Positions 1 through 46,077 of a stretch of DNA of 46,077 nt are shown one piece after another (within the stretch, counting starts at the first letter, position 1; every line of letters starts with the position of its first letter). The translations under genes and the position numbers were made by a program. The DNA lies in NCBI GenBank assembly GCA_020250005.1, contig JADCES010000164.1, positions 1 through 46,077 on the forward strand, written 5' to 3'. The stretch comes from Roseomonas sp. GTDB taxonomy: Bacteria > Pseudomonadota > Alphaproteobacteria > Acetobacterales > Acetobacteraceae. The notes under the pieces are model-generated. The model was not told the origin of the DNA, did not search any database, and saw only the letters and a program-made list of their open reading frames with translations.

Positions 1-1473
1 CAGGAAAAGCTTCGCATGGCGGAAGCGCTGGCGGAATTGGGGATTGATGTGATGGAAGCGGGCTTCCCCCTTGCCTCGCACGGGGACCTCGAAAGTGTGC
101 TGTCCATTGCGCAGCGCTTTGCCAAGGATGGGCCGGTGGTTTGCGGCCTGTCGCGCACGGCGCCCGCCGATATTCTGCGCGCGGCTGAGGCGGTGAAGCC
201 GGCGGCGCGCAAGCGTATTCATACTTTTGTTTCGACCAGTCCTTTGCATATGCGGGTGAAGCTGCGGCTTGAACCGGAACAGGTACTGGAATTGGTGACC
301 AGCAGTGTCGGTCTCGCGCGCCAGCATACGGATGATGTGGAATGGTCGGCGGAAGATGGCACGCGGACGGACCCGGATTTTCTGTGCCGTTGTGTGGAAG
401 CCGCCATCAAGGCGGGGGCCACCACCATCAATATCCCGGATACGGTGGGGTATGCGCTGCCTGAGGATATGACGCGCATTTTCACCATGGTGCGTGAACG
501 GGTGCCGGGTGCGGATCAGGTGGTCTTGTCCGCGCATAACCATAATGATCTCGGCCTGGCGGTGGCGAATACGCTTGCCGCCATTCGTGCCGGCGTGCGC
601 CAGATTGAAGCCACCATCAATGGCATTGGCGAACGTGCGGGCAATGCCTCGATCGAAGAAGTGGTGATGGCGCTGCGCACGCGCGCCGATGCGATCCCGG
701 TTTCGAATGGGATTGTCACGCAGAATATCCTGAAGACCAGCCGGCTGCTGGCGACGATTACGGGTTTTGACGTGCAGCCGAATAAGGCGATTGTGGGCCG
801 CAATGCCTTCGCGCATGAATCTGGCATCCATCAGGATGGCGTGCTGAAGGACAAATCCACCTATGAAATCATGACGCCGGAATCTGTCGGCTGGTCCACA
901 TCTTCGCTGGTGATGGGCAAGCATTCCGGCCGCGCTGCCTTCCGCGACAAGCTGAAGGCCATGGGCTATGAGATCGGCGATAATCAGCTGAACGATGCCT
1001 TCCGCCGCTTCAAGGACCTCGCGGACCGCAAGAAGGTGGTTTACGATGAGGACATTGTGGCGCTGGTGGATGATGAGGTGGTGCGCCAGAATGATAGGCT
1101 GAAGCTGGTGGCGCTGACGGTCGCGACGGGAATGAATACCCGCCCGACTGCGTCCATCGCCTTGGAAGTGGATGGCGAAAGGCGCGAAGGGGTGGCGGCC
1201 GGCGATGGCGCCGTGGATGCCACCTTCAATGCGCTGCGCCAGGCCTTCCCGCATGAAGTCAACCTCAAGCTCTATGCCGTGCAATCGGTCACGGGGGGTA
1301 CGGATGCCCAGGCGCGGGTGACCGTGCGGCTGGAAGAAGCCGGCAAGCTGGTGGATGGCCAGGGGGCGGATACGGATACGATTGTCGCCTCGGCCCGGGC
1401 CTATGTGCATGCGCTGAACAAGCTTTTGGTGAAGCGCGAACGCACGGCGCCGCCGGCGGTGCTGCGGGCCTGA
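1..1473 (+). CDS. leuA: 2-isopropylmalate synthase, 5'-truncated by window edge
   Basis: First committed step of leucine biosynthesis: condensation of acetyl-CoA with 2-oxoisovalerate to 2-isopropylmalate in the cytoplasm. The frame is open from base 1 (QEKLRMAEAL...), and the usual N-terminal metal-site motif (DTTLRDGEQ) is absent, so the true start lies upstream; the ATG at 16 is internal. Visible are the DVMEAGFP strand, the metal-binding HNHNDLGLAVAN motif (540-575), the NGIGERAGN loop, HESGIHQDG and GKHSGRAAF, then a C-terminal LeuA dimerisation/regulatory domain that normally binds leucine. About 490 residues remain of the roughly 510-520 usual in the family. The mreB gene follows after a 147-base gap, so leuA is probably transcribed separately. 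Confidence 0.95.
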   Translation, partial: QEKLRMAEALAELGIDVMEAGFPLASHGDLESVLSIAQRFAKDGPVVCGLSRTAPADILRAAEAVKPAARKRIHTFVSTSPLHMRVKLRLEPEQVLELVTSSVGLARQHTDDVEWSAEDGTRTDPDFLCRCVEAAIKAGATTINIPDTVGYALPEDMTRIFTMVRERVPGADQVVLSAHNHNDLGLAVANTLAAIRAGVRQIEATINGIGERAGNASIEEVVMALRTRADAIPVSNGIVTQNILKTSRLLATITGFDVQPNKAIVGRNAFAHESGIHQDGVLKDKSTYEIMTPESVGWSTSSLVMGKHSGRAAFRDKLKAMGYEIGDNQLNDAFRRFKDLADRKKVVYDEDIVALVDDEVVRQNDRLKLVALTVATGMNTRPTASIALEVDGERREGVAAGDGAVDATFNALRQAFPHEVNLKLYAVQSVTGGTDAQARVTVRLEEAGKLVDGQGADTDTIVASARAYVHALNKLLVKRERTAPPAVLRA

Positions 1474-1477
1474 AACG

Positions 1478-2664
<1,187 letters not shown>

Positions 2665-2688
2665 TAAGGGGAGAAAGGGTAGCGCCGC

Positions 2689-3555
2689 GTGATCAGGCTC
2701 AGCATCCCTCTCCGGCAGGCATTGGCGCGGCTTTCGCTGCCAATCATGATTGCCGTGGCCTTTGGGGTGATGCTGCTGGGCAAGGCGGATACGCTGCTGG
2801 TTGAAAGGCTGCGCAATACGCTGTCTGACGCGCTGGCGCCGATTTATGCCGCGATTTCCCAGCCCGTGAACGCGGTTGAGGAGGCAGTTTCGGAAATCCA
2901 GAGCCTGGCGACACTCCGCAGCGACAATGCGAGGCTGCGTGAGGAGAATGAGCGCCTGCGCCGCTGGCATGCGGCGGCACTGGGGCTTGAGGCTGAGAAT
3001 ACGCTGCTCCGGCGCCAGCTTGGCTTCATGCCGGAAGGCGCGCCGAATTTTCACGCGGCCCGCGTGGTGGCAGATGGTGGCGGTACCTATGCCCGCGCTG
3101 TGCTCCTGGCCATTCCGCCGCAACATGCCATCCGAAAGGGGCAGGTTGCCTTGGATGAACGCGGCTTTGTTGGTCGTGTCACGGAAGTGGGTTCACGTTC
3201 CGCCCGCGTGTTGCTGGCGACCGATATGAACAGCCGCGTGCCGGTCACACTTGAAGCCAGCCGCGCGCGCGCGGTGATGGCCGGCACCAATGGCGCGCGG
3301 CCACGACTTGCGCATTGGCCGGAAGGGGTCATTCCGCAGGAAGGCGAAAGGGTCGTCACCAGCGCCCAGGCCAATGCCTTCCCCGCTGGCCTGCCGGTGG
3401 GCGTGGTGCGGCGCAACGCGCAAGGGTCTTTGGAAGTGGAGCTTTTCGCGCGGCTCGATAATCTTGAAATGGTGCGGCTGTTTGACTTTGGCCTTTCGGG
3501 CATTTTGCCGCCGGAAGCGGTGGCGCGCCCGGAACCGCGCCCGTCGCGGCGTTGA
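2689..3555 (+). CDS. mreC: Rod shape-determining protein MreC
   Basis: Periplasmic scaffold of the Rod complex, thought to contact PBP2 and signal its activation. The 288-residue protein has one N-terminal membrane anchor (roughly residues 17-35, ending in MLLGK). A coiled coil rich in E/R/L follows (about 60-105), then the two beta-barrel subdomains of the MreC core, visible in GQVALDERGFVGRVTEVG and GLPVGVVRR. The start is GTG at 2689, preceded by the purine-rich stretch gaaaggg; no in-frame ATG precedes the membrane segment. The Pro/Arg-rich C-terminus is dispensable-looking and typical of alphaproteobacterial forms. mreD starts 9 bases after the stop. Confidence 0.93.
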   Translation: MIRLSIPLRQALARLSLPIMIAVAFGVMLLGKADTLLVERLRNTLSDALAPIYAAISQPVNAVEEAVSEIQSLATLRSDNARLREENERLRRWHAAALGLEAENTLLRRQLGFMPEGAPNFHAARVVADGGGTYARAVLLAIPPQHAIRKGQVALDERGFVGRVTEVGSRSARVLLATDMNSRVPVTLEASRARAVMAGTNGARPRLAHWPEGVIPQEGERVVTSAQANAFPAGLPVGVVRRNAQGSLEVELFARLDNLEMVRLFDFGLSGILPPEAVARPEPRPSRR

Positions 3556-3564
3556 GCACCGCAG

Positions 3565-4128
3565 ATGAGCCTTGCACCAAAACTCCGCGCGCCGCCCCCC
3601 GGGCGCCCGGAACCGCCGCAGGATTTGCCGCGGCGGCTTGAAGCACTGCTGCGCCTTGCCTTTCCGTTGCTGTCCACTGCGGTGGTGCTGATCCTCTCGG
3701 CGACACCCACCGGCCTGCCGGCGCTGGCCTTTGCATTGGCCATGCCGGCGATTGCCTTCTGGACCGTGTTTCGCCCCGCCGGCATGGCGCCGCCAGTGGT
3801 CTTCGTGCTCGGGCTATTGTTGGATTTGCTGACGATGGCGCCGCTTGGCGTGCATATCATCGCGCTGCTGGCGCTGCATGGGGCTGCGATGCGGCTCCGC
3901 TTCTGGTTGGCACGGCAAGGCTTCTTTCTGGTTTGGTTGTGTTTTTGTGCCGGTGCCCTGGGTGCCACGCTGCTCGCCTGGGGGTTCACGGCGCTGTTGC
4001 TGCTGACCTTGCCGCCCTGGCAGCCCATTTTCCACACACTGCTGCTGACAACAGGGCTTTATCCGCCCATCGCCATTTTGCTGTCGCGCGCGCATGAAGC
4101 GATGCGCCGGGCGGAGAATGCGCCATGA
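3565..4128 (+). CDS. mreD: Rod shape-determining protein MreD
   Basis: Small polytopic inner-membrane partner of MreC in the Rod complex. The 187-residue product has a proline-rich cytoplasmic N-terminus (APPPGRPEPPQDLP). About five to six hydrophobic segments follow, including VFVLGLLLDLLTMAPLG, whose DLLTxxPLG pattern is characteristic of MreD. Sequence conservation in the family is weak, so the call rests on position between mreC and mrdA, size and this motif. Its stop overlaps the mrdA start by four bases (ATGA at 4125-4128), indicating translational coupling. Confidence 0.88.
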   Translation: MSLAPKLRAPPPGRPEPPQDLPRRLEALLRLAFPLLSTAVVLILSATPTGLPALAFALAMPAIAFWTVFRPAGMAPPVVFVLGLLLDLLTMAPLGVHIIALLALHGAAMRLRFWLARQGFFLVWLCFCAGALGATLLAWGFTALLLLTLPPWQPIFHTLLLTTGLYPPIAILLSRAHEAMRRAENAP

Positions 4129-6032
4129 AGCTTTGGCCCGGGCGGCGCGCTTCTGGCTTTGGCGCCAATACGAATATCAAGCGGGAAGAAGAACGACGCC
4201 GCACCATCTTCACGCGTCGCGCTGCCTTTCTTGGTGCGGTGCAATTGGGCGCGCTCGGCTTTCTTGGCCATCGGCTCTATCGCTTGCAGATTGAAGAAGG
4301 TCGGCGCTACGCCACACTCGCTGAAGAAAACCGTGTCAGCGCCAGGCTTTTCGCCCCACCGCGCGGGCGTATTTTGGATCGGCGCGGTGAAGTGGTGGCG
4401 GGCAATCGGCTGAATTGGCGCGCTTTGCTGGTTGCGGAACAGACCGCCGATGTCACCGCCACGATCGAAACCTTCTCCCGCATCGTGCCCCTGCAGGATC
4501 ACGAAAAGGCGCGGATCGAACGCGATATTCGCCGCAATCGCCGCTTCGTGCCCGTGATCCTGCGCGAATTCCTGAGCTGGGAGGAAATGGCGGCGATTGA
4601 AGTGAATGCGCCCGATCTGCCTGGTGTTTCGGTGGATATGGGCACCACGCGCATCTATCCCGAAACCGAACATCTGGCGCATGTGCTTGGCTATGTCGGC
4701 ACGCCGACCGAACAGGAAGCGGGCGATGAGGGTATCGTCAACCTGCCCGGCATGCGTGTTGGCCGCGCGGGGTTGGAGCGTTTCCATGACCGTGTGCTGC
4801 GTGGCCGCGCCGGCGCGGTGCAGGTTGAAGTCAATGCGCTTGGCCGTGTGATCCGTGAATTGGATCGGCGCGAAGGCATTCCGGGCCAGGATGTGCAAAT
4901 CTCGGTCGATGCCGGGCTGCAAAAGGCCATTCGTGACAAGATTGATGAAGGCACTACCGCTGTGCTGTTGGATGCGCGCAATGGCGAAGTGCTTGCCATG
5001 GCGACCAAGCCTTCCTTTGATCCCAATATCTTCAATTCCGGCGTCAGCGCGGCACAATGGCGGCAATGGACCGCATCGCGTTCCACACCGCTGATCAATC
5101 GCGCCACCAATGGGCTTTATGCGCCAGGGTCCACCTTCAAGATGGTGGTCGCCTTGGCGGCGCTGGAAGCCAAGGTATGCCGGCCCGGCGATATCGTGCA
5201 TTGCCCCGGCCATTTCGACTTTGGCGATAATCGCTTTCATTGCCACAAGCAAAGCGGCCATGGCGGCATGAATATGCGCACTGCCATATCACTGAGTTGC
5301 GATGTCTATTTCTATGAAATGGCGCGGCGTACGGGCATGGATCGCATCGCCGCCATGTCGCATCGCTTCGGGCTTGGCGTTGATCTGGACATTGAATTGC
5401 CCGGCACGCGCCGCGGGCTGGTGCCAACCCGCGCCTGGCGACAGGCGCAAGGGCATCCCTGGAATATCGGCGATACGATTGTGCATGGCATTGGCCAGGG
5501 GTTTTATCAGCTCACGCCGCTTTCCCTTGCGGTGATGACCGCGCGGCTTGCGACCGGGCGCGCCGTACAGCCGCATCTGACACGCGCCATTGCCGGCCAA
5601 CCGGTGCGCGGCAGCAGGCCAGAGGATTGGCCATCCCTCGGCATCCCGGAAGCCGATATGCGCGTGGTGCGCGAAGCCATGTGGGCCGTGGTGAATGGCG
5701 GCGGTACGGCGGGCGCGGCGCGGCTGCCCGGCCAATTGGGCGTCATGGCCGGCAAGACTGGCACAACGCAGGTCCGGCGTGTTTCCCGCGAACAGCGCGA
5801 AAGGGGTTTTAATGTCGCGACCCTGCCGCGCGAATGGCGCCCGCATGCCTTGTTCGTTGCCTATGCGCCTTATGACAATCCGGTCTTCGCCCTTTCGGTG
5901 ATTGTGGAACACGGCACCAGCGGCTCAGGCGCCGCAGCCCCCTTGGCGCGCGATATTCTGGTGGAAGCCTTCCAGCGCCTGCCCATCACGCCCCAGCCGC
6001 GTGATCCGCGCGTGGCAGAGCTTGGCCGATGA
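4125..6032 (+). CDS. mrdA: Penicillin-binding protein 2 (peptidoglycan transpeptidase)
   Basis: Class B PBP that crosslinks newly made lateral-wall peptidoglycan together with RodA. The 635-residue product has a basic cytoplasmic N-terminus, one membrane helix (about residues 39-58) and the non-penicillin-binding dimerisation domain containing the conserved PPRGRILDRRG. The transpeptidase domain follows. The catalytic SxxK is STFK with Ser336 and Lys339; the SxN-type motif is SCD in SLSCDVYFYEMA; the KTG motif is at 544-546 (AGKTGTTQ). The length is normal. The start overlaps the mreD stop, and the stop overlaps the rodA start by four bases. Confidence 0.95.
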   Translation: MKLWPGRRASGFGANTNIKREEERRRTIFTRRAAFLGAVQLGALGFLGHRLYRLQIEEGRRYATLAEENRVSARLFAPPRGRILDRRGEVVAGNRLNWRALLVAEQTADVTATIETFSRIVPLQDHEKARIERDIRRNRRFVPVILREFLSWEEMAAIEVNAPDLPGVSVDMGTTRIYPETEHLAHVLGYVGTPTEQEAGDEGIVNLPGMRVGRAGLERFHDRVLRGRAGAVQVEVNALGRVIRELDRREGIPGQDVQISVDAGLQKAIRDKIDEGTTAVLLDARNGEVLAMATKPSFDPNIFNSGVSAAQWRQWTASRSTPLINRATNGLYAPGSTFKMVVALAALEAKVCRPGDIVHCPGHFDFGDNRFHCHKQSGHGGMNMRTAISLSCDVYFYEMARRTGMDRIAAMSHRFGLGVDLDIELPGTRRGLVPTRAWRQAQGHPWNIGDTIVHGIGQGFYQLTPLSLAVMTARLATGRAVQPHLTRAIAGQPVRGSRPEDWPSLGIPEADMRVVREAMWAVVNGGGTAGAARLPGQLGVMAGKTGTTQVRRVSREQRERGFNVATLPREWRPHALFVAYAPYDNPVFALSVIVEHGTSGSGAAAPLARDILVEAFQRLPITPQPRDPRVAELGR

Positions 6033-7174
6033 TTTTCGAACGTCGCCTGCTCACGGAAAGCCGCGGCGCTGGCTTGGTTTCCAAGCTCTGGCGCGTGCCA
6101 TGGCTATTTGTGGTGCTGCTCGGCGGTATTGCCGCGATTGGCTATGTCGCGCTGTGGACTGCGGGCAGCGGCAATGCGGATGCCTATGCGCAGAAGCACG
6201 CGCTGCGCTTTGGCTTCTGCCTGGTGATCATGCTGAGCATCGCCTTCATTGATATCAGGATCATCCTGCGCTTCGCCTGGGTGGGCTATGCCTTTGCGCT
6301 CGGCCTGCTGGTGCTGGTGCTGTTTCACGGCAATGTCGGCAAGGGGGCGCAGCGTTGGCTGGATATCGGGCCGGTGCAATTGCAGCCATCGGAGCTGATG
6401 AAAATCATGCTGGCTTTGGGTTTGGCGGCCTGGTTTCATCGCGCTTCCTGGGAACGCATGGGCAATCCGCTATTCCTGATCCCGCCCGCGCTGATGGTAC
6501 TGGTACCGGTCGGCCTGATCCTGAAGCAGCCCAATCTTGGCACCGCCTTGATCACTGCCATGATTGGCGCCGCCGTGTTTTGGGCGGCCGGCATGCGCTG
6601 GTGGAAATTCGCGCTGGTCGCCGGGGCTGCCGCCATCGCCGCGCCCATCGCCTATGATCATTTGCGCGATTATCAGCGCGCACGCATCACGACCTTTCTT
6701 GACCCGGAAAGCGATCCGCTGGGTGCGGGCTACAACATCATCCAATCCAAGATCGCGCTTGGTTCGGGCGGGATGTGGGGCAAGGGCTTCCTGCAAGGCA
6801 CGCAGGGGCATTTGAACTTTTTGCCGGAAAAGCAGACGGATTTCATCTTCACCCTGATCGCCGAGGAATTCGGCTTCATCGGCGCCATCGCCACACTCTT
6901 CATGCTGCTATCGGTGATTGTGTTCTGCTACATCGTCGCCTTCCGGTCGCGCCATCAATTCGGCCGGCTGCTCGCGATTGGGCTTGGCACCAATTTCTTC
7001 CTCTATGTCTTTGTGAATGTCGCCATGGTCACCGGCGCCATTCCGGTGGGTGGCGTGCCGCTGCCGCTGATCAGCCATGGCGGTTCGGCCATGCTGACGG
7101 TGATGATCGGCTTCGGGCTATTGCTGTCCGCCTATGTGCATCGAGACGCCGAATTGGGGCCGATGCGTGAATAG
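6029..7174 (+). CDS. rodA: Rod shape-determining peptidoglycan glycosyltransferase RodA
   Basis: SEDS-family polymerase that extends glycan strands in complex with PBP2. The 381-residue protein has about ten membrane helices. It carries SEDS signatures: LDIGPVQLQPSELMKI in the first half, ITTFLDPESDPLGAGYNIIQS in the large loop, QTDFIFTLIAEEFGFIGA and PVGGVPLPLISHGGSAM near the end. The loop aspartate expected for catalysis lies in the FLDPESDPLG stretch. Coupled to mrdA by the ATGA overlap at 6029-6032. The downstream metal ATPase frame begins inside its 3' end. Confidence 0.96.
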   Translation: MIFERRLLTESRGAGLVSKLWRVPWLFVVLLGGIAAIGYVALWTAGSGNADAYAQKHALRFGFCLVIMLSIAFIDIRIILRFAWVGYAFALGLLVLVLFHGNVGKGAQRWLDIGPVQLQPSELMKIMLALGLAAWFHRASWERMGNPLFLIPPALMVLVPVGLILKQPNLGTALITAMIGAAVFWAAGMRWWKFALVAGAAAIAAPIAYDHLRDYQRARITTFLDPESDPLGAGYNIIQSKIALGSGGMWGKGFLQGTQGHLNFLPEKQTDFIFTLIAEEFGFIGAIATLFMLLSVIVFCYIVAFRSRHQFGRLLAIGLGTNFFLYVFVNVAMVTGAIPVGGVPLPLISHGGSAMLTVMIGFGLLLSAYVHRDAELGPMRE

Positions 7175-9464
7175 CGCGCGGCTGCTGCTGGCTTGGGTGT
7201 TGGCCGGGCTGGTGGCGGGCATCGTGCTGCAAATCTCGGGGCATCCCGCTTACGCCACCATCGCCTGGGCTGCGGCTTCCCTGCCGGTTGCGCTGCATGT
7301 CGCGATTGGGGTGGTCCGCTCGCTTTTGGGTGGGCGGCTTGGCGTGGATGTGATTGCGCTTTTCTCCATCCTTGGCGCGCTCGCACTGGATGAAGCCGCT
7401 GCGGCGGCGGTGATTGCGCTGATGGTGGCGGGTGGCGAGGCTTTGGAAGCCTGGGCCGAGGGCCGCGCGCAAGGGGCGCTGACCGATCTTCTGGCCCGCG
7501 CCCCACGCGGTGCGGCACGCATCCACAATGGCGAGATCAGCGACATCACGCTGGATGCCATCGCGCCCGGTGATCTGCTGCTCGTCCGCCCCGGAGAAAC
7601 CGTCCCCGCCGATGGCACGCTGGAAGATGCTGGCGCGACGCTCGATGAAAGCATGCTGACCGGCGAACCACTGCCCGTTTCGCTGGCACAAGGTGCAAGG
7701 CTGCGCAGCGGTGCAGTGAATGCTGGCGGTGCCTTTCGCATGCAGGCGACAGCGGGGGCGGCGGGCAGCACCTATGCCGCCATCATCCGGTTGACCCAGG
7801 CAGCGGCGCAATCGCGCGCGCCGCTGGTGCGGCTTGCGGATCAATGGGCCATTGCCTTCATCATCCTGACCTGCTGCCTGGCCGGCGCGGCCTGGTTGAT
7901 TTCCGGCGATCCGCGCCGCGCCCTGGCGGTGCTGGTGGTGGCGACCCCCTGCCCGCTCATTCTCGCTGCGCCCATTGCGCTGGTTGCCGGCATTGGTCGC
8001 GCGGCACGGCGCGGCATTGTGGTGAAGGGCGGCGCCGCGCTGGAACGGCTCGCGCGCATTCGCACCGTGATTTTCGACAAGACCGGCACCCTCACGCCCG
8101 GCCGGCCTAGGCTGGCGGGGATTGAGGCCGATCCCGCGCTTGGCCGCGATGCCGCGCTCCGCCTCGGGGCCGCCTTGGCGCAGGCTTCCACCCATCCGGT
8201 TTCCGTTGCCTTGGTGGCCGCCGCCCGCGCGCGTGGCTTTGATCTGCCCGTGCCAGAAAGCGTGGAGGAAACCCCAGGCGGTGGCCTCTCCGGCCTCGTG
8301 GAGGGCAAGGCGCTGACCCTTGGCAGTGAGGGTTTTTTGATCGGCCAAGGCATGGGCCCGGAAAACGGACTTTTCGCCGCCGCCTTGGTGAGTGCCGCCG
8401 GTTCGGTTGGCTGGCTGGCGGTGGAAGGGCGCGCAGCGGCGGCCTTCATCATGGCCGATGGGCTCCGCGAAGAAGCGCCCCGCGCCGTGCGGGCACTCCG
8501 CCAGCTTGGCATTGCGCGCATTCTGATGGTGACCGGGGATCGCGCCGCCGCCGCCACACCCATCGCGGCGGCGCTTCGCCTGGATGCGATGCTCGCGGAC
8601 CGCGACCCGGAAGGAAAGCTGATCGCGCTCCGGGCCGAGGCCGCGAATGGCCCGGTCGCCATGGTGGGTGATGGTGTGAATGACGCGCCGGTGCTCGCCG
8701 CCGCTGATGTCGGCATTGCCATGGGCGCGCATGGTACCGCCGCTGCGGCTGAAGCGGGTGATGTTGTGCTGCTTGCGGATCGGTTGGACCGCGCGCCGGA
8801 AGCGATTGCCATTGCCCGCCGCGCGCGGCGCATTGCGCTGCAAGCCATTCTGCTCGGCATGGGTTTGTCGCTGATGGCCATGATGGCGGCGGCTTTTGGG
8901 TGGCTGACCCCGCTGGCCGGCGCGCTGTTGCAGGAAGCGATTGATGTCGCGGCCATCCTTTACGCTTTGCGCGCCCTTTTGCCCGGCAATGACGGCGGCG
9001 CGGCGCGGCTTACGCATGAGGCAGGGCTAACGGAGCGCGTTGCCGAACATGCCGGGCTGCGTGACCTGGCCGAGGCTTTGCGCGGCGCCGGTGAGACGCT
9101 GCATGAAGGCCCCGCGCAGCTTGCCGCATTGCGCGCGCTTGAACGGCGGCTCCGCGATGAATTGCTGCCGCATCAGGCGGCCGAGGAAAGCGCGCTTTAC
9201 CCGGAAGCCGCCGCGCGGCTCGGCGGGCAGGACCCGCTGGGCGTCTTGCTGCGCATGCATACCGAAATCGAGGGGCTGGCGGATCGCTTTTCCACCCTGC
9301 TGCCGCTTGCCGAAGCACCGGGCGGCTTTGCCGAGGTAGCGCCGGCGCTCAGGCGCACCCTATTCGCCTTGGAAGCCTTGCTCGCGCTTCATCTGACGGC
9401 GGAGGAGGAAGCCTTGGCCGGCCTGACCGGGCCTGAGCACGAGGCCGCGCATTCCCCTCGCTAA
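7167..9464 (+). CDS. P1B-5-type metal-transporting ATPase with C-terminal hemerythrin domain
   Basis: ATP-driven export of a transition metal, most likely Fe(II) or Ni(II). No N-terminal HMA metal-binding domain is present. The membrane metal site is TPCPLI, the TPC form that marks subgroup P1B-5. The phosphorylation motif is DKTGTLTPG, the HP motif is ASTHPVSVAL and the hinge is MVGDGVNDAPVL. After the last membrane helices, the final ~140 residues form a hemerythrin-like bundle with His/Glu ligands in LPHQAAEESALYPE, RMHTEIEGL and LHLTAEEEAL. Subgroup P1B-5 is known for such fusions (for example Sinorhizobium Nia). I prefer GTG 7167, overlapping the rodA stop; an in-frame ATG at 7134 would add 11 unlikely residues. 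Confidence 0.9.
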   Translation: MNSARLLLAWVLAGLVAGIVLQISGHPAYATIAWAAASLPVALHVAIGVVRSLLGGRLGVDVIALFSILGALALDEAAAAAVIALMVAGGEALEAWAEGRAQGALTDLLARAPRGAARIHNGEISDITLDAIAPGDLLLVRPGETVPADGTLEDAGATLDESMLTGEPLPVSLAQGARLRSGAVNAGGAFRMQATAGAAGSTYAAIIRLTQAAAQSRAPLVRLADQWAIAFIILTCCLAGAAWLISGDPRRALAVLVVATPCPLILAAPIALVAGIGRAARRGIVVKGGAALERLARIRTVIFDKTGTLTPGRPRLAGIEADPALGRDAALRLGAALAQASTHPVSVALVAAARARGFDLPVPESVEETPGGGLSGLVEGKALTLGSEGFLIGQGMGPENGLFAAALVSAAGSVGWLAVEGRAAAAFIMADGLREEAPRAVRALRQLGIARILMVTGDRAAAATPIAAALRLDAMLADRDPEGKLIALRAEAANGPVAMVGDGVNDAPVLAAADVGIAMGAHGTAAAAEAGDVVLLADRLDRAPEAIAIARRARRIALQAILLGMGLSLMAMMAAAFGWLTPLAGALLQEAIDVAAILYALRALLPGNDGGAARLTHEAGLTERVAEHAGLRDLAEALRGAGETLHEGPAQLAALRALERRLRDELLPHQAAEESALYPEAAARLGGQDPLGVLLRMHTEIEGLADRFSTLLPLAEAPGGFAEVAPALRRTLFALEALLALHLTAEEEALAGLTGPEHEAAHSPR

Positions 9465-9497
9465 ACCACTCGTTTCTGCGCTAAAGCCTGTTTTGAG

Positions 9498-10253
9498 ATG
9501 AGCACGCAGCCCCCCGAATCCGAAGCGCCGAGCCGCGACGGGCTTTGGCCCATGCCGCCCGGCCCGCCGCATGAGGAACGCCATTTCACGCAGAATGAGG
9601 TGGTGCGTGATCTGGTGATCGGCACTGCCGATGGCCTGACCGTGCCCTTTGCTTTGGCGGCCGCCTTGTCCGGCGCCGTCGCGGCCAATCCGCTGATTGT
9701 CACGGCAGGTCTTGCGGAAATCGCCGCCGGCTGTGTTGCCATGGGGCTTGGTGGGTATCTGGCAGCGCGTACAGAGGCCGAGCATTTCACCGCCGAACGC
9801 AAGCGCGAAGAAGAAGAAACCGAAACCTACCCGGATCGCGAACGCTGGGAAGTGGCGGCGATCCTGCATCGCTATGGCGTGCGCGGTGATGCTTTGCGCA
9901 TGGCGGTGGACAGCATCTGCGCCGATAAGCGCCGCTGGGTGGATTTCATGATGCGCTTTGAATTGGATTTGAAGGAACCGCAGCCGGATCGCGCGGCGCG
10001 GTCAGCCATCACCATCGGCGGCGCCTAGGTGGTGGGCGGGTTATTGCCGCTGTCACCCTATATGCTGCTGGACAGCACGCAACAGGCCTTGGTGATTTCC
10101 GCCTGCATTACCGGCGTGGCGCTGGCGGGGTTCGGCTGGCTGAAGGCAAAAGCGACTGGCCTGCCCGCCACACGCGGTGCGGTGCAGACGCTGTTCATCG
10201 GCGGATTGGCCGCGAGTGTTGCCTATATGGTGGCGAAGTTGGTGGGGGGTTGA
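9498..10253 (+). pseudogene. VIT/CCC1-family Fe/Mn transporter interrupted by in-frame TAG
   Basis: Members of the VIT1/CCC1 family move Fe2+ or Mn2+ across membranes. From ATG 9498 the frame encodes the typical N-terminus (EVVRDLVIGTADGLTVPFAL), a second membrane helix, and the acidic cytoplasmic metal-binding helices (ERKREEEETETYPDRERWEV). It reads to ITIGGA, where TAG occurs at 10026-10028. The same frame resumes with VVGGLLPLSPYMLL and runs to a TGA at 10251-10253, supplying the three missing C-terminal helices. Family members usually have Tyr at the stop position, so one TAC or TAT to TAG change explains it. The first 176 residues alone lack half the membrane domain. A sequencing error cannot be excluded. 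It sits beside the metal ATPase. Confidence 0.85.
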
Positions 10254-10265
10254 TACCCCCCCCCC

Positions 10266-11510
10266 TCACAAGGCCCGATTGGCCCGTGCCACCACTGCTT
10301 CAAACAATACCTGACAACCGGCTTCCGCTTCTTCCGGCATGATGCTTTCGGCTTCGTTATGCGAAAGCCCATCCTTGCAGGGCGTGAAGATCATCGCGGT
10401 CGGCACGGAACGCGCGACATAAACCGCATCATGCCCCGCGCCTGAAATGATCTCACGCGAAGGCAAGCCAAGGCGCTTGGTGGCCTGACGCACCAGATCA
10501 ACGCAAGACGCATCAAAGGGCTGTGCCGGGATGCGGAACAGCTCGGTCAATTCCAGCTTGCAGCCATTGGCCTCCACCAGTTTGCGCGCTTCTTCCGGAA
10601 AGCTTTCAGCGAGGCCCTGGATTTGGGCGTCTGACGGGTGGCGGAATTCCACGCTGAAGCGCACTTCGCCCGGAACGACGTTACGGCTGGCGGGCAGCAC
10701 TTGCAGGAAGCCCACTGTGCCGCGGCCATCCTCACCGCGCGCGCGCATCAGCGCGTCAACACGCTCAATCACGCGCGCGGCGGCCACCAGCGCATCGCGC
10801 CGCGCGGAAGGCGGCGTGGTGCCGGCGTGGCTATCCTGCCCGATGATCACCGCATCATACCAAACCTGCGCCTGCGCGCCGGTGACGATGCCAATCTGCT
10901 TGCCTTCGCGTTCCAGGATCGGGCCCTGTTCGATATGTAATTCGAAATAGGCATCGGCCGGAAAGGGTGCCGCCTTATGCGGGCCCTTATAGCCGATGGC
11001 ATCAAGCGCTTCGCCGACACTCACGCCATCCACATCGCGCAGGCTATAGGCCTTGTCCTGCGTATAGATGCCGGCCCAAACGCCGCTGCCCATCAGCGAA
11101 TGGCCGAAGCGGCTGCCTTCCTCATCGGTCCAATTCACCAATTCAATCGGCGCTTCGGTGGTGATGTTCAGATCATTCAGGCTCCGCATCACCTCAAGCC
11201 CCGCAATCACGCCAAGCGCGCCATCGAACTTGCCGCCGGTGGGCTGGCTATCGAGATGGCTGCCGAGCAGCACGGGCAGGCGCGTGGGGTCACGGCCTTC
11301 GCGGCGGGCGAACATATTGCCGATGGAATCAACGCGCACGGTCAGGCCAAGCGCCTCGCACCAGCCGCGAAACCGGTCCCGCCCGGCCTTGTCCACATCG
11401 GTCAGCGTCAGGCGCTTCACGCCGCCCTTGGGGGTGGCGCCGATTTCGGCCATCGCCATCAGACTGTCCCAAAGCCGCTTGCCATCAATGCGCTGATTCG
11501 TGCCGCTCAT
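10266..11510 (-). CDS. M20-family Zn-dependent amidohydrolase (N-carbamoyl-L-amino acid hydrolase / allantoate amidohydrolase type)
   Basis: Hydrolyses N-carbamoyl amino acids or ureido acids to the free amino acid, CO2 and ammonia. The 414-residue product shows the binuclear metal site of the AmaB/HyuC group: GSHLDSQPTGGKFDG, WTDEEGSRF, ELHIEQGP, and SGAGHDA and GLSHNEAE near the C-terminus. The lid/dimerisation domain carries GQDSHAGTTP. Carbamoylase versus allantoate hydrolase cannot be settled by eye. The gene is convergent with the VIT gene (12 bases apart) and divergent from the aldolase; 11511-11691 is the shared promoter region. Hydantoinase-family genes occur further right, but not in the same operon. 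Confidence 0.9.
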   Translation of the reverse strand: MSGTNQRIDGKRLWDSLMAMAEIGATPKGGVKRLTLTDVDKAGRDRFRGWCEALGLTVRVDSIGNMFARREGRDPTRLPVLLGSHLDSQPTGGKFDGALGVIAGLEVMRSLNDLNITTEAPIELVNWTDEEGSRFGHSLMGSGVWAGIYTQDKAYSLRDVDGVSVGEALDAIGYKGPHKAAPFPADAYFELHIEQGPILEREGKQIGIVTGAQAQVWYDAVIIGQDSHAGTTPPSARRDALVAAARVIERVDALMRARGEDGRGTVGFLQVLPASRNVVPGEVRFSVEFRHPSDAQIQGLAESFPEEARKLVEANGCKLELTELFRIPAQPFDASCVDLVRQATKRLGLPSREIISGAGHDAVYVARSVPTAMIFTPCKDGLSHNEAESIMPEEAEAGCQVLFEAVVARANRAL

Positions 11511-11691
11511 GTTCCGCTACTTTCCCAGGTTAGGTTCGCCCTGCCTTTGGCGTGCGAAACGCCCCCTGTCCAGGGGTGGATTGGCACCTGGGCGCCAAAG
11601 AACGGGCGGGGCGCGGGCGTTGCATCTTCCTGGCCCCCATGTGCATCTTAGGCGCCGATCCTAACCCTCGCCTGCCCCCGGGAGAAACCTC

Positions 11692-12477
11692 ATGGCCCAT
11701 GCGCTTGAACCCTCCAGCCCCGCCATTTTGCGCAATTCCGAATTGGATGCGGAGGCCGTGCGCGCCGCGCGGGTGGATCTGGCGGCCTGTTTCCGCATGG
11801 CCGCGCGGCTTGGCCTGCATGAGGGGATTTGCAACCACTTCTCCTTCGTGGTGCCGGGGCGCGATGATCTGTTCCTGGTGAACCCCTATGGCTGGGCCTT
11901 TTCGGAAATCACCGCATCCCGCCTGCTGGTCTGCGACTTCAAGGGCAATGTGGTGGCGGGCGATGGCGTGCCGGAAGCGACCGCCTTTTACATCCATGCG
12001 CGGATGCATCTGAACAAGCCGCGCGCCAAGGCGGCCTTCCATACCCATATGCCAAACGCCACCGCCCTTGCCATGCTGGAAGGCCCGCCCTTGGTTTGGG
12101 CCGGGCAAAGCGCGCTGAAATTCTATGGCCGGACCCTGGTGGATGAGGATTACAATGGCCTCGCTTTGGATGAGAGTGAGGGGGATCGCATCGCCGCTTC
12201 CATCGGTGATGCCGATATCGTCTTCATGAAAAACCACGGCGTCATGGTGGTGGGGGCGAGCATCGCCGAAGCCTGGGATGATCTTTACTACCTGGAACGT
12301 GCGGCGGAGGCGCAGCGCCTGGCAATGGGCACGGGGCGCAAGCTGAAGCCCGTGCCGACCGAGATCGCGGCCCGCACCTATGCGCAAATGCGCGAGGGCG
12401 ATCGTGAAAGTGCCAGGCTGCATCTGGAAAGCATCAAGCGTATCCTGACGCGTGAAGAGCCGGATTTCATGCATTGA
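11692..12477 (+). CDS. Class II aldolase/adducin-family protein
   Basis: Zn-dependent aldolase fold (fuculose-phosphate aldolase/adducin head). The 261-residue product has the metal ligands in the FHTHMPNATALAM motif and a third histidine in FMKNHGVMVVG, plus the phosphate/substrate-loop region GICNHFSF near residue 44. The actual substrate is unknown; many soluble members act on small hydroxyacids or sugar phosphates. ATG 11692 follows the purine-rich stretch cgggagaaacctc. The stop overlaps the next gene's TTG start (12474-12477), so the aldolase and permease are probably co-translated and may process and move one metabolite. Confidence 0.85.
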   Translation: MAHALEPSSPAILRNSELDAEAVRAARVDLAACFRMAARLGLHEGICNHFSFVVPGRDDLFLVNPYGWAFSEITASRLLVCDFKGNVVAGDGVPEATAFYIHARMHLNKPRAKAAFHTHMPNATALAMLEGPPLVWAGQSALKFYGRTLVDEDYNGLALDESEGDRIAASIGDADIVFMKNHGVMVVGASIAEAWDDLYYLERAAEAQRLAMGTGRKLKPVPTEIAARTYAQMREGDRESARLHLESIKRILTREEPDFMH

Positions 12478-13349
12478 ATTCTGCCGCCACTCAGCGCGGT
12501 ATTTTATTGCTGGTGATCACAACCGTCGGCTGGGGCATGAATTGGCCAGCGATGAAGGTGCTGCTCGCTGAATTGCCGCCACTCACCACGCGCGCGATTG
12601 GTGGCGGGCTTGGCTTTATCGTGCTGCTGGCGGTGGTACTGGCGCAAAAGCAAAGCCTTATGGTACCGCGCGCGATATGGGGCAGGCTTACGCTGATTTC
12701 GCTGTTGAATGTCACGGCCTGGATGGGACTCGCGAGCTTTTCCCTGCTGTGGCTTGGGGCATCAGAAGCCACCATCATCTGCTACACCATGCCGGTCTGG
12801 GCGGCCCTTTTCGCCTGGCTAATACTGGGGGAAAAGCCAAGCTTGGCCCGCATTCTGGCGCTGGTGCTGGCGCTATCGGGCCTGGTTTATCTGGTGCTGG
12901 GCAAGGGGCTTGATCTTGGCATCGCCAAGCTGCCTGGCGTTGCCTTGGGCCTGGGTTCGGCCGTGTTGTTTGCCTTGGGCACAGTATTGACCAAGCGCAT
13001 GCCGCTTGGCCTGCCGCCATCAAGTTCCGTTGCCTGGCAGGTGGGGATTGGCGTGGCGCCGCTTTTCGTCGCCGCAATCATTTTCGATCCGCTGGATTTC
13101 AGCCACGTCTCCGCGCTGGGTATTGGCTTGCTGATTTATGGCGGCGTCTTCGCGCTTGGCCTTTGCTACCTTTCCTGGTTCGCGGCGCTCAAAATGCTGC
13201 CGGCATCCCTTGCATCGCTTGGCACGGTCATCACACCCGTGGTTGGCGTTCTGGGCGCGGCGCTTTTCCTGGGCGAGCCCTTTGGCTTCCGCGAAATTCT
13301 GGCGCTGACCTTGGTCTTATCCGGCGTCGTGCTGGCGGTGCGCGGCTGA
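12474..13349 (+). CDS. EamA/DMT-family transporter
   Basis: Drug/metabolite-transporter superfamily permease with two EamA repeats. The 291-residue protein has ten hydrophobic segments. The EamA pattern VGWGMNWPAMKVLL appears in the first helix, and the second repeat starts near GVALGLGSAVLFALGTVLTKR. The chosen start is TTG 12474, which overlaps the aldolase stop (TTGA) and supplies a full first helix; the next in-frame ATG (12537) would cut into it. Probably an exporter of amino acids or related metabolites; the substrate cannot be read from sequence. Confidence 0.85.
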   Translation: MNSAATQRGILLLVITTVGWGMNWPAMKVLLAELPPLTTRAIGGGLGFIVLLAVVLAQKQSLMVPRAIWGRLTLISLLNVTAWMGLASFSLLWLGASEATIICYTMPVWAALFAWLILGEKPSLARILALVLALSGLVYLVLGKGLDLGIAKLPGVALGLGSAVLFALGTVLTKRMPLGLPPSSSVAWQVGIGVAPLFVAAIIFDPLDFSHVSALGIGLLIYGGVFALGLCYLSWFAALKMLPASLASLGTVITPVVGVLGAALFLGEPFGFREILALTLVLSGVVLAVRG

Positions 13350-13391
13350 TCGCGCATTGCGGGATACGCCACCGCGCGCCATGGTCTGCCC

Positions 13392-14582
13392 ATGAATATC
13401 GCCCCACCGCCCCTGATCCGCTTGCTCCCTGGCCGAGACCGCCGCGTGAAATCCGGCCATCCTTGGGTGTTTTCCAATGAAATCGCGATGACCCCAGCGG
13501 CCAAGGCGCTACCGCCAGGGAGTGTGGTGCGGCTGGAGGGTGATGACGGCGTGAAGCATGGCGTTTGGCATTTCAACCCGCATTCGCTGATTGCCGCGCG
13601 CAAGCTGGACCGCAACCCGGATGCCGCCTGCGATGCCGTGTGGTTCAGGAAGCGCTTGCAGGAAGCCTTGAGCCTGCGCGACAAGCTTTTCGACCGCCCG
13701 CATTACCGGCTGATCCATGCCGAAGCGGATGGGCTGCCGGGCCTCGTGATTGATCGCTACGGCGATGCGGTGACGATCCAGGCCAATAGTGCGGGGATGG
13801 AAGCCGCGACACCGCTGATCCTGGAAGCACTGCACGCGCTGATCACGCCGCGCATGGTGATTGCGCGCAATGACAGCGCGGTGCGCGCGCTGGAAGGCCT
13901 GCCCGAGGAAACCAAGCTCCTGCATGGCGAAGCGGGCATGATTTCCGTTGAGGAAAGCGGGCTTTCCTTCGCCGTTGATCCGCTGGGCGGGCAGAAGACC
14001 GGTTGGTTCTTTGATCAGCGCGAACATCGCGCCCGTGTCGCGCGGCTGGCCAAGGGAGCGACCGTGCTGGACGCCTTCTGCCACACGGGCGGCTTTGGCA
14101 TTTCCGCGGCCGTCGCAGGGGCTTCCCATGTTACGTTGCTGGACCGCAGCGAAGCGGCGCTCGCCCTCGCCCTTGAAGCAGCGCAGCGCAATGGCGTCGC
14201 TGATCGCGTGGAAACCCAAAAGGCCGAAGCCCTGGAAGCCTTGGAACGCATGGTCGGCGCGGGCAAACGTTTTGGCGTGGTGATCACTGACCCGCCGGCC
14301 TTCGCCAAGGCGCGCAAGGATCAACCGGCGGCGCTACGCGCCTATGGCAAGCTCGCGCGGCTGGGTGCGACTTTGGTGGAAAAGGCAGGGTTTTTCTTCA
14401 TCGCATCCTGCAGCCATCATGTCGCACCGGGTGAATTCGCTGATGCCGTTGCTTGGGGCGTGCAACGCGCAGGGCGGGAAGCGCGCATCCTGCATATGGG
14501 CGGCGCCGGGCCGGATCATCCGCTGCATCCCATGTTGCCGGAGAGTGCCTACCTCAAGGGCATATTGATGCAGCTCAGATGA
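13392..14582 (+). CDS. rlmI: Class I rRNA (cytosine-C5) large-subunit methyltransferase, RlmI type
   Basis: Predicted to methylate a cytosine of 23S rRNA using S-adenosylmethionine. The 396-residue product begins with a PUA domain (LLPGRDRRVKSGHPWVFSNE), then a linker. The Rossmann methyltransferase domain shows motif I DAFCHTGGFGISAA, an acidic motif II LDRSEAAL, motif IV DPPAFAK and the catalytic-cysteine motif IASCSHHV. Family architecture and length match RlmI (YccW). The stop overlaps the following DUF3293 start by four bases (ATGA, 14579-14582), so the two are translationally coupled. Confidence 0.92.
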   Translation: MNIAPPPLIRLLPGRDRRVKSGHPWVFSNEIAMTPAAKALPPGSVVRLEGDDGVKHGVWHFNPHSLIAARKLDRNPDAACDAVWFRKRLQEALSLRDKLFDRPHYRLIHAEADGLPGLVIDRYGDAVTIQANSAGMEAATPLILEALHALITPRMVIARNDSAVRALEGLPEETKLLHGEAGMISVEESGLSFAVDPLGGQKTGWFFDQREHRARVARLAKGATVLDAFCHTGGFGISAAVAGASHVTLLDRSEAALALALEAAQRNGVADRVETQKAEALEALERMVGAGKRFGVVITDPPAFAKARKDQPAALRAYGKLARLGATLVEKAGFFFIASCSHHVAPGEFADAVAWGVQRAGREARILHMGGAGPDHPLHPMLPESAYLKGILMQLR

Positions 14583-15031
14583 AGCACAGAGTAAAGCTTG
14601 AACGCGACTATCGGGCTTCCTGCTATTTGGCGGGAAAGGATGTCGCGCGTATCGGCCGTCGCGCGCCAGCTTTGGATGCGTTGCTGCAACGCTGGCACGT
14701 GCCGGAAGGCGTTTTCATCGCCGCCGGCAATCCCTTCAGCCGGCGCATGCCTGCAGGCTGGAATGCGCGGCGCCATGCGGCCTTGCGGGAGCGCTTGCGG
14801 CGCCTGTCCTATGTTGAAGGCAAGGGAGGCGCCAAGCGCTGGTGGGAAGCGCATTGCTTCATCGGCATCTGTGCTGCGCGCGGCAAGCGCTTGGCGCGGC
14901 TGTTTCGACAAAACGCCATGGTCGCACTGCGGCGCGGGGCGAAGGCGCGGCTGAAGTATTTTCAAGCCAAGTGGAATCACTTGGCGACTCGGAAAATACG
15001 ACCAGAGAAGGGTTTAGTGTGTTGCCCGTGA
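14579..15031 (+). CDS. DUF3293-domain protein
   Basis: A 150-residue protein of unknown function. The ATG at 14579 lies in the rlmI stop (ATGA). The pattern is that of DUF3293: an N-terminal YRASCYLAG strand, a VFIAAGNPFSRRM core (the usual form has TAWNP), NARRHAALRERL, then GISA-like GICAARGKRLARLFRQNAM. The last ~20 residues after ARLKYF look like non-conserved read-out into the hairpin at 15013-15058, where the stop lies. Coupling to an rRNA methyltransferase hints at a ribosome-related role, but that is inference only. Confidence 0.75.
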   Translation: MKHRVKLERDYRASCYLAGKDVARIGRRAPALDALLQRWHVPEGVFIAAGNPFSRRMPAGWNARRHAALRERLRRLSYVEGKGGAKRWWEAHCFIGICAARGKRLARLFRQNAMVALRRGAKARLKYFQAKWNHLATRKIRPEKGLVCCP

Positions 15032-15058
15032 ACGCCTGTGAACGGGAAACACACTAAA
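15013..15058 (+). promoter_or_regulatory. Long hairpin abutting the MFS start codon
   Basis: 15013-15023 (TTTAGTGTGTT) pairs perfectly with 15048-15058 (AACACACTAAA), and 15025-15029 pairs with 15042-15046, with one G/A mismatch between. This gives a 16-bp stem and a 12-base loop. The left arm contains the DUF3293 stop codon, and the right arm ends one base before the ATG at 15059. No T-run follows, so it is not a clean intrinsic terminator; it could end or protect the upstream mRNA, or hide the MFS translation start. Confidence 0.7.
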
Positions 15059-16228
15059 ATGGGTTTTCTGACGTCAGCCGCTGCGTTTTTGCTTGCGGTC
15101 TTCATCCTGCGCGCAGCGCTCGGCGCGATGTTCCAAGCACCCGGCGCGGCTGGCCCTGCTTTGGTGGAAGCCTTCGCTTTGGATTGGGCAGGCTTTGGCA
15201 CGCTGGTTGGTTTGTTCTGGCTGCCGGGGCTTTTCCTGGCTTATCCCTTGGGCCTGGTGGCACGACGCTTGGGCGACAGGCGCGGTGTGCTGCTTGGGCT
15301 TTTGCTGCTGATCCTGGGCGCTATGGTCTCGGCCAGTGCGGATGAGGTCGCGCGGCTGATAGCAGGCCGCTTGCTCATGGGGCTTGGCACGCTGCTGGTG
15401 ATCCTGCTGCTCACGAAAATGGTGCAGGATCGCTTTCTGGGCCGAGACCTTTTCCCCGCCATGGCGGTTTATGTGCTGGGCTGGCCGCTGGGGATTGCTG
15501 CGGCGCAGGCGGCGCTCCCCGGCTTTGTGCCTTATCATGGCTGGCAATTTCCCTATCAGGTCGCGGCCTTTGCTGCCGGCATTGCCTTCATCGCAGTTGC
15601 GCTGGCCCGCGGGCCGGAACCGCGCGCCGTGCCGATCAGCGCCAGTACCGCAAGCGGACTGACGCGTGATGAGTTTCGCCGCATGTGCCTTGCTGGCGCC
15701 TGCTGGGCGCTGGTGAATGGCGCCTATATGGTGCTGGTGAGTTTCGCGCCGCCCATGCTGATGGCGCGCGGGCTTGGCTTGGCGGAGGCGAGCTTCGCTG
15801 TTTCGTTGATTTCCTGGTCCAATCTGCTGGCGGTGCCAGCGGGTGCCTGGCTTGCGCGCCGCGCGGGCGTTGCTGGGCCGATGACCATAGTCGCGAGTTT
15901 GCTTGCCATGCTAGCGGCGCTTGCCTTGCCGATCGCGGATGTGGCCTGGGCGCCAGCTTTGGGACTGCTGCATGGCTTCTGCTACGCGCTGCCCATCACG
16001 GTGTTTTCGGCATTGGCGGCCGCGGCTGTGGCGCCGGAACGCCGCGCACGGGGCTTGGGTGTGTATTTCGTATGGTTCTATGCCGGCTGCACCGGATGCC
16101 CCGCCTTCGCCGGGTGGCTGCGTGATGTCACCGGCAGCGCGACAGCGCCGGTTTTTTTCGCGGTGGCCGCACTCGGCGTGGCGCTGGCGCTTTATGTTTG
16201 GTTCCGGCGGGATTTGGCGCGCGGGTAG
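15059..16228 (+). CDS. MFS transporter (CynX/NimT-like)
   Basis: Major facilitator permease of 389 residues with about twelve membrane helices. The loop 2-3 signature appears as YPLGLVARRLGDRRG and the second half has AWLARRAGVAGP. It resembles the cyanate/nitroimidazole permease branch, but the substrate is unknown. ATG 15059 is chosen; a GTG at 15038 would add seven residues encoded inside the hairpin loop. No clear Shine-Dalgarno sequence is visible because the hairpin arm occupies that position. It is the last intact gene before the left IS5-like remnant. Confidence 0.85.
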   Translation: MGFLTSAAAFLLAVFILRAALGAMFQAPGAAGPALVEAFALDWAGFGTLVGLFWLPGLFLAYPLGLVARRLGDRRGVLLGLLLLILGAMVSASADEVARLIAGRLLMGLGTLLVILLLTKMVQDRFLGRDLFPAMAVYVLGWPLGIAAAQAALPGFVPYHGWQFPYQVAAFAAGIAFIAVALARGPEPRAVPISASTASGLTRDEFRRMCLAGACWALVNGAYMVLVSFAPPMLMARGLGLAEASFAVSLISWSNLLAVPAGAWLARRAGVAGPMTIVASLLAMLAALALPIADVAWAPALGLLHGFCYALPITVFSALAAAAVAPERRARGLGVYFVWFYAGCTGCPAFAGWLRDVTGSATAPVFFAVAALGVALALYVWFRRDLARG

Positions 16229-16275
16229 CGCGGTTAGGTTGCGAAGCTCCCTCAAACTGGATCTTTTTCAGTTAA

Positions 16276-16550
16276 GGGACCCTCGACTTAATCCCGCTCC
16301 CTTTGGCGTTTTATTGACTTTCTGATTCTATTTCGTTTCGATATTTCACGTATTAAGTACGATCCCTCTGCGGGAAGAAAACTTCTGCACCCTAGGCTTT
16401 GACCGTCCCCACAAGAAGATGCGGCGAGAATGCTTCCTGGATGAGATGGACATCGTGGTTCCCTGGGCCGCACTCTCTGCACTGATTGAGCCTCATTATA
16501 CCTCAAGGGAACGAGGCCATAACCACCCGTCGAGTGCTACGGCTTTTTGA
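16276..16550 (+). mobile_element. Degraded IS5-family remnant (left copy)
   Basis: Begins with an IS-end-like GGGACCCTC and continues into a broken transposase N-terminus: FDRPHKKMRRECFLDEMD, then VVPWAALSALIEPHY, which match the start of IS5-family transposases (RREQFLxEM, VPWxxLxALIxPHYP). The frame ends at TGA (16547-16549) where the GRPP...RML region should begin; the catalytic domain is missing. A related remnant in the same orientation is at 40482-40705, and they share an exact gatggacatcgtggttcc. Between 16229 and 16912 there is no intact gene. Confidence 0.75.
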
Positions 16551-16637
16551 TCTTCACACTATGATGTGCGCCATATTTTGCCGCTTTGCCAATTCCGGAG
16601 CAGAAATTCATGAGTTTGCTGCTGCGGCATATCAGCG

Positions 16638-16912
16638 TTATGGGCCTGACCCGGCCAGGATTTCCTCGGCGGCCGCCAGCGTGGTGGTCGCAGTAGCACC
16701 CTGGTGAAAGCCCATAATTCCCGGCCGTTCAGCCTCGGCAAAAGCCCATGAAGTACTATCGAAATCGTCGGCAACATAAGCCAACCCCAGGCTTTCCAGC
16801 GCGCAGCACAGAATGCGGGCGATGCTGTTCACATAAATCGGCGCGCTTCCGCCACGCCGTTCTGCGATGACAGCCCCATCCGACGCGGCACCAACGCCGC
16901 AGACATCGTCAC
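16638..16912 (-). pseudogene. Unassigned open reading-frame fragment downstream of hyuB
   Basis: On the minus strand, directly after the hyuB stop, one frame is open for ~270 bases and has protein-like composition (AASDGAVIAERRGGSAPIYV, then VADDFDSTSWAFAEAERP). It has no proper start: the first ATG in frame is at 16832, mid-sequence. I do not recognise the family. It may be the remains of another gene of the hyu operon cut by the IS5-like insertion. Confidence 0.35.
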
Positions 16913-18574
16913 TCAGTCAAGCGTCACGCCGTAGTGCCGCGCGATGCCTTCGCGGCTGAGGAAGCCCTCCTTCAGATCCTCGATCAGCGCGGCACGGTCG
17001 CGCAGCGCCGGGTCGCCATAGCCGCCGGCACCAGCAAGCCGAAAGCTGACGATGTCGCCGCGCTGCAGGCGCGCTACCTCCTTGCTGCCGAGATCCGCTT
17101 CCTGCCCGCCGCGGATAAGGACGGTACGCGCCTTGGTGCCCTCACCGCCGCCAAAGAGACCCCAAGGCGCCGTCCTGTGCCGGTCGCCGAGCAACACCAC
17201 CGTCGCCCCATCGGTCAGCATCTCGATATCCTTGCGCATGCCACAGCCGCCACGGAAGCGCCCGGGCCCCGCGCTGTCCTGGATCAGCGAAAGGGTATGG
17301 ATTCGCACCGGGTTGTTGGTCTCATGCACCTCGATCGGGACATTGGCGCAGTTGAAGACGGGGCAAAGTGCCTCCGCCCCATCCTTCGTTGCACGCCCGC
17401 CGAAGCCGCCCAGGATCAGGTCGTAAAGGATCCAGCGCTTGCCGGTCTCCGGGTCGATACCGCCAAATTTTGGGTTGGCCCAATGCGTGAAAGCGCCCAT
17501 GGCGCGTTCGGGTACCACCTGCGCCATGGCGCCGTTGATGGCATCGAAGATGCGCACCTGCAGTGAGGCGCGGCCACCGCCGGCCGCCGGGTAGCGCGGG
17601 TCAAAGAAGCTCCCTGGTCGCGTCACCAGCTTGATCACGCGCTCGATACCGGCGTTGTTGGGCACGTCGATGCTGGCGAAGATGCGCATGGCGAAGCTGG
17701 CGTAGGCGCGGGTATAGTTGATGAAGCTATTGATTCCCGCAGGCACGGCATCGCTGCTGCGAGAGAAGTCCACGGTGGCCGTGCCGTCGCTCAGCGTGAT
17801 GTCAACGCGGACATGGATGGGCGGCGTGCCTGGCCCGTAATCATCCATCTGGTCGTCAAAAGAATAGGTGCCCTCAGGCAGGGCGCGAATGAGCTCCTTC
17901 GCCCGTGCCTCGGAGCGGTCGAGGATTTCCTCGATCGCCTCCTCGATCAGCGCCTCACCATAGTCGGCGAAGATCCGGCGCAGCCGCTGGCTGCCGACAT
18001 GGTTAGCATTGCGCTGCGCCATCAGGTCGCCGCGCACCTTCTCCGGCAGGCGGACATTGCCGAGCAGGATGCGCATAATGTCCTGCTCGAACTCGCCGTT
18101 GCGCACAATCTTCACGGGCAGGATGCGAATGCCTTCAGCGAAGGCATCAAGCACGCCCTGAACCGCCTCTGAGCCTGGCTGGGCGCCGCCGACATCGACA
18201 TGATGGGCGGTGTTCACGACATAGCCGATCAGTGTCTCGCCCGCGAAGACTGGCGCGACCAGGAAGAAGTCCGGGAAGTGTCCGCCGCCGAGATAAGCGT
18301 CGTTGGTGACCAGCATATCGCCGGGGCGGAGCTGGTCGGGCGGGATATAGTCCAGGCAGTTCTTCACGGCGTAGGGCATCGCGCCAAGATGTCCGGGGGT
18401 AAAGTTACCTTGGGCGATCAGGCGGCCGCGCCGGTCGAAGAGACCGGTGGAGAAGTCGGCGCCTTCGCGCACCGCCTCGGAAAAGGCGGTGCGCCGCAAG
18501 GCTTCGCCCATCTCATCGGCGATGGAGACAAGGGTGTTCCAGACCACCGTGAGGGTGATGGGATCAACCGCCAT
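16913..18574 (-). CDS. hyuB: Hydantoinase B / 5-oxoprolinase B-type subunit
   Basis: Partner subunit of ATP-dependent hydantoinases/oxoprolinases, which open a cyclic amide or carboxylate substrate. The 553-residue product starts MAVDPITLTVVWNTLVSIAD, the canonical HyuB opening, and includes EAVREGADFSTGLFD, LVTNDAYLGGGHFPD, VNTAHHVDVGG and a glycine-rich C-terminus (RFRGGCGMRKDIEM, GAGGYGDP). I chose ATG at 18574 because a strong AGGAGGT lies just upstream and the conserved sequence begins there; an in-frame extension to 18706 overlaps hyuA and looks non-coding. It follows hyuA by 34 bases. Confidence 0.93.
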   Translation of the reverse strand: MAVDPITLTVVWNTLVSIADEMGEALRRTAFSEAVREGADFSTGLFDRRGRLIAQGNFTPGHLGAMPYAVKNCLDYIPPDQLRPGDMLVTNDAYLGGGHFPDFFLVAPVFAGETLIGYVVNTAHHVDVGGAQPGSEAVQGVLDAFAEGIRILPVKIVRNGEFEQDIMRILLGNVRLPEKVRGDLMAQRNANHVGSQRLRRIFADYGEALIEEAIEEILDRSEARAKELIRALPEGTYSFDDQMDDYGPGTPPIHVRVDITLSDGTATVDFSRSSDAVPAGINSFINYTRAYASFAMRIFASIDVPNNAGIERVIKLVTRPGSFFDPRYPAAGGGRASLQVRIFDAINGAMAQVVPERAMGAFTHWANPKFGGIDPETGKRWILYDLILGGFGGRATKDGAEALCPVFNCANVPIEVHETNNPVRIHTLSLIQDSAGPGRFRGGCGMRKDIEMLTDGATVVLLGDRHRTAPWGLFGGGEGTKARTVLIRGGQEADLGSKEVARLQRGDIVSFRLAGAGGYGDPALRDRAALIEDLKEGFLSREGIARHYGVTLD

Positions 18575-18608
18575 GCTCACTGCACCTCCTGCAGATGCTG
18601 CGCCATGC

Positions 18609-20687
18609 TCATCTCCCGGCCCGGATATCGATGATGAGGTTGCCCGCCGCGCTGAGCGAGAGCACATCGCCCGGAGGCACAACGGTCGTGGATTCCCGTT
18701 CCTCAACCAGGGCAGGGCCTTGAATGCGGTGTGCGATGGTCAGGGCGTAACGGTCAACAATACGGGTAGGCACCATCCCGCCGCTTTCAGGGAACCAGGC
18801 CATGCGCGTACCAGTCACGGGATCGCCGCCCGTCTTCGTGGCCGGAAAGCGCAAGCCAGCGCCGGCGTGCAGGTTGGGCAGGGTGGCAACAGCGAACCAG
18901 TCGCTCACCTCCACGGGGGCCTTCGGGTCGTTGTATCCGTATTCGCGCTTGTAAGCAGCGTGGAAATCAGCGAGCACCGTCGCGGCGTAGTCGCCCTCAA
19001 TCAGCCCGGCAGGTAGCGTGACGCGAATCTCGAAGCCCTGACCGGCATAACGCATCGAGGCGCTGCGCTCGATCACAGGCGTCGCGCCTGGCTGCATGCG
19101 TTGGGCTTCCGCCGTGACCCGCGCCTCAAGCTCGGCAAAGATCGGCGCGATCTGCGTAGCCTCCGCCTCATTCAGACGCATGACGCGGGTCAGGCCAAGA
19201 TCGACCTTGCGGTCCGCAACCAACAGACCGATGGCCGAGCCAACGCCAGCGCCGCGGGGGATGATGACGCGCGGGACTTCCAACGCGCGGGCGAGCCGGC
19301 AGGCATGCAGCGGTCCGGCGCCGCCGAAGGCGACCAGGGCGTAGCGGCGCGGATCACGTCCCCTTTCGATGGAGACAATGCGCATGGCGCGCTCCATATT
19401 CGCATTCGCCACCGAATGGATGCCCCAGGCCGCCTGCATCAGGTCTAGGCCGAGCGGCGCGCCGATTTCCCTTGCGATGGCCGCTGCCGCTTCATCGCGC
19501 CGGAGCGCCATGGCGCCGCCATTGAAAAACGCTGGATTGAGGTAGCCGAGTATGAGGTTCGCATCGGTGATGGTGGGCTGCGTGCCGCCGCGATTGTAGC
19601 AAATCGGTCCCGGCTCCGCCCCCGCGCTGTCCGGCCCAACGCGGATCAGGCCCATGCCCGTACGGGCGATGCTGCCGCCGCCGGCGCCAATTTCCAGCAG
19701 GTCGATCGCCATGATGGATAGCGGCAGGCCACTACCCTTGCGGTAGTTTACCGCGTCCACCTCGAAGCTTGGCGTCACCGCCGGGACGCCATCATCAATC
19801 GCGCCGAGCTTCGCCGTGGTGCCGCCCATGTCGAAGGTCATGACATGGGTGCAGCCCTCTTCTCTGCCGATCTCGGCACACATCAGCACGCCGGCGGCGG
19901 GGCCTGACTCGATGATCCGCACGGGCCAGGTTTGGGCGAGCTCGGTTGTCACCATGCCGCCATTGGACTGCATGATAGAGAGTTCCGCCTGCACGCCGAG
20001 CTCATGTAATGATCGGTCGAGGCTGTCGAGATAGCTGCGCACCAGTGGCGCAACATAGGCGTTAGCGACGGTAGTGCTGGTCCGCTCATACTCTCGGTAC
20101 TTCGGCGCAATGACGGAGGAGAGGCAGATGCTGCTGCCGGGCAAGTGTCGGCGCAGCGCTGCCTCCATCAGCCGCTCATGCACCGGATTGGCATAGGCGT
20201 GCAGGAAGACGACAGCAACACTGTCATAGCCGCCGATGGCGACCTGTGCGGCGAGCGTGCCGGCCGCCGCTTCATCCAGGGGCGTCAGCACCGTCCCATT
20301 GGGGGCCAAGCGCTCCTGCACCCCGAAGACATCGGCGCGAGGGATCAGGGGCTTCGGCTTGTCGATATGCAGGTTGTTGGTGTCGTGGCGCTTCTGCCGG
20401 CCGATCAGCAGCACATCGCGGAAGCCGGCCGTTGTGATCAGCGCTGCGCGCGCGCCCTTGCGTTCCAGGATGGCATTGGTTGCGATCGTGGTGGCGTGCA
20501 GCGCATCGCCGATATCAGCCGGGCGAAGGTCTGGGTGGCGGAAGCGGGCCGCGAGCCCCTCCAGCACGGCGCGGGCTGGCTCACGCGGCGTGGTTGGCAC
20601 CTTCCAGATCTCGATCGCGCCTGTCGCCGGATCGCGCAGGACGAAATCAGTAAAGGTGCCGCCGATATCGAAGGCGACCTGGATCAC
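18609..20687 (-). CDS. hyuA: Hydantoinase A / 5-oxoprolinase A-type subunit
   Basis: ATP-binding subunit of the HyuAB-type enzyme (N-methylhydantoinase, oxoprolinase or acetophenone-carboxylase-like). The 692-residue protein has the ASKHA nucleotide-fold opening FDIGGTFTDFVLRD, ALHATTIATNAILERKGA, then MQSNGGMVTTELA, the acidic-loop MTFDMGGTTAKLG, and AFGGAGPLHACRLA. The start is GTG (complement of 20685-20687), three bases after the aminotransferase stop, so the minus-strand operon is aminotransferase-hyuA-hyuB. The substrate within the HyuAB superfamily cannot be determined by eye. Confidence 0.93.
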   Translation of the reverse strand: MIQVAFDIGGTFTDFVLRDPATGAIEIWKVPTTPREPARAVLEGLAARFRHPDLRPADIGDALHATTIATNAILERKGARAALITTAGFRDVLLIGRQKRHDTNNLHIDKPKPLIPRADVFGVQERLAPNGTVLTPLDEAAAGTLAAQVAIGGYDSVAVVFLHAYANPVHERLMEAALRRHLPGSSICLSSVIAPKYREYERTSTTVANAYVAPLVRSYLDSLDRSLHELGVQAELSIMQSNGGMVTTELAQTWPVRIIESGPAAGVLMCAEIGREEGCTHVMTFDMGGTTAKLGAIDDGVPAVTPSFEVDAVNYRKGSGLPLSIMAIDLLEIGAGGGSIARTGMGLIRVGPDSAGAEPGPICYNRGGTQPTITDANLILGYLNPAFFNGGAMALRRDEAAAAIAREIGAPLGLDLMQAAWGIHSVANANMERAMRIVSIERGRDPRRYALVAFGGAGPLHACRLARALEVPRVIIPRGAGVGSAIGLLVADRKVDLGLTRVMRLNEAEATQIAPIFAELEARVTAEAQRMQPGATPVIERSASMRYAGQGFEIRVTLPAGLIEGDYAATVLADFHAAYKREYGYNDPKAPVEVSDWFAVATLPNLHAGAGLRFPATKTGGDPVTGTRMAWFPESGGMVPTRIVDRYALTIAHRIQGPALVEERESTTVVPPGDVLSLSAAGNLIIDIRAGR

Positions 20688-20690
20688 CGG

Positions 20691-22067
20691 TCAGAGCGCC
20701 AGCAGCTCGGCATGGGTCGCGTCCAGCGTGCGGCGCAGCCTGCGCGCGAGCTCGCGGATCTCCTCAGCCGTGATGATCAGGGGCGGCGAGAAGGCGACGC
20801 GGTTGCCGGTGATGCGCAGGATCAACCCATTGGCGCGCGCATGGGCATCGAGCCGTCCGGTGAGGTTCGCCCCTGCCGGCCAATCCTGCTTCGTTGCCTT
20901 GTCCCGCACGATCTCAATCCCGCCGATCAGGCCGATGCTGTTGAAATTGCCGACCATCGGGTGATCAACCAGCGCGCCTATTTCCCGCCGAAAGACAGGC
21001 TCAACCGAGGAGACGTGGCCGAGAAGGTCCATCTCCTCGTAGATCTTCAGCGTTTCCAGCGCGACAGATGCCGCGACGGGGTGCCCGGCATAGGTATAGC
21101 CGTGGATGAAGGCGCCGTTCTTGTCTGACTGCGCCATGACTGACTCAAAAATCCTTTCGTTCATCAGTACGGCGGAGATAGGCTGCATGGCAGCCGAAAG
21201 CGCCTTGGCGCAAGTGATCATGTCCGGTTGAATGTTGAAGGTCTCACAGCCCCACATGCGCCCAGTGCGGCCAAAGCCGCAGATCACCTCGTCGGCCACC
21301 AGCAGCACATCGTACTTCTTCAGGACTGCTTGGATTTTCTCGAAATAGCCGCGCGGCGGCGGCAGCGCGCCAGCGGTTCCCTGCACCGGATCGGCCCATA
21401 GCGCGGCAATAGTCTCTGGCCCTTCGCGTAGGATCAGGGCTTCAAGGTTGTCGGCCAGGCGTTGGCTGAATTGTTCTTCGGTCTCACCAGGCAGCGCATC
21501 GCGGTAATGATTCGGTCTGTCGGTGTAGAGGAAACCTTCAAAGGGCAACCCGAAACCGGCATGATAACTTGGATTGCCGGTCAGGCTGATGGCAACGCAG
21601 GTGGAGCCGTGATAGCTGCCCATACGGGAAATGATCTTGCGCTTTTCTGGCTTGCCCTGCGCGCGCCAATGGTACCAGACAAGCTTGACCGCGCTGTCAT
21701 TCGCTTCCGAGCCTGAGCATTGCAGCAGCACCTTCGACATCGGCACGGGCGCGATGGAGAGCAGCTTTTCCGAGAGGTCAATCGCCGGGCCGTGCGAGGC
21801 ATGGCGGAAGATCTGATAATAGCCAAGCGTCCTCATCGCCTCATAAGCGACCTTTGCCAACCGCTCATTATTGTAGCCGAGTGAGCAGCACCAGAGCCCA
21901 GCGCCAGCATCGAGGTAGGAATTTCCGGCATCATCTTCGACGAAAATGCCGCGGGCGCCTGTCATGATGGTAGGGCCAACCTCAAGGTGCCTGCGCGCAT
22001 TGGTCTGCGGATGCAGCACGGAGGCGATATCGCGTGCATGCGGGCTATTGGCGGTGAAGTGGTTCAT
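20691..22067 (-). CDS. Class III (omega) aminotransferase
   Basis: PLP-dependent transaminase of the ornithine/omega-amino-acid group; 458 residues. It shows GIFVEDDAGNSYLDAGAGLW, the cofactor-phosphate region CSGSEANDSAVKLVWY, the PLP aspartate in LLVADEVICGFGRTGRMWG, and the Schiff-base lysine in MITCAKALSA. The ATG at 22067 is preferred over the TTG one codon upstream because AGGGGAGG lies 7-14 bases before it. First gene of the minus-strand hyu operon; its promoter must lie in 22068-22331, shared divergently with the acyl-CoA ligase operon. Confidence 0.92.
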   Translation of the reverse strand: MNHFTANSPHARDIASVLHPQTNARRHLEVGPTIMTGARGIFVEDDAGNSYLDAGAGLWCCSLGYNNERLAKVAYEAMRTLGYYQIFRHASHGPAIDLSEKLLSIAPVPMSKVLLQCSGSEANDSAVKLVWYHWRAQGKPEKRKIISRMGSYHGSTCVAISLTGNPSYHAGFGLPFEGFLYTDRPNHYRDALPGETEEQFSQRLADNLEALILREGPETIAALWADPVQGTAGALPPPRGYFEKIQAVLKKYDVLLVADEVICGFGRTGRMWGCETFNIQPDMITCAKALSAAMQPISAVLMNERIFESVMAQSDKNGAFIHGYTYAGHPVAASVALETLKIYEEMDLLGHVSSVEPVFRREIGALVDHPMVGNFNSIGLIGGIEIVRDKATKQDWPAGANLTGRLDAHARANGLILRITGNRVAFSPPLIITAEEIRELARRLRRTLDATHAELLAL

Positions 22068-22331
22068 CAAACAGGCCTCCCCTGGACTTGCGATAAGGCT
22101 AGGGTCTTGATCTGCCCGTCGTCAAATCCCTTGAAGGCAATTGGCGGTTTGGCTGGCGGTGTATCTTGCCAAGCTGCGGTTACCATCCGTTCTTGCTGAC
22201 CGTTGCGGATGCTCCGCAAAGCCGCATCCCCAAGTGACCAATAGCGCTTGACGCCCCGTATCCACCCAATTAGCGTCCTTGACTACCAAGAAAGCCGGAT
22301 AATTCCAGAACAAACAGATGGGCGGATCCAG

Positions 22332-23870
22332 ATGAATTTGGCCGAGATATTGGCCGTCAGTGCGCGGCGTTTGCCCAAGCACCCGGCTGTCACCTTTTCC
22401 GGCCAAACAGTAAGTTATGCGATCTTTACGGACCGCGCGCTACGTCTTGGGAATGCGTTGCGTTCCAAGCCCTATAGCCTTTCTCCTGGTGATCGTGTTC
22501 TGCTATGTATGGAGAATTGCGGCGCATTTCTGGAAGCATTGTTCGCCTGCTGGGCTGCCGGGCTTTGCGCTGTGCCAACCAACGCCAAGTTGCACCCCAA
22601 GGAAGTCGCCTATATCGCCGCCGATGCACGCACAAGGGTCACCATTACCACCAAAGCTCTTCAGCATGCCTTGGCGCCAGCGCTGGACGGGGCTGGCCCG
22701 ATCATTGCCGCTGACGATGAGGCCTGGCAAAGGCTACTCCTGACCGATCCGCTGCGTGTGTTGCACCCATCTGCGCCGGAAGATGAAGCCTGGATCTTCT
22801 ACACCAGCGGCACCACGGGGCGTCCCAAAGGTGCCATACTGTCGCATCGCAATCTGCTTTTCATGGCTCATTGCTACTATGCCGATATGGATCATGTTGA
22901 CGAAAACCATACCAAGCTCCACGCAGCACCCCTGTCGCATGCATCAGGGCTTTATGGTCTGCCGCATCTTTTCCGCGGCAGCCATCAAGTGATCCTGAAG
23001 GGCTTTGATCCTCAGGAAATACTCGACCATATCAACCATTATCCGAACGTTACGCTGTTTGGAGCGCCTACCATGGTGACGCGGCTGGTGAATGCAGATG
23101 GTGTGGAAAACGCAGATACGCGTAATCTGCGCACGCTCTATTACGGTGGTGGGCCAATGTATGTCGCTGATCTTGAGCGCGCTCTTGCGATTTTTGGTCC
23201 CAAACTCATTCAGATTTTCGGGCAGGGCGAATCGCCCATGACCATTACCGCGCTTTCCAAAAGCCACCATGCCGAAACCGCACATCCCCGCTATCTTGAC
23301 CGCCTGGCGTCCTGCGGCGTTGCGCGCACGGGTGTCGCATTTCGTGTGGTGGACGAAAATGACCAGGAGCTTCCGGCCGGTGAAATGGGAGAGGTAATCA
23401 CGCGAAGCGATTGCGTGATGAAAGGCTATCTTGGCAACCCTGAAGCAACCGCAAAGGCGCTGCGTGGTGGCTGGTTGCATACGGGCGATGTCGGCTTTGT
23501 GGATGCTGAGGGCTTTCTGACGCTGCGTGACCGTTCGAAGGATATGATCATCAGCGGTGGCAGCAATATCTATCCGCGCGAGATTGAAGAAGTGCTTCTG
23601 CGCGACCCGGCGGTTCTAGAATGTTCCGTCGTGGGCCGTCCGCATCCGGATTGGGGCGAAGAGGCGGTGGCCTTCGTGGTTCCCGCCACCGGCCGCGGCG
23701 TGGATGTCAAGGCGCTGGAGCAGCTTTGTCTCGACAATATGGCGCGCTTTAAACGGCCGAAGGAATGGAGGGTCGTCGAAGCCTTGCCAAAAAACAACTA
23801 TGGCAAGGTACTGAAGACGGAACTGCGCCACATGCTTGCTCAGGAAAGCAGTCAGGGTGAAAAGACATGA
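22332..23870 (+). CDS. Acyl-CoA synthetase (AMP-forming)
   Basis: Activates a carboxylic acid to its CoA thioester through an acyl-adenylate. The 512-residue product carries the P-loop motif YTSGTTGRPKGA, the A4/A5 region IQIFGQGESPMT, and LHTGDVGFVDAEGFLTLRDR. The C-terminal hinge-lysine region is KDMIISGGSNIYPREIEE, and the catalytic lysine lies in PKNNYGKVLKTEL. I chose ATG 22332 (MNLAEILAVSARRLPKHPAV); a TTG at 22248 would add 28 unlikely residues. It heads a plus-strand operon: thiolase, DUF35 and enoyl-CoA hydratase follow with four-base overlaps, indicating joint CoA-ester catabolism. Confidence 0.92.
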   Translation: MNLAEILAVSARRLPKHPAVTFSGQTVSYAIFTDRALRLGNALRSKPYSLSPGDRVLLCMENCGAFLEALFACWAAGLCAVPTNAKLHPKEVAYIAADARTRVTITTKALQHALAPALDGAGPIIAADDEAWQRLLLTDPLRVLHPSAPEDEAWIFYTSGTTGRPKGAILSHRNLLFMAHCYYADMDHVDENHTKLHAAPLSHASGLYGLPHLFRGSHQVILKGFDPQEILDHINHYPNVTLFGAPTMVTRLVNADGVENADTRNLRTLYYGGGPMYVADLERALAIFGPKLIQIFGQGESPMTITALSKSHHAETAHPRYLDRLASCGVARTGVAFRVVDENDQELPAGEMGEVITRSDCVMKGYLGNPEATAKALRGGWLHTGDVGFVDAEGFLTLRDRSKDMIISGGSNIYPREIEEVLLRDPAVLECSVVGRPHPDWGEEAVAFVVPATGRGVDVKALEQLCLDNMARFKRPKEWRVVEALPKNNYGKVLKTELRHMLAQESSQGEKT

Positions 23871-25030
23871 GGCAGGTTTCCATCCTTGGCATTGGTTCCA
23901 CGGCCTTTGGGCGCCATATCGGAACAGCCATTGAAGCCCTTGCAGTACAGGCAGCAGCCCAAGCGCTGGCTGATGCCGATGTGGCGCGTACGGAAATTGG
24001 GGCACTTTACCTGGGCAATTTCATCTCTGGTCCACTGAATGGGCAGGAGGTATTGGCTGGCATGATTGCAGACAGGCTGGGACTGCCGAATATACCTTGC
24101 ACCAAGGTGGAAGGTGCTTGCGCCTCTGGCGGCATTGCGTTTCGTCACGCCGCTCTGGCCATTGCCAGTGGTCAATGCGATGTTGCCCTGGTAGTCGGCG
24201 CAGAAACCATGACCCATGCCAGCGGCGCAGAGGTTACGGCCGCGCTGAATTGTGCCATCGACAATCGCAGTGATGGGGCGAGCGGCCTGACCTTCCCCGG
24301 TCTTTTTGGCATGGCATGGCGTATTCACGCTTCACGTTATGGCACGACACGCCGCCAAGTCTCTGCTGTTGTTCGCAAGAATAAATCAAATGGAACGCGG
24401 AATCCGCTGGCTCAGATGGGCGCGGAATTGACCGATGATATCATCGAACAATCCCCCATGATTTGTGATCCCTTGCAGCTTTATGATTGCTGCCCGGTCA
24501 GCGATGGTGCCGCGGCACTTCTGCTTGTGGCGCGTGATCGTGCGAAAGGCTCGGGGCGCATGCCTGTGGATGTGCTTGCGAGTGTTCAAACCCGCGGTGC
24601 TTCCCGCATCGCGGGCCATGCTGATCTGTGTTCCTTCGACGCGACCGTGAGCGCCGCAAGAAAGGCTTATGAGATCGCCGGCATCAAGCCACAGGATGTG
24701 GATTTGGTGGAGCTGCATGATTGTTTTTCGATCGCAGAAATTGTGGATAGCGAGGATTTGGGCCTCATTCCACGCGGCCAAGGCGCGGGGTGGGCGGCTG
24801 AAGGCCGGACATCCATCAATGGCGATATCCCGATCAATCCTTCAGGCGGGCTGCTTGCAAAGGGGCATCCGGTTGGCGCCACCGGCGTGGCGCAGATCCA
24901 TGAAGCCGTCTTGCAACTGCGCGGCATGCATACAAACCAGGTGAGGGATGCAGAGATTGCGATGACCCATAACCTCGGCGGCACAGGCATTGCGTGCACC
25001 GTCAATATCCTGCGCCGAGGTGATGCATGA
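23867..25030 (+). CDS. Thiolase / acetyl-CoA acetyltransferase-like (SCP2 type)
   Basis: A 387-residue thiolase-superfamily enzyme. The nucleophilic cysteine lies in EGACASGGIAFRHAA, the second active-site motif in LVELHDCFSIAE, and the C-terminal glycine loop in GGLLAKGHPVGATG. The HDCFS form places it in the SCP2/archaeal-like branch, whose members often require a small DUF35 partner, and such a gene follows immediately. ATGA overlaps on both sides (23867-23870; 25027-25030) indicate coupling. Likely cleaves a 3-ketoacyl-CoA or condenses acyl-CoA units. Confidence 0.9.
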   Translation: MRQVSILGIGSTAFGRHIGTAIEALAVQAAAQALADADVARTEIGALYLGNFISGPLNGQEVLAGMIADRLGLPNIPCTKVEGACASGGIAFRHAALAIASGQCDVALVVGAETMTHASGAEVTAALNCAIDNRSDGASGLTFPGLFGMAWRIHASRYGTTRRQVSAVVRKNKSNGTRNPLAQMGAELTDDIIEQSPMICDPLQLYDCCPVSDGAAALLLVARDRAKGSGRMPVDVLASVQTRGASRIAGHADLCSFDATVSAARKAYEIAGIKPQDVDLVELHDCFSIAEIVDSEDLGLIPRGQGAGWAAEGRTSINGDIPINPSGGLLAKGHPVGATGVAQIHEAVLQLRGMHTNQVRDAEIAMTHNLGGTGIACTVNILRRGDA

Positions 25031-25365
25031 GCGATGCAAACACCATTCTGGCGCTGCGCTGCCGCGCCTGCGGCATCTTGGACCCTGGACCACGGGAAAT
25101 CTGCACCGCATGCCTGTCGTCAGCGCTTGAGCCTGTTCACCTGCCAGGTGAAGGAAGCCTTGTTGCCTGGACCATTATTCGTCGTGCACCAAAGAATTTT
25201 CGTACCGAAGCACCTTATGCCGTTTGTGTGGTGGAATTGGATACGGGAAGGCTACGCGTCACTGGGCGGCTGGCAGATCCTGCGGTCGATCCGCCGCTTG
25301 GTATGCGGATGCGTGCCATTGAAAGGTGCGATGGATACAGTGTTTTTGTGAGTGTGGCATCATGA
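25027..25365 (+). CDS. DUF35-type Zn-ribbon/OB-fold acyl-CoA-associated protein
   Basis: A 112-residue protein with an N-terminal rubredoxin-like zinc ribbon (CRAC near residue 12, CTAC near residue 29), then an OB-fold (GEGSLVAWTIIRRAP, TEAPYAVCVVELDTG). DUF35 proteins form complexes with SCP2-type thiolases or hydratases and shuttle or position CoA substrates. The four-base overlaps with the thiolase before and the hydratase after fit a stoichiometric complex. Slightly shorter than the usual 120-140 residues, but complete. Confidence 0.88.
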   Translation: MSDANTILALRCRACGILDPGPREICTACLSSALEPVHLPGEGSLVAWTIIRRAPKNFRTEAPYAVCVVELDTGRLRVTGRLADPAVDPPLGMRMRAIERCDGYSVFVSVAS

Positions 25366-26165
25366 ACGACAGATCCGATATTCTGGTTGAACGACACGGC
25401 CAAGTCTGGCTGATTACCATCAATCGGCCAGAGAAAATGAATTCCCTTGATTTCACTGCCAATGATGACTTGGTGGCAGTCTGGCGCGAATTTGACGCCG
25501 ATGAGGATGCGCGCGTTGCTGTGGTGACCGGCGCTGGCGATAAGGCCTTCTGCGCGGGCGCGGATCTCAAGACCTATACCATGGCCTTTGCGCGTACCCC
25601 TGCGCCGGAGTTTCGCCGGCGCTACACGAATGGTCCCGGATTTGGCGGCATCACACGTGGCATGGAAATCCTGAAGCCCATCATCGCGGCAGTCAACGGA
25701 TACGCTATGTCCGGCGGGTTTGAATTGGCACTCGCTTGCGATATTCGATTTTGCTCGCTGAATGCTGAATTTGCCCTGCAGGATTCAAAATGGGGTTTTC
25801 ATGCGTGCGATGGCGGGTTGATCCGTCTACCCAAGATCGTTGGCCTTGGGCATGCCATGCATATGATCCTTTCGGGAGAACGTGTTGGCGCCGAGGAAGC
25901 GTATCGGATAGGCCTCGTGAATCGCGTACTGTCGCAATCGGACCTTCTGCCTCATGCGATGGATTATGCGGCGATGCTGGCGCGTCGCGCACCACTTGCG
26001 CACCGCTTGGCAAAGGAAGTGATGCGCCAGGCGGTTGGGATGCCGCTTGAGGAAGCGCTGCGTCTTGAATCGCGCTCTTTCCATGATCTTGGCCAGACCG
26101 AGGACCTTGCGGAGGGAACAGCAGCCTTCCGGGAACGCCGTGATGGAGAATTCAAGGGCCGTTGA
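25362..26165 (+). CDS. Enoyl-CoA hydratase/isomerase (crotonase) family protein
   Basis: A 267-residue crotonase-fold enzyme. It has the oxyanion-hole segments FCAGADLKTY and NGYAMSGGFELALACDIRF, and HACDGGLIRLPKIVG, where a catalytic Glu usually lies in canonical hydratases (the EVxLG segment is altered here), so the exact reaction may differ from simple hydration. The ATG at 25362 overlaps the DUF35 stop; upstream in-frame codons belong to DUF35 sequence. Last gene of the CoA-ester module; the ABC importer binding protein begins 39 bases later. Confidence 0.88.
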   Translation: MNDRSDILVERHGQVWLITINRPEKMNSLDFTANDDLVAVWREFDADEDARVAVVTGAGDKAFCAGADLKTYTMAFARTPAPEFRRRYTNGPGFGGITRGMEILKPIIAAVNGYAMSGGFELALACDIRFCSLNAEFALQDSKWGFHACDGGLIRLPKIVGLGHAMHMILSGERVGAEEAYRIGLVNRVLSQSDLLPHAMDYAAMLARRAPLAHRLAKEVMRQAVGMPLEEALRLESRSFHDLGQTEDLAEGTAAFRERRDGEFKGR

Positions 26166-26204
26166 AGGCGGCCAAGGCAAGCAACAAAGGGAAGGAAACA
26201 GAAT

Positions 26205-27359
26205 ATGTTCAAAACAAGAAGATTGATGGTGGCGGCAGGGGCGATCGCCGCGTTCCTGGCGGCGTCGCCTGTCGCCACAAAGGCACAACAGCCAACCGTG
26301 CGCGTGGGTGTCATTCAGGGTTTGAGCGGCCCACCCGCAATCGTTGACTTTGGCGAGAGCTATCTTCAGGGAATTCGCCTTGCCCTGAAAGATTACGAAG
26401 CGCGCAATCCGCGCACACGTATCGAGCTGCTGGTCTATGATGATGAAGCCAATCCGCAACGTGCGGTTTCCCTGACACAACGCCTGATACAAAATGACAA
26501 TGTTGCTGCCGTGATCGGTACAGTCAGCAGTGGCAATGTGCTTGCCTTTGCACCCATTTTGCAGCGTGCGCGCATCCCGCTGGTTGCCGGCCCTTCCATT
26601 GCCACCGACATCACGCAGCGCTTTATCAACGAACGGCCCTCCTTCATTTTTCGCTGCTCAATGGTAGAGCAGTTTCAGATTGATGCCATGCTCGATTGGG
26701 GGGTGCGCAACTTCCGGCGTATTGGCCTCCTGCACTCCACGACCGGATATGGGAATTTCGCAGCACGTGAGATCCAGGAAGGGCTGCGGCGCCGTAATGT
26801 GACGCTGGTTGCCACCGAAGCTGCTGCACCTGGCGTCAATGATCTCACCGCACAGATGATTCGTCTGCGCGACGCTGGCGCTGAATTGGTGCTCAACTTC
26901 CACGAAAGCTTCGAACTTCTCTATCGGCCGCTCCCAAGGATCAATTATCGGCCGGTCGTCGCAGGAAATTGGGGGCTTTCATCCCTTAAGGTGCTTGAGA
27001 TTGTCGGTCGGGAGGCGATCGAAGGCACCGTCATGGGTCAGGCACTTGACCTAAATGATCCAAAAGCGCGCGCCTTCGACGAAAGGATGCGGGCTGAATA
27101 TGGTAGCGCCTATCGCTGGCCGGTGGTTGGCGCGCTCGGGTATGATGCTGCTCAGATCATGTTTCGGGCCATTGAAAGGGTCGGGCGTTCTGATGCGGTT
27201 GCGATCCGCGATGCGCTTGAAGCATTAGATGGCGTTGAGGCCATTTCCGCAACGCCGGCGCGTCCCTTCAGCACTGATGATCACGAATGCCTTGACCGCG
27301 AGCATGTTTTCCTTGGTGTCTGGCGGAACGGCCAGGTTGTTCGGCTAGAGCAACGCTGA
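26205..27359 (+). CDS. Branched-chain-amino-acid-type ABC transporter substrate-binding protein
   Basis: Periplasmic receptor (Leu/Ile/Val-binding protein family, type I fold), 384 residues. A Sec signal peptide with a twin-Arg-like KTRR and hydrophobic core ends near ATKAQQ, about residue 27. The mature part opens VRVGVIQGLSGPPAIVDFGE and includes AVIGTVSSGNVLAFAPIL and TGYGNFAAREIQEGL, typical of LivK/aliphatic-amide receptors. It heads the Liv-type importer but is separated from livH by a 161-base gap containing a strong hairpin. The ligand is probably the substrate of the adjacent acyl-CoA pathway (inference). Confidence 0.92.
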   Translation: MFKTRRLMVAAGAIAAFLAASPVATKAQQPTVRVGVIQGLSGPPAIVDFGESYLQGIRLALKDYEARNPRTRIELLVYDDEANPQRAVSLTQRLIQNDNVAAVIGTVSSGNVLAFAPILQRARIPLVAGPSIATDITQRFINERPSFIFRCSMVEQFQIDAMLDWGVRNFRRIGLLHSTTGYGNFAAREIQEGLRRRNVTLVATEAAAPGVNDLTAQMIRLRDAGAELVLNFHESFELLYRPLPRINYRPVVAGNWGLSSLKVLEIVGREAIEGTVMGQALDLNDPKARAFDERMRAEYGSAYRWPVVGALGYDAAQIMFRAIERVGRSDAVAIRDALEALDGVEAISATPARPFSTDDHECLDREHVFLGVWRNGQVVRLEQR

Positions 27360-27380
27360 GGCGACGCCGCGTGAGGCATC

Positions 27381-27426
27381 GCGCAGACGGAAACGCATCC
27401 AGCCCCTGGATGACTGATGTCTGCGC
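27381..27426 (+). promoter_or_regulatory. Two-level inverted repeat between binding-protein and permease genes
   Basis: Outer arms GCGCAGAC (27381-27388) and GTCTGCGC (27419-27426) enclose an inner hairpin, CATCCAG (27396-27402) with CTGGATG (27406-27412) and a 3-base loop. No T-run follows. Such structures after binding-protein genes commonly stabilise the upstream mRNA or attenuate read-through to the permeases. That role is inferred here. Confidence 0.65.
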
Positions 27427-27520
27427 GCGCCATCTGCGCTGCCCCATTGGCTTGCCCAAAGAAGAATAGCCGCGTGCTTCAGCCTGGTTGGAAAAGACTT
27501 CAGCGAAGGACCATCGGGGA

Positions 27521-28423
27521 ATGACCCTGACGAATTTCATCCAGTTGCTTGTGACCGGCATGGCCATGGGCGCCATTTATACGCTGACGGCAAAGGGGCT
27601 CTTTATCGCTCATCTCACCACCAATCGGGTGAATTTCGGCCAGGGCGATTTTCTGATGGCAGCTTCCTTTCTATCACTTGCAGCGATTGGTGCCGGGCTT
27701 CCCCTGCCAGTTGCCATTGTGGCTGTTATCATTGTCTTGTCCTTGATGGGCTGGGGCCTTGAGCGCTTCGCGGTGCGCCCGCTGGATCGTTTTGGTGCCG
27801 GCCGCGCCGGTGGTGCCTTGGCCTGGATCCTTACAACCGCGGGTGTGGCGCTTATTCTGCAGAATACCGTCGAACTCATTTGGGGGAAATCTTCCCAATA
27901 TTCGCCACCCTTGTTTTCTGATCGTCGCGATAACGTGATTATGATTGGGCAGATCGGTTTCTTTCTCGAGGAGTTGTTGATTATCCTTGCTGCCCTCGCG
28001 GCGGTCGGTGGTTTTTGGTGGGCATTGTTCAGGACCCGCTGGGGACGTGATGTCTATACAGTGGCTTTTAATCCGGATGCCGCCGCCCTGTTCGGCATCG
28101 ATGTACGTCGCACCGTGACATCGGTCTGGGTAATCGCTGCCATATTGGCGGCCATTTCTGGAATTCTGGTTGGGCCGCTGGTCACGGTTCATCCTCATAT
28201 GGGACTGATTTTCACCATCAAGGCGCTTGCGGTCGCCTCACTTGGCGGCTTTGCCAATCCCCTTGGTATTCTTGTCGGCGGCATACTTTTTGGTGTGGCG
28301 GAAGCACTGGCCAATTATTGGGACTCAAAATACGGCGATCTCTATCCGCTTCTATTTGTCATGGCGATGCTGGTGCTCAAGCCAAGTGGTATCTTCGGCG
28401 AATCAAAGGCAGATGTCCGATGA
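27521..28423 (+). CDS. Branched-chain-type ABC transporter permease, LivH type
   Basis: Inner-membrane permease of 300 residues with about eight hydrophobic segments. The LivH opening is clear: LVTGMAMGAIYTLTAKGL followed by NRVNFGQGDFLMAASFL. The C-terminal part has IKALAVASLGGFANPLG and ends in the LKPSGIFGE pattern. ATG 27521 is chosen because it precedes the conserved sequence; a TTG at 27488 would add 11 residues with no similarity. Its stop overlaps the start of the LivM-LivG fusion (ATGA, 28420-28423). Confidence 0.92.
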   Translation: MTLTNFIQLLVTGMAMGAIYTLTAKGLFIAHLTTNRVNFGQGDFLMAASFLSLAAIGAGLPLPVAIVAVIIVLSLMGWGLERFAVRPLDRFGAGRAGGALAWILTTAGVALILQNTVELIWGKSSQYSPPLFSDRRDNVIMIGQIGFFLEELLIILAALAAVGGFWWALFRTRWGRDVYTVAFNPDAAALFGIDVRRTVTSVWVIAAILAAISGILVGPLVTVHPHMGLIFTIKALAVASLGGFANPLGILVGGILFGVAEALANYWDSKYGDLYPLLFVMAMLVLKPSGIFGESKADVR

Positions 28424-30246
28424 GCGCACAAAACCCTCGCCGTCTTGCGCCTCTTGGCTGGCTGCTCGCAATAATTCTGGTGGCGGCATGGCCATCTCTC
28501 GCCCCAAACCCATTTTTTGTACATCTAGGGCAAACTTTCGCCTATACGGCTATCGCGGTCATTGGCTTGAATATTCTGCTCGGGCTTTCCGGACAGATGT
28601 CGCTTGGCCAAGCAGGATTTTACGCCATCGGTGCCTATGGTTCAGCGATCACGGCCACCAGCTTTGGATGGCCGCTCTGGCTTTCCATGCCTTTTGGTCT
28701 GCTCGCCGCTGGTCTGGTGGGCGTTTTGCTCGGTCTCGTGGCATTGCGCACGCGCGGCCTTTACCTTGCGATGGCGACACTTGCTTTCGGCTTTATCGTG
28801 GAAATCTGGGCACAACGTGCCGTGGATCTCACAGGCGGCACCATGGGGCTTTTTGGTGTACCTCAGCTGGATTTCGGCGATTTTCGTAATGCCGCCGCCT
28901 ATACCTTTTGGGTTTGCGCAACGGCACTGCTGCTGGTGCAACTCGGCAGCGATTGGGTTTTTTCCTCCGGTACCGGCCGCAAGCTACGCGCCATCAAGGA
29001 ATCGGAGAGTTTCGCGCAGACAGTTGGCCTTAATGTATCGCTCTGGCGCACGGCGGTATTCACCGCAAGCGCCTTACTGGCTGGATTGGCGGGCATATTG
29101 TTTGCGCATCAATCGGGCTTTGTTTCCTCGGACGCGTTTTCGATCCGCCTTTCCATAGCGCTGCTGATTGCGGCAGTGATTGGCGGTCTTGGTGACACCC
29201 GCGGTCCGCTTCTTGGTACTGCAATTCTGGTCGCCATTGCCGAAGTCATTGCGGGCTTTCATACCATCGGACTCATCATTTATGGCGGCATCCTGCTTGC
29301 TGTCTTGCTGCTGGTGCCAGAGGGAGCGGTTGGAATGTTGCGCGCGGCCATAAGGCCAATGCGTCGCGCTGCCCATTCCAGCCCGATAGCCGAGGCCGGC
29401 ATGCCCCAAGCCGTGGCAATGCGGCCTCCGCCACCTGGTACACGTAGAGGCGGTTCGCTTGAAGTTGTCGGTCTGTCGAAATCCTATGCAGGTGTGGTCG
29501 CGCTACGTGATGTGTCCTTTTCGGTCGCGCCGGGTACTATTCATGCCCTGATCGGCCCCAATGGTGCAGGCAAATCTACCCTGATAAACTGTGTAGCGGG
29601 TCTTTATCGCGCGGATATGGGTTCAGTTCACCTTGGACAGAACGAGGTAACAAGCCTTTCCGCCCATCAGCGTGCGCGGCTTGGTCTGGCCCGCAGCTTT
29701 CAGAATCTTCAATTGATCAGCGGGCTCACGGTGATTGAAAATGTGATGCTTGGCCTTCGGCCGCAGGCTGGCGAAGGTGGTATCCGTGCCATGATGCGAT
29801 GGGTTGCCGGACTGCCTCATGAGGAGCAGGAGCGCGCTCGTGCGCTTGCGGTGCTTGATGCGCTGGCCATCGCGCATCTTGCTGATCGCACACCGGCTGA
29901 ACTGCCCTACGGGCATAGAAAACTAGTTGAATTGGCACGGGCGCTTGCGCAGGACCCATTGGTGATGCTGCTTGATGAACCTGTTGCCGGCCTCAATCCG
30001 CTGGAAGCGCAGCAGATTGCCACAGCGCTGCGACGGCTGCGCGATTCGGGAAAGACCATCCTGCTGGTTGAGCACAATATGGAATTCGTCATGGGCTTGA
30101 GCAACAGGGTAACCGTTCTCGATCATGGCGTTGTGATTGCCGATGATACGCCTTTGGCGGTTCAGGGGGACAAGAAGGTAATCGCAGCCTATTTGGGCGC
30201 TGAGGATACGGAAGCCCCCAATTCCGAAAAGGCGACAGCGCCGTGA
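28420..30246 (+). CDS. LivM-LivG fusion: permease plus ABC ATPase
   Basis: One 608-residue polypeptide combining two transporter subunits. Residues ~1-310 are a LivM-type permease (NILLGLSGQMSLGQAGFYAI, ALRTRGLYLAMATLAFGFI, GGLGDTRGPLLGT). After a Pro-rich linker (MRPPPPGTRRGG), residues ~347-590 form a LivG-type ATPase. It has Walker A GPNGAGKST, Q-loop RSFQNLQL, a signature-like LPYGHRKLVELARAL, Walker B VMLLDEP and the H-loop VEHNM. Overlaps livH by ATGA; the following livF begins at a GTG inside its 3' end. Such fusions are known in alphaproteobacteria. Confidence 0.93.
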   Translation: MSAQNPRRLAPLGWLLAIILVAAWPSLAPNPFFVHLGQTFAYTAIAVIGLNILLGLSGQMSLGQAGFYAIGAYGSAITATSFGWPLWLSMPFGLLAAGLVGVLLGLVALRTRGLYLAMATLAFGFIVEIWAQRAVDLTGGTMGLFGVPQLDFGDFRNAAAYTFWVCATALLLVQLGSDWVFSSGTGRKLRAIKESESFAQTVGLNVSLWRTAVFTASALLAGLAGILFAHQSGFVSSDAFSIRLSIALLIAAVIGGLGDTRGPLLGTAILVAIAEVIAGFHTIGLIIYGGILLAVLLLVPEGAVGMLRAAIRPMRRAAHSSPIAEAGMPQAVAMRPPPPGTRRGGSLEVVGLSKSYAGVVALRDVSFSVAPGTIHALIGPNGAGKSTLINCVAGLYRADMGSVHLGQNEVTSLSAHQRARLGLARSFQNLQLISGLTVIENVMLGLRPQAGEGGIRAMMRWVAGLPHEEQERARALAVLDALAIAHLADRTPAELPYGHRKLVELARALAQDPLVMLLDEPVAGLNPLEAQQIATALRRLRDSGKTILLVEHNMEFVMGLSNRVTVLDHGVVIADDTPLAVQGDKKVIAAYLGAEDTEAPNSEKATAP

Positions 30247-30950
30247 TCGCGGTAGAGGCAGTTTCGGCGCGTATCGGCGCGGTTGAAGTCTTGAAGGATA
30301 TATCCTTCAGCGTTGCGCCAGGCGCCTTGTTGGCCGTGCTCGGCGCCAATGGTGCCGGCAAGACAAGCCTGTTGCGTGCCGTTTCAAACCTTCTGCCCCG
30401 CAGTGGCGGCCGCGTTGCTTATGATGGGCAAGATACCTTGGGCATTGCACCACATATTCTGGCGCGTAAGGGTCTTGTCCATGTGCCACAGGGACGACAG
30501 ATCGTTCCGATGCTGAGTGTATTGGACAATCTCCTCCTGGGTGCGGCGCATCTGCCGCAAAACGATCCTGATGCGATCCGAAAAAGCCTGGAAGACGAAT
30601 TCGCGCGCTTCCCGGTATTGCGCGAAAGGCAAAGTATCCCTGGCGGCTCCCTTTCAGGGGGTGAGCAGCAAATGCTTGCGGTATCGCGTGCTTTGATGAT
30701 GCGCCCAAAGGTGCTGATGCTGGATGAACCATCCCTTGGCCTGGCACCACAGATTGCGCGCGCCATTTTGCGTGCATTGCGAGACCTTACCCAGCAAGGG
30801 GTTGCGATTATATTGGTCGAACAGATGGCGCTTGGGGCACTCAGGATTGCAGATTACGGCCTTGTGTTGCGCAATGGGCAGATAGCCCTTCAAGGATCAG
30901 CGACCAAACTCTTGAACGACAGGGGACTTGTAGAGAGCTATCTCGGTTAG
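30243..30950 (+). CDS. Branched-chain-type ABC transporter ATP-binding protein, LivF type
   Basis: Second ATPase of the importer, 235 residues. Walker A GANGAGKTS, Q-loop PQGRQIVPMLSVLDNL (the VPQGRxxFPxLTVxENL pattern of LivF), signature SLSGGEQQMLAVSRALM, Walker B VLMLDEPSLGLAP and H-region LVEQM. The GTG start at 30243 overlaps the fusion gene's stop. The frame ends with the typical SYLG. The 270 bases after it (30951-31220) contain no gene; they carry the upstream region of the lyase-family gene. Confidence 0.93.
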   Translation: MIAVEAVSARIGAVEVLKDISFSVAPGALLAVLGANGAGKTSLLRAVSNLLPRSGGRVAYDGQDTLGIAPHILARKGLVHVPQGRQIVPMLSVLDNLLLGAAHLPQNDPDAIRKSLEDEFARFPVLRERQSIPGGSLSGGEQQMLAVSRALMMRPKVLMLDEPSLGLAPQIARAILRALRDLTQQGVAIILVEQMALGALRIADYGLVLRNGQIALQGSATKLLNDRGLVESYLG

Positions 30951-31220
30951 TCCCTTGGTTGTTTGCCCCGCAATTCCGGTATTTTTCGAGCGGTTCTCGA
31001 TTGCGCTGAAGCGAGCCCACCGGTCCTGACTGAGCCCTAACCTCCCAGCCCGCAATCAGGATGGCGCCACCCCAAGGCAAGATTCTGGCGTCATCCTCAA
31101 TGGAAGATCAGCGCTTCCAACGACTGGTTTCCGTTGAAATGCTGACATCATCTCAGTTAGGATGTTTTTGATCATGGACCCGCCATGTTCTTGATCACCA
31201 CCAAAGGGGAGAAAACAACC

Positions 31221-32186
31221 ATGCGCCTCGGCCAGCCTTATCCCACACGCCCGACAACCCGGCTTCGCACATTGATACGCGAGGCCGCGCCACTCATCAT
31301 TCCTGGTTGCTTCAATGCCATGTCAGCCCGCGTGCTTGAACAGGCCGGTTTTGAGGCTGTCTACATGTCCGGCTACGGATCATCGCTCTCCGTTACTGGC
31401 CTGCCCGATGCCGGACTGATGACCTTGACGGAGATGTCGGAAAATGCGCGTCGCATCGCCGCCGCTGTTTCGGTTCCCGTCATTGCGGATGCCGATACGG
31501 GCTTCGGCAATGCAATCAATGTTGTCCGCACGGTGGAGGAGTATTGTCGTGCTGGTGTCGCTGGCATGCATCTTGAAGATCAGGTAGCGCCCAAACGTTG
31601 CGGGCATGTGGCTGGACGCGAGGTCATTGCGCGTGAGGAAGCCGTTCTAAAAATCCGTGCTGCCGCAAAAACACGCGACGCGATGGAGCCGGACTTTGTG
31701 CTGATAGCGCGCACCGACAGTCGCGGTGCCCATGGCGGCTCCCTTGATGAGGCGATCTGGCGTGCCAATGCTTTCCTCGACGCTGGCGCGGATCTTGCCT
31801 TCGTTGAAGGTCCGAAGGACATGGCGGAGGTCGAGCGGATTTGCCAGGAGGTAAAGGGGCCTATCTTCTATAATATGACTGGCATTTCCCCCCGCATGGA
31901 CCGTGAAACCATGGCGCGGCTTGGCATCAAGATCACCATTCTACCAGGTGCCATCATGCGCGCAGCCTTACTCGCGATGCATGACCTCGCTTCCGCCCTG
32001 CGTGAGAAAGGACCCATGGCGGAGTCCGAACTTGACGCTCGTTCCAAGGGGCACCCATTAGGCAATACTCATGTCTTTGCCGGCTTCGATCGCATTCGCG
32101 CCATGGAAGAAAGTTTCCTGCCCGCAGAAAGTGCAAAAAAATATGATGGTACGCTGGGCCATATGCCGCGCGCCGCGGCTGAGTGA
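31221..32186 (+). CDS. Isocitrate lyase / PEP mutase superfamily lyase (2-alkylmalate-lyase-like)
   Basis: A 321-residue TIM-barrel C-C bond lyase of the group containing methylisocitrate lyase, 2,3-dimethylmalate lyase and oxaloacetate decarboxylase. Metal-binding DADTGFGN lies at residues 90-97, MHLEDQ at 116-121 and the mobile active-site loop at KRCGH (125-129; the Cys marks lyases rather than PEP mutase). ATG 31221 is chosen because aaaggggag lies ~10 bases upstream and it begins the conserved PTRPTTRLR segment; an ATG at 31185 is less likely. The neighbouring LeuC/LeuD-type hydratase suggests the lyase cleaves a substituted malate made by that hydratase. Confidence 0.88.
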   Translation: MRLGQPYPTRPTTRLRTLIREAAPLIIPGCFNAMSARVLEQAGFEAVYMSGYGSSLSVTGLPDAGLMTLTEMSENARRIAAAVSVPVIADADTGFGNAINVVRTVEEYCRAGVAGMHLEDQVAPKRCGHVAGREVIAREEAVLKIRAAAKTRDAMEPDFVLIARTDSRGAHGGSLDEAIWRANAFLDAGADLAFVEGPKDMAEVERICQEVKGPIFYNMTGISPRMDRETMARLGIKITILPGAIMRAALLAMHDLASALREKGPMAESELDARSKGHPLGNTHVFAGFDRIRAMEESFLPAESAKKYDGTLGHMPRAAAE

Positions 32187-32190
32187 CCTG

Positions 32191-32246
32191 CAAGAATTCT
32201 TGACTCTCCCGCCAAGCCCTGATTACGCTTTTCAAAACGAAAAGTG
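32191..32246 (+). promoter_or_regulatory. Palindromes in the lyase-leuC gap
   Basis: CAAGAATTCTTG (32191-32202) is a perfect 12-base palindrome, and 32226-32233 pairs with 32239-32246 around AAAAC to form a short hairpin (one G:T pair). They could be an operator or processing/termination signal. The rest of the 223-base gap to 32409 shows no gene. Confidence 0.3.
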
Positions 32247-32409
32247 ATAGTGGAAACGGAGTGGCGGGAAAGCGAACGAGAGTCTTTGTGGATGATGGGC
32301 ATGTGGTTAAGGTCGGCCTGGGCAGCTTGCCCGGGTTTCCCCATACCCTCAACCGACACTCTGGCGCGATGCTGTCGCATAACAGACTTCCAGGGGGGAC
32401 TCCTGCGCC

Positions 32410-33819
32410 ATGGCCCAGCCTTCACAGACAATGTTCGAGAAAATCTGGCGTCGTCATGTGGTTGTTGACCGACCAGATGGGTATACGCTGCTCTATATTG
32501 ATCGCCATCTAATGCATGATGGATCTGCCGGCAGTTTCGCACGTTTGCGCGCGCGCGGCTTGTCGTTGCGCCGACCGGATCGTAGCTTCGCAACACCCGA
32601 CCATTATGTTGCCACCGGCGGACGCGGCCTTGGCGCCATTGAAGACAGCCATCACCGCGGCATCGTGGCAGCGATGGCGGATAACCATGCGCGATACGGC
32701 TTCACCGTCTTTGATATTGGCGATGAAAGGCAAGGTATAGCGCATGTTGTCGGCCCCGAGCAGGGAATCACGCAGCCCGGGCTGACCCTGGTCTGCGGCG
32801 ATAGCCATACCTCCACCCATGGCGCGCTTGGCGCTTTGGCTTTTGGCATTGGCTCCTCTGAAGTTGTGCATGTCATGGCCACACAAAGCCTGTGGCAGCG
32901 CAAGCCTAAGGCCATGCGGATTGCGGTTGAAGGAAATCTGGGCTTTGGCGTCACGGCGAAGGATGTGATCCTGGCTATCATCGCGCGCATCGGTGCCGGT
33001 GGCGCGATTGGTCATGTTGTCGAATATGCCGGCAGCGCCATTCGCAGCCTTTCCATCGAAGGGCGATTGACGCTCTGCAATATGTCCATTGAAGCCGGTG
33101 GGCGAGCGGGCATGGTGGCGCCGGATGATACAACTTTCGCCTATCTGCATGGGCGCGCCTTCGCCCCCAAGGGCGCCGCCTGGGACAAGGCGCTCGCCTT
33201 TTGGCGCAATGTGCCAAGCGATGAGGGTGCCGTTTTCGACAAGGAAGTAACACTGGATGCTGCGGCCATAGCGCCCATGGTCACCTGGGGCACCAGCCCC
33301 GAAGATGCAGTGCCGGTCACTGCGCGTATCCCTGATCCCAGCTCAGCGCCGGATGCATTAAAACGCGAGGGGATGGAGCGCGCCCTTGCCTATATGGGCT
33401 TGCAGCCAGGCACACCGCTTGAAGATGTTCAGGTGGATCGTGTTTTCATCGGCTCCTGCACCAATAGCCGCATTGAGGATTTGCGGAGCGCAGCCGCCGT
33501 GGTGCGCGGACGCAAGGCAGTGGTGCCAAGCTGGGCGGTTGCCGGGTCGGGCGTGGTAAAACGGCAGGCGGAAGCCGAAGGCCTTGATCTCATCTTCAGG
33601 GAAGCTGGCTTTGAGTGGCGAGAGCCGGGCTGTTCCATGTGCGTCGGTATGAATGGCGATACCGGTAAGCCCGGCCAGCGCATCGCCTCCACATCAAACC
33701 GTAATTTTGTCGGCAGACAGGGACAGGGTGTGCGCACCCACCTTGTGAGTCCGGCAATGGCGGCAGCGGCTGCCGTAACAGGCCGGTTCACGGATGTCCG
33801 TAAACTGGCTTCAGCGTGA
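32410..33819 (+). CDS. 3-isopropylmalate dehydratase large subunit-like (LeuC/aconitase family)
   Basis: Fe-S hydro-lyase large subunit of 469 residues, the length of LeuC. It has the opening [51 protein letters not shown], and the three [4Fe-4S] cysteines in [14 protein letters not shown] and [11 protein letters not shown], then [14 protein letters not shown]. Where most LeuC have a Cys before ASTSNRNF, this protein has Ile (RIASTSN). The paired small subunit follows after 15 bases. Placed beside a lyase-family gene inside a catabolic block, it could be a paralogue acting on alkylmaleate/alkylmalate or citraconate rather than in leucine synthesis. Confidence 0.88.
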
Positions 33820-33834
33820 GAGGAGATCAGCAGT

Positions 33835-34437
33835 ATGGAGGCTTTCACATCCCTCACAGCAATCGCGGTGCCGGTTGATCTGCCGAATGTTGATACCGAC
33901 CAGATCATCCCCGCACGTTTCCTTGGTCGCGCGCGGGAGGAGCAGGCCCTGGCCATGTTTCATGACATGCGACGCGCGCCTGATGGAAATCTGCGCCCGG
34001 ATTTTCCGCTGAATCAAGCAGGATTTGCGGGTGCGGGCATCATCGTGGCGGGAAGAAATTTCGCCTGTGGCTCATCCCGCGAAAATGCCGTGACAGTCAT
34101 GGTGGATAATGGCTTTCGTTCCTTTATCGCGCCGTCCTTCGGCGATATCTTTTTCAATAATTGCTTTCAGAATGGCGCTTTGCCCATCATGCTGCCAGAA
34201 GCGCGTGTGGCTGAACTGCGTTCGGAACTCCATGCAAGACCAGGAGCGCGCATTACCGTCGATTTGGCGGCACAGACAGTGACTGGGCCCGACGGAAAGA
34301 TCGATCGTTTTGAAATCGATTCCTTCCGCAAGGATTGCCTGTTGCGTGGCGTAGACAGCGTCACGCTCACACTCAGCCATGAAGGAGAGATTGCGGCCTT
34401 TGAAGCCCGGCAGAAGGAGGAAGTTTCCTGGCTCTAG
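33835..34437 (+). CDS. 3-isopropylmalate dehydratase small subunit-like (LeuD)
   Basis: Swivel-domain small subunit of the same aconitase-family enzyme, 200 residues. It shows VDLPNVDTDQIIPARFL, the substrate-binding NFACGSSRENAV, and FIAPSFGDIFFNNCFQNGAL. Canonical LeuD has GSSREHAPWA in the loop; here Glu-Asn-Ala-Val-Thr replaces it, which could affect substrate choice. The ATG follows a clear gagaggag ribosome-binding site. An AGGAGGA near the gene end sits just before the next ABC ATPase frame. Confidence 0.88.
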   Translation: MEAFTSLTAIAVPVDLPNVDTDQIIPARFLGRAREEQALAMFHDMRRAPDGNLRPDFPLNQAGFAGAGIIVAGRNFACGSSRENAVTVMVDNGFRSFIAPSFGDIFFNNCFQNGALPIMLPEARVAELRSELHARPGARITVDLAAQTVTGPDGKIDRFEIDSFRKDCLLRGVDSVTLTLSHEGEIAAFEARQKEEVSWL

Positions 34438-34463
34438 AATCCGCCTCCACCACGCTTCTGGAA

Positions 34464-35492
34464 GTGGATGGTCTTGAGAAGCACTATCCTGTGCGTCAGG
34501 GCTTGCTTGCGGCGATGCTTGGTCGGCAACCCGCACTGGTTCGGGCGGTGGATGGCGTCAGTTTCCGCATTGCACCAGGTGAGGTGCTTGGATTGGCTGG
34601 TGAATCCGGCTGCGGCAAATCCACCACGGGCATGGCCGTGCTCGACCTCGTGACGCGTACGGCCGGCAGTATTCGCGTTGCCGGCCGCGATGTTGACCTC
34701 AAGCGTGACCGCACCGCCCAGCTTGCATTTCGGCGTGACGTGCAGATTGTTTTCCAAAATCCCTTTGAGGCACTCAATCCGCGATTTACGGCGCTGGAGA
34801 GCGTACTTGAACCCATTGCCGTGCATTTCCCGGGCCGACGAGAGGAGCAGTTGGCGCGCGCACATCGCGCACTTGAACGTGCCGGCCTCGCCCCCGTTGA
34901 AACTTATGCCTCACGCTACCCGCATGAGCTTTCAGGCGGGCAGTTGCAACGCGTTGCCATCGCGCGGGCGATCGGTGTTGAACCACGCATCCTTGTAGCG
35001 GATGAGCCAGTATCGATGCTTGATGTTTCTATCCGTGCCGGCATCCTGGCGCTATTCCGCAGCTTTGCACGTGATATGGGCATGGCCATTCTTTATATCT
35101 CGCATGATCTATCGACCATGCGTTACCTTTGTCAGAACGTTGCGGTGATGTACCTAGGTCGTATTGTTGAATACGGTCCGGCAGGGGCGGTTCTCTCCCG
35201 TCCGGTTCATCCTTACGCCCAAGCGCTCATGGCGTCGGTGCCTGTGCGCGGTCGGCGCGGGCGCAAGCGTCTTCCCCTTTCCGGTCAGGTACCGAATGCC
35301 ATGGCTATCCCCGCAGGCTGCCGTTTCCACCCGCGCTGCCCGGTAGCGATGCCGATCTGCAGCGCGGTTGACCCGCCAAAGGTGATGCTTGCCAGCGGCC
35401 AGGAAGTGGCCTGCCACCTTATGACAACAACAAATAGCCAGGAGGCCCAGGATGCATCAGACACCGGAACAAATCGCCTCGCCCTCCGTTGA
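34464..35492 (+). CDS. Peptide/nickel-type ABC transporter ATP-binding protein (DppF/OppF-like)
   Basis: ATPase of a dipeptide/oligopeptide-type importer, 342 residues from GTG 34464. Walker [11 protein letters not shown]-loop FQNPFEALNPRF, signature LSGGQLQRVAIARAI, Walker B ILVADEPVSMLD, H-loop ISHDLS, and the C-terminal oligopeptide-transporter Fe-S-like cysteine motif CRFHPRCPVAMPIC. The conserved reading frame begins earlier: ALESASTTLLEV upstream is in frame and an AGGAGGA (34416-34422) precedes a CTG at 34428, so initiation at CTG 34428 is possible. The 3' end overlaps the binding-protein gene by 41 bases. Confidence 0.9.
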   Translation: MDGLEKHYPVRQGLLAAMLGRQPALVRAVDGVSFRIAPGEVLGLAGESGCGKSTTGMAVLDLVTRTAGSIRVAGRDVDLKRDRTAQLAFRRDVQIVFQNPFEALNPRFTALESVLEPIAVHFPGRREEQLARAHRALERAGLAPVETYASRYPHELSGGQLQRVAIARAIGVEPRILVADEPVSMLDVSIRAGILALFRSFARDMGMAILYISHDLSTMRYLCQNVAVMYLGRIVEYGPAGAVLSRPVHPYAQALMASVPVRGRRGRKRLPLSGQVPNAMAIPAGCRFHPRCPVAMPICSAVDPPKVMLASGQEVACHLMTTTNSQEAQDASDTGTNRLALR

Positions 35493-37353
35493 ACGGCGAC
35501 AATTTCTGAAGCTTGCCGCGGTCACCGGCGGGCTGATGGCGGCGGAGGGATCGCAGGGATTGCTGCCGCGTGCCGCGGCGCAGGATGCGTCACAGATTCA
35601 GGTCGCCAATCCGGCATTCCGTCAACTTTATGCGGAACAACGCGGCTATTACATGCAAAATCCGGCCTGGGTCCGTGATACGGTTGCGCGGCTCACCTGG
35701 CCGGCAGCGGGGACCAAGGTGCCGGAGCTCGGCGTGCTGATTCCAACGACCCAGCCAGCCTGGCTCAATGCATTTCGTAAATGGTCGCGCGATGGTGGGC
35801 AGGTTGGGCTGCGCTACACGATGCAGCAAGTGTCGCAATCGCGCTGGCTTGAAGCGATCGTTACCCATATGCATGGCGACATTCAATTCCATCCTGCCGT
35901 GGCGCGACCGGAACGTGTTGATCCTTCCGAATGGCTCATCAGCCGCGCCTATGGCAAAGACCGTCGGAATTATGGGGAATGGGCGAATGAGGAATATGAT
36001 CGGCTGATCGACCTTCAATCAGCCGAAAGTGATCCCAGCAAACGGCTTGAGCATGTGCGCGCAGCGCAAAGGGTGCTTGCCGAAGATCGCTACATCACCC
36101 AGCTTGGCTGGGGACCCGGCGTCATTGACCCCTATAATGCCGAACGTTGGGAAGGCGTAGTGCCAGTGACCGGCTTTGGCATTTGCTCCTTCGACATGTT
36201 CCAGACCTATCTGGGGCTGAAACCACGGCGCGCCAATCAGCGCCGGCGTGTCGTTGTGGGTACGCTTTCACTTGTCGAGACCCTGAATATCATCCAGGCG
36301 GCCAATCGTTTCCGTTCCATCGGACGCATGATCTATGATCGGCTTGCTTACCTTGACAAGGATCTGAATGTGATTCCCTGGGCCGCTGAGCGTTGGGAAC
36401 GCCGCGATGAGCTGACCTATGATGTCACGCTGCGCGCCGGCATGAAGTTCCATGACGACCGCCCGGTTACGGTGCATGATCTGAAATTCACGCTTGACTT
36501 CCTGACCCGCTATGACCGCGGCTTCTTTTGGACAGCGAATCAATACCTCGCCTCCACAGAAATCCTGAGTGAAGAAAACCGCACTGTCAGGCTGCGCTTC
36601 AAGCAGCCCTATGGTCAGTTCGAAACCTACTTCCTGCTGCTGAATGTGATTTTTCCAAAGCATATTTGGGAAAACATCCTACAGGAACAAAATGTGGGTG
36701 ACGATCCGCGTGCCTTGCGTTTTGAACGCCCGATCGGCAGCGGCCCCTTTGCGATCGGCCGCTATCAGGCGGACACACAGATGCAGCTGATCGCACGGAA
36801 GGATCATTTCTCTCGTCCTTCGCTGGACGAAATTCAGGTCGTTGTGGTGCCGTCAACCGATGGTCTGCTTGGGCGGTTGCAGGGTGGCGATATTGATTTC
36901 GCAGAAGGCGTTGATTTCATGCCATCACAGATCGCGACCTTGCAGCGCGAAAGGCATATCCGGGTGGAAAGGACCACCGACATCAATTGGATGCATGCGG
37001 TGAAGCGGATATCATGGCTGCCCTGGCGCGATGTTGAGTTTCGTCGTGCCTGGTCCCATACCATTGACCGGGAATTCCTGGTGCGTGTGGTATGGGAAGG
37101 CAATGGCCGCGTGCCGCGCGCAGATACTTTCCTGGTTGATGGCAATCCTTGGACCAATCCTGATCTTCCGGCCCCTGCCGGCTTCGATCTGGCGAAGGCG
37201 CGTGAAATCCTGGGCGATGCGGGCTATTCCTGGGCGGCGGATGATCAGCGCCTTGTCTATCCGCGGCCCGATGATGCACGGTGGCGGCAGCGTGTGGAGC
37301 GGGTCTGTGTACCCGGATTTACCTGGGGCGGGCTCAAGATGATCGGGAGCTGA
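35452..37353 (+). CDS. Solute-binding protein family 5 (peptide type) with permuted domain order
   Basis: Periplasmic receptor of a peptide-type ABC importer, 633 residues, with a Tat-type signal (RRQFLK at 15-20, hydrophobic core, cleavage near AAAQD). In family SBP_bac_5 the mature protein opens with a VVGT strand and a YDRL...PWAAExW segment, and ends with the lobe containing YGEW..EEYDRLI and AQRVLAED. Here residues ~88-255 already contain that terminal segment (YGEWANEEYDRLIDLQ, AAQRVLAEDRYITQLGWGPG). The canonical opening (RRRVVVGTLSLVETLN) only starts near 264, followed by LRAGMKFHDDRPVT. The chain stops after FDLAKAREILGDAGYSW, mid-way through a normal family member. The order is thus C-half then N-half in one uninterrupted frame. 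Transporter partners lie convergently downstream. Confidence 0.85.
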   Translation: MHQTPEQIASPSVERRQFLKLAAVTGGLMAAEGSQGLLPRAAAQDASQIQVANPAFRQLYAEQRGYYMQNPAWVRDTVARLTWPAAGTKVPELGVLIPTTQPAWLNAFRKWSRDGGQVGLRYTMQQVSQSRWLEAIVTHMHGDIQFHPAVARPERVDPSEWLISRAYGKDRRNYGEWANEEYDRLIDLQSAESDPSKRLEHVRAAQRVLAEDRYITQLGWGPGVIDPYNAERWEGVVPVTGFGICSFDMFQTYLGLKPRRANQRRRVVVGTLSLVETLNIIQAANRFRSIGRMIYDRLAYLDKDLNVIPWAAERWERRDELTYDVTLRAGMKFHDDRPVTVHDLKFTLDFLTRYDRGFFWTANQYLASTEILSEENRTVRLRFKQPYGQFETYFLLLNVIFPKHIWENILQEQNVGDDPRALRFERPIGSGPFAIGRYQADTQMQLIARKDHFSRPSLDEIQVVVVPSTDGLLGRLQGGDIDFAEGVDFMPSQIATLQRERHIRVERTTDINWMHAVKRISWLPWRDVEFRRAWSHTIDREFLVRVVWEGNGRVPRADTFLVDGNPWTNPDLPAPAGFDLAKAREILGDAGYSWAADDQRLVYPRPDDARWRQRVERVCVPGFTWGGLKMIGS

Positions 37354-37449
37354 TTTGCGGCGCTTGAGCATTTTCAAGCAAATATCAAGGAAAGCCGCGC
37401 TACGGCAATGGGCGCTTTGCACGTGCCTTGCGTGATCAGCGCTGACGCT

Positions 37450-38469
37450 TCAAGCGCCCAGGCCCTTGGGTTGCCATGTTGCCGGGTCAGTACCGCGGGC
37501 GCGGATTTCCACAATGTCTTCGGTGCGATGGCATGCGGCAAAATGGCCGGGCGCGACCTGCATAAGCTCCGGCTCTTGTTCGGCGCATAGCGGCATGACG
37601 AAGGGGCAGCGCGCGTGAAAGCGGCAACCCTTTGGCGGATTGAGCAAGCTCGGCGGTGAGCCCGGTATCGAAATCAGTTCCCGCGCTTCACCATCCAGAT
37701 CAGGGAAGGCGTTGATAAGGCCGACTGTATATGGATGAAACGGATTTTCCAGAACGGTATGACTGCCGCGTTCCATAACACGGCCTGCATACATGACCAC
37801 CACCTGGTCACAATTCTCGGAAACCACGGCGATATCATGCGTGATCAGCACCATCGCCTTGCCCATCTTCTCCTGTATTTCCTTGATGCGGAGCAAAATC
37901 TGATCCTGTACAATCACATCAAGCCCGGTGGTCGGCTCATCTGCCACAATCACATCGGGATCAAGCGCAAGAGCCATGGCGATCATGGCACGCTGGCGCA
38001 TGCCGCCGGAAAGCTGATGAGGATGATCGGCAAGGCGCGCTGTCGAGATGCCGACAAGGTCAAAAAGTGCGTCCAGGCGTTGACGAAGTTCAGCGCCATC
38101 CATCGGCTTATGCGCCAGAATTGCCTCGGCTATCTGGTCCCCAACACGATAGACAGGGTCAAGCGCATGCATGGCGCTTTGCGGCACCATCGCGATATGG
38201 CGCCAACGCACCTTGTTCAGCGCTGCCCGATCCAGCGCCAGAAGGTTGCTTCCCTCATATGAAATCGCGCCACCGGCACGCGCATTTTCAGGAAGTATGC
38301 CCATGATCGCTTTTGCGATGGTGGATTTGCCACAACCGCTTTCCCCCACGATGCCGAGATATTGACCCGCTTGCAGGGCAAAGGATACCCCATCCACCGC
38401 GCGTGCCTCTCCCGCTGCCGTGCGATAGGTGACGGTCAGATCACGAATTTCGAGCACTGCCATGCTCAC
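37450..38469 (-). CDS. Peptide/nickel-type ABC transporter ATP-binding protein (DppD/OppD-like)
   Basis: First ATPase of the same peptide-type importer, 339 residues. Walker [11 protein letters not shown]-loop [19 protein letters not shown], signature [15 protein letters not shown], Walker [14 protein letters not shown]-loop LITHDIA, and the C-terminal cysteine motif [14 protein letters not shown]. Transcribed leftwards after the two permease genes; the start overlaps the dppC-like stop by four bases. The stop faces the plus-strand binding-protein gene, leaving 96 bases with only weak hairpins (37362-37379; TCAGCGCTGA at 37436-37445). Confidence 0.92.
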
Positions 38470-39368
38470 CGCTTCCTGAGCCTTGGGTTGACCAACTCTT
38501 CATAGGCGCGGGTGACCATGAAGGTTGAGATCACCAGAATGGAAAGGCAGATGCCAGGTGGCAGCACCCACCACCAGGCGCTGCGCATGGCCCCTGCCCT
38601 GAAGGCATCGTTCAACATCAGCCCCCAGCTCATGACATTGGGGTCGCCAAAGCCAAGGAAGCTCAAGGCCGCCTCAGACATCACACCCGCTTGTACGCCA
38701 ATCGCAACATAAAGAAAGCTGAGTGGCAGGACATTGGGTGCGACGTGACGAAACAATATGGCAAATTCACTCAAGCCAGCCGCACGCGCGGCCAAGACAA
38801 ATGGACGTTCGCGCAACGTGAGTACCTGAGAGCGTATGACCCGCGCTGTGGTGCGCCACAGGAAGGCGATGACCAGAATAATGATCAGTCCGATACTTGG
38901 CTGGACGATCGCGATGACAACAAGCGCAAAGGGCAAAAATGGGATGCCATAGGCGATATCGGTGAGCCGCATGATGATTTCATCCACCAAGCCACCGAAA
39001 TACCCAGCCAGAAGCCCGATCAGCGTGCCGAGCAGCACGCTTCCGAGCGCTGAGAGAACCCCTACCACCAGGGCGATACGCGCGCCCCATAAAAGCTGAC
39101 TGAATACATCAACACCGTGATTGGTTGTGCCTAACCAGTGCTGCGCCGAAGGCCCGGCCAGGCGTACCGGCATCTCATCCTGATCGTAAATCGTTTCAAA
39201 GGGGCCATAGGGTGCGGCCCAGGGACCGATGAGCGCCATGGCCAGGAAGACCAACAGAAAGGCAAGGGCCACGCTGCCCGACGGGTAGCGCATGATAGTG
39301 CGTAGCAACCGTTTCATCTGCCATCTTCGAGTGGCATCAAGTCTATGCTCACTCATGTCATGAGCCAT
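38466..39368 (-). CDS. Peptide/nickel-type ABC transporter permease (DppC-like)
   Basis: Inner-membrane permease of 300 residues. An N-terminal OppC segment with one helix precedes APYGPFETIYD and HWLGTTNHGVDVFSQLLWGARIAL, the standard DppC motif (HxLGTDxxGRDVxSRxxxGxRxSL, here with GVDVF). The EAA loop is VLAARAAGLSEFAILFRHVA, followed by PNVLPLSFLYVA. About six hydrophobic segments. It overlaps the downstream ATPase gene and follows the dppB-like gene by 21 bases; together they form a minus-strand operon B-C-D. Confidence 0.92.
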   Translation of the reverse strand: MAHDMSEHRLDATRRWQMKRLLRTIMRYPSGSVALAFLLVFLAMALIGPWAAPYGPFETIYDQDEMPVRLAGPSAQHWLGTTNHGVDVFSQLLWGARIALVVGVLSALGSVLLGTLIGLLAGYFGGLVDEIIMRLTDIAYGIPFLPFALVVIAIVQPSIGLIIILVIAFLWRTTARVIRSQVLTLRERPFVLAARAAGLSEFAILFRHVAPNVLPLSFLYVAIGVQAGVMSEAALSFLGFGDPNVMSWGLMLNDAFRAGAMRSAWWWVLPPGICLSILVISTFMVTRAYEELVNPRLRKR

Positions 39369-39389
39369 GCTGGCGAGGTTCGTTTCGGG

Positions 39390-40367
39390 TCATGTATAGG
39401 TCACCCGCGGGTCAATAAGACCATAGAGAAGGTCGGCGATGAAGTTAAGAACCAGAATGGTAAGCGCCATAAGGAAGAAGCAGGCCTGGACGATTGGATA
39501 GTCAAGGTTGTTCAGTGCAGTCACCATCTCACGCCCGATGCCGGGCCAGGCAAAGATGATTTCAAGCAAGACCTGACCTTCAAAAAGCAGCGCGAGAGAG
39601 ACAGCGACATCTGTGACAAGGGGTAGCATGGCGTTCCGCGCAGCGTGCGTGACCACCACCCGCTCCTTCAGCCCTTTTGCGCGCAAGATATCAACAAAGT
39701 CACTATTGCGGACCTCAAGCATGGTGCTGCGGAGCAAAAGCGCCGGGGTCGTGATTTCGCGCGACAGCAGCACAAGACCGGGCAGAATCAGGTGATAAAG
39801 ATAATCGAAGGTGAGAATCCGGGCCAGGAAGGTTTCCCCATCATTATCCAGTGAGACCATGCCGCCTGAGGGCAGCCAGCGTAGCTGATAGGCAAAAATC
39901 ATCAGCAGCAGAATGGCAACAAAGAATGATGGGGCTGAGCGCAGCGCGAGCAGCAAGGCAACCGAAGTACCCTCCCCCCTCGAACCGCGGCGCCAGCCCA
40001 GCATGGCGCCAAGTACGGCGCCAAGGGCAATCGCAAGTACAAGCGCCGGCAATACCATGGCCCAGGTATTCAGCAATTTTTCGAATACGATCTCTCTGAC
40101 AGGTACTGCTTGGAAGAAGGATTGGCCGAATTCAAAAGTCGCCATGTTCCAGATGTAGCGGGCGTATTGCACAAGAATGGGGTCATCAAGGCCCCAGGCT
40201 GCGCGCTGCGCCGCGATCATCTCCGGTGCGAAATTGCTATCGACAAATATCGCCGTTGGGTCGCCAGGAAGGGTCTTGAGCACAATGAAAAGCAAAGTGA
40301 GGATGGCCCAGATAACGAAGACAAGCGTCAGTAGCCGCCTAAGGATATAGCGACGCAACCCCTGCAT
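39390..40367 (-). CDS. Peptide/nickel-type ABC transporter permease (DppB-like)
   Basis: Permease partner of 325 residues with the DppB opening YILRRLLTLVFVIWAILTLL. FIVLKTLPGDPTAIFVD and WGLDDPILVQYARYIWNM match the GDP...LGLDxPxxxQY motif. The EAA-type loop ILRAKGLKERVVVTHAARNA and the ending TALNNLDYPIVQACF with a final LIDPRVTYT are typical. First gene of the minus-strand permease/ATPase operon; its promoter would lie at 40368-40481, between it and the right IS5-like remnant. Confidence 0.92.
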   Translation of the reverse strand: MQGLRRYILRRLLTLVFVIWAILTLLFIVLKTLPGDPTAIFVDSNFAPEMIAAQRAAWGLDDPILVQYARYIWNMATFEFGQSFFQAVPVREIVFEKLLNTWAMVLPALVLAIALGAVLGAMLGWRRGSRGEGTSVALLLALRSAPSFFVAILLLMIFAYQLRWLPSGGMVSLDNDGETFLARILTFDYLYHLILPGLVLLSREITTPALLLRSTMLEVRNSDFVDILRAKGLKERVVVTHAARNAMLPLVTDVAVSLALLFEGQVLLEIIFAWPGIGREMVTALNNLDYPIVQACFFLMALTILVLNFIADLLYGLIDPRVTYT

Positions 40368-40481
40368 GGAGCATTTCCTATCGTTTCCCCACGGCTAGCC
40401 CCATTCCTTGCGCGGGAAGCTTCACCGTCTCTTTGGATTCCTAGCAGGGTCTCTTTGTGGTATGCAATCAAAACTCATTTA

Positions 40482-40705
40482 GGGAGCCTCTGATTCAAGA
40501 CTGCCCTCTTGGCATTTCATTGATTTTCTGAGTCTGTTTCGCCCGGGCCATTCAAGCGTTGGGCGGGATCATCATGCGGCGAAACAGCTTCTCCACCCTG
40601 GTTCTTGACCGCCCCAACAAGAAGATGCGGCGTTAGCGCTTCCTGGTTGGGATGGACATCGTGGTTCCTGGGCTGCGCTCTCTGCCCACTGCCCTGCATC
40701 AAGTG
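40482..40705 (+). mobile_element. Degraded IS5-family remnant (right copy)
   Basis: Starts with an IS-end-like GGGAGCCTCTGATTCA and reads into a broken transposase N-terminus: FSTLVLDRPNKKMRR, then an in-frame TAG and RFLVGMDIVVP, after which a one-base loss relative to the left copy shifts the frame. The catalytic core and right end are missing. Same orientation and same internal sequence as the remnant at 16276-16550. Confidence 0.75.
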
Positions 40706-40755
40706 ATTTGATCATGGACGATGCCCCGAGTGCGCAGGACCGCATGCGAGACTAC

Positions 40756-41050
40756 CGATCAAGCTTTGCGGCACCTTTGGGTTGGCTCAGGCCTCAGACA
40801 ACAGCGGACCCCAGTGATGGGCCTCCAGGCGCGCCTTCCGTTGGAAGCTGAAAGATTGACGAATTGCCATTGCGTGCGTCAGCTAAGTTTTCAGAAATGA
40901 TGGAATATTCAGGGATTCCTCCGCGTGCGGGCTTGGGAAACATTGCGCTTTGGGGGGCTTGTATATGATCCCGTCCGGCGCGTCGTTGTTGCCGCGAATG
41001 GGGCGGAAACGGTGCTGCGCGCCAAGATGCTGGCGCTGCTGGCGCTCCGC
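40756..41050 (+). pseudogene. Eroded partial duplicate of the downstream small-gene/regulator unit
   Basis: 40913-41046 closely matches the first ~45 codons of the regulator at 41710: ETLRFGGLVYDPVRRVVVAA and NGAETVLRAKMLALL against ETLRFGGVVFDPVRGSIVAA and NGAETVLRAKTLALL. The similarity stops abruptly at ~41047. Left of it, 40754-40782 contains ctaccgatcaagct fused to tgcggcacctttgg. These are the same two pieces that lie ~80 bases apart at the 3' end of the minus-strand gene at 41305-41640. So a head-to-head small-gene/regulator unit was once duplicated and then deleted. No functional product is expected. From 41051 to 41197 nothing else was recognised. Confidence 0.7.
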
Positions 41051-41197
41051 CACGCCATCTGGGGGGCGATGAACGCGCCCGGTGAGAACGCTGCCATCAG
41101 CCAGGACAGCCTACCGCTGTCGTCGCGGGGGTTCAGGATGGCGGAGAGGGTTTGAGTGGGCGGCAACTGGTAAAGCCGGTTTTATCACGAAAAATTC

Positions 41198-41250
41198 GGA
41201 TATCTGGCCCGCCTGAATTTTCGCTTGCGATCAGGTCGCACCAGATATCC
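41198..41250. terminator. Bidirectional hairpin terminator
   Basis: GGATATCTGG (41198-41207) pairs perfectly with CCAGATATCC (41241-41250); inside, CCTGA (41212-41216) pairs with TCAGG (41231-41235). On the plus strand TTTT follows the stem, and on the minus strand GAATTTTT follows. It lies 55 bases beyond the stop of the minus-strand gene at 41305, consistent with terminating it. Confidence 0.7.
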
Positions 41251-41304
41251 TTTTATGCCCCAATGCTTGGCCGCAGCCCCATTCGTGTTAGGCCGTGACC
41301 GAGC

Positions 41305-41640
41305 CTACCGATCAAGCTGTCTGATACCGAACCACGAACCATCATAGGTTTCATTGGGCCGCACGGGAAATGTCAGGAAGACGCTGCGCGGCACCTTTGG
41401 ATCCTCTAGCCTAGCCACCATGCGGATAAAGCGCGCGCCTGTCAGATCACGTTCAACCGTATTGTTTGGATCATCCGGGTCCTGCATTTCCGCCAGCAAT
41501 TCGCCCATCAATGTCGGGTGCGCGTCCAGATTCGGCATGATGCAATACTGGTTCTTGTCAGGATCGGTTGGCAGGGTGAGCGGCCTTTCCAGGCACCGGG
41601 GTGCCATGTGCCGCCGCTGGGCTTCCTGGCGCCCGCCCAA
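41305..41640 (-). CDS. Hypothetical protein upstream of the regulator
   Basis: Up to 111 residues; I do not recognise the family. The C-terminal ~75 residues look coding: MPNLDAHPTLMGELLAEMQD, then GARFIRMVARLEDPKVPRSV, VFLTFPVRPNETYDGSWFG, with an amphipathic acidic helix followed by predicted strands. The start is uncertain: TTG 41640, ATG 41607 or ATG 41535 are all in frame. Support comes from the terminator directly downstream, divergence from the regulator 70 bases away, and the fact that the 3' end of this gene is present in the eroded duplicate at 40756. It could itself be the remnant of a larger gene. Confidence 0.5.
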   Translation of the reverse strand: MGGRQEAQRRHMAPRCLERPLTLPTDPDKNQYCIMPNLDAHPTLMGELLAEMQDPDDPNNTVERDLTGARFIRMVARLEDPKVPRSVFLTFPVRPNETYDGSWFGIRQLDR

Positions 41641-41684
41641 CAGAAGCTTGATGATTGACTAAAGACGGCGCATCGCGTTAGTTG

Positions 41685-41700
41685 TTTCTTTATAAAGAAA
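41685..41700. promoter_or_regulatory. Perfect 16-bp palindrome upstream of the regulator gene
   Basis: TTTCTTTATAAAGAAA is a perfect dyad ending 9 bases before the GTG at 41710. Its centre TATAAA could also act as a -10 element. Its position suggests an operator for autoregulation or for a dimeric repressor. It is AT-rich in an otherwise GC-rich neighbourhood. Confidence 0.55.
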
Positions 41701-41709
41701 GACAAGTTT

Positions 41710-43320
41710 GTGGGATTCCTTCGCGTGCAGGCTTCGGAAACATTACGCTTTGGTGGGGTCGTGTTTGACCCGGTCCGAGGGTCTATTGTCGCCGCGAATG
41801 GGGCGGAAACGGTGCTGCGCGCCAAGACGTTGGCGCTGCTGGGGCTTTTACTGGAAAGCGCTGGTCGGGTTGTCTCAGCAGATGAGATTCTGGACCGGAT
41901 TTGGGGCGATGTGACTGTTACCCCCGATAGCGTCACACAATGCATCGGTGAATTGCGCCGTGCCTTCGGGCCAGCCGGGGCGGAGCTTTTGAAAACCCTG
42001 CCGCGCCGCGGCTATGTGCTGACCGCCACGCCCGATGCCCCGCCCTCAGCCCCAGCCCTTATGGAACTTGCAACCCCTGAAGTCGAAATCATTGACCGCG
42101 CGACTGATCGGCTACCGCTAACGGCCTCCATGCCCACGGTTGCGGTGTTGCGCCCGCGCTGGCTGGGGCCGGACCCGGAAGACCCCTGGCTCACCGAAGG
42201 CATCGCGCATGACATTACGGAAATCCTGACCAGGTTTCGCGAACCGGTGGTGATTTCCAGCAATTCATCGCGCCTCATCGGTGTTGAAGGGGATGATTTT
42301 TCCGAAGCAGCACGGCAATTATCGGCGCGTTACCTTGTGACCGCCGCCTTGCGCAGTAGCGGTGAAAGGCTACGGCTTTCGATCGGCCTGGAAGATGCCT
42401 CAACCGGCGCAAGATTATGGTCTGACAGCGTGAACCTGCGGCGGGAGGAATTATTCGATTTCCAGGATGAAGCGGCAAGCCGCATTGCCCATGCGCTGGT
42501 GCCCCAGATTGCGGCGGCGGAGCTGCGCTGCAGCCTGCGGCGCCCCCCGGAACATCTGGGGGCCTATCATTTGCTGTTACGTGCGCGTGAAATGATCGCC
42601 CGGCTTGATAGGGAATCCTTCACCGAAGCGGGGCGGCTCTTGGAAGATGCGCTTGGCATTGATGCCGGTTATGGCAATTTGCATGGCGCCTATGCCGGTT
42701 GGCTGACCTTACGCATGTTCCAGGGCTGGTCGAATGATTTTGCGGGCGACAAAGCGCTGATGGAAAAAACCGCCAAGATCGCGCTGCGGTTGGACCCGGA
42801 TAATGCGCGCACGCTTTCGCTTTTCGGCCATAGCCGAACGATTATGGAACGTGACTATGCTTCCAGCGAAACATTGCTGACCCAGGCTTTCGCATTGGCG
42901 CCGAATGATGTGGAAACACTATGCTGGACCGTGCCGACCCTTTCCTATACCGGCCAGACCGAGGAGGCGATCCGGCGGGCGCAGCGCGCCTTGAGTCTTT
43001 CGCCACTTGATCCGTTTAGGTTTCGGCATGAGCATTTCCTAAGCCTTGCTTATTATGCAGCCGATGATTTTGAGAATTCGGCATCTTGGGGCTTAAGGTC
43101 ATGGGAGCGCAACACAAATTATTCTTCTAATCTTCGGATAACGATAGCAGCACTGTCTGCAGCAGGCAAAGTGGACAAGGCCAGAGAATTAGCCCAACAG
43201 CTTCTTCGAATACAGCCAGCGCTCAGCGCCCGTGCGACAGCATTTACTAGCGGATATCATGTTCCGGACCGGCGTCAATTGTATGCGCAACATCTGATAG
43301 CCGCTGGGATTCCTGAGTGA
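41710..43320 (+). CDS. Winged-helix / TolB-like / TPR transcriptional regulator
   Basis: A 536-residue cytoplasmic regulator without visible membrane helix. Residues ~8-106 form an OmpR/PhoB-type winged helix (RFGGVVFDPVRG, the DNA-contacting TVTPDSVTQCIGELRRAFG, and the hairpin LPRRGYVLTA). Residues ~128-260 are the TolB-like/adenylate-cyclase-associated domain (DPWLTEGIAHDITEILTRF, LSARYLVTAALRSSGERLRL, TGARLWSDS). Residues ~290-520 are TPR-like helices (LDPDNARTLSLFGHS, LAPNDVETLCW, LSLSPLDPFRF). This architecture resembles CadC-like regulators lacking the transmembrane segment. GTG 41710 is the only sensible start. It precedes the PAP2-fold gene by 44 bases and probably controls it. Confidence 0.85.
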   Translation: MGFLRVQASETLRFGGVVFDPVRGSIVAANGAETVLRAKTLALLGLLLESAGRVVSADEILDRIWGDVTVTPDSVTQCIGELRRAFGPAGAELLKTLPRRGYVLTATPDAPPSAPALMELATPEVEIIDRATDRLPLTASMPTVAVLRPRWLGPDPEDPWLTEGIAHDITEILTRFREPVVISSNSSRLIGVEGDDFSEAARQLSARYLVTAALRSSGERLRLSIGLEDASTGARLWSDSVNLRREELFDFQDEAASRIAHALVPQIAAAELRCSLRRPPEHLGAYHLLLRAREMIARLDRESFTEAGRLLEDALGIDAGYGNLHGAYAGWLTLRMFQGWSNDFAGDKALMEKTAKIALRLDPDNARTLSLFGHSRTIMERDYASSETLLTQAFALAPNDVETLCWTVPTLSYTGQTEEAIRRAQRALSLSPLDPFRFRHEHFLSLAYYAADDFENSASWGLRSWERNTNYSSNLRITIAALSAAGKVDKARELAQQLLRIQPALSARATAFTSGYHVPDRRQLYAQHLIAAGIPE

Positions 43321-43364
43321 TAGTTTTTTGTGTTGAGCTCGTTTAACCTTTTGGGAGGAAATAC

Positions 43365-44372
43365 ATGGCAGGTTTCACAGATGGCGGCTCCGACGGTGGC
43401 TCCGACGGCGGCTCTGACGGCGGCTCCGACGGCGGCTCCTTCGGCGGCATCTTCTCCCCACCCGGCATAGCCCTATCCGGGCTGCTTGGTGAGGAAGAAC
43501 CCATACCGGGCAACCCCTATGCCCCGAAGATACCCGGCAATTACCCGCTGCTGATCACCTTCGGTAAAACATCCTTCAGCGATGCCTGGTGGTCCCCGGC
43601 GCTCCGCGCCCAGCTTTGCCTGCCCGCATTGCTGAAGACGAATTGGGAGACGAAAAAGCCAAGCGATCCCATTTATATGAGTAAAAACGCTGCCATCAGC
43701 GGCGAATTTCTCAAGCGTGAAATCAATAGCCTGCGAGAGGCAGCCATGTTGCGGCCGGCACGGCAGGCGGAAATCCTGCAACAAAATAGCGGGCTGGATG
43801 GGGATTGGCGCCAATTCCTTGGTGCGCATCAATCCCGCCGGCCCGCCACGGCTGCCCTGGTCTATCTTGGCCTTGCCATGGGTACCGTGATCGGCATGCA
43901 TTGGAAGCGGCATTTCAAGGCGCCGCGGCCGGCACAAATCTACCCGGCGCTGACACCCATCGTGCCAACACCGCGGCATCCTTCCTACCCGAGCAATCAT
44001 TCCTTCCAAAGCCATTTGATTGCCGACATGCTGTCCGCCATCCTGCAAGAAAAGGGCAAGCCCGCGCATGGCATCGCGGAACCTGCCAAGGCTTTCGCGC
44101 ATCGCATCGCGCGCAACCGCGAAATCGCCGGCGTCCATTTTTCGCCGGATTCTGAGGCCGGCAAATGGCTCGCCGCCCAAATGACGGCGCTTTGGGCTAA
44201 TTTGCTCAACCCCAAAGCCGACACGGAGTTGGGCAAGCTTGTCAAGGACATCAAGGCCGAATGGGTGGATACAACTGCCTATCAATCGCCTGACCAATTC
44301 CAGCCCTATCGCAGCCTTGCGGATGTTGTGGCCGATAAGGTGAAGCAATTGCTGCCGCCAGGTAATCAATAA
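43365..44372 (+). CDS. PAP2/vanadium-haloperoxidase-fold protein with Asp-Gly-Gly-Ser repeats
   Basis: A 335-residue protein. Residues 6-25 are five perfect DGGS repeats, then SFGGIFSPPG. The C-terminal half holds the complete phosphate/vanadate-binding signature: Lys181 with RP at 188-189 (Kx6RP), PSNH at 209-212, and Arg252, His258, Asp262 (Rx5Hx3D). PSNH instead of PSGH leans towards the vanadium-haloperoxidase side, but phosphatase activity is equally possible. No classical signal peptide or strong membrane helix is seen. GGGAGGAA lies 5-12 bases before the ATG. The next gene begins 2 bases after the stop, so the two are co-transcribed. Confidence 0.85.
   Translation: MAGFTDGGSDGGSDGGSDGGSDGGSFGGIFSPPGIALSGLLGEEEPIPGNPYAPKIPGNYPLLITFGKTSFSDAWWSPALRAQLCLPALLKTNWETKKPSDPIYMSKNAAISGEFLKREINSLREAAMLRPARQAEILQQNSGLDGDWRQFLGAHQSRRPATAALVYLGLAMGTVIGMHWKRHFKAPRPAQIYPALTPIVPTPRHPSYPSNHSFQSHLIADMLSAILQEKGKPAHGIAEPAKAFAHRIARNREIAGVHFSPDSEAGKWLAAQMTALWANLLNPKADTELGKLVKDIKAEWVDTTAYQSPDQFQPYRSLADVVADKVKQLLPPGNQ
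43380..43439 (+). repeat. Five tandem 12-bp repeats encoding DGGS
   Basis: Units of gacggcggctcc with third-position variants (ggt, tct) run in frame through residues 6-25 of the PAP2-fold protein. The variation is confined to silent positions, so the peptide repeat is kept while the DNA drifts. It may be a flexible linker, a processing or export tract, or slippage-prone coding DNA. Confidence 0.9.
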
Positions 44373-44374
44373 CC

Positions 44375-45688
44375 ATGACCCAGGAAAGCATCGAAACGAC
44401 TTTGGGGCCTTCGGAACTCATCGCCATTCTGAAACGGGCCGGTATTCCTGATCAGGTCATCAATGATCTGCTGGCTTTTGGCCTGACCACACCGAATCAG
44501 GCCTATTCTTTCCTGCTGAATACGCCGTCGCTGCCGGACCCCAATGTACAGGCGCAGCTTGGCATTGACTGGACGAAGTATGGTCCAGAAGATGTCTGGG
44601 CCAAGATCATCAAGGCGTTATACGAAAGCGGGGTACTCAGCCCCGAATTTCTTGGCCTGCAGCAGCGCCAAGCCTCTCGCGCCTATGATGCGCCATTGGC
44701 AGCGCTTGGTCCATTTAGTCCCGTCGGCGCCCCCCAAGAAAGGGAAGCGACCGCAGCTGTCTATGTCGCCGCGGTCGAGAAGAGCAATAGGAACGACCCC
44801 GTAGATCGTAGTTTGCCGAAGGAGAAGCTGGATCTGCGGGAAACATTGGTTTGGCCAGTCAGGGATCAACGGCCCTGGCCTTCCTGCATGGGTTTTGCCG
44901 TGGCTGCCGGCCTTGAACTGCAAATGGCACGAAAGGACAAGAAACTGGCGCCGGATCGGCTTTCTGCGCGGTTTCTCTATCGGCTGGGCCGCGGCGATGT
45001 GGTCGCCTCGCCCAAGCGCATATTGCCCGCCTATCAGGGCGGCGGTTTGAAGCAGGCTGATGTAGCCCAGATTCTGAAAAACTATGGCGCTGCGCCGGAA
45101 AGCCTTTGCAGGGACTATCTGGAGAAAGCGGATATTGCCGATAGCGAGCAAGAATGGAAAAAGGTTGTTCACCCGATTTCCCAGGCTGCCAAGAAGGCCG
45201 CGAGGAAGAACAAACGCACACTCACGGGTGATGACTATCCGAATTATGAAACGCGCCCCCCGGGCTTGGCACGCAAGACCTTTGATTGGCTAAAAAATGG
45301 GAAGGCGGTCGTCGTCAGCCTTGCAGGCTCGGCTGATCCAAAAATGCCAAATGGCAACATTTGGCATGCCGAGAATTTCTGGAATACCGGCGTGCTCCGT
45401 GTGCCGGAACCACACCATATCGTTGGTCTGGCCGGGCATGCGGTTTGCGTGGTGGGCTATTTGCCACAAGTGCCCGGACTCATACCGGCGCAGTATCCCG
45501 GCTATATCGACAATAAGAAACTTCCGGGGTTTTTTCTGTTCCGCAATAGTTGGGGTGTGGAGTATTTTGCGCGCAATTCGCCCCTGGCGCCGCAGCCAGG
45601 CGGCGATTGGGATTTTCCGCGCGGCTATGGCCTGATTCCGGCCGCGGTGATCGAATACTTCACCTGGGAATTGGGTGTTCTAGGATAA
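44375..45688 (+). CDS. Papain-like (C1 family) cysteine peptidase
   Basis: A 437-residue protein. Residues 1-155 form an unrecognised, mainly helical N-terminal region (GPSELIAILKRAGIPDQVIN, then PEDVWAKIIKALYESG). The peptidase domain begins PVRDQRPWPSCMGFAVAAGL: oxyanion-hole Gln165 and nucleophile Cys171. His355 lies in GLAGHAVCVVGY and Asn391 in FFLFRNSWG. All four papain active-site residues are present, so activity is expected. No signal peptide is visible. The N-terminal part may be an inhibitory pro-region or a partner-binding domain. Tight linkage to the PAP2-fold gene (2-base gap) suggests that gene's product is a substrate or partner; this is inference. Confidence 0.87.
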   Translation: MTQESIETTLGPSELIAILKRAGIPDQVINDLLAFGLTTPNQAYSFLLNTPSLPDPNVQAQLGIDWTKYGPEDVWAKIIKALYESGVLSPEFLGLQQRQASRAYDAPLAALGPFSPVGAPQEREATAAVYVAAVEKSNRNDPVDRSLPKEKLDLRETLVWPVRDQRPWPSCMGFAVAAGLELQMARKDKKLAPDRLSARFLYRLGRGDVVASPKRILPAYQGGGLKQADVAQILKNYGAAPESLCRDYLEKADIADSEQEWKKVVHPISQAAKKAARKNKRTLTGDDYPNYETRPPGLARKTFDWLKNGKAVVVSLAGSADPKMPNGNIWHAENFWNTGVLRVPEPHHIVGLAGHAVCVVGYLPQVPGLIPAQYPGYIDNKKLPGFFLFRNSWGVEYFARNSPLAPQPGGDWDFPRGYGLIPAAVIEYFTWELGVLG

Positions 45689-46077
45689 GTGCGCTGCCAC
45701 GGGCTTTGCCCCGAAAGGGGCATTGCCTGCTGGCAAGCCGATCTGTTTGCGCTAACCTCTTCCTGCCTTAGAGCATGTTTTGCATTCACATGGGTTCACG
45801 CAACCCGCTCTAAATTGTTGTTTTTCGAGCATCTTCACACGTTCAGATTTTCCATCTGAACGTGATCTGCTTGTCTTATGACTTTTCCCGCTGATTGGAA
45901 GAGCATAGAACCGCCGAGAGGAGGTTCTGGCCTCCCCTCAGCGGCGAGGGACGGATCGTGGATCTGCTGGCCGTTTGACGGGCCGAGTTAGAGTTTAATC
46001 GCCCTCGTCTTTTCCCTCAGGCCTGAACGGATACCAGGGGTTTAGCCCCGGATGACAAGCATAGGCAGGGCAAAAGA
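45689..46077. other. Gene-free right end of the window
   Basis: After the peptidase stop no convincing coding frame was found on either strand. The left part contains the palindromic repeat at 45767-45864. The part from ~45890 onwards (gaagagcatagaaccgcc... to the end) holds only short frames that I do not recognise; a neighbouring gene may begin beyond the window. Confidence 0.6.
45767..45864. repeat. Alphaproteobacterial-type interspersed palindromic repeat
   Basis: An outer pair TTAGAGC (45768-45774) / GCTCTAA (45807-45813) is followed by tttttcgagc and a perfect hairpin, CACGTTCAGAT (45838-45848) with ATCTGAACGTG (45854-45864) and a 5-base loop. The tagagcatgtt...gctctaa plus second-hairpin layout matches the REP-like elements common between alphaproteobacterial genes. 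It could also act as a terminator of the peptidase operon, though no T-run follows the second stem. Confidence 0.6.

Follow-up and report, generated by a model that had tools for sequence, protein, structure and literature searches.

The window, by which we mean the whole 46,077-nt stretch of Roseomonas sp. DNA that was analysed, carries on its forward strand a gene for a 633-amino-acid solute-binding protein (SBP) of family 5, a family that we take to be structural cluster C. The gene is read as a single open frame from an ATG at 35452, without a frame break, and has a Shine-Dalgarno-like sequence ahead of it (Table 1). Its start overlaps a DppF/OppF-type ATPase gene and the three other Dpp/Opp-type genes follow on the opposite strand; BCDF-type transporter genes nearby are what is expected of a family 5 SBP. 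Genes for a lyase-like enzyme and for the two subunits of a LeuCD-type dehydratase lie upstream.

Table 1. Features at and around the SBP gene (window coordinates)
Feature	Position	Strand	Basis
Isocitrate lyase/PEP mutase-superfamily enzyme, PrpB-like	31185..32186	+	247 bits, equivalog cut-off 354
LeuC-type dehydratase large subunit	32410..33819	+	Passes leuC cut-off; one of three full-length genome copies
LeuD-type dehydratase small subunit	33835..34437	+	Passes leuD cut-off
DppF/OppF-type ATPase, 41-nt overlap with SBP start	34464..35492	+	ABC_tran + oligo_HPY
AGGAGG, Shine-Dalgarno-like, 6 nt ahead of ATG	35440..35445	+	Sequence reading
Circularly permuted family 5 SBP, 633 aa	35452..37353	+	Frame, PF00496, hhalign
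Tat signal (ERRQFLKLAA), residues 13-31	35488..35544	+	TIGR01409, 19.6 bits, cut-off 16.7
N-terminal extension of the protein's clade, residues 46-85, ending in RLTWPA	35587..35706	+	Alignments
Block 1, canonical C-terminal block, residues 86-262	35707..36237	+	hhalign, canonical columns 377-478 of 526, E 3.5e-10
Junction of former C- and N-termini, residues 253-270	36208..36261	+	Alignment, codon comparison
Block 2, canonical N-terminal block, residues 263-605	36238..37266	+	PF00496 2-291/368; hhalign columns 31-352; AppA 22-345
C-terminal tail of the protein's clade, residues 606-633	37267..37350	+	Alignment
DppD/OppD-type ATPase	37450..38469	-	Pfam
DppC/OppC-type permease	38466..39368	-	Pfam
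DppB/OppB-type permease	39390..40367	-	Pfam

The export signal expected of a family 5 SBP is present, the TAT_signal_seq model scoring above its cut-off. A first-pass annotation had placed the last lobe of the receptor directly after this signal; the lobe does come first, but about 40 residues lie between the signal and block 1. The same annotation had the chain ending just after GDAGYSW, which was an error, since a further 39 residues follow. Block 2 closes with the AGYSW..RLVYP segment, which forms the new C-terminus, and a 28-residue tail completes the chain. Both the N-terminal extension and the tail were present in all six rows of the protein's own clade in a 15-row alignment of permuted proteins and in none of the nine other rows.

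Block order of the 633-residue protein

The Pfam family PF00496 (SBP_bac_5) matched the protein with 163.5 bits, well past its gathering score of 32.4, with residues 307-602 corresponding to positions 2-291 of the 368-position profile. The best PDB match, AppA (1xoc), aligned over its residues 22-345 with residues 265-593. As the first alignment stops at 291 of 368 and the second at AppA 345, the final quarter of the family profile is absent from its expected place. Thirty PF00496 matches were found in the same genome. Five of them are in frames no longer than 405 aa; in longer frames the match runs to profile position 331-366, except in this protein, where it ends at 291.

The first-pass annotation had proposed that the C-lobe block precedes the canonical opening, and profile-profile comparison with negative controls bore this out. 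When a six-sequence clade profile of residues 86-262 was compared by hhalign with an alignment of 57 canonical relatives, these residues matched the canonical C-terminal block with a probability of 97.8% (E 4.8e-12) in global mode and 96.7% (E 3.5e-10) in local mode, and the canonical N-part with only 0.2% (local). Conversely, residues 263-605 matched canonical columns 31-352 with an E-value of 9.4e-56 and the canonical C-part with 1.0%. No collinear match running from N-block to C-block was found in the protein; the remaining block lies upstream. AppA aligned with the 15-row permuted profile in two pieces whose order was swapped, profile positions 212-540 corresponding to AppA 20-346 and positions 42-183 to AppA 359-496. 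The cut point therefore falls within AppA 346-359, after the AGY residues, and the old natural ends are joined. It had also been proposed that the single frame holds about one complete receptor, and this was upheld, every receptor part being present in one copy. On these comparisons, the block order is confirmed as that of a circular permutation of a complete family 5 SBP.

Returning the blocks to canonical order in silico gave a divided result. For 18 of 37 permuted proteins rotation lifted the canonical-profile score by 51-87 bits and extended the match to positions 477-488 of 503, whereas four alternative rotation points gained at most 26 bits (best 1-26) in the same 18 proteins. In the other 19 the effect was nearly flat, from -0.7 to +0.6 bits in 18 and +8.7 bits in one (L110); this set includes the 633-residue protein, its whole clade, the truncated L103 and seven of the eight archaeal permuted proteins. 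Overall, 31 of the 37 showed some gain (median 8.7 bits, range -0.7 to +86.9). For the 633-residue protein itself, whose rotated and native scores it had been proposed to compare, the canonical-profile score barely moved (199.8 to 200.3 bits); the Pfam score rose a little, from 163.5 to 170.0 bits, and the end of the match advanced from 291 to 340 of 368. We read the flat response as divergence of block 1 together with insertions between the blocks. For this protein it is the profile-profile result that carries the claim of permutation.

Relatives and conservation of the order

Within the genus sample, proteins 97-100% identical to the 633-residue protein were found in four genomes besides its own, and the genomes G014 and G045 encode proteins 58-59% identical over its length. 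The permuted order occurs in 6 of 35 same-genus genomes, its own counted, and in 2 of 24 other genomes of the class (G045, and G035 at 28%). Homologues at 26-59% identity align across both blocks in the permuted order, which at 26-28% reaches other families of the class. When 84,980 species genomes were scanned with two peptide patterns, 31 stretches matched and nine loci proved to be relatives, all nine permuted; they include the isolate Neoroseomonas terrae LMG 31159, and six of them are genomes already in the genus or class sample. A junction-spanning profile detected 14 proteins in 13 of 385 class genomes, its own included, at E-values of 1.1e-66 or lower and nothing else at 1e-18, and among 299 genomes of the phylum the permuted protein was found in its own genome only. 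These prevalences are minimum values, as each genome had only some of its candidates scored (3, up to 10 in the 299-genome sample or 8 in the 385-genome sample).

Plasmids widen this distribution. A 204-aa junction query matched 70 of 72,556 plasmid records, and in 46 of these the match covered 80% or more of its length. The matches listed (30 of 70) include bacterial ones from Neorhizobium, Ketogulonicigenium, Roseomonas, Maritalea, Nitratireductor and Microvirga, and haloarchaeal ones from genera such as Haladaptatus, Halobaculum, Halalkalicoccus and Natrinema; the archaeal sample consists of plasmid records. Plasmids of Hyphomicrobiales, Rhodobacterales, Acetobacteraceae and haloarchaea thus carry the permuted order, and ten records searched whole yielded 13 permuted proteins. 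Where relatives on plasmids are annotated, their name is 'ABC transporter substrate-binding protein', in L103 preceded by a 'hypothetical protein'. Two scans of viral contigs found no relative.

A census of frames of at least 300 aa in 140 loci with a match at E <= 1e-8 contained 37 non-identical permuted proteins, 57 canonical proteins with both blocks and 13 with the N-block only, and no intermediate between the two orders. Some of the 37 are near-identical copies from closely related organisms; one protein matches as two collinear pieces (L110) and one frame lacks its start (L103). All 57 canonical frames match the permuted profile as two blocks in swapped order, and the genome studied here holds family 5 SBPs of both kinds. 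The homologue check proposed at the outset accordingly came out in favour of the permutation, the same order recurring in many homologues without a third repeat. Since the order is kept in bacterial and in salt-loving archaeal relatives, it looks like a genuine branch of family 5 and not like an error, and one that is apparently unrecorded so far. No permuted family 5 protein was noticed among the papers listed from the open-licence literature.

In an unrooted tree of 31 permuted proteins (95% redundancy removed) and 49 canonical ones, the permuted proteins formed one clade with an SH-like support of 0.993 (0.991 for the whole in a repeat analysis). An N-block-only tree gave the same exclusive clade at 0.944, and a de novo alignment after in-silico rotation gave 0.964. 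In the C-block-only tree (75 tips), three canonical proteins fell within the permuted clade, at 0.874. Within the alignment the permuted proteins share one cut point.

The gene is under purifying selection. Against a 97% identical relative (L048) dN/dS was 0.024 overall, 0.036 in block 1 and 0.016 in block 2, and low in every segment, and the 18-codon junction held no non-synonymous change in comparison with two 97% relatives. More distant relatives gave 0.20-0.25 overall, with dS saturated, and 0.42-1.07 in the signal region. The low values in both blocks and the junction speak for a working protein in all three. Of 34 permuted-SBP loci (its own and 33 others, near-identical copies included), 33 also have a gene for a permease or ATPase of Dpp/Opp type on the same stretch. 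The exception is L110, whose single ATPase-type match fits a LivG-type query better. In 12 loci (L084-L095) the permuted protein is the sole SBP match. Comparison of sequences thus establishes the block order, the homology of the blocks, the keeping of the order, a single clade within the sample, purifying selection and the linkage to transporter genes.

An RR motif was found in 24 of the 31 permuted proteins and in 18 of the 49 canonical ones (Fisher p 0.0005), in stretches that differ in length and among relatives that are not independent. All eight archaeal permuted proteins have the motif, although the matches in L091 and L095 look doubtful. A Tat preference of permuted proteins was set aside as evidence in view of the unequal search lengths, kinship, the eight archaeal members and the two doubtful matches.

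Function, origin and alternative explanations

We are highly confident that the 633-residue protein is a working SBP that serves an ABC importer of the Dpp/Opp type and is a member of a permuted subclass of family 5. Set against a canonical protein, its chain is opened after the ...AGYxW-DGRLxYP segment, and a short linker connects the former C- and N-termini, which gives the order signal, C-block, linker, N-block. The permuted chain would fold as the usual two-lobed family 5 receptor, and Tat export would deliver it already folded; ligand held between the lobes would then pass to DppBC, and DppDF would supply the energy for uptake. The permutation may have arisen once, by in-frame tandem duplication of a canonical gene followed by loss of the outer halves, the signal peptide having been kept or regained afterwards, and the gene may later have been transferred between Alphaproteobacteria and haloarchaea. 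Tandem duplication would fit the shared cut point, the adjoining canonical SBP genes in the genome and an R-L/I-x-W/Y-P motif, seen by eye, that is alike near both ends of the chain in this clade (RLTWP N-terminal, RLVYP C-terminal). Direct DNA repeats in 34400-37500 were limited to short families of 14-21 nt, with no trace of a recent duplication, and a duplication intermediate was not seen among the frames compared.

The metabolic genes suggest what may be imported. LeuC-, LeuD- and PrpB-like genes occur together at 10 of 11 loci of the protein's own clade (its own, L045-L053 and L094 being the 11, with L053 having only a LeuC match, at 28%). Ordinary leucine biosynthesis would account for LeuC- and LeuD-type proteins that pass the leuC and leuD cut-offs. 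We do not favour it, for the genome encodes two further full-length LeuC homologues of 57-59% identity, and the trio with the lyase-like gene is absent from all 23 other permuted-SBP loci. Methylcitrate and dimethylmalate are broken down by pathways with such a dehydratase and lyase, and the ligand in this clade is therefore probably a hydroxy di- or tricarboxylic acid handled by the adjoining LeuCD-like dehydratase and PrpB-like lyase. Elsewhere, peptidase- or amidohydrolase-type genes (M20, M28, M81, D-aminoacylase, hydantoinase and creatininase) are present in 6 of 11 annotated plasmid neighbourhoods and absent from five, which points to peptide-like ligands in some of the compact relatives.

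Other accounts of the protein bear on its reality, its fold or its history. The genome is a 325-contig assembly, and a mis-assembly or binning artefact might in principle produce a reversed order; that idea is already refuted by the same order in other assemblies, in the N. terrae isolate, in plasmid records and in distant relatives from other families of the class, and its likelihood is negligible. The chain might also fold differently, for instance as a swapped dimer where the block 2 of each subunit is filled out by the block 1 of its partner; the AlphaFold2 models, built from shallow alignments (8 and 10 rows), reached mean pLDDT values of 41.2 and 42.7, too low to judge the fold. Joined old termini and a cut in one loop are the anatomy expected of a monomeric permutant, though, and Dpp-type importers normally use one SBP, which makes a different fold very improbable.

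The remaining alternatives concern history. If the halves of two SBP paralogues had been fused in reverse order, the origin of the gene would differ and the observed order would stand. Neighbouring canonical SBP genes in the genome and a C-block tree less clean than the N-block tree would suit such a chimera, and a similar possibility was raised for TpMglB-2 by the authors of its report (PMC4990184). Against it, all 31 permuted proteins group together whichever block is used, on their own with the N-block and joined by the three canonical proteins with the C-block, and the two blocks add up to one receptor with each part once; we consider a chimera unlikely, though well within consideration. 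Descent of the canonical order from an ancestral permuted one, or several separate permutation events, would be compatible with a tree that is unrooted and carries SH-like supports only. The census and the databases tell against this reading, which we regard as very improbable. All 57 two-block relatives have the canonical order, as does the one PDB match aligned residue by residue, the other 59 listed peaking in the N-block. PF00496 occurs in 11 of 14 control genomes of bacteria and archaea, against at least 13 of 385 class genomes for the permuted protein, which among the phylum genomes appeared in its own alone, and one cut point is shared throughout the alignment. We retain a single permutation as the preferred history. 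It is likely, in our judgement, that an ancient, single-origin permuted subclass of family 5 ('cluster Cc'), annotated only as ordinary SBPs, is common to Alphaproteobacteria and haloarchaea, and that the moved termini altered folding or the pairing with export by Tat, and perhaps also the way in which the receptor hinges.

Comparison with known binding proteins

Family 5 ranks among the large groups of transport receptors, and the order of its chain has been treated as fixed. A natural and conserved permutant makes it very likely that the fold can accommodate a cut behind the AGY segment, and it offers a ready design for permuted biosensors. It also explains why the matches of such proteins to the Pfam profile span only some three quarters of the profile. 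The natural relatives allow the effect of chain order on folding, on the export route (Tat or Sec) and on the flytrap motion to be compared.

Domain dislocation occurs in other SBPs. A search of the PDB with the permuted profile returned 108 distinct sequences at 1e-10; in the best 60 of these 108 matches the best stretch was always the N-block (profile position >=205), and therefore none of the 60 has the permuted order in one stretch. The NikA, Opp4A and TIGR04028 equivalogs, which have the canonical order, match the protein weakly in the N-block and far below their cut-offs; for NikA the score is 83 bits against 393, and for DppA it is 50.8 bits against 1005.

The nearest parallel is TpMglB-2 (Tp0684) of Treponema pallidum, an ABC ligand-binding protein whose chain is naturally permuted and for which the names 'Type Ic' and 'Cluster Bc' have been put forward; it is reported to have homologues of the same topology, mostly in treponemes and Gram-positives (PMC4990184). 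The two proteins are alike in being natural permutations whose homologues keep the topology. They differ in that TpMglB-2 has a Type I/Cluster B sugar-binding fold with permuted N-lobe strands, whereas the 633-residue protein belongs to another SBP cluster. SBP_bac_5 was the only Pfam match of the 633-residue protein at 1e-3 and the PDB matches listed bear names of family 5 type, which would place it outside Cluster B. With the canonical proteins of family 5 (PF00496; AppA, DppA, OppA and NikA) it has in common all the domain parts, the signal peptide and the DppBCDF-type partners; they differ from it in their unpermuted block order, their separate termini and an uncut region corresponding to AppA 346-359.

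Canonical and permuted SBP genes

Canonical family 5 SBP genes, with the usual block order, lie near one another on the same strand both in the window's own genome (G000) and in G014, another genome with a permuted relative. A duplication that led to a permuted gene could have started from such neighbouring genes. In Neorhizobium galegae VafX2, two CDS are annotated across the permuted SBP, which may therefore carry a frameshift. The permuted protein of Haladaptatus caseinilyticus scored lowest among the permuted proteins, and its match consisted of two collinear pieces; the fetched stretch of this locus held no Dpp/Opp-type permease genes.

Other genes of the window and its genome

Upstream of the regulator-like gene lies a truncated copy of its own 5' end. 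A separate frame begins with an (SDGG)n repeat, after which its body appears, by eye, PAP2-phosphatase-like. LivM-like permease and LivG-like ATPase parts share a single frame of 642 aa. Two more full-length homologues of the window's LeuC, 57-59% identical to it, are encoded in the same genome.

Coordinates of the features discussed
Feature	Position	Alignment
Regulator-like gene	window 41710-43320	
Partial copy of its 5' end	window 40912-41046	vs 41712-41846; 136 columns, 85% identical
(SDGG)n frame	window 43365-44372	
Liv-type frame	window 28318-30246	
Canonical SBP genes	G000:C293:11608-14293	
Canonical SBP genes	G014:C10:167519-171223	
Permuted SBP, N. galegae	L103 5739-7392	
Permuted SBP, H. 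caseinilyticus	L110 5183-7033	
LeuC homologue	G000:C206:14149-15546	
LeuC homologue	G000:C75:20009-21409
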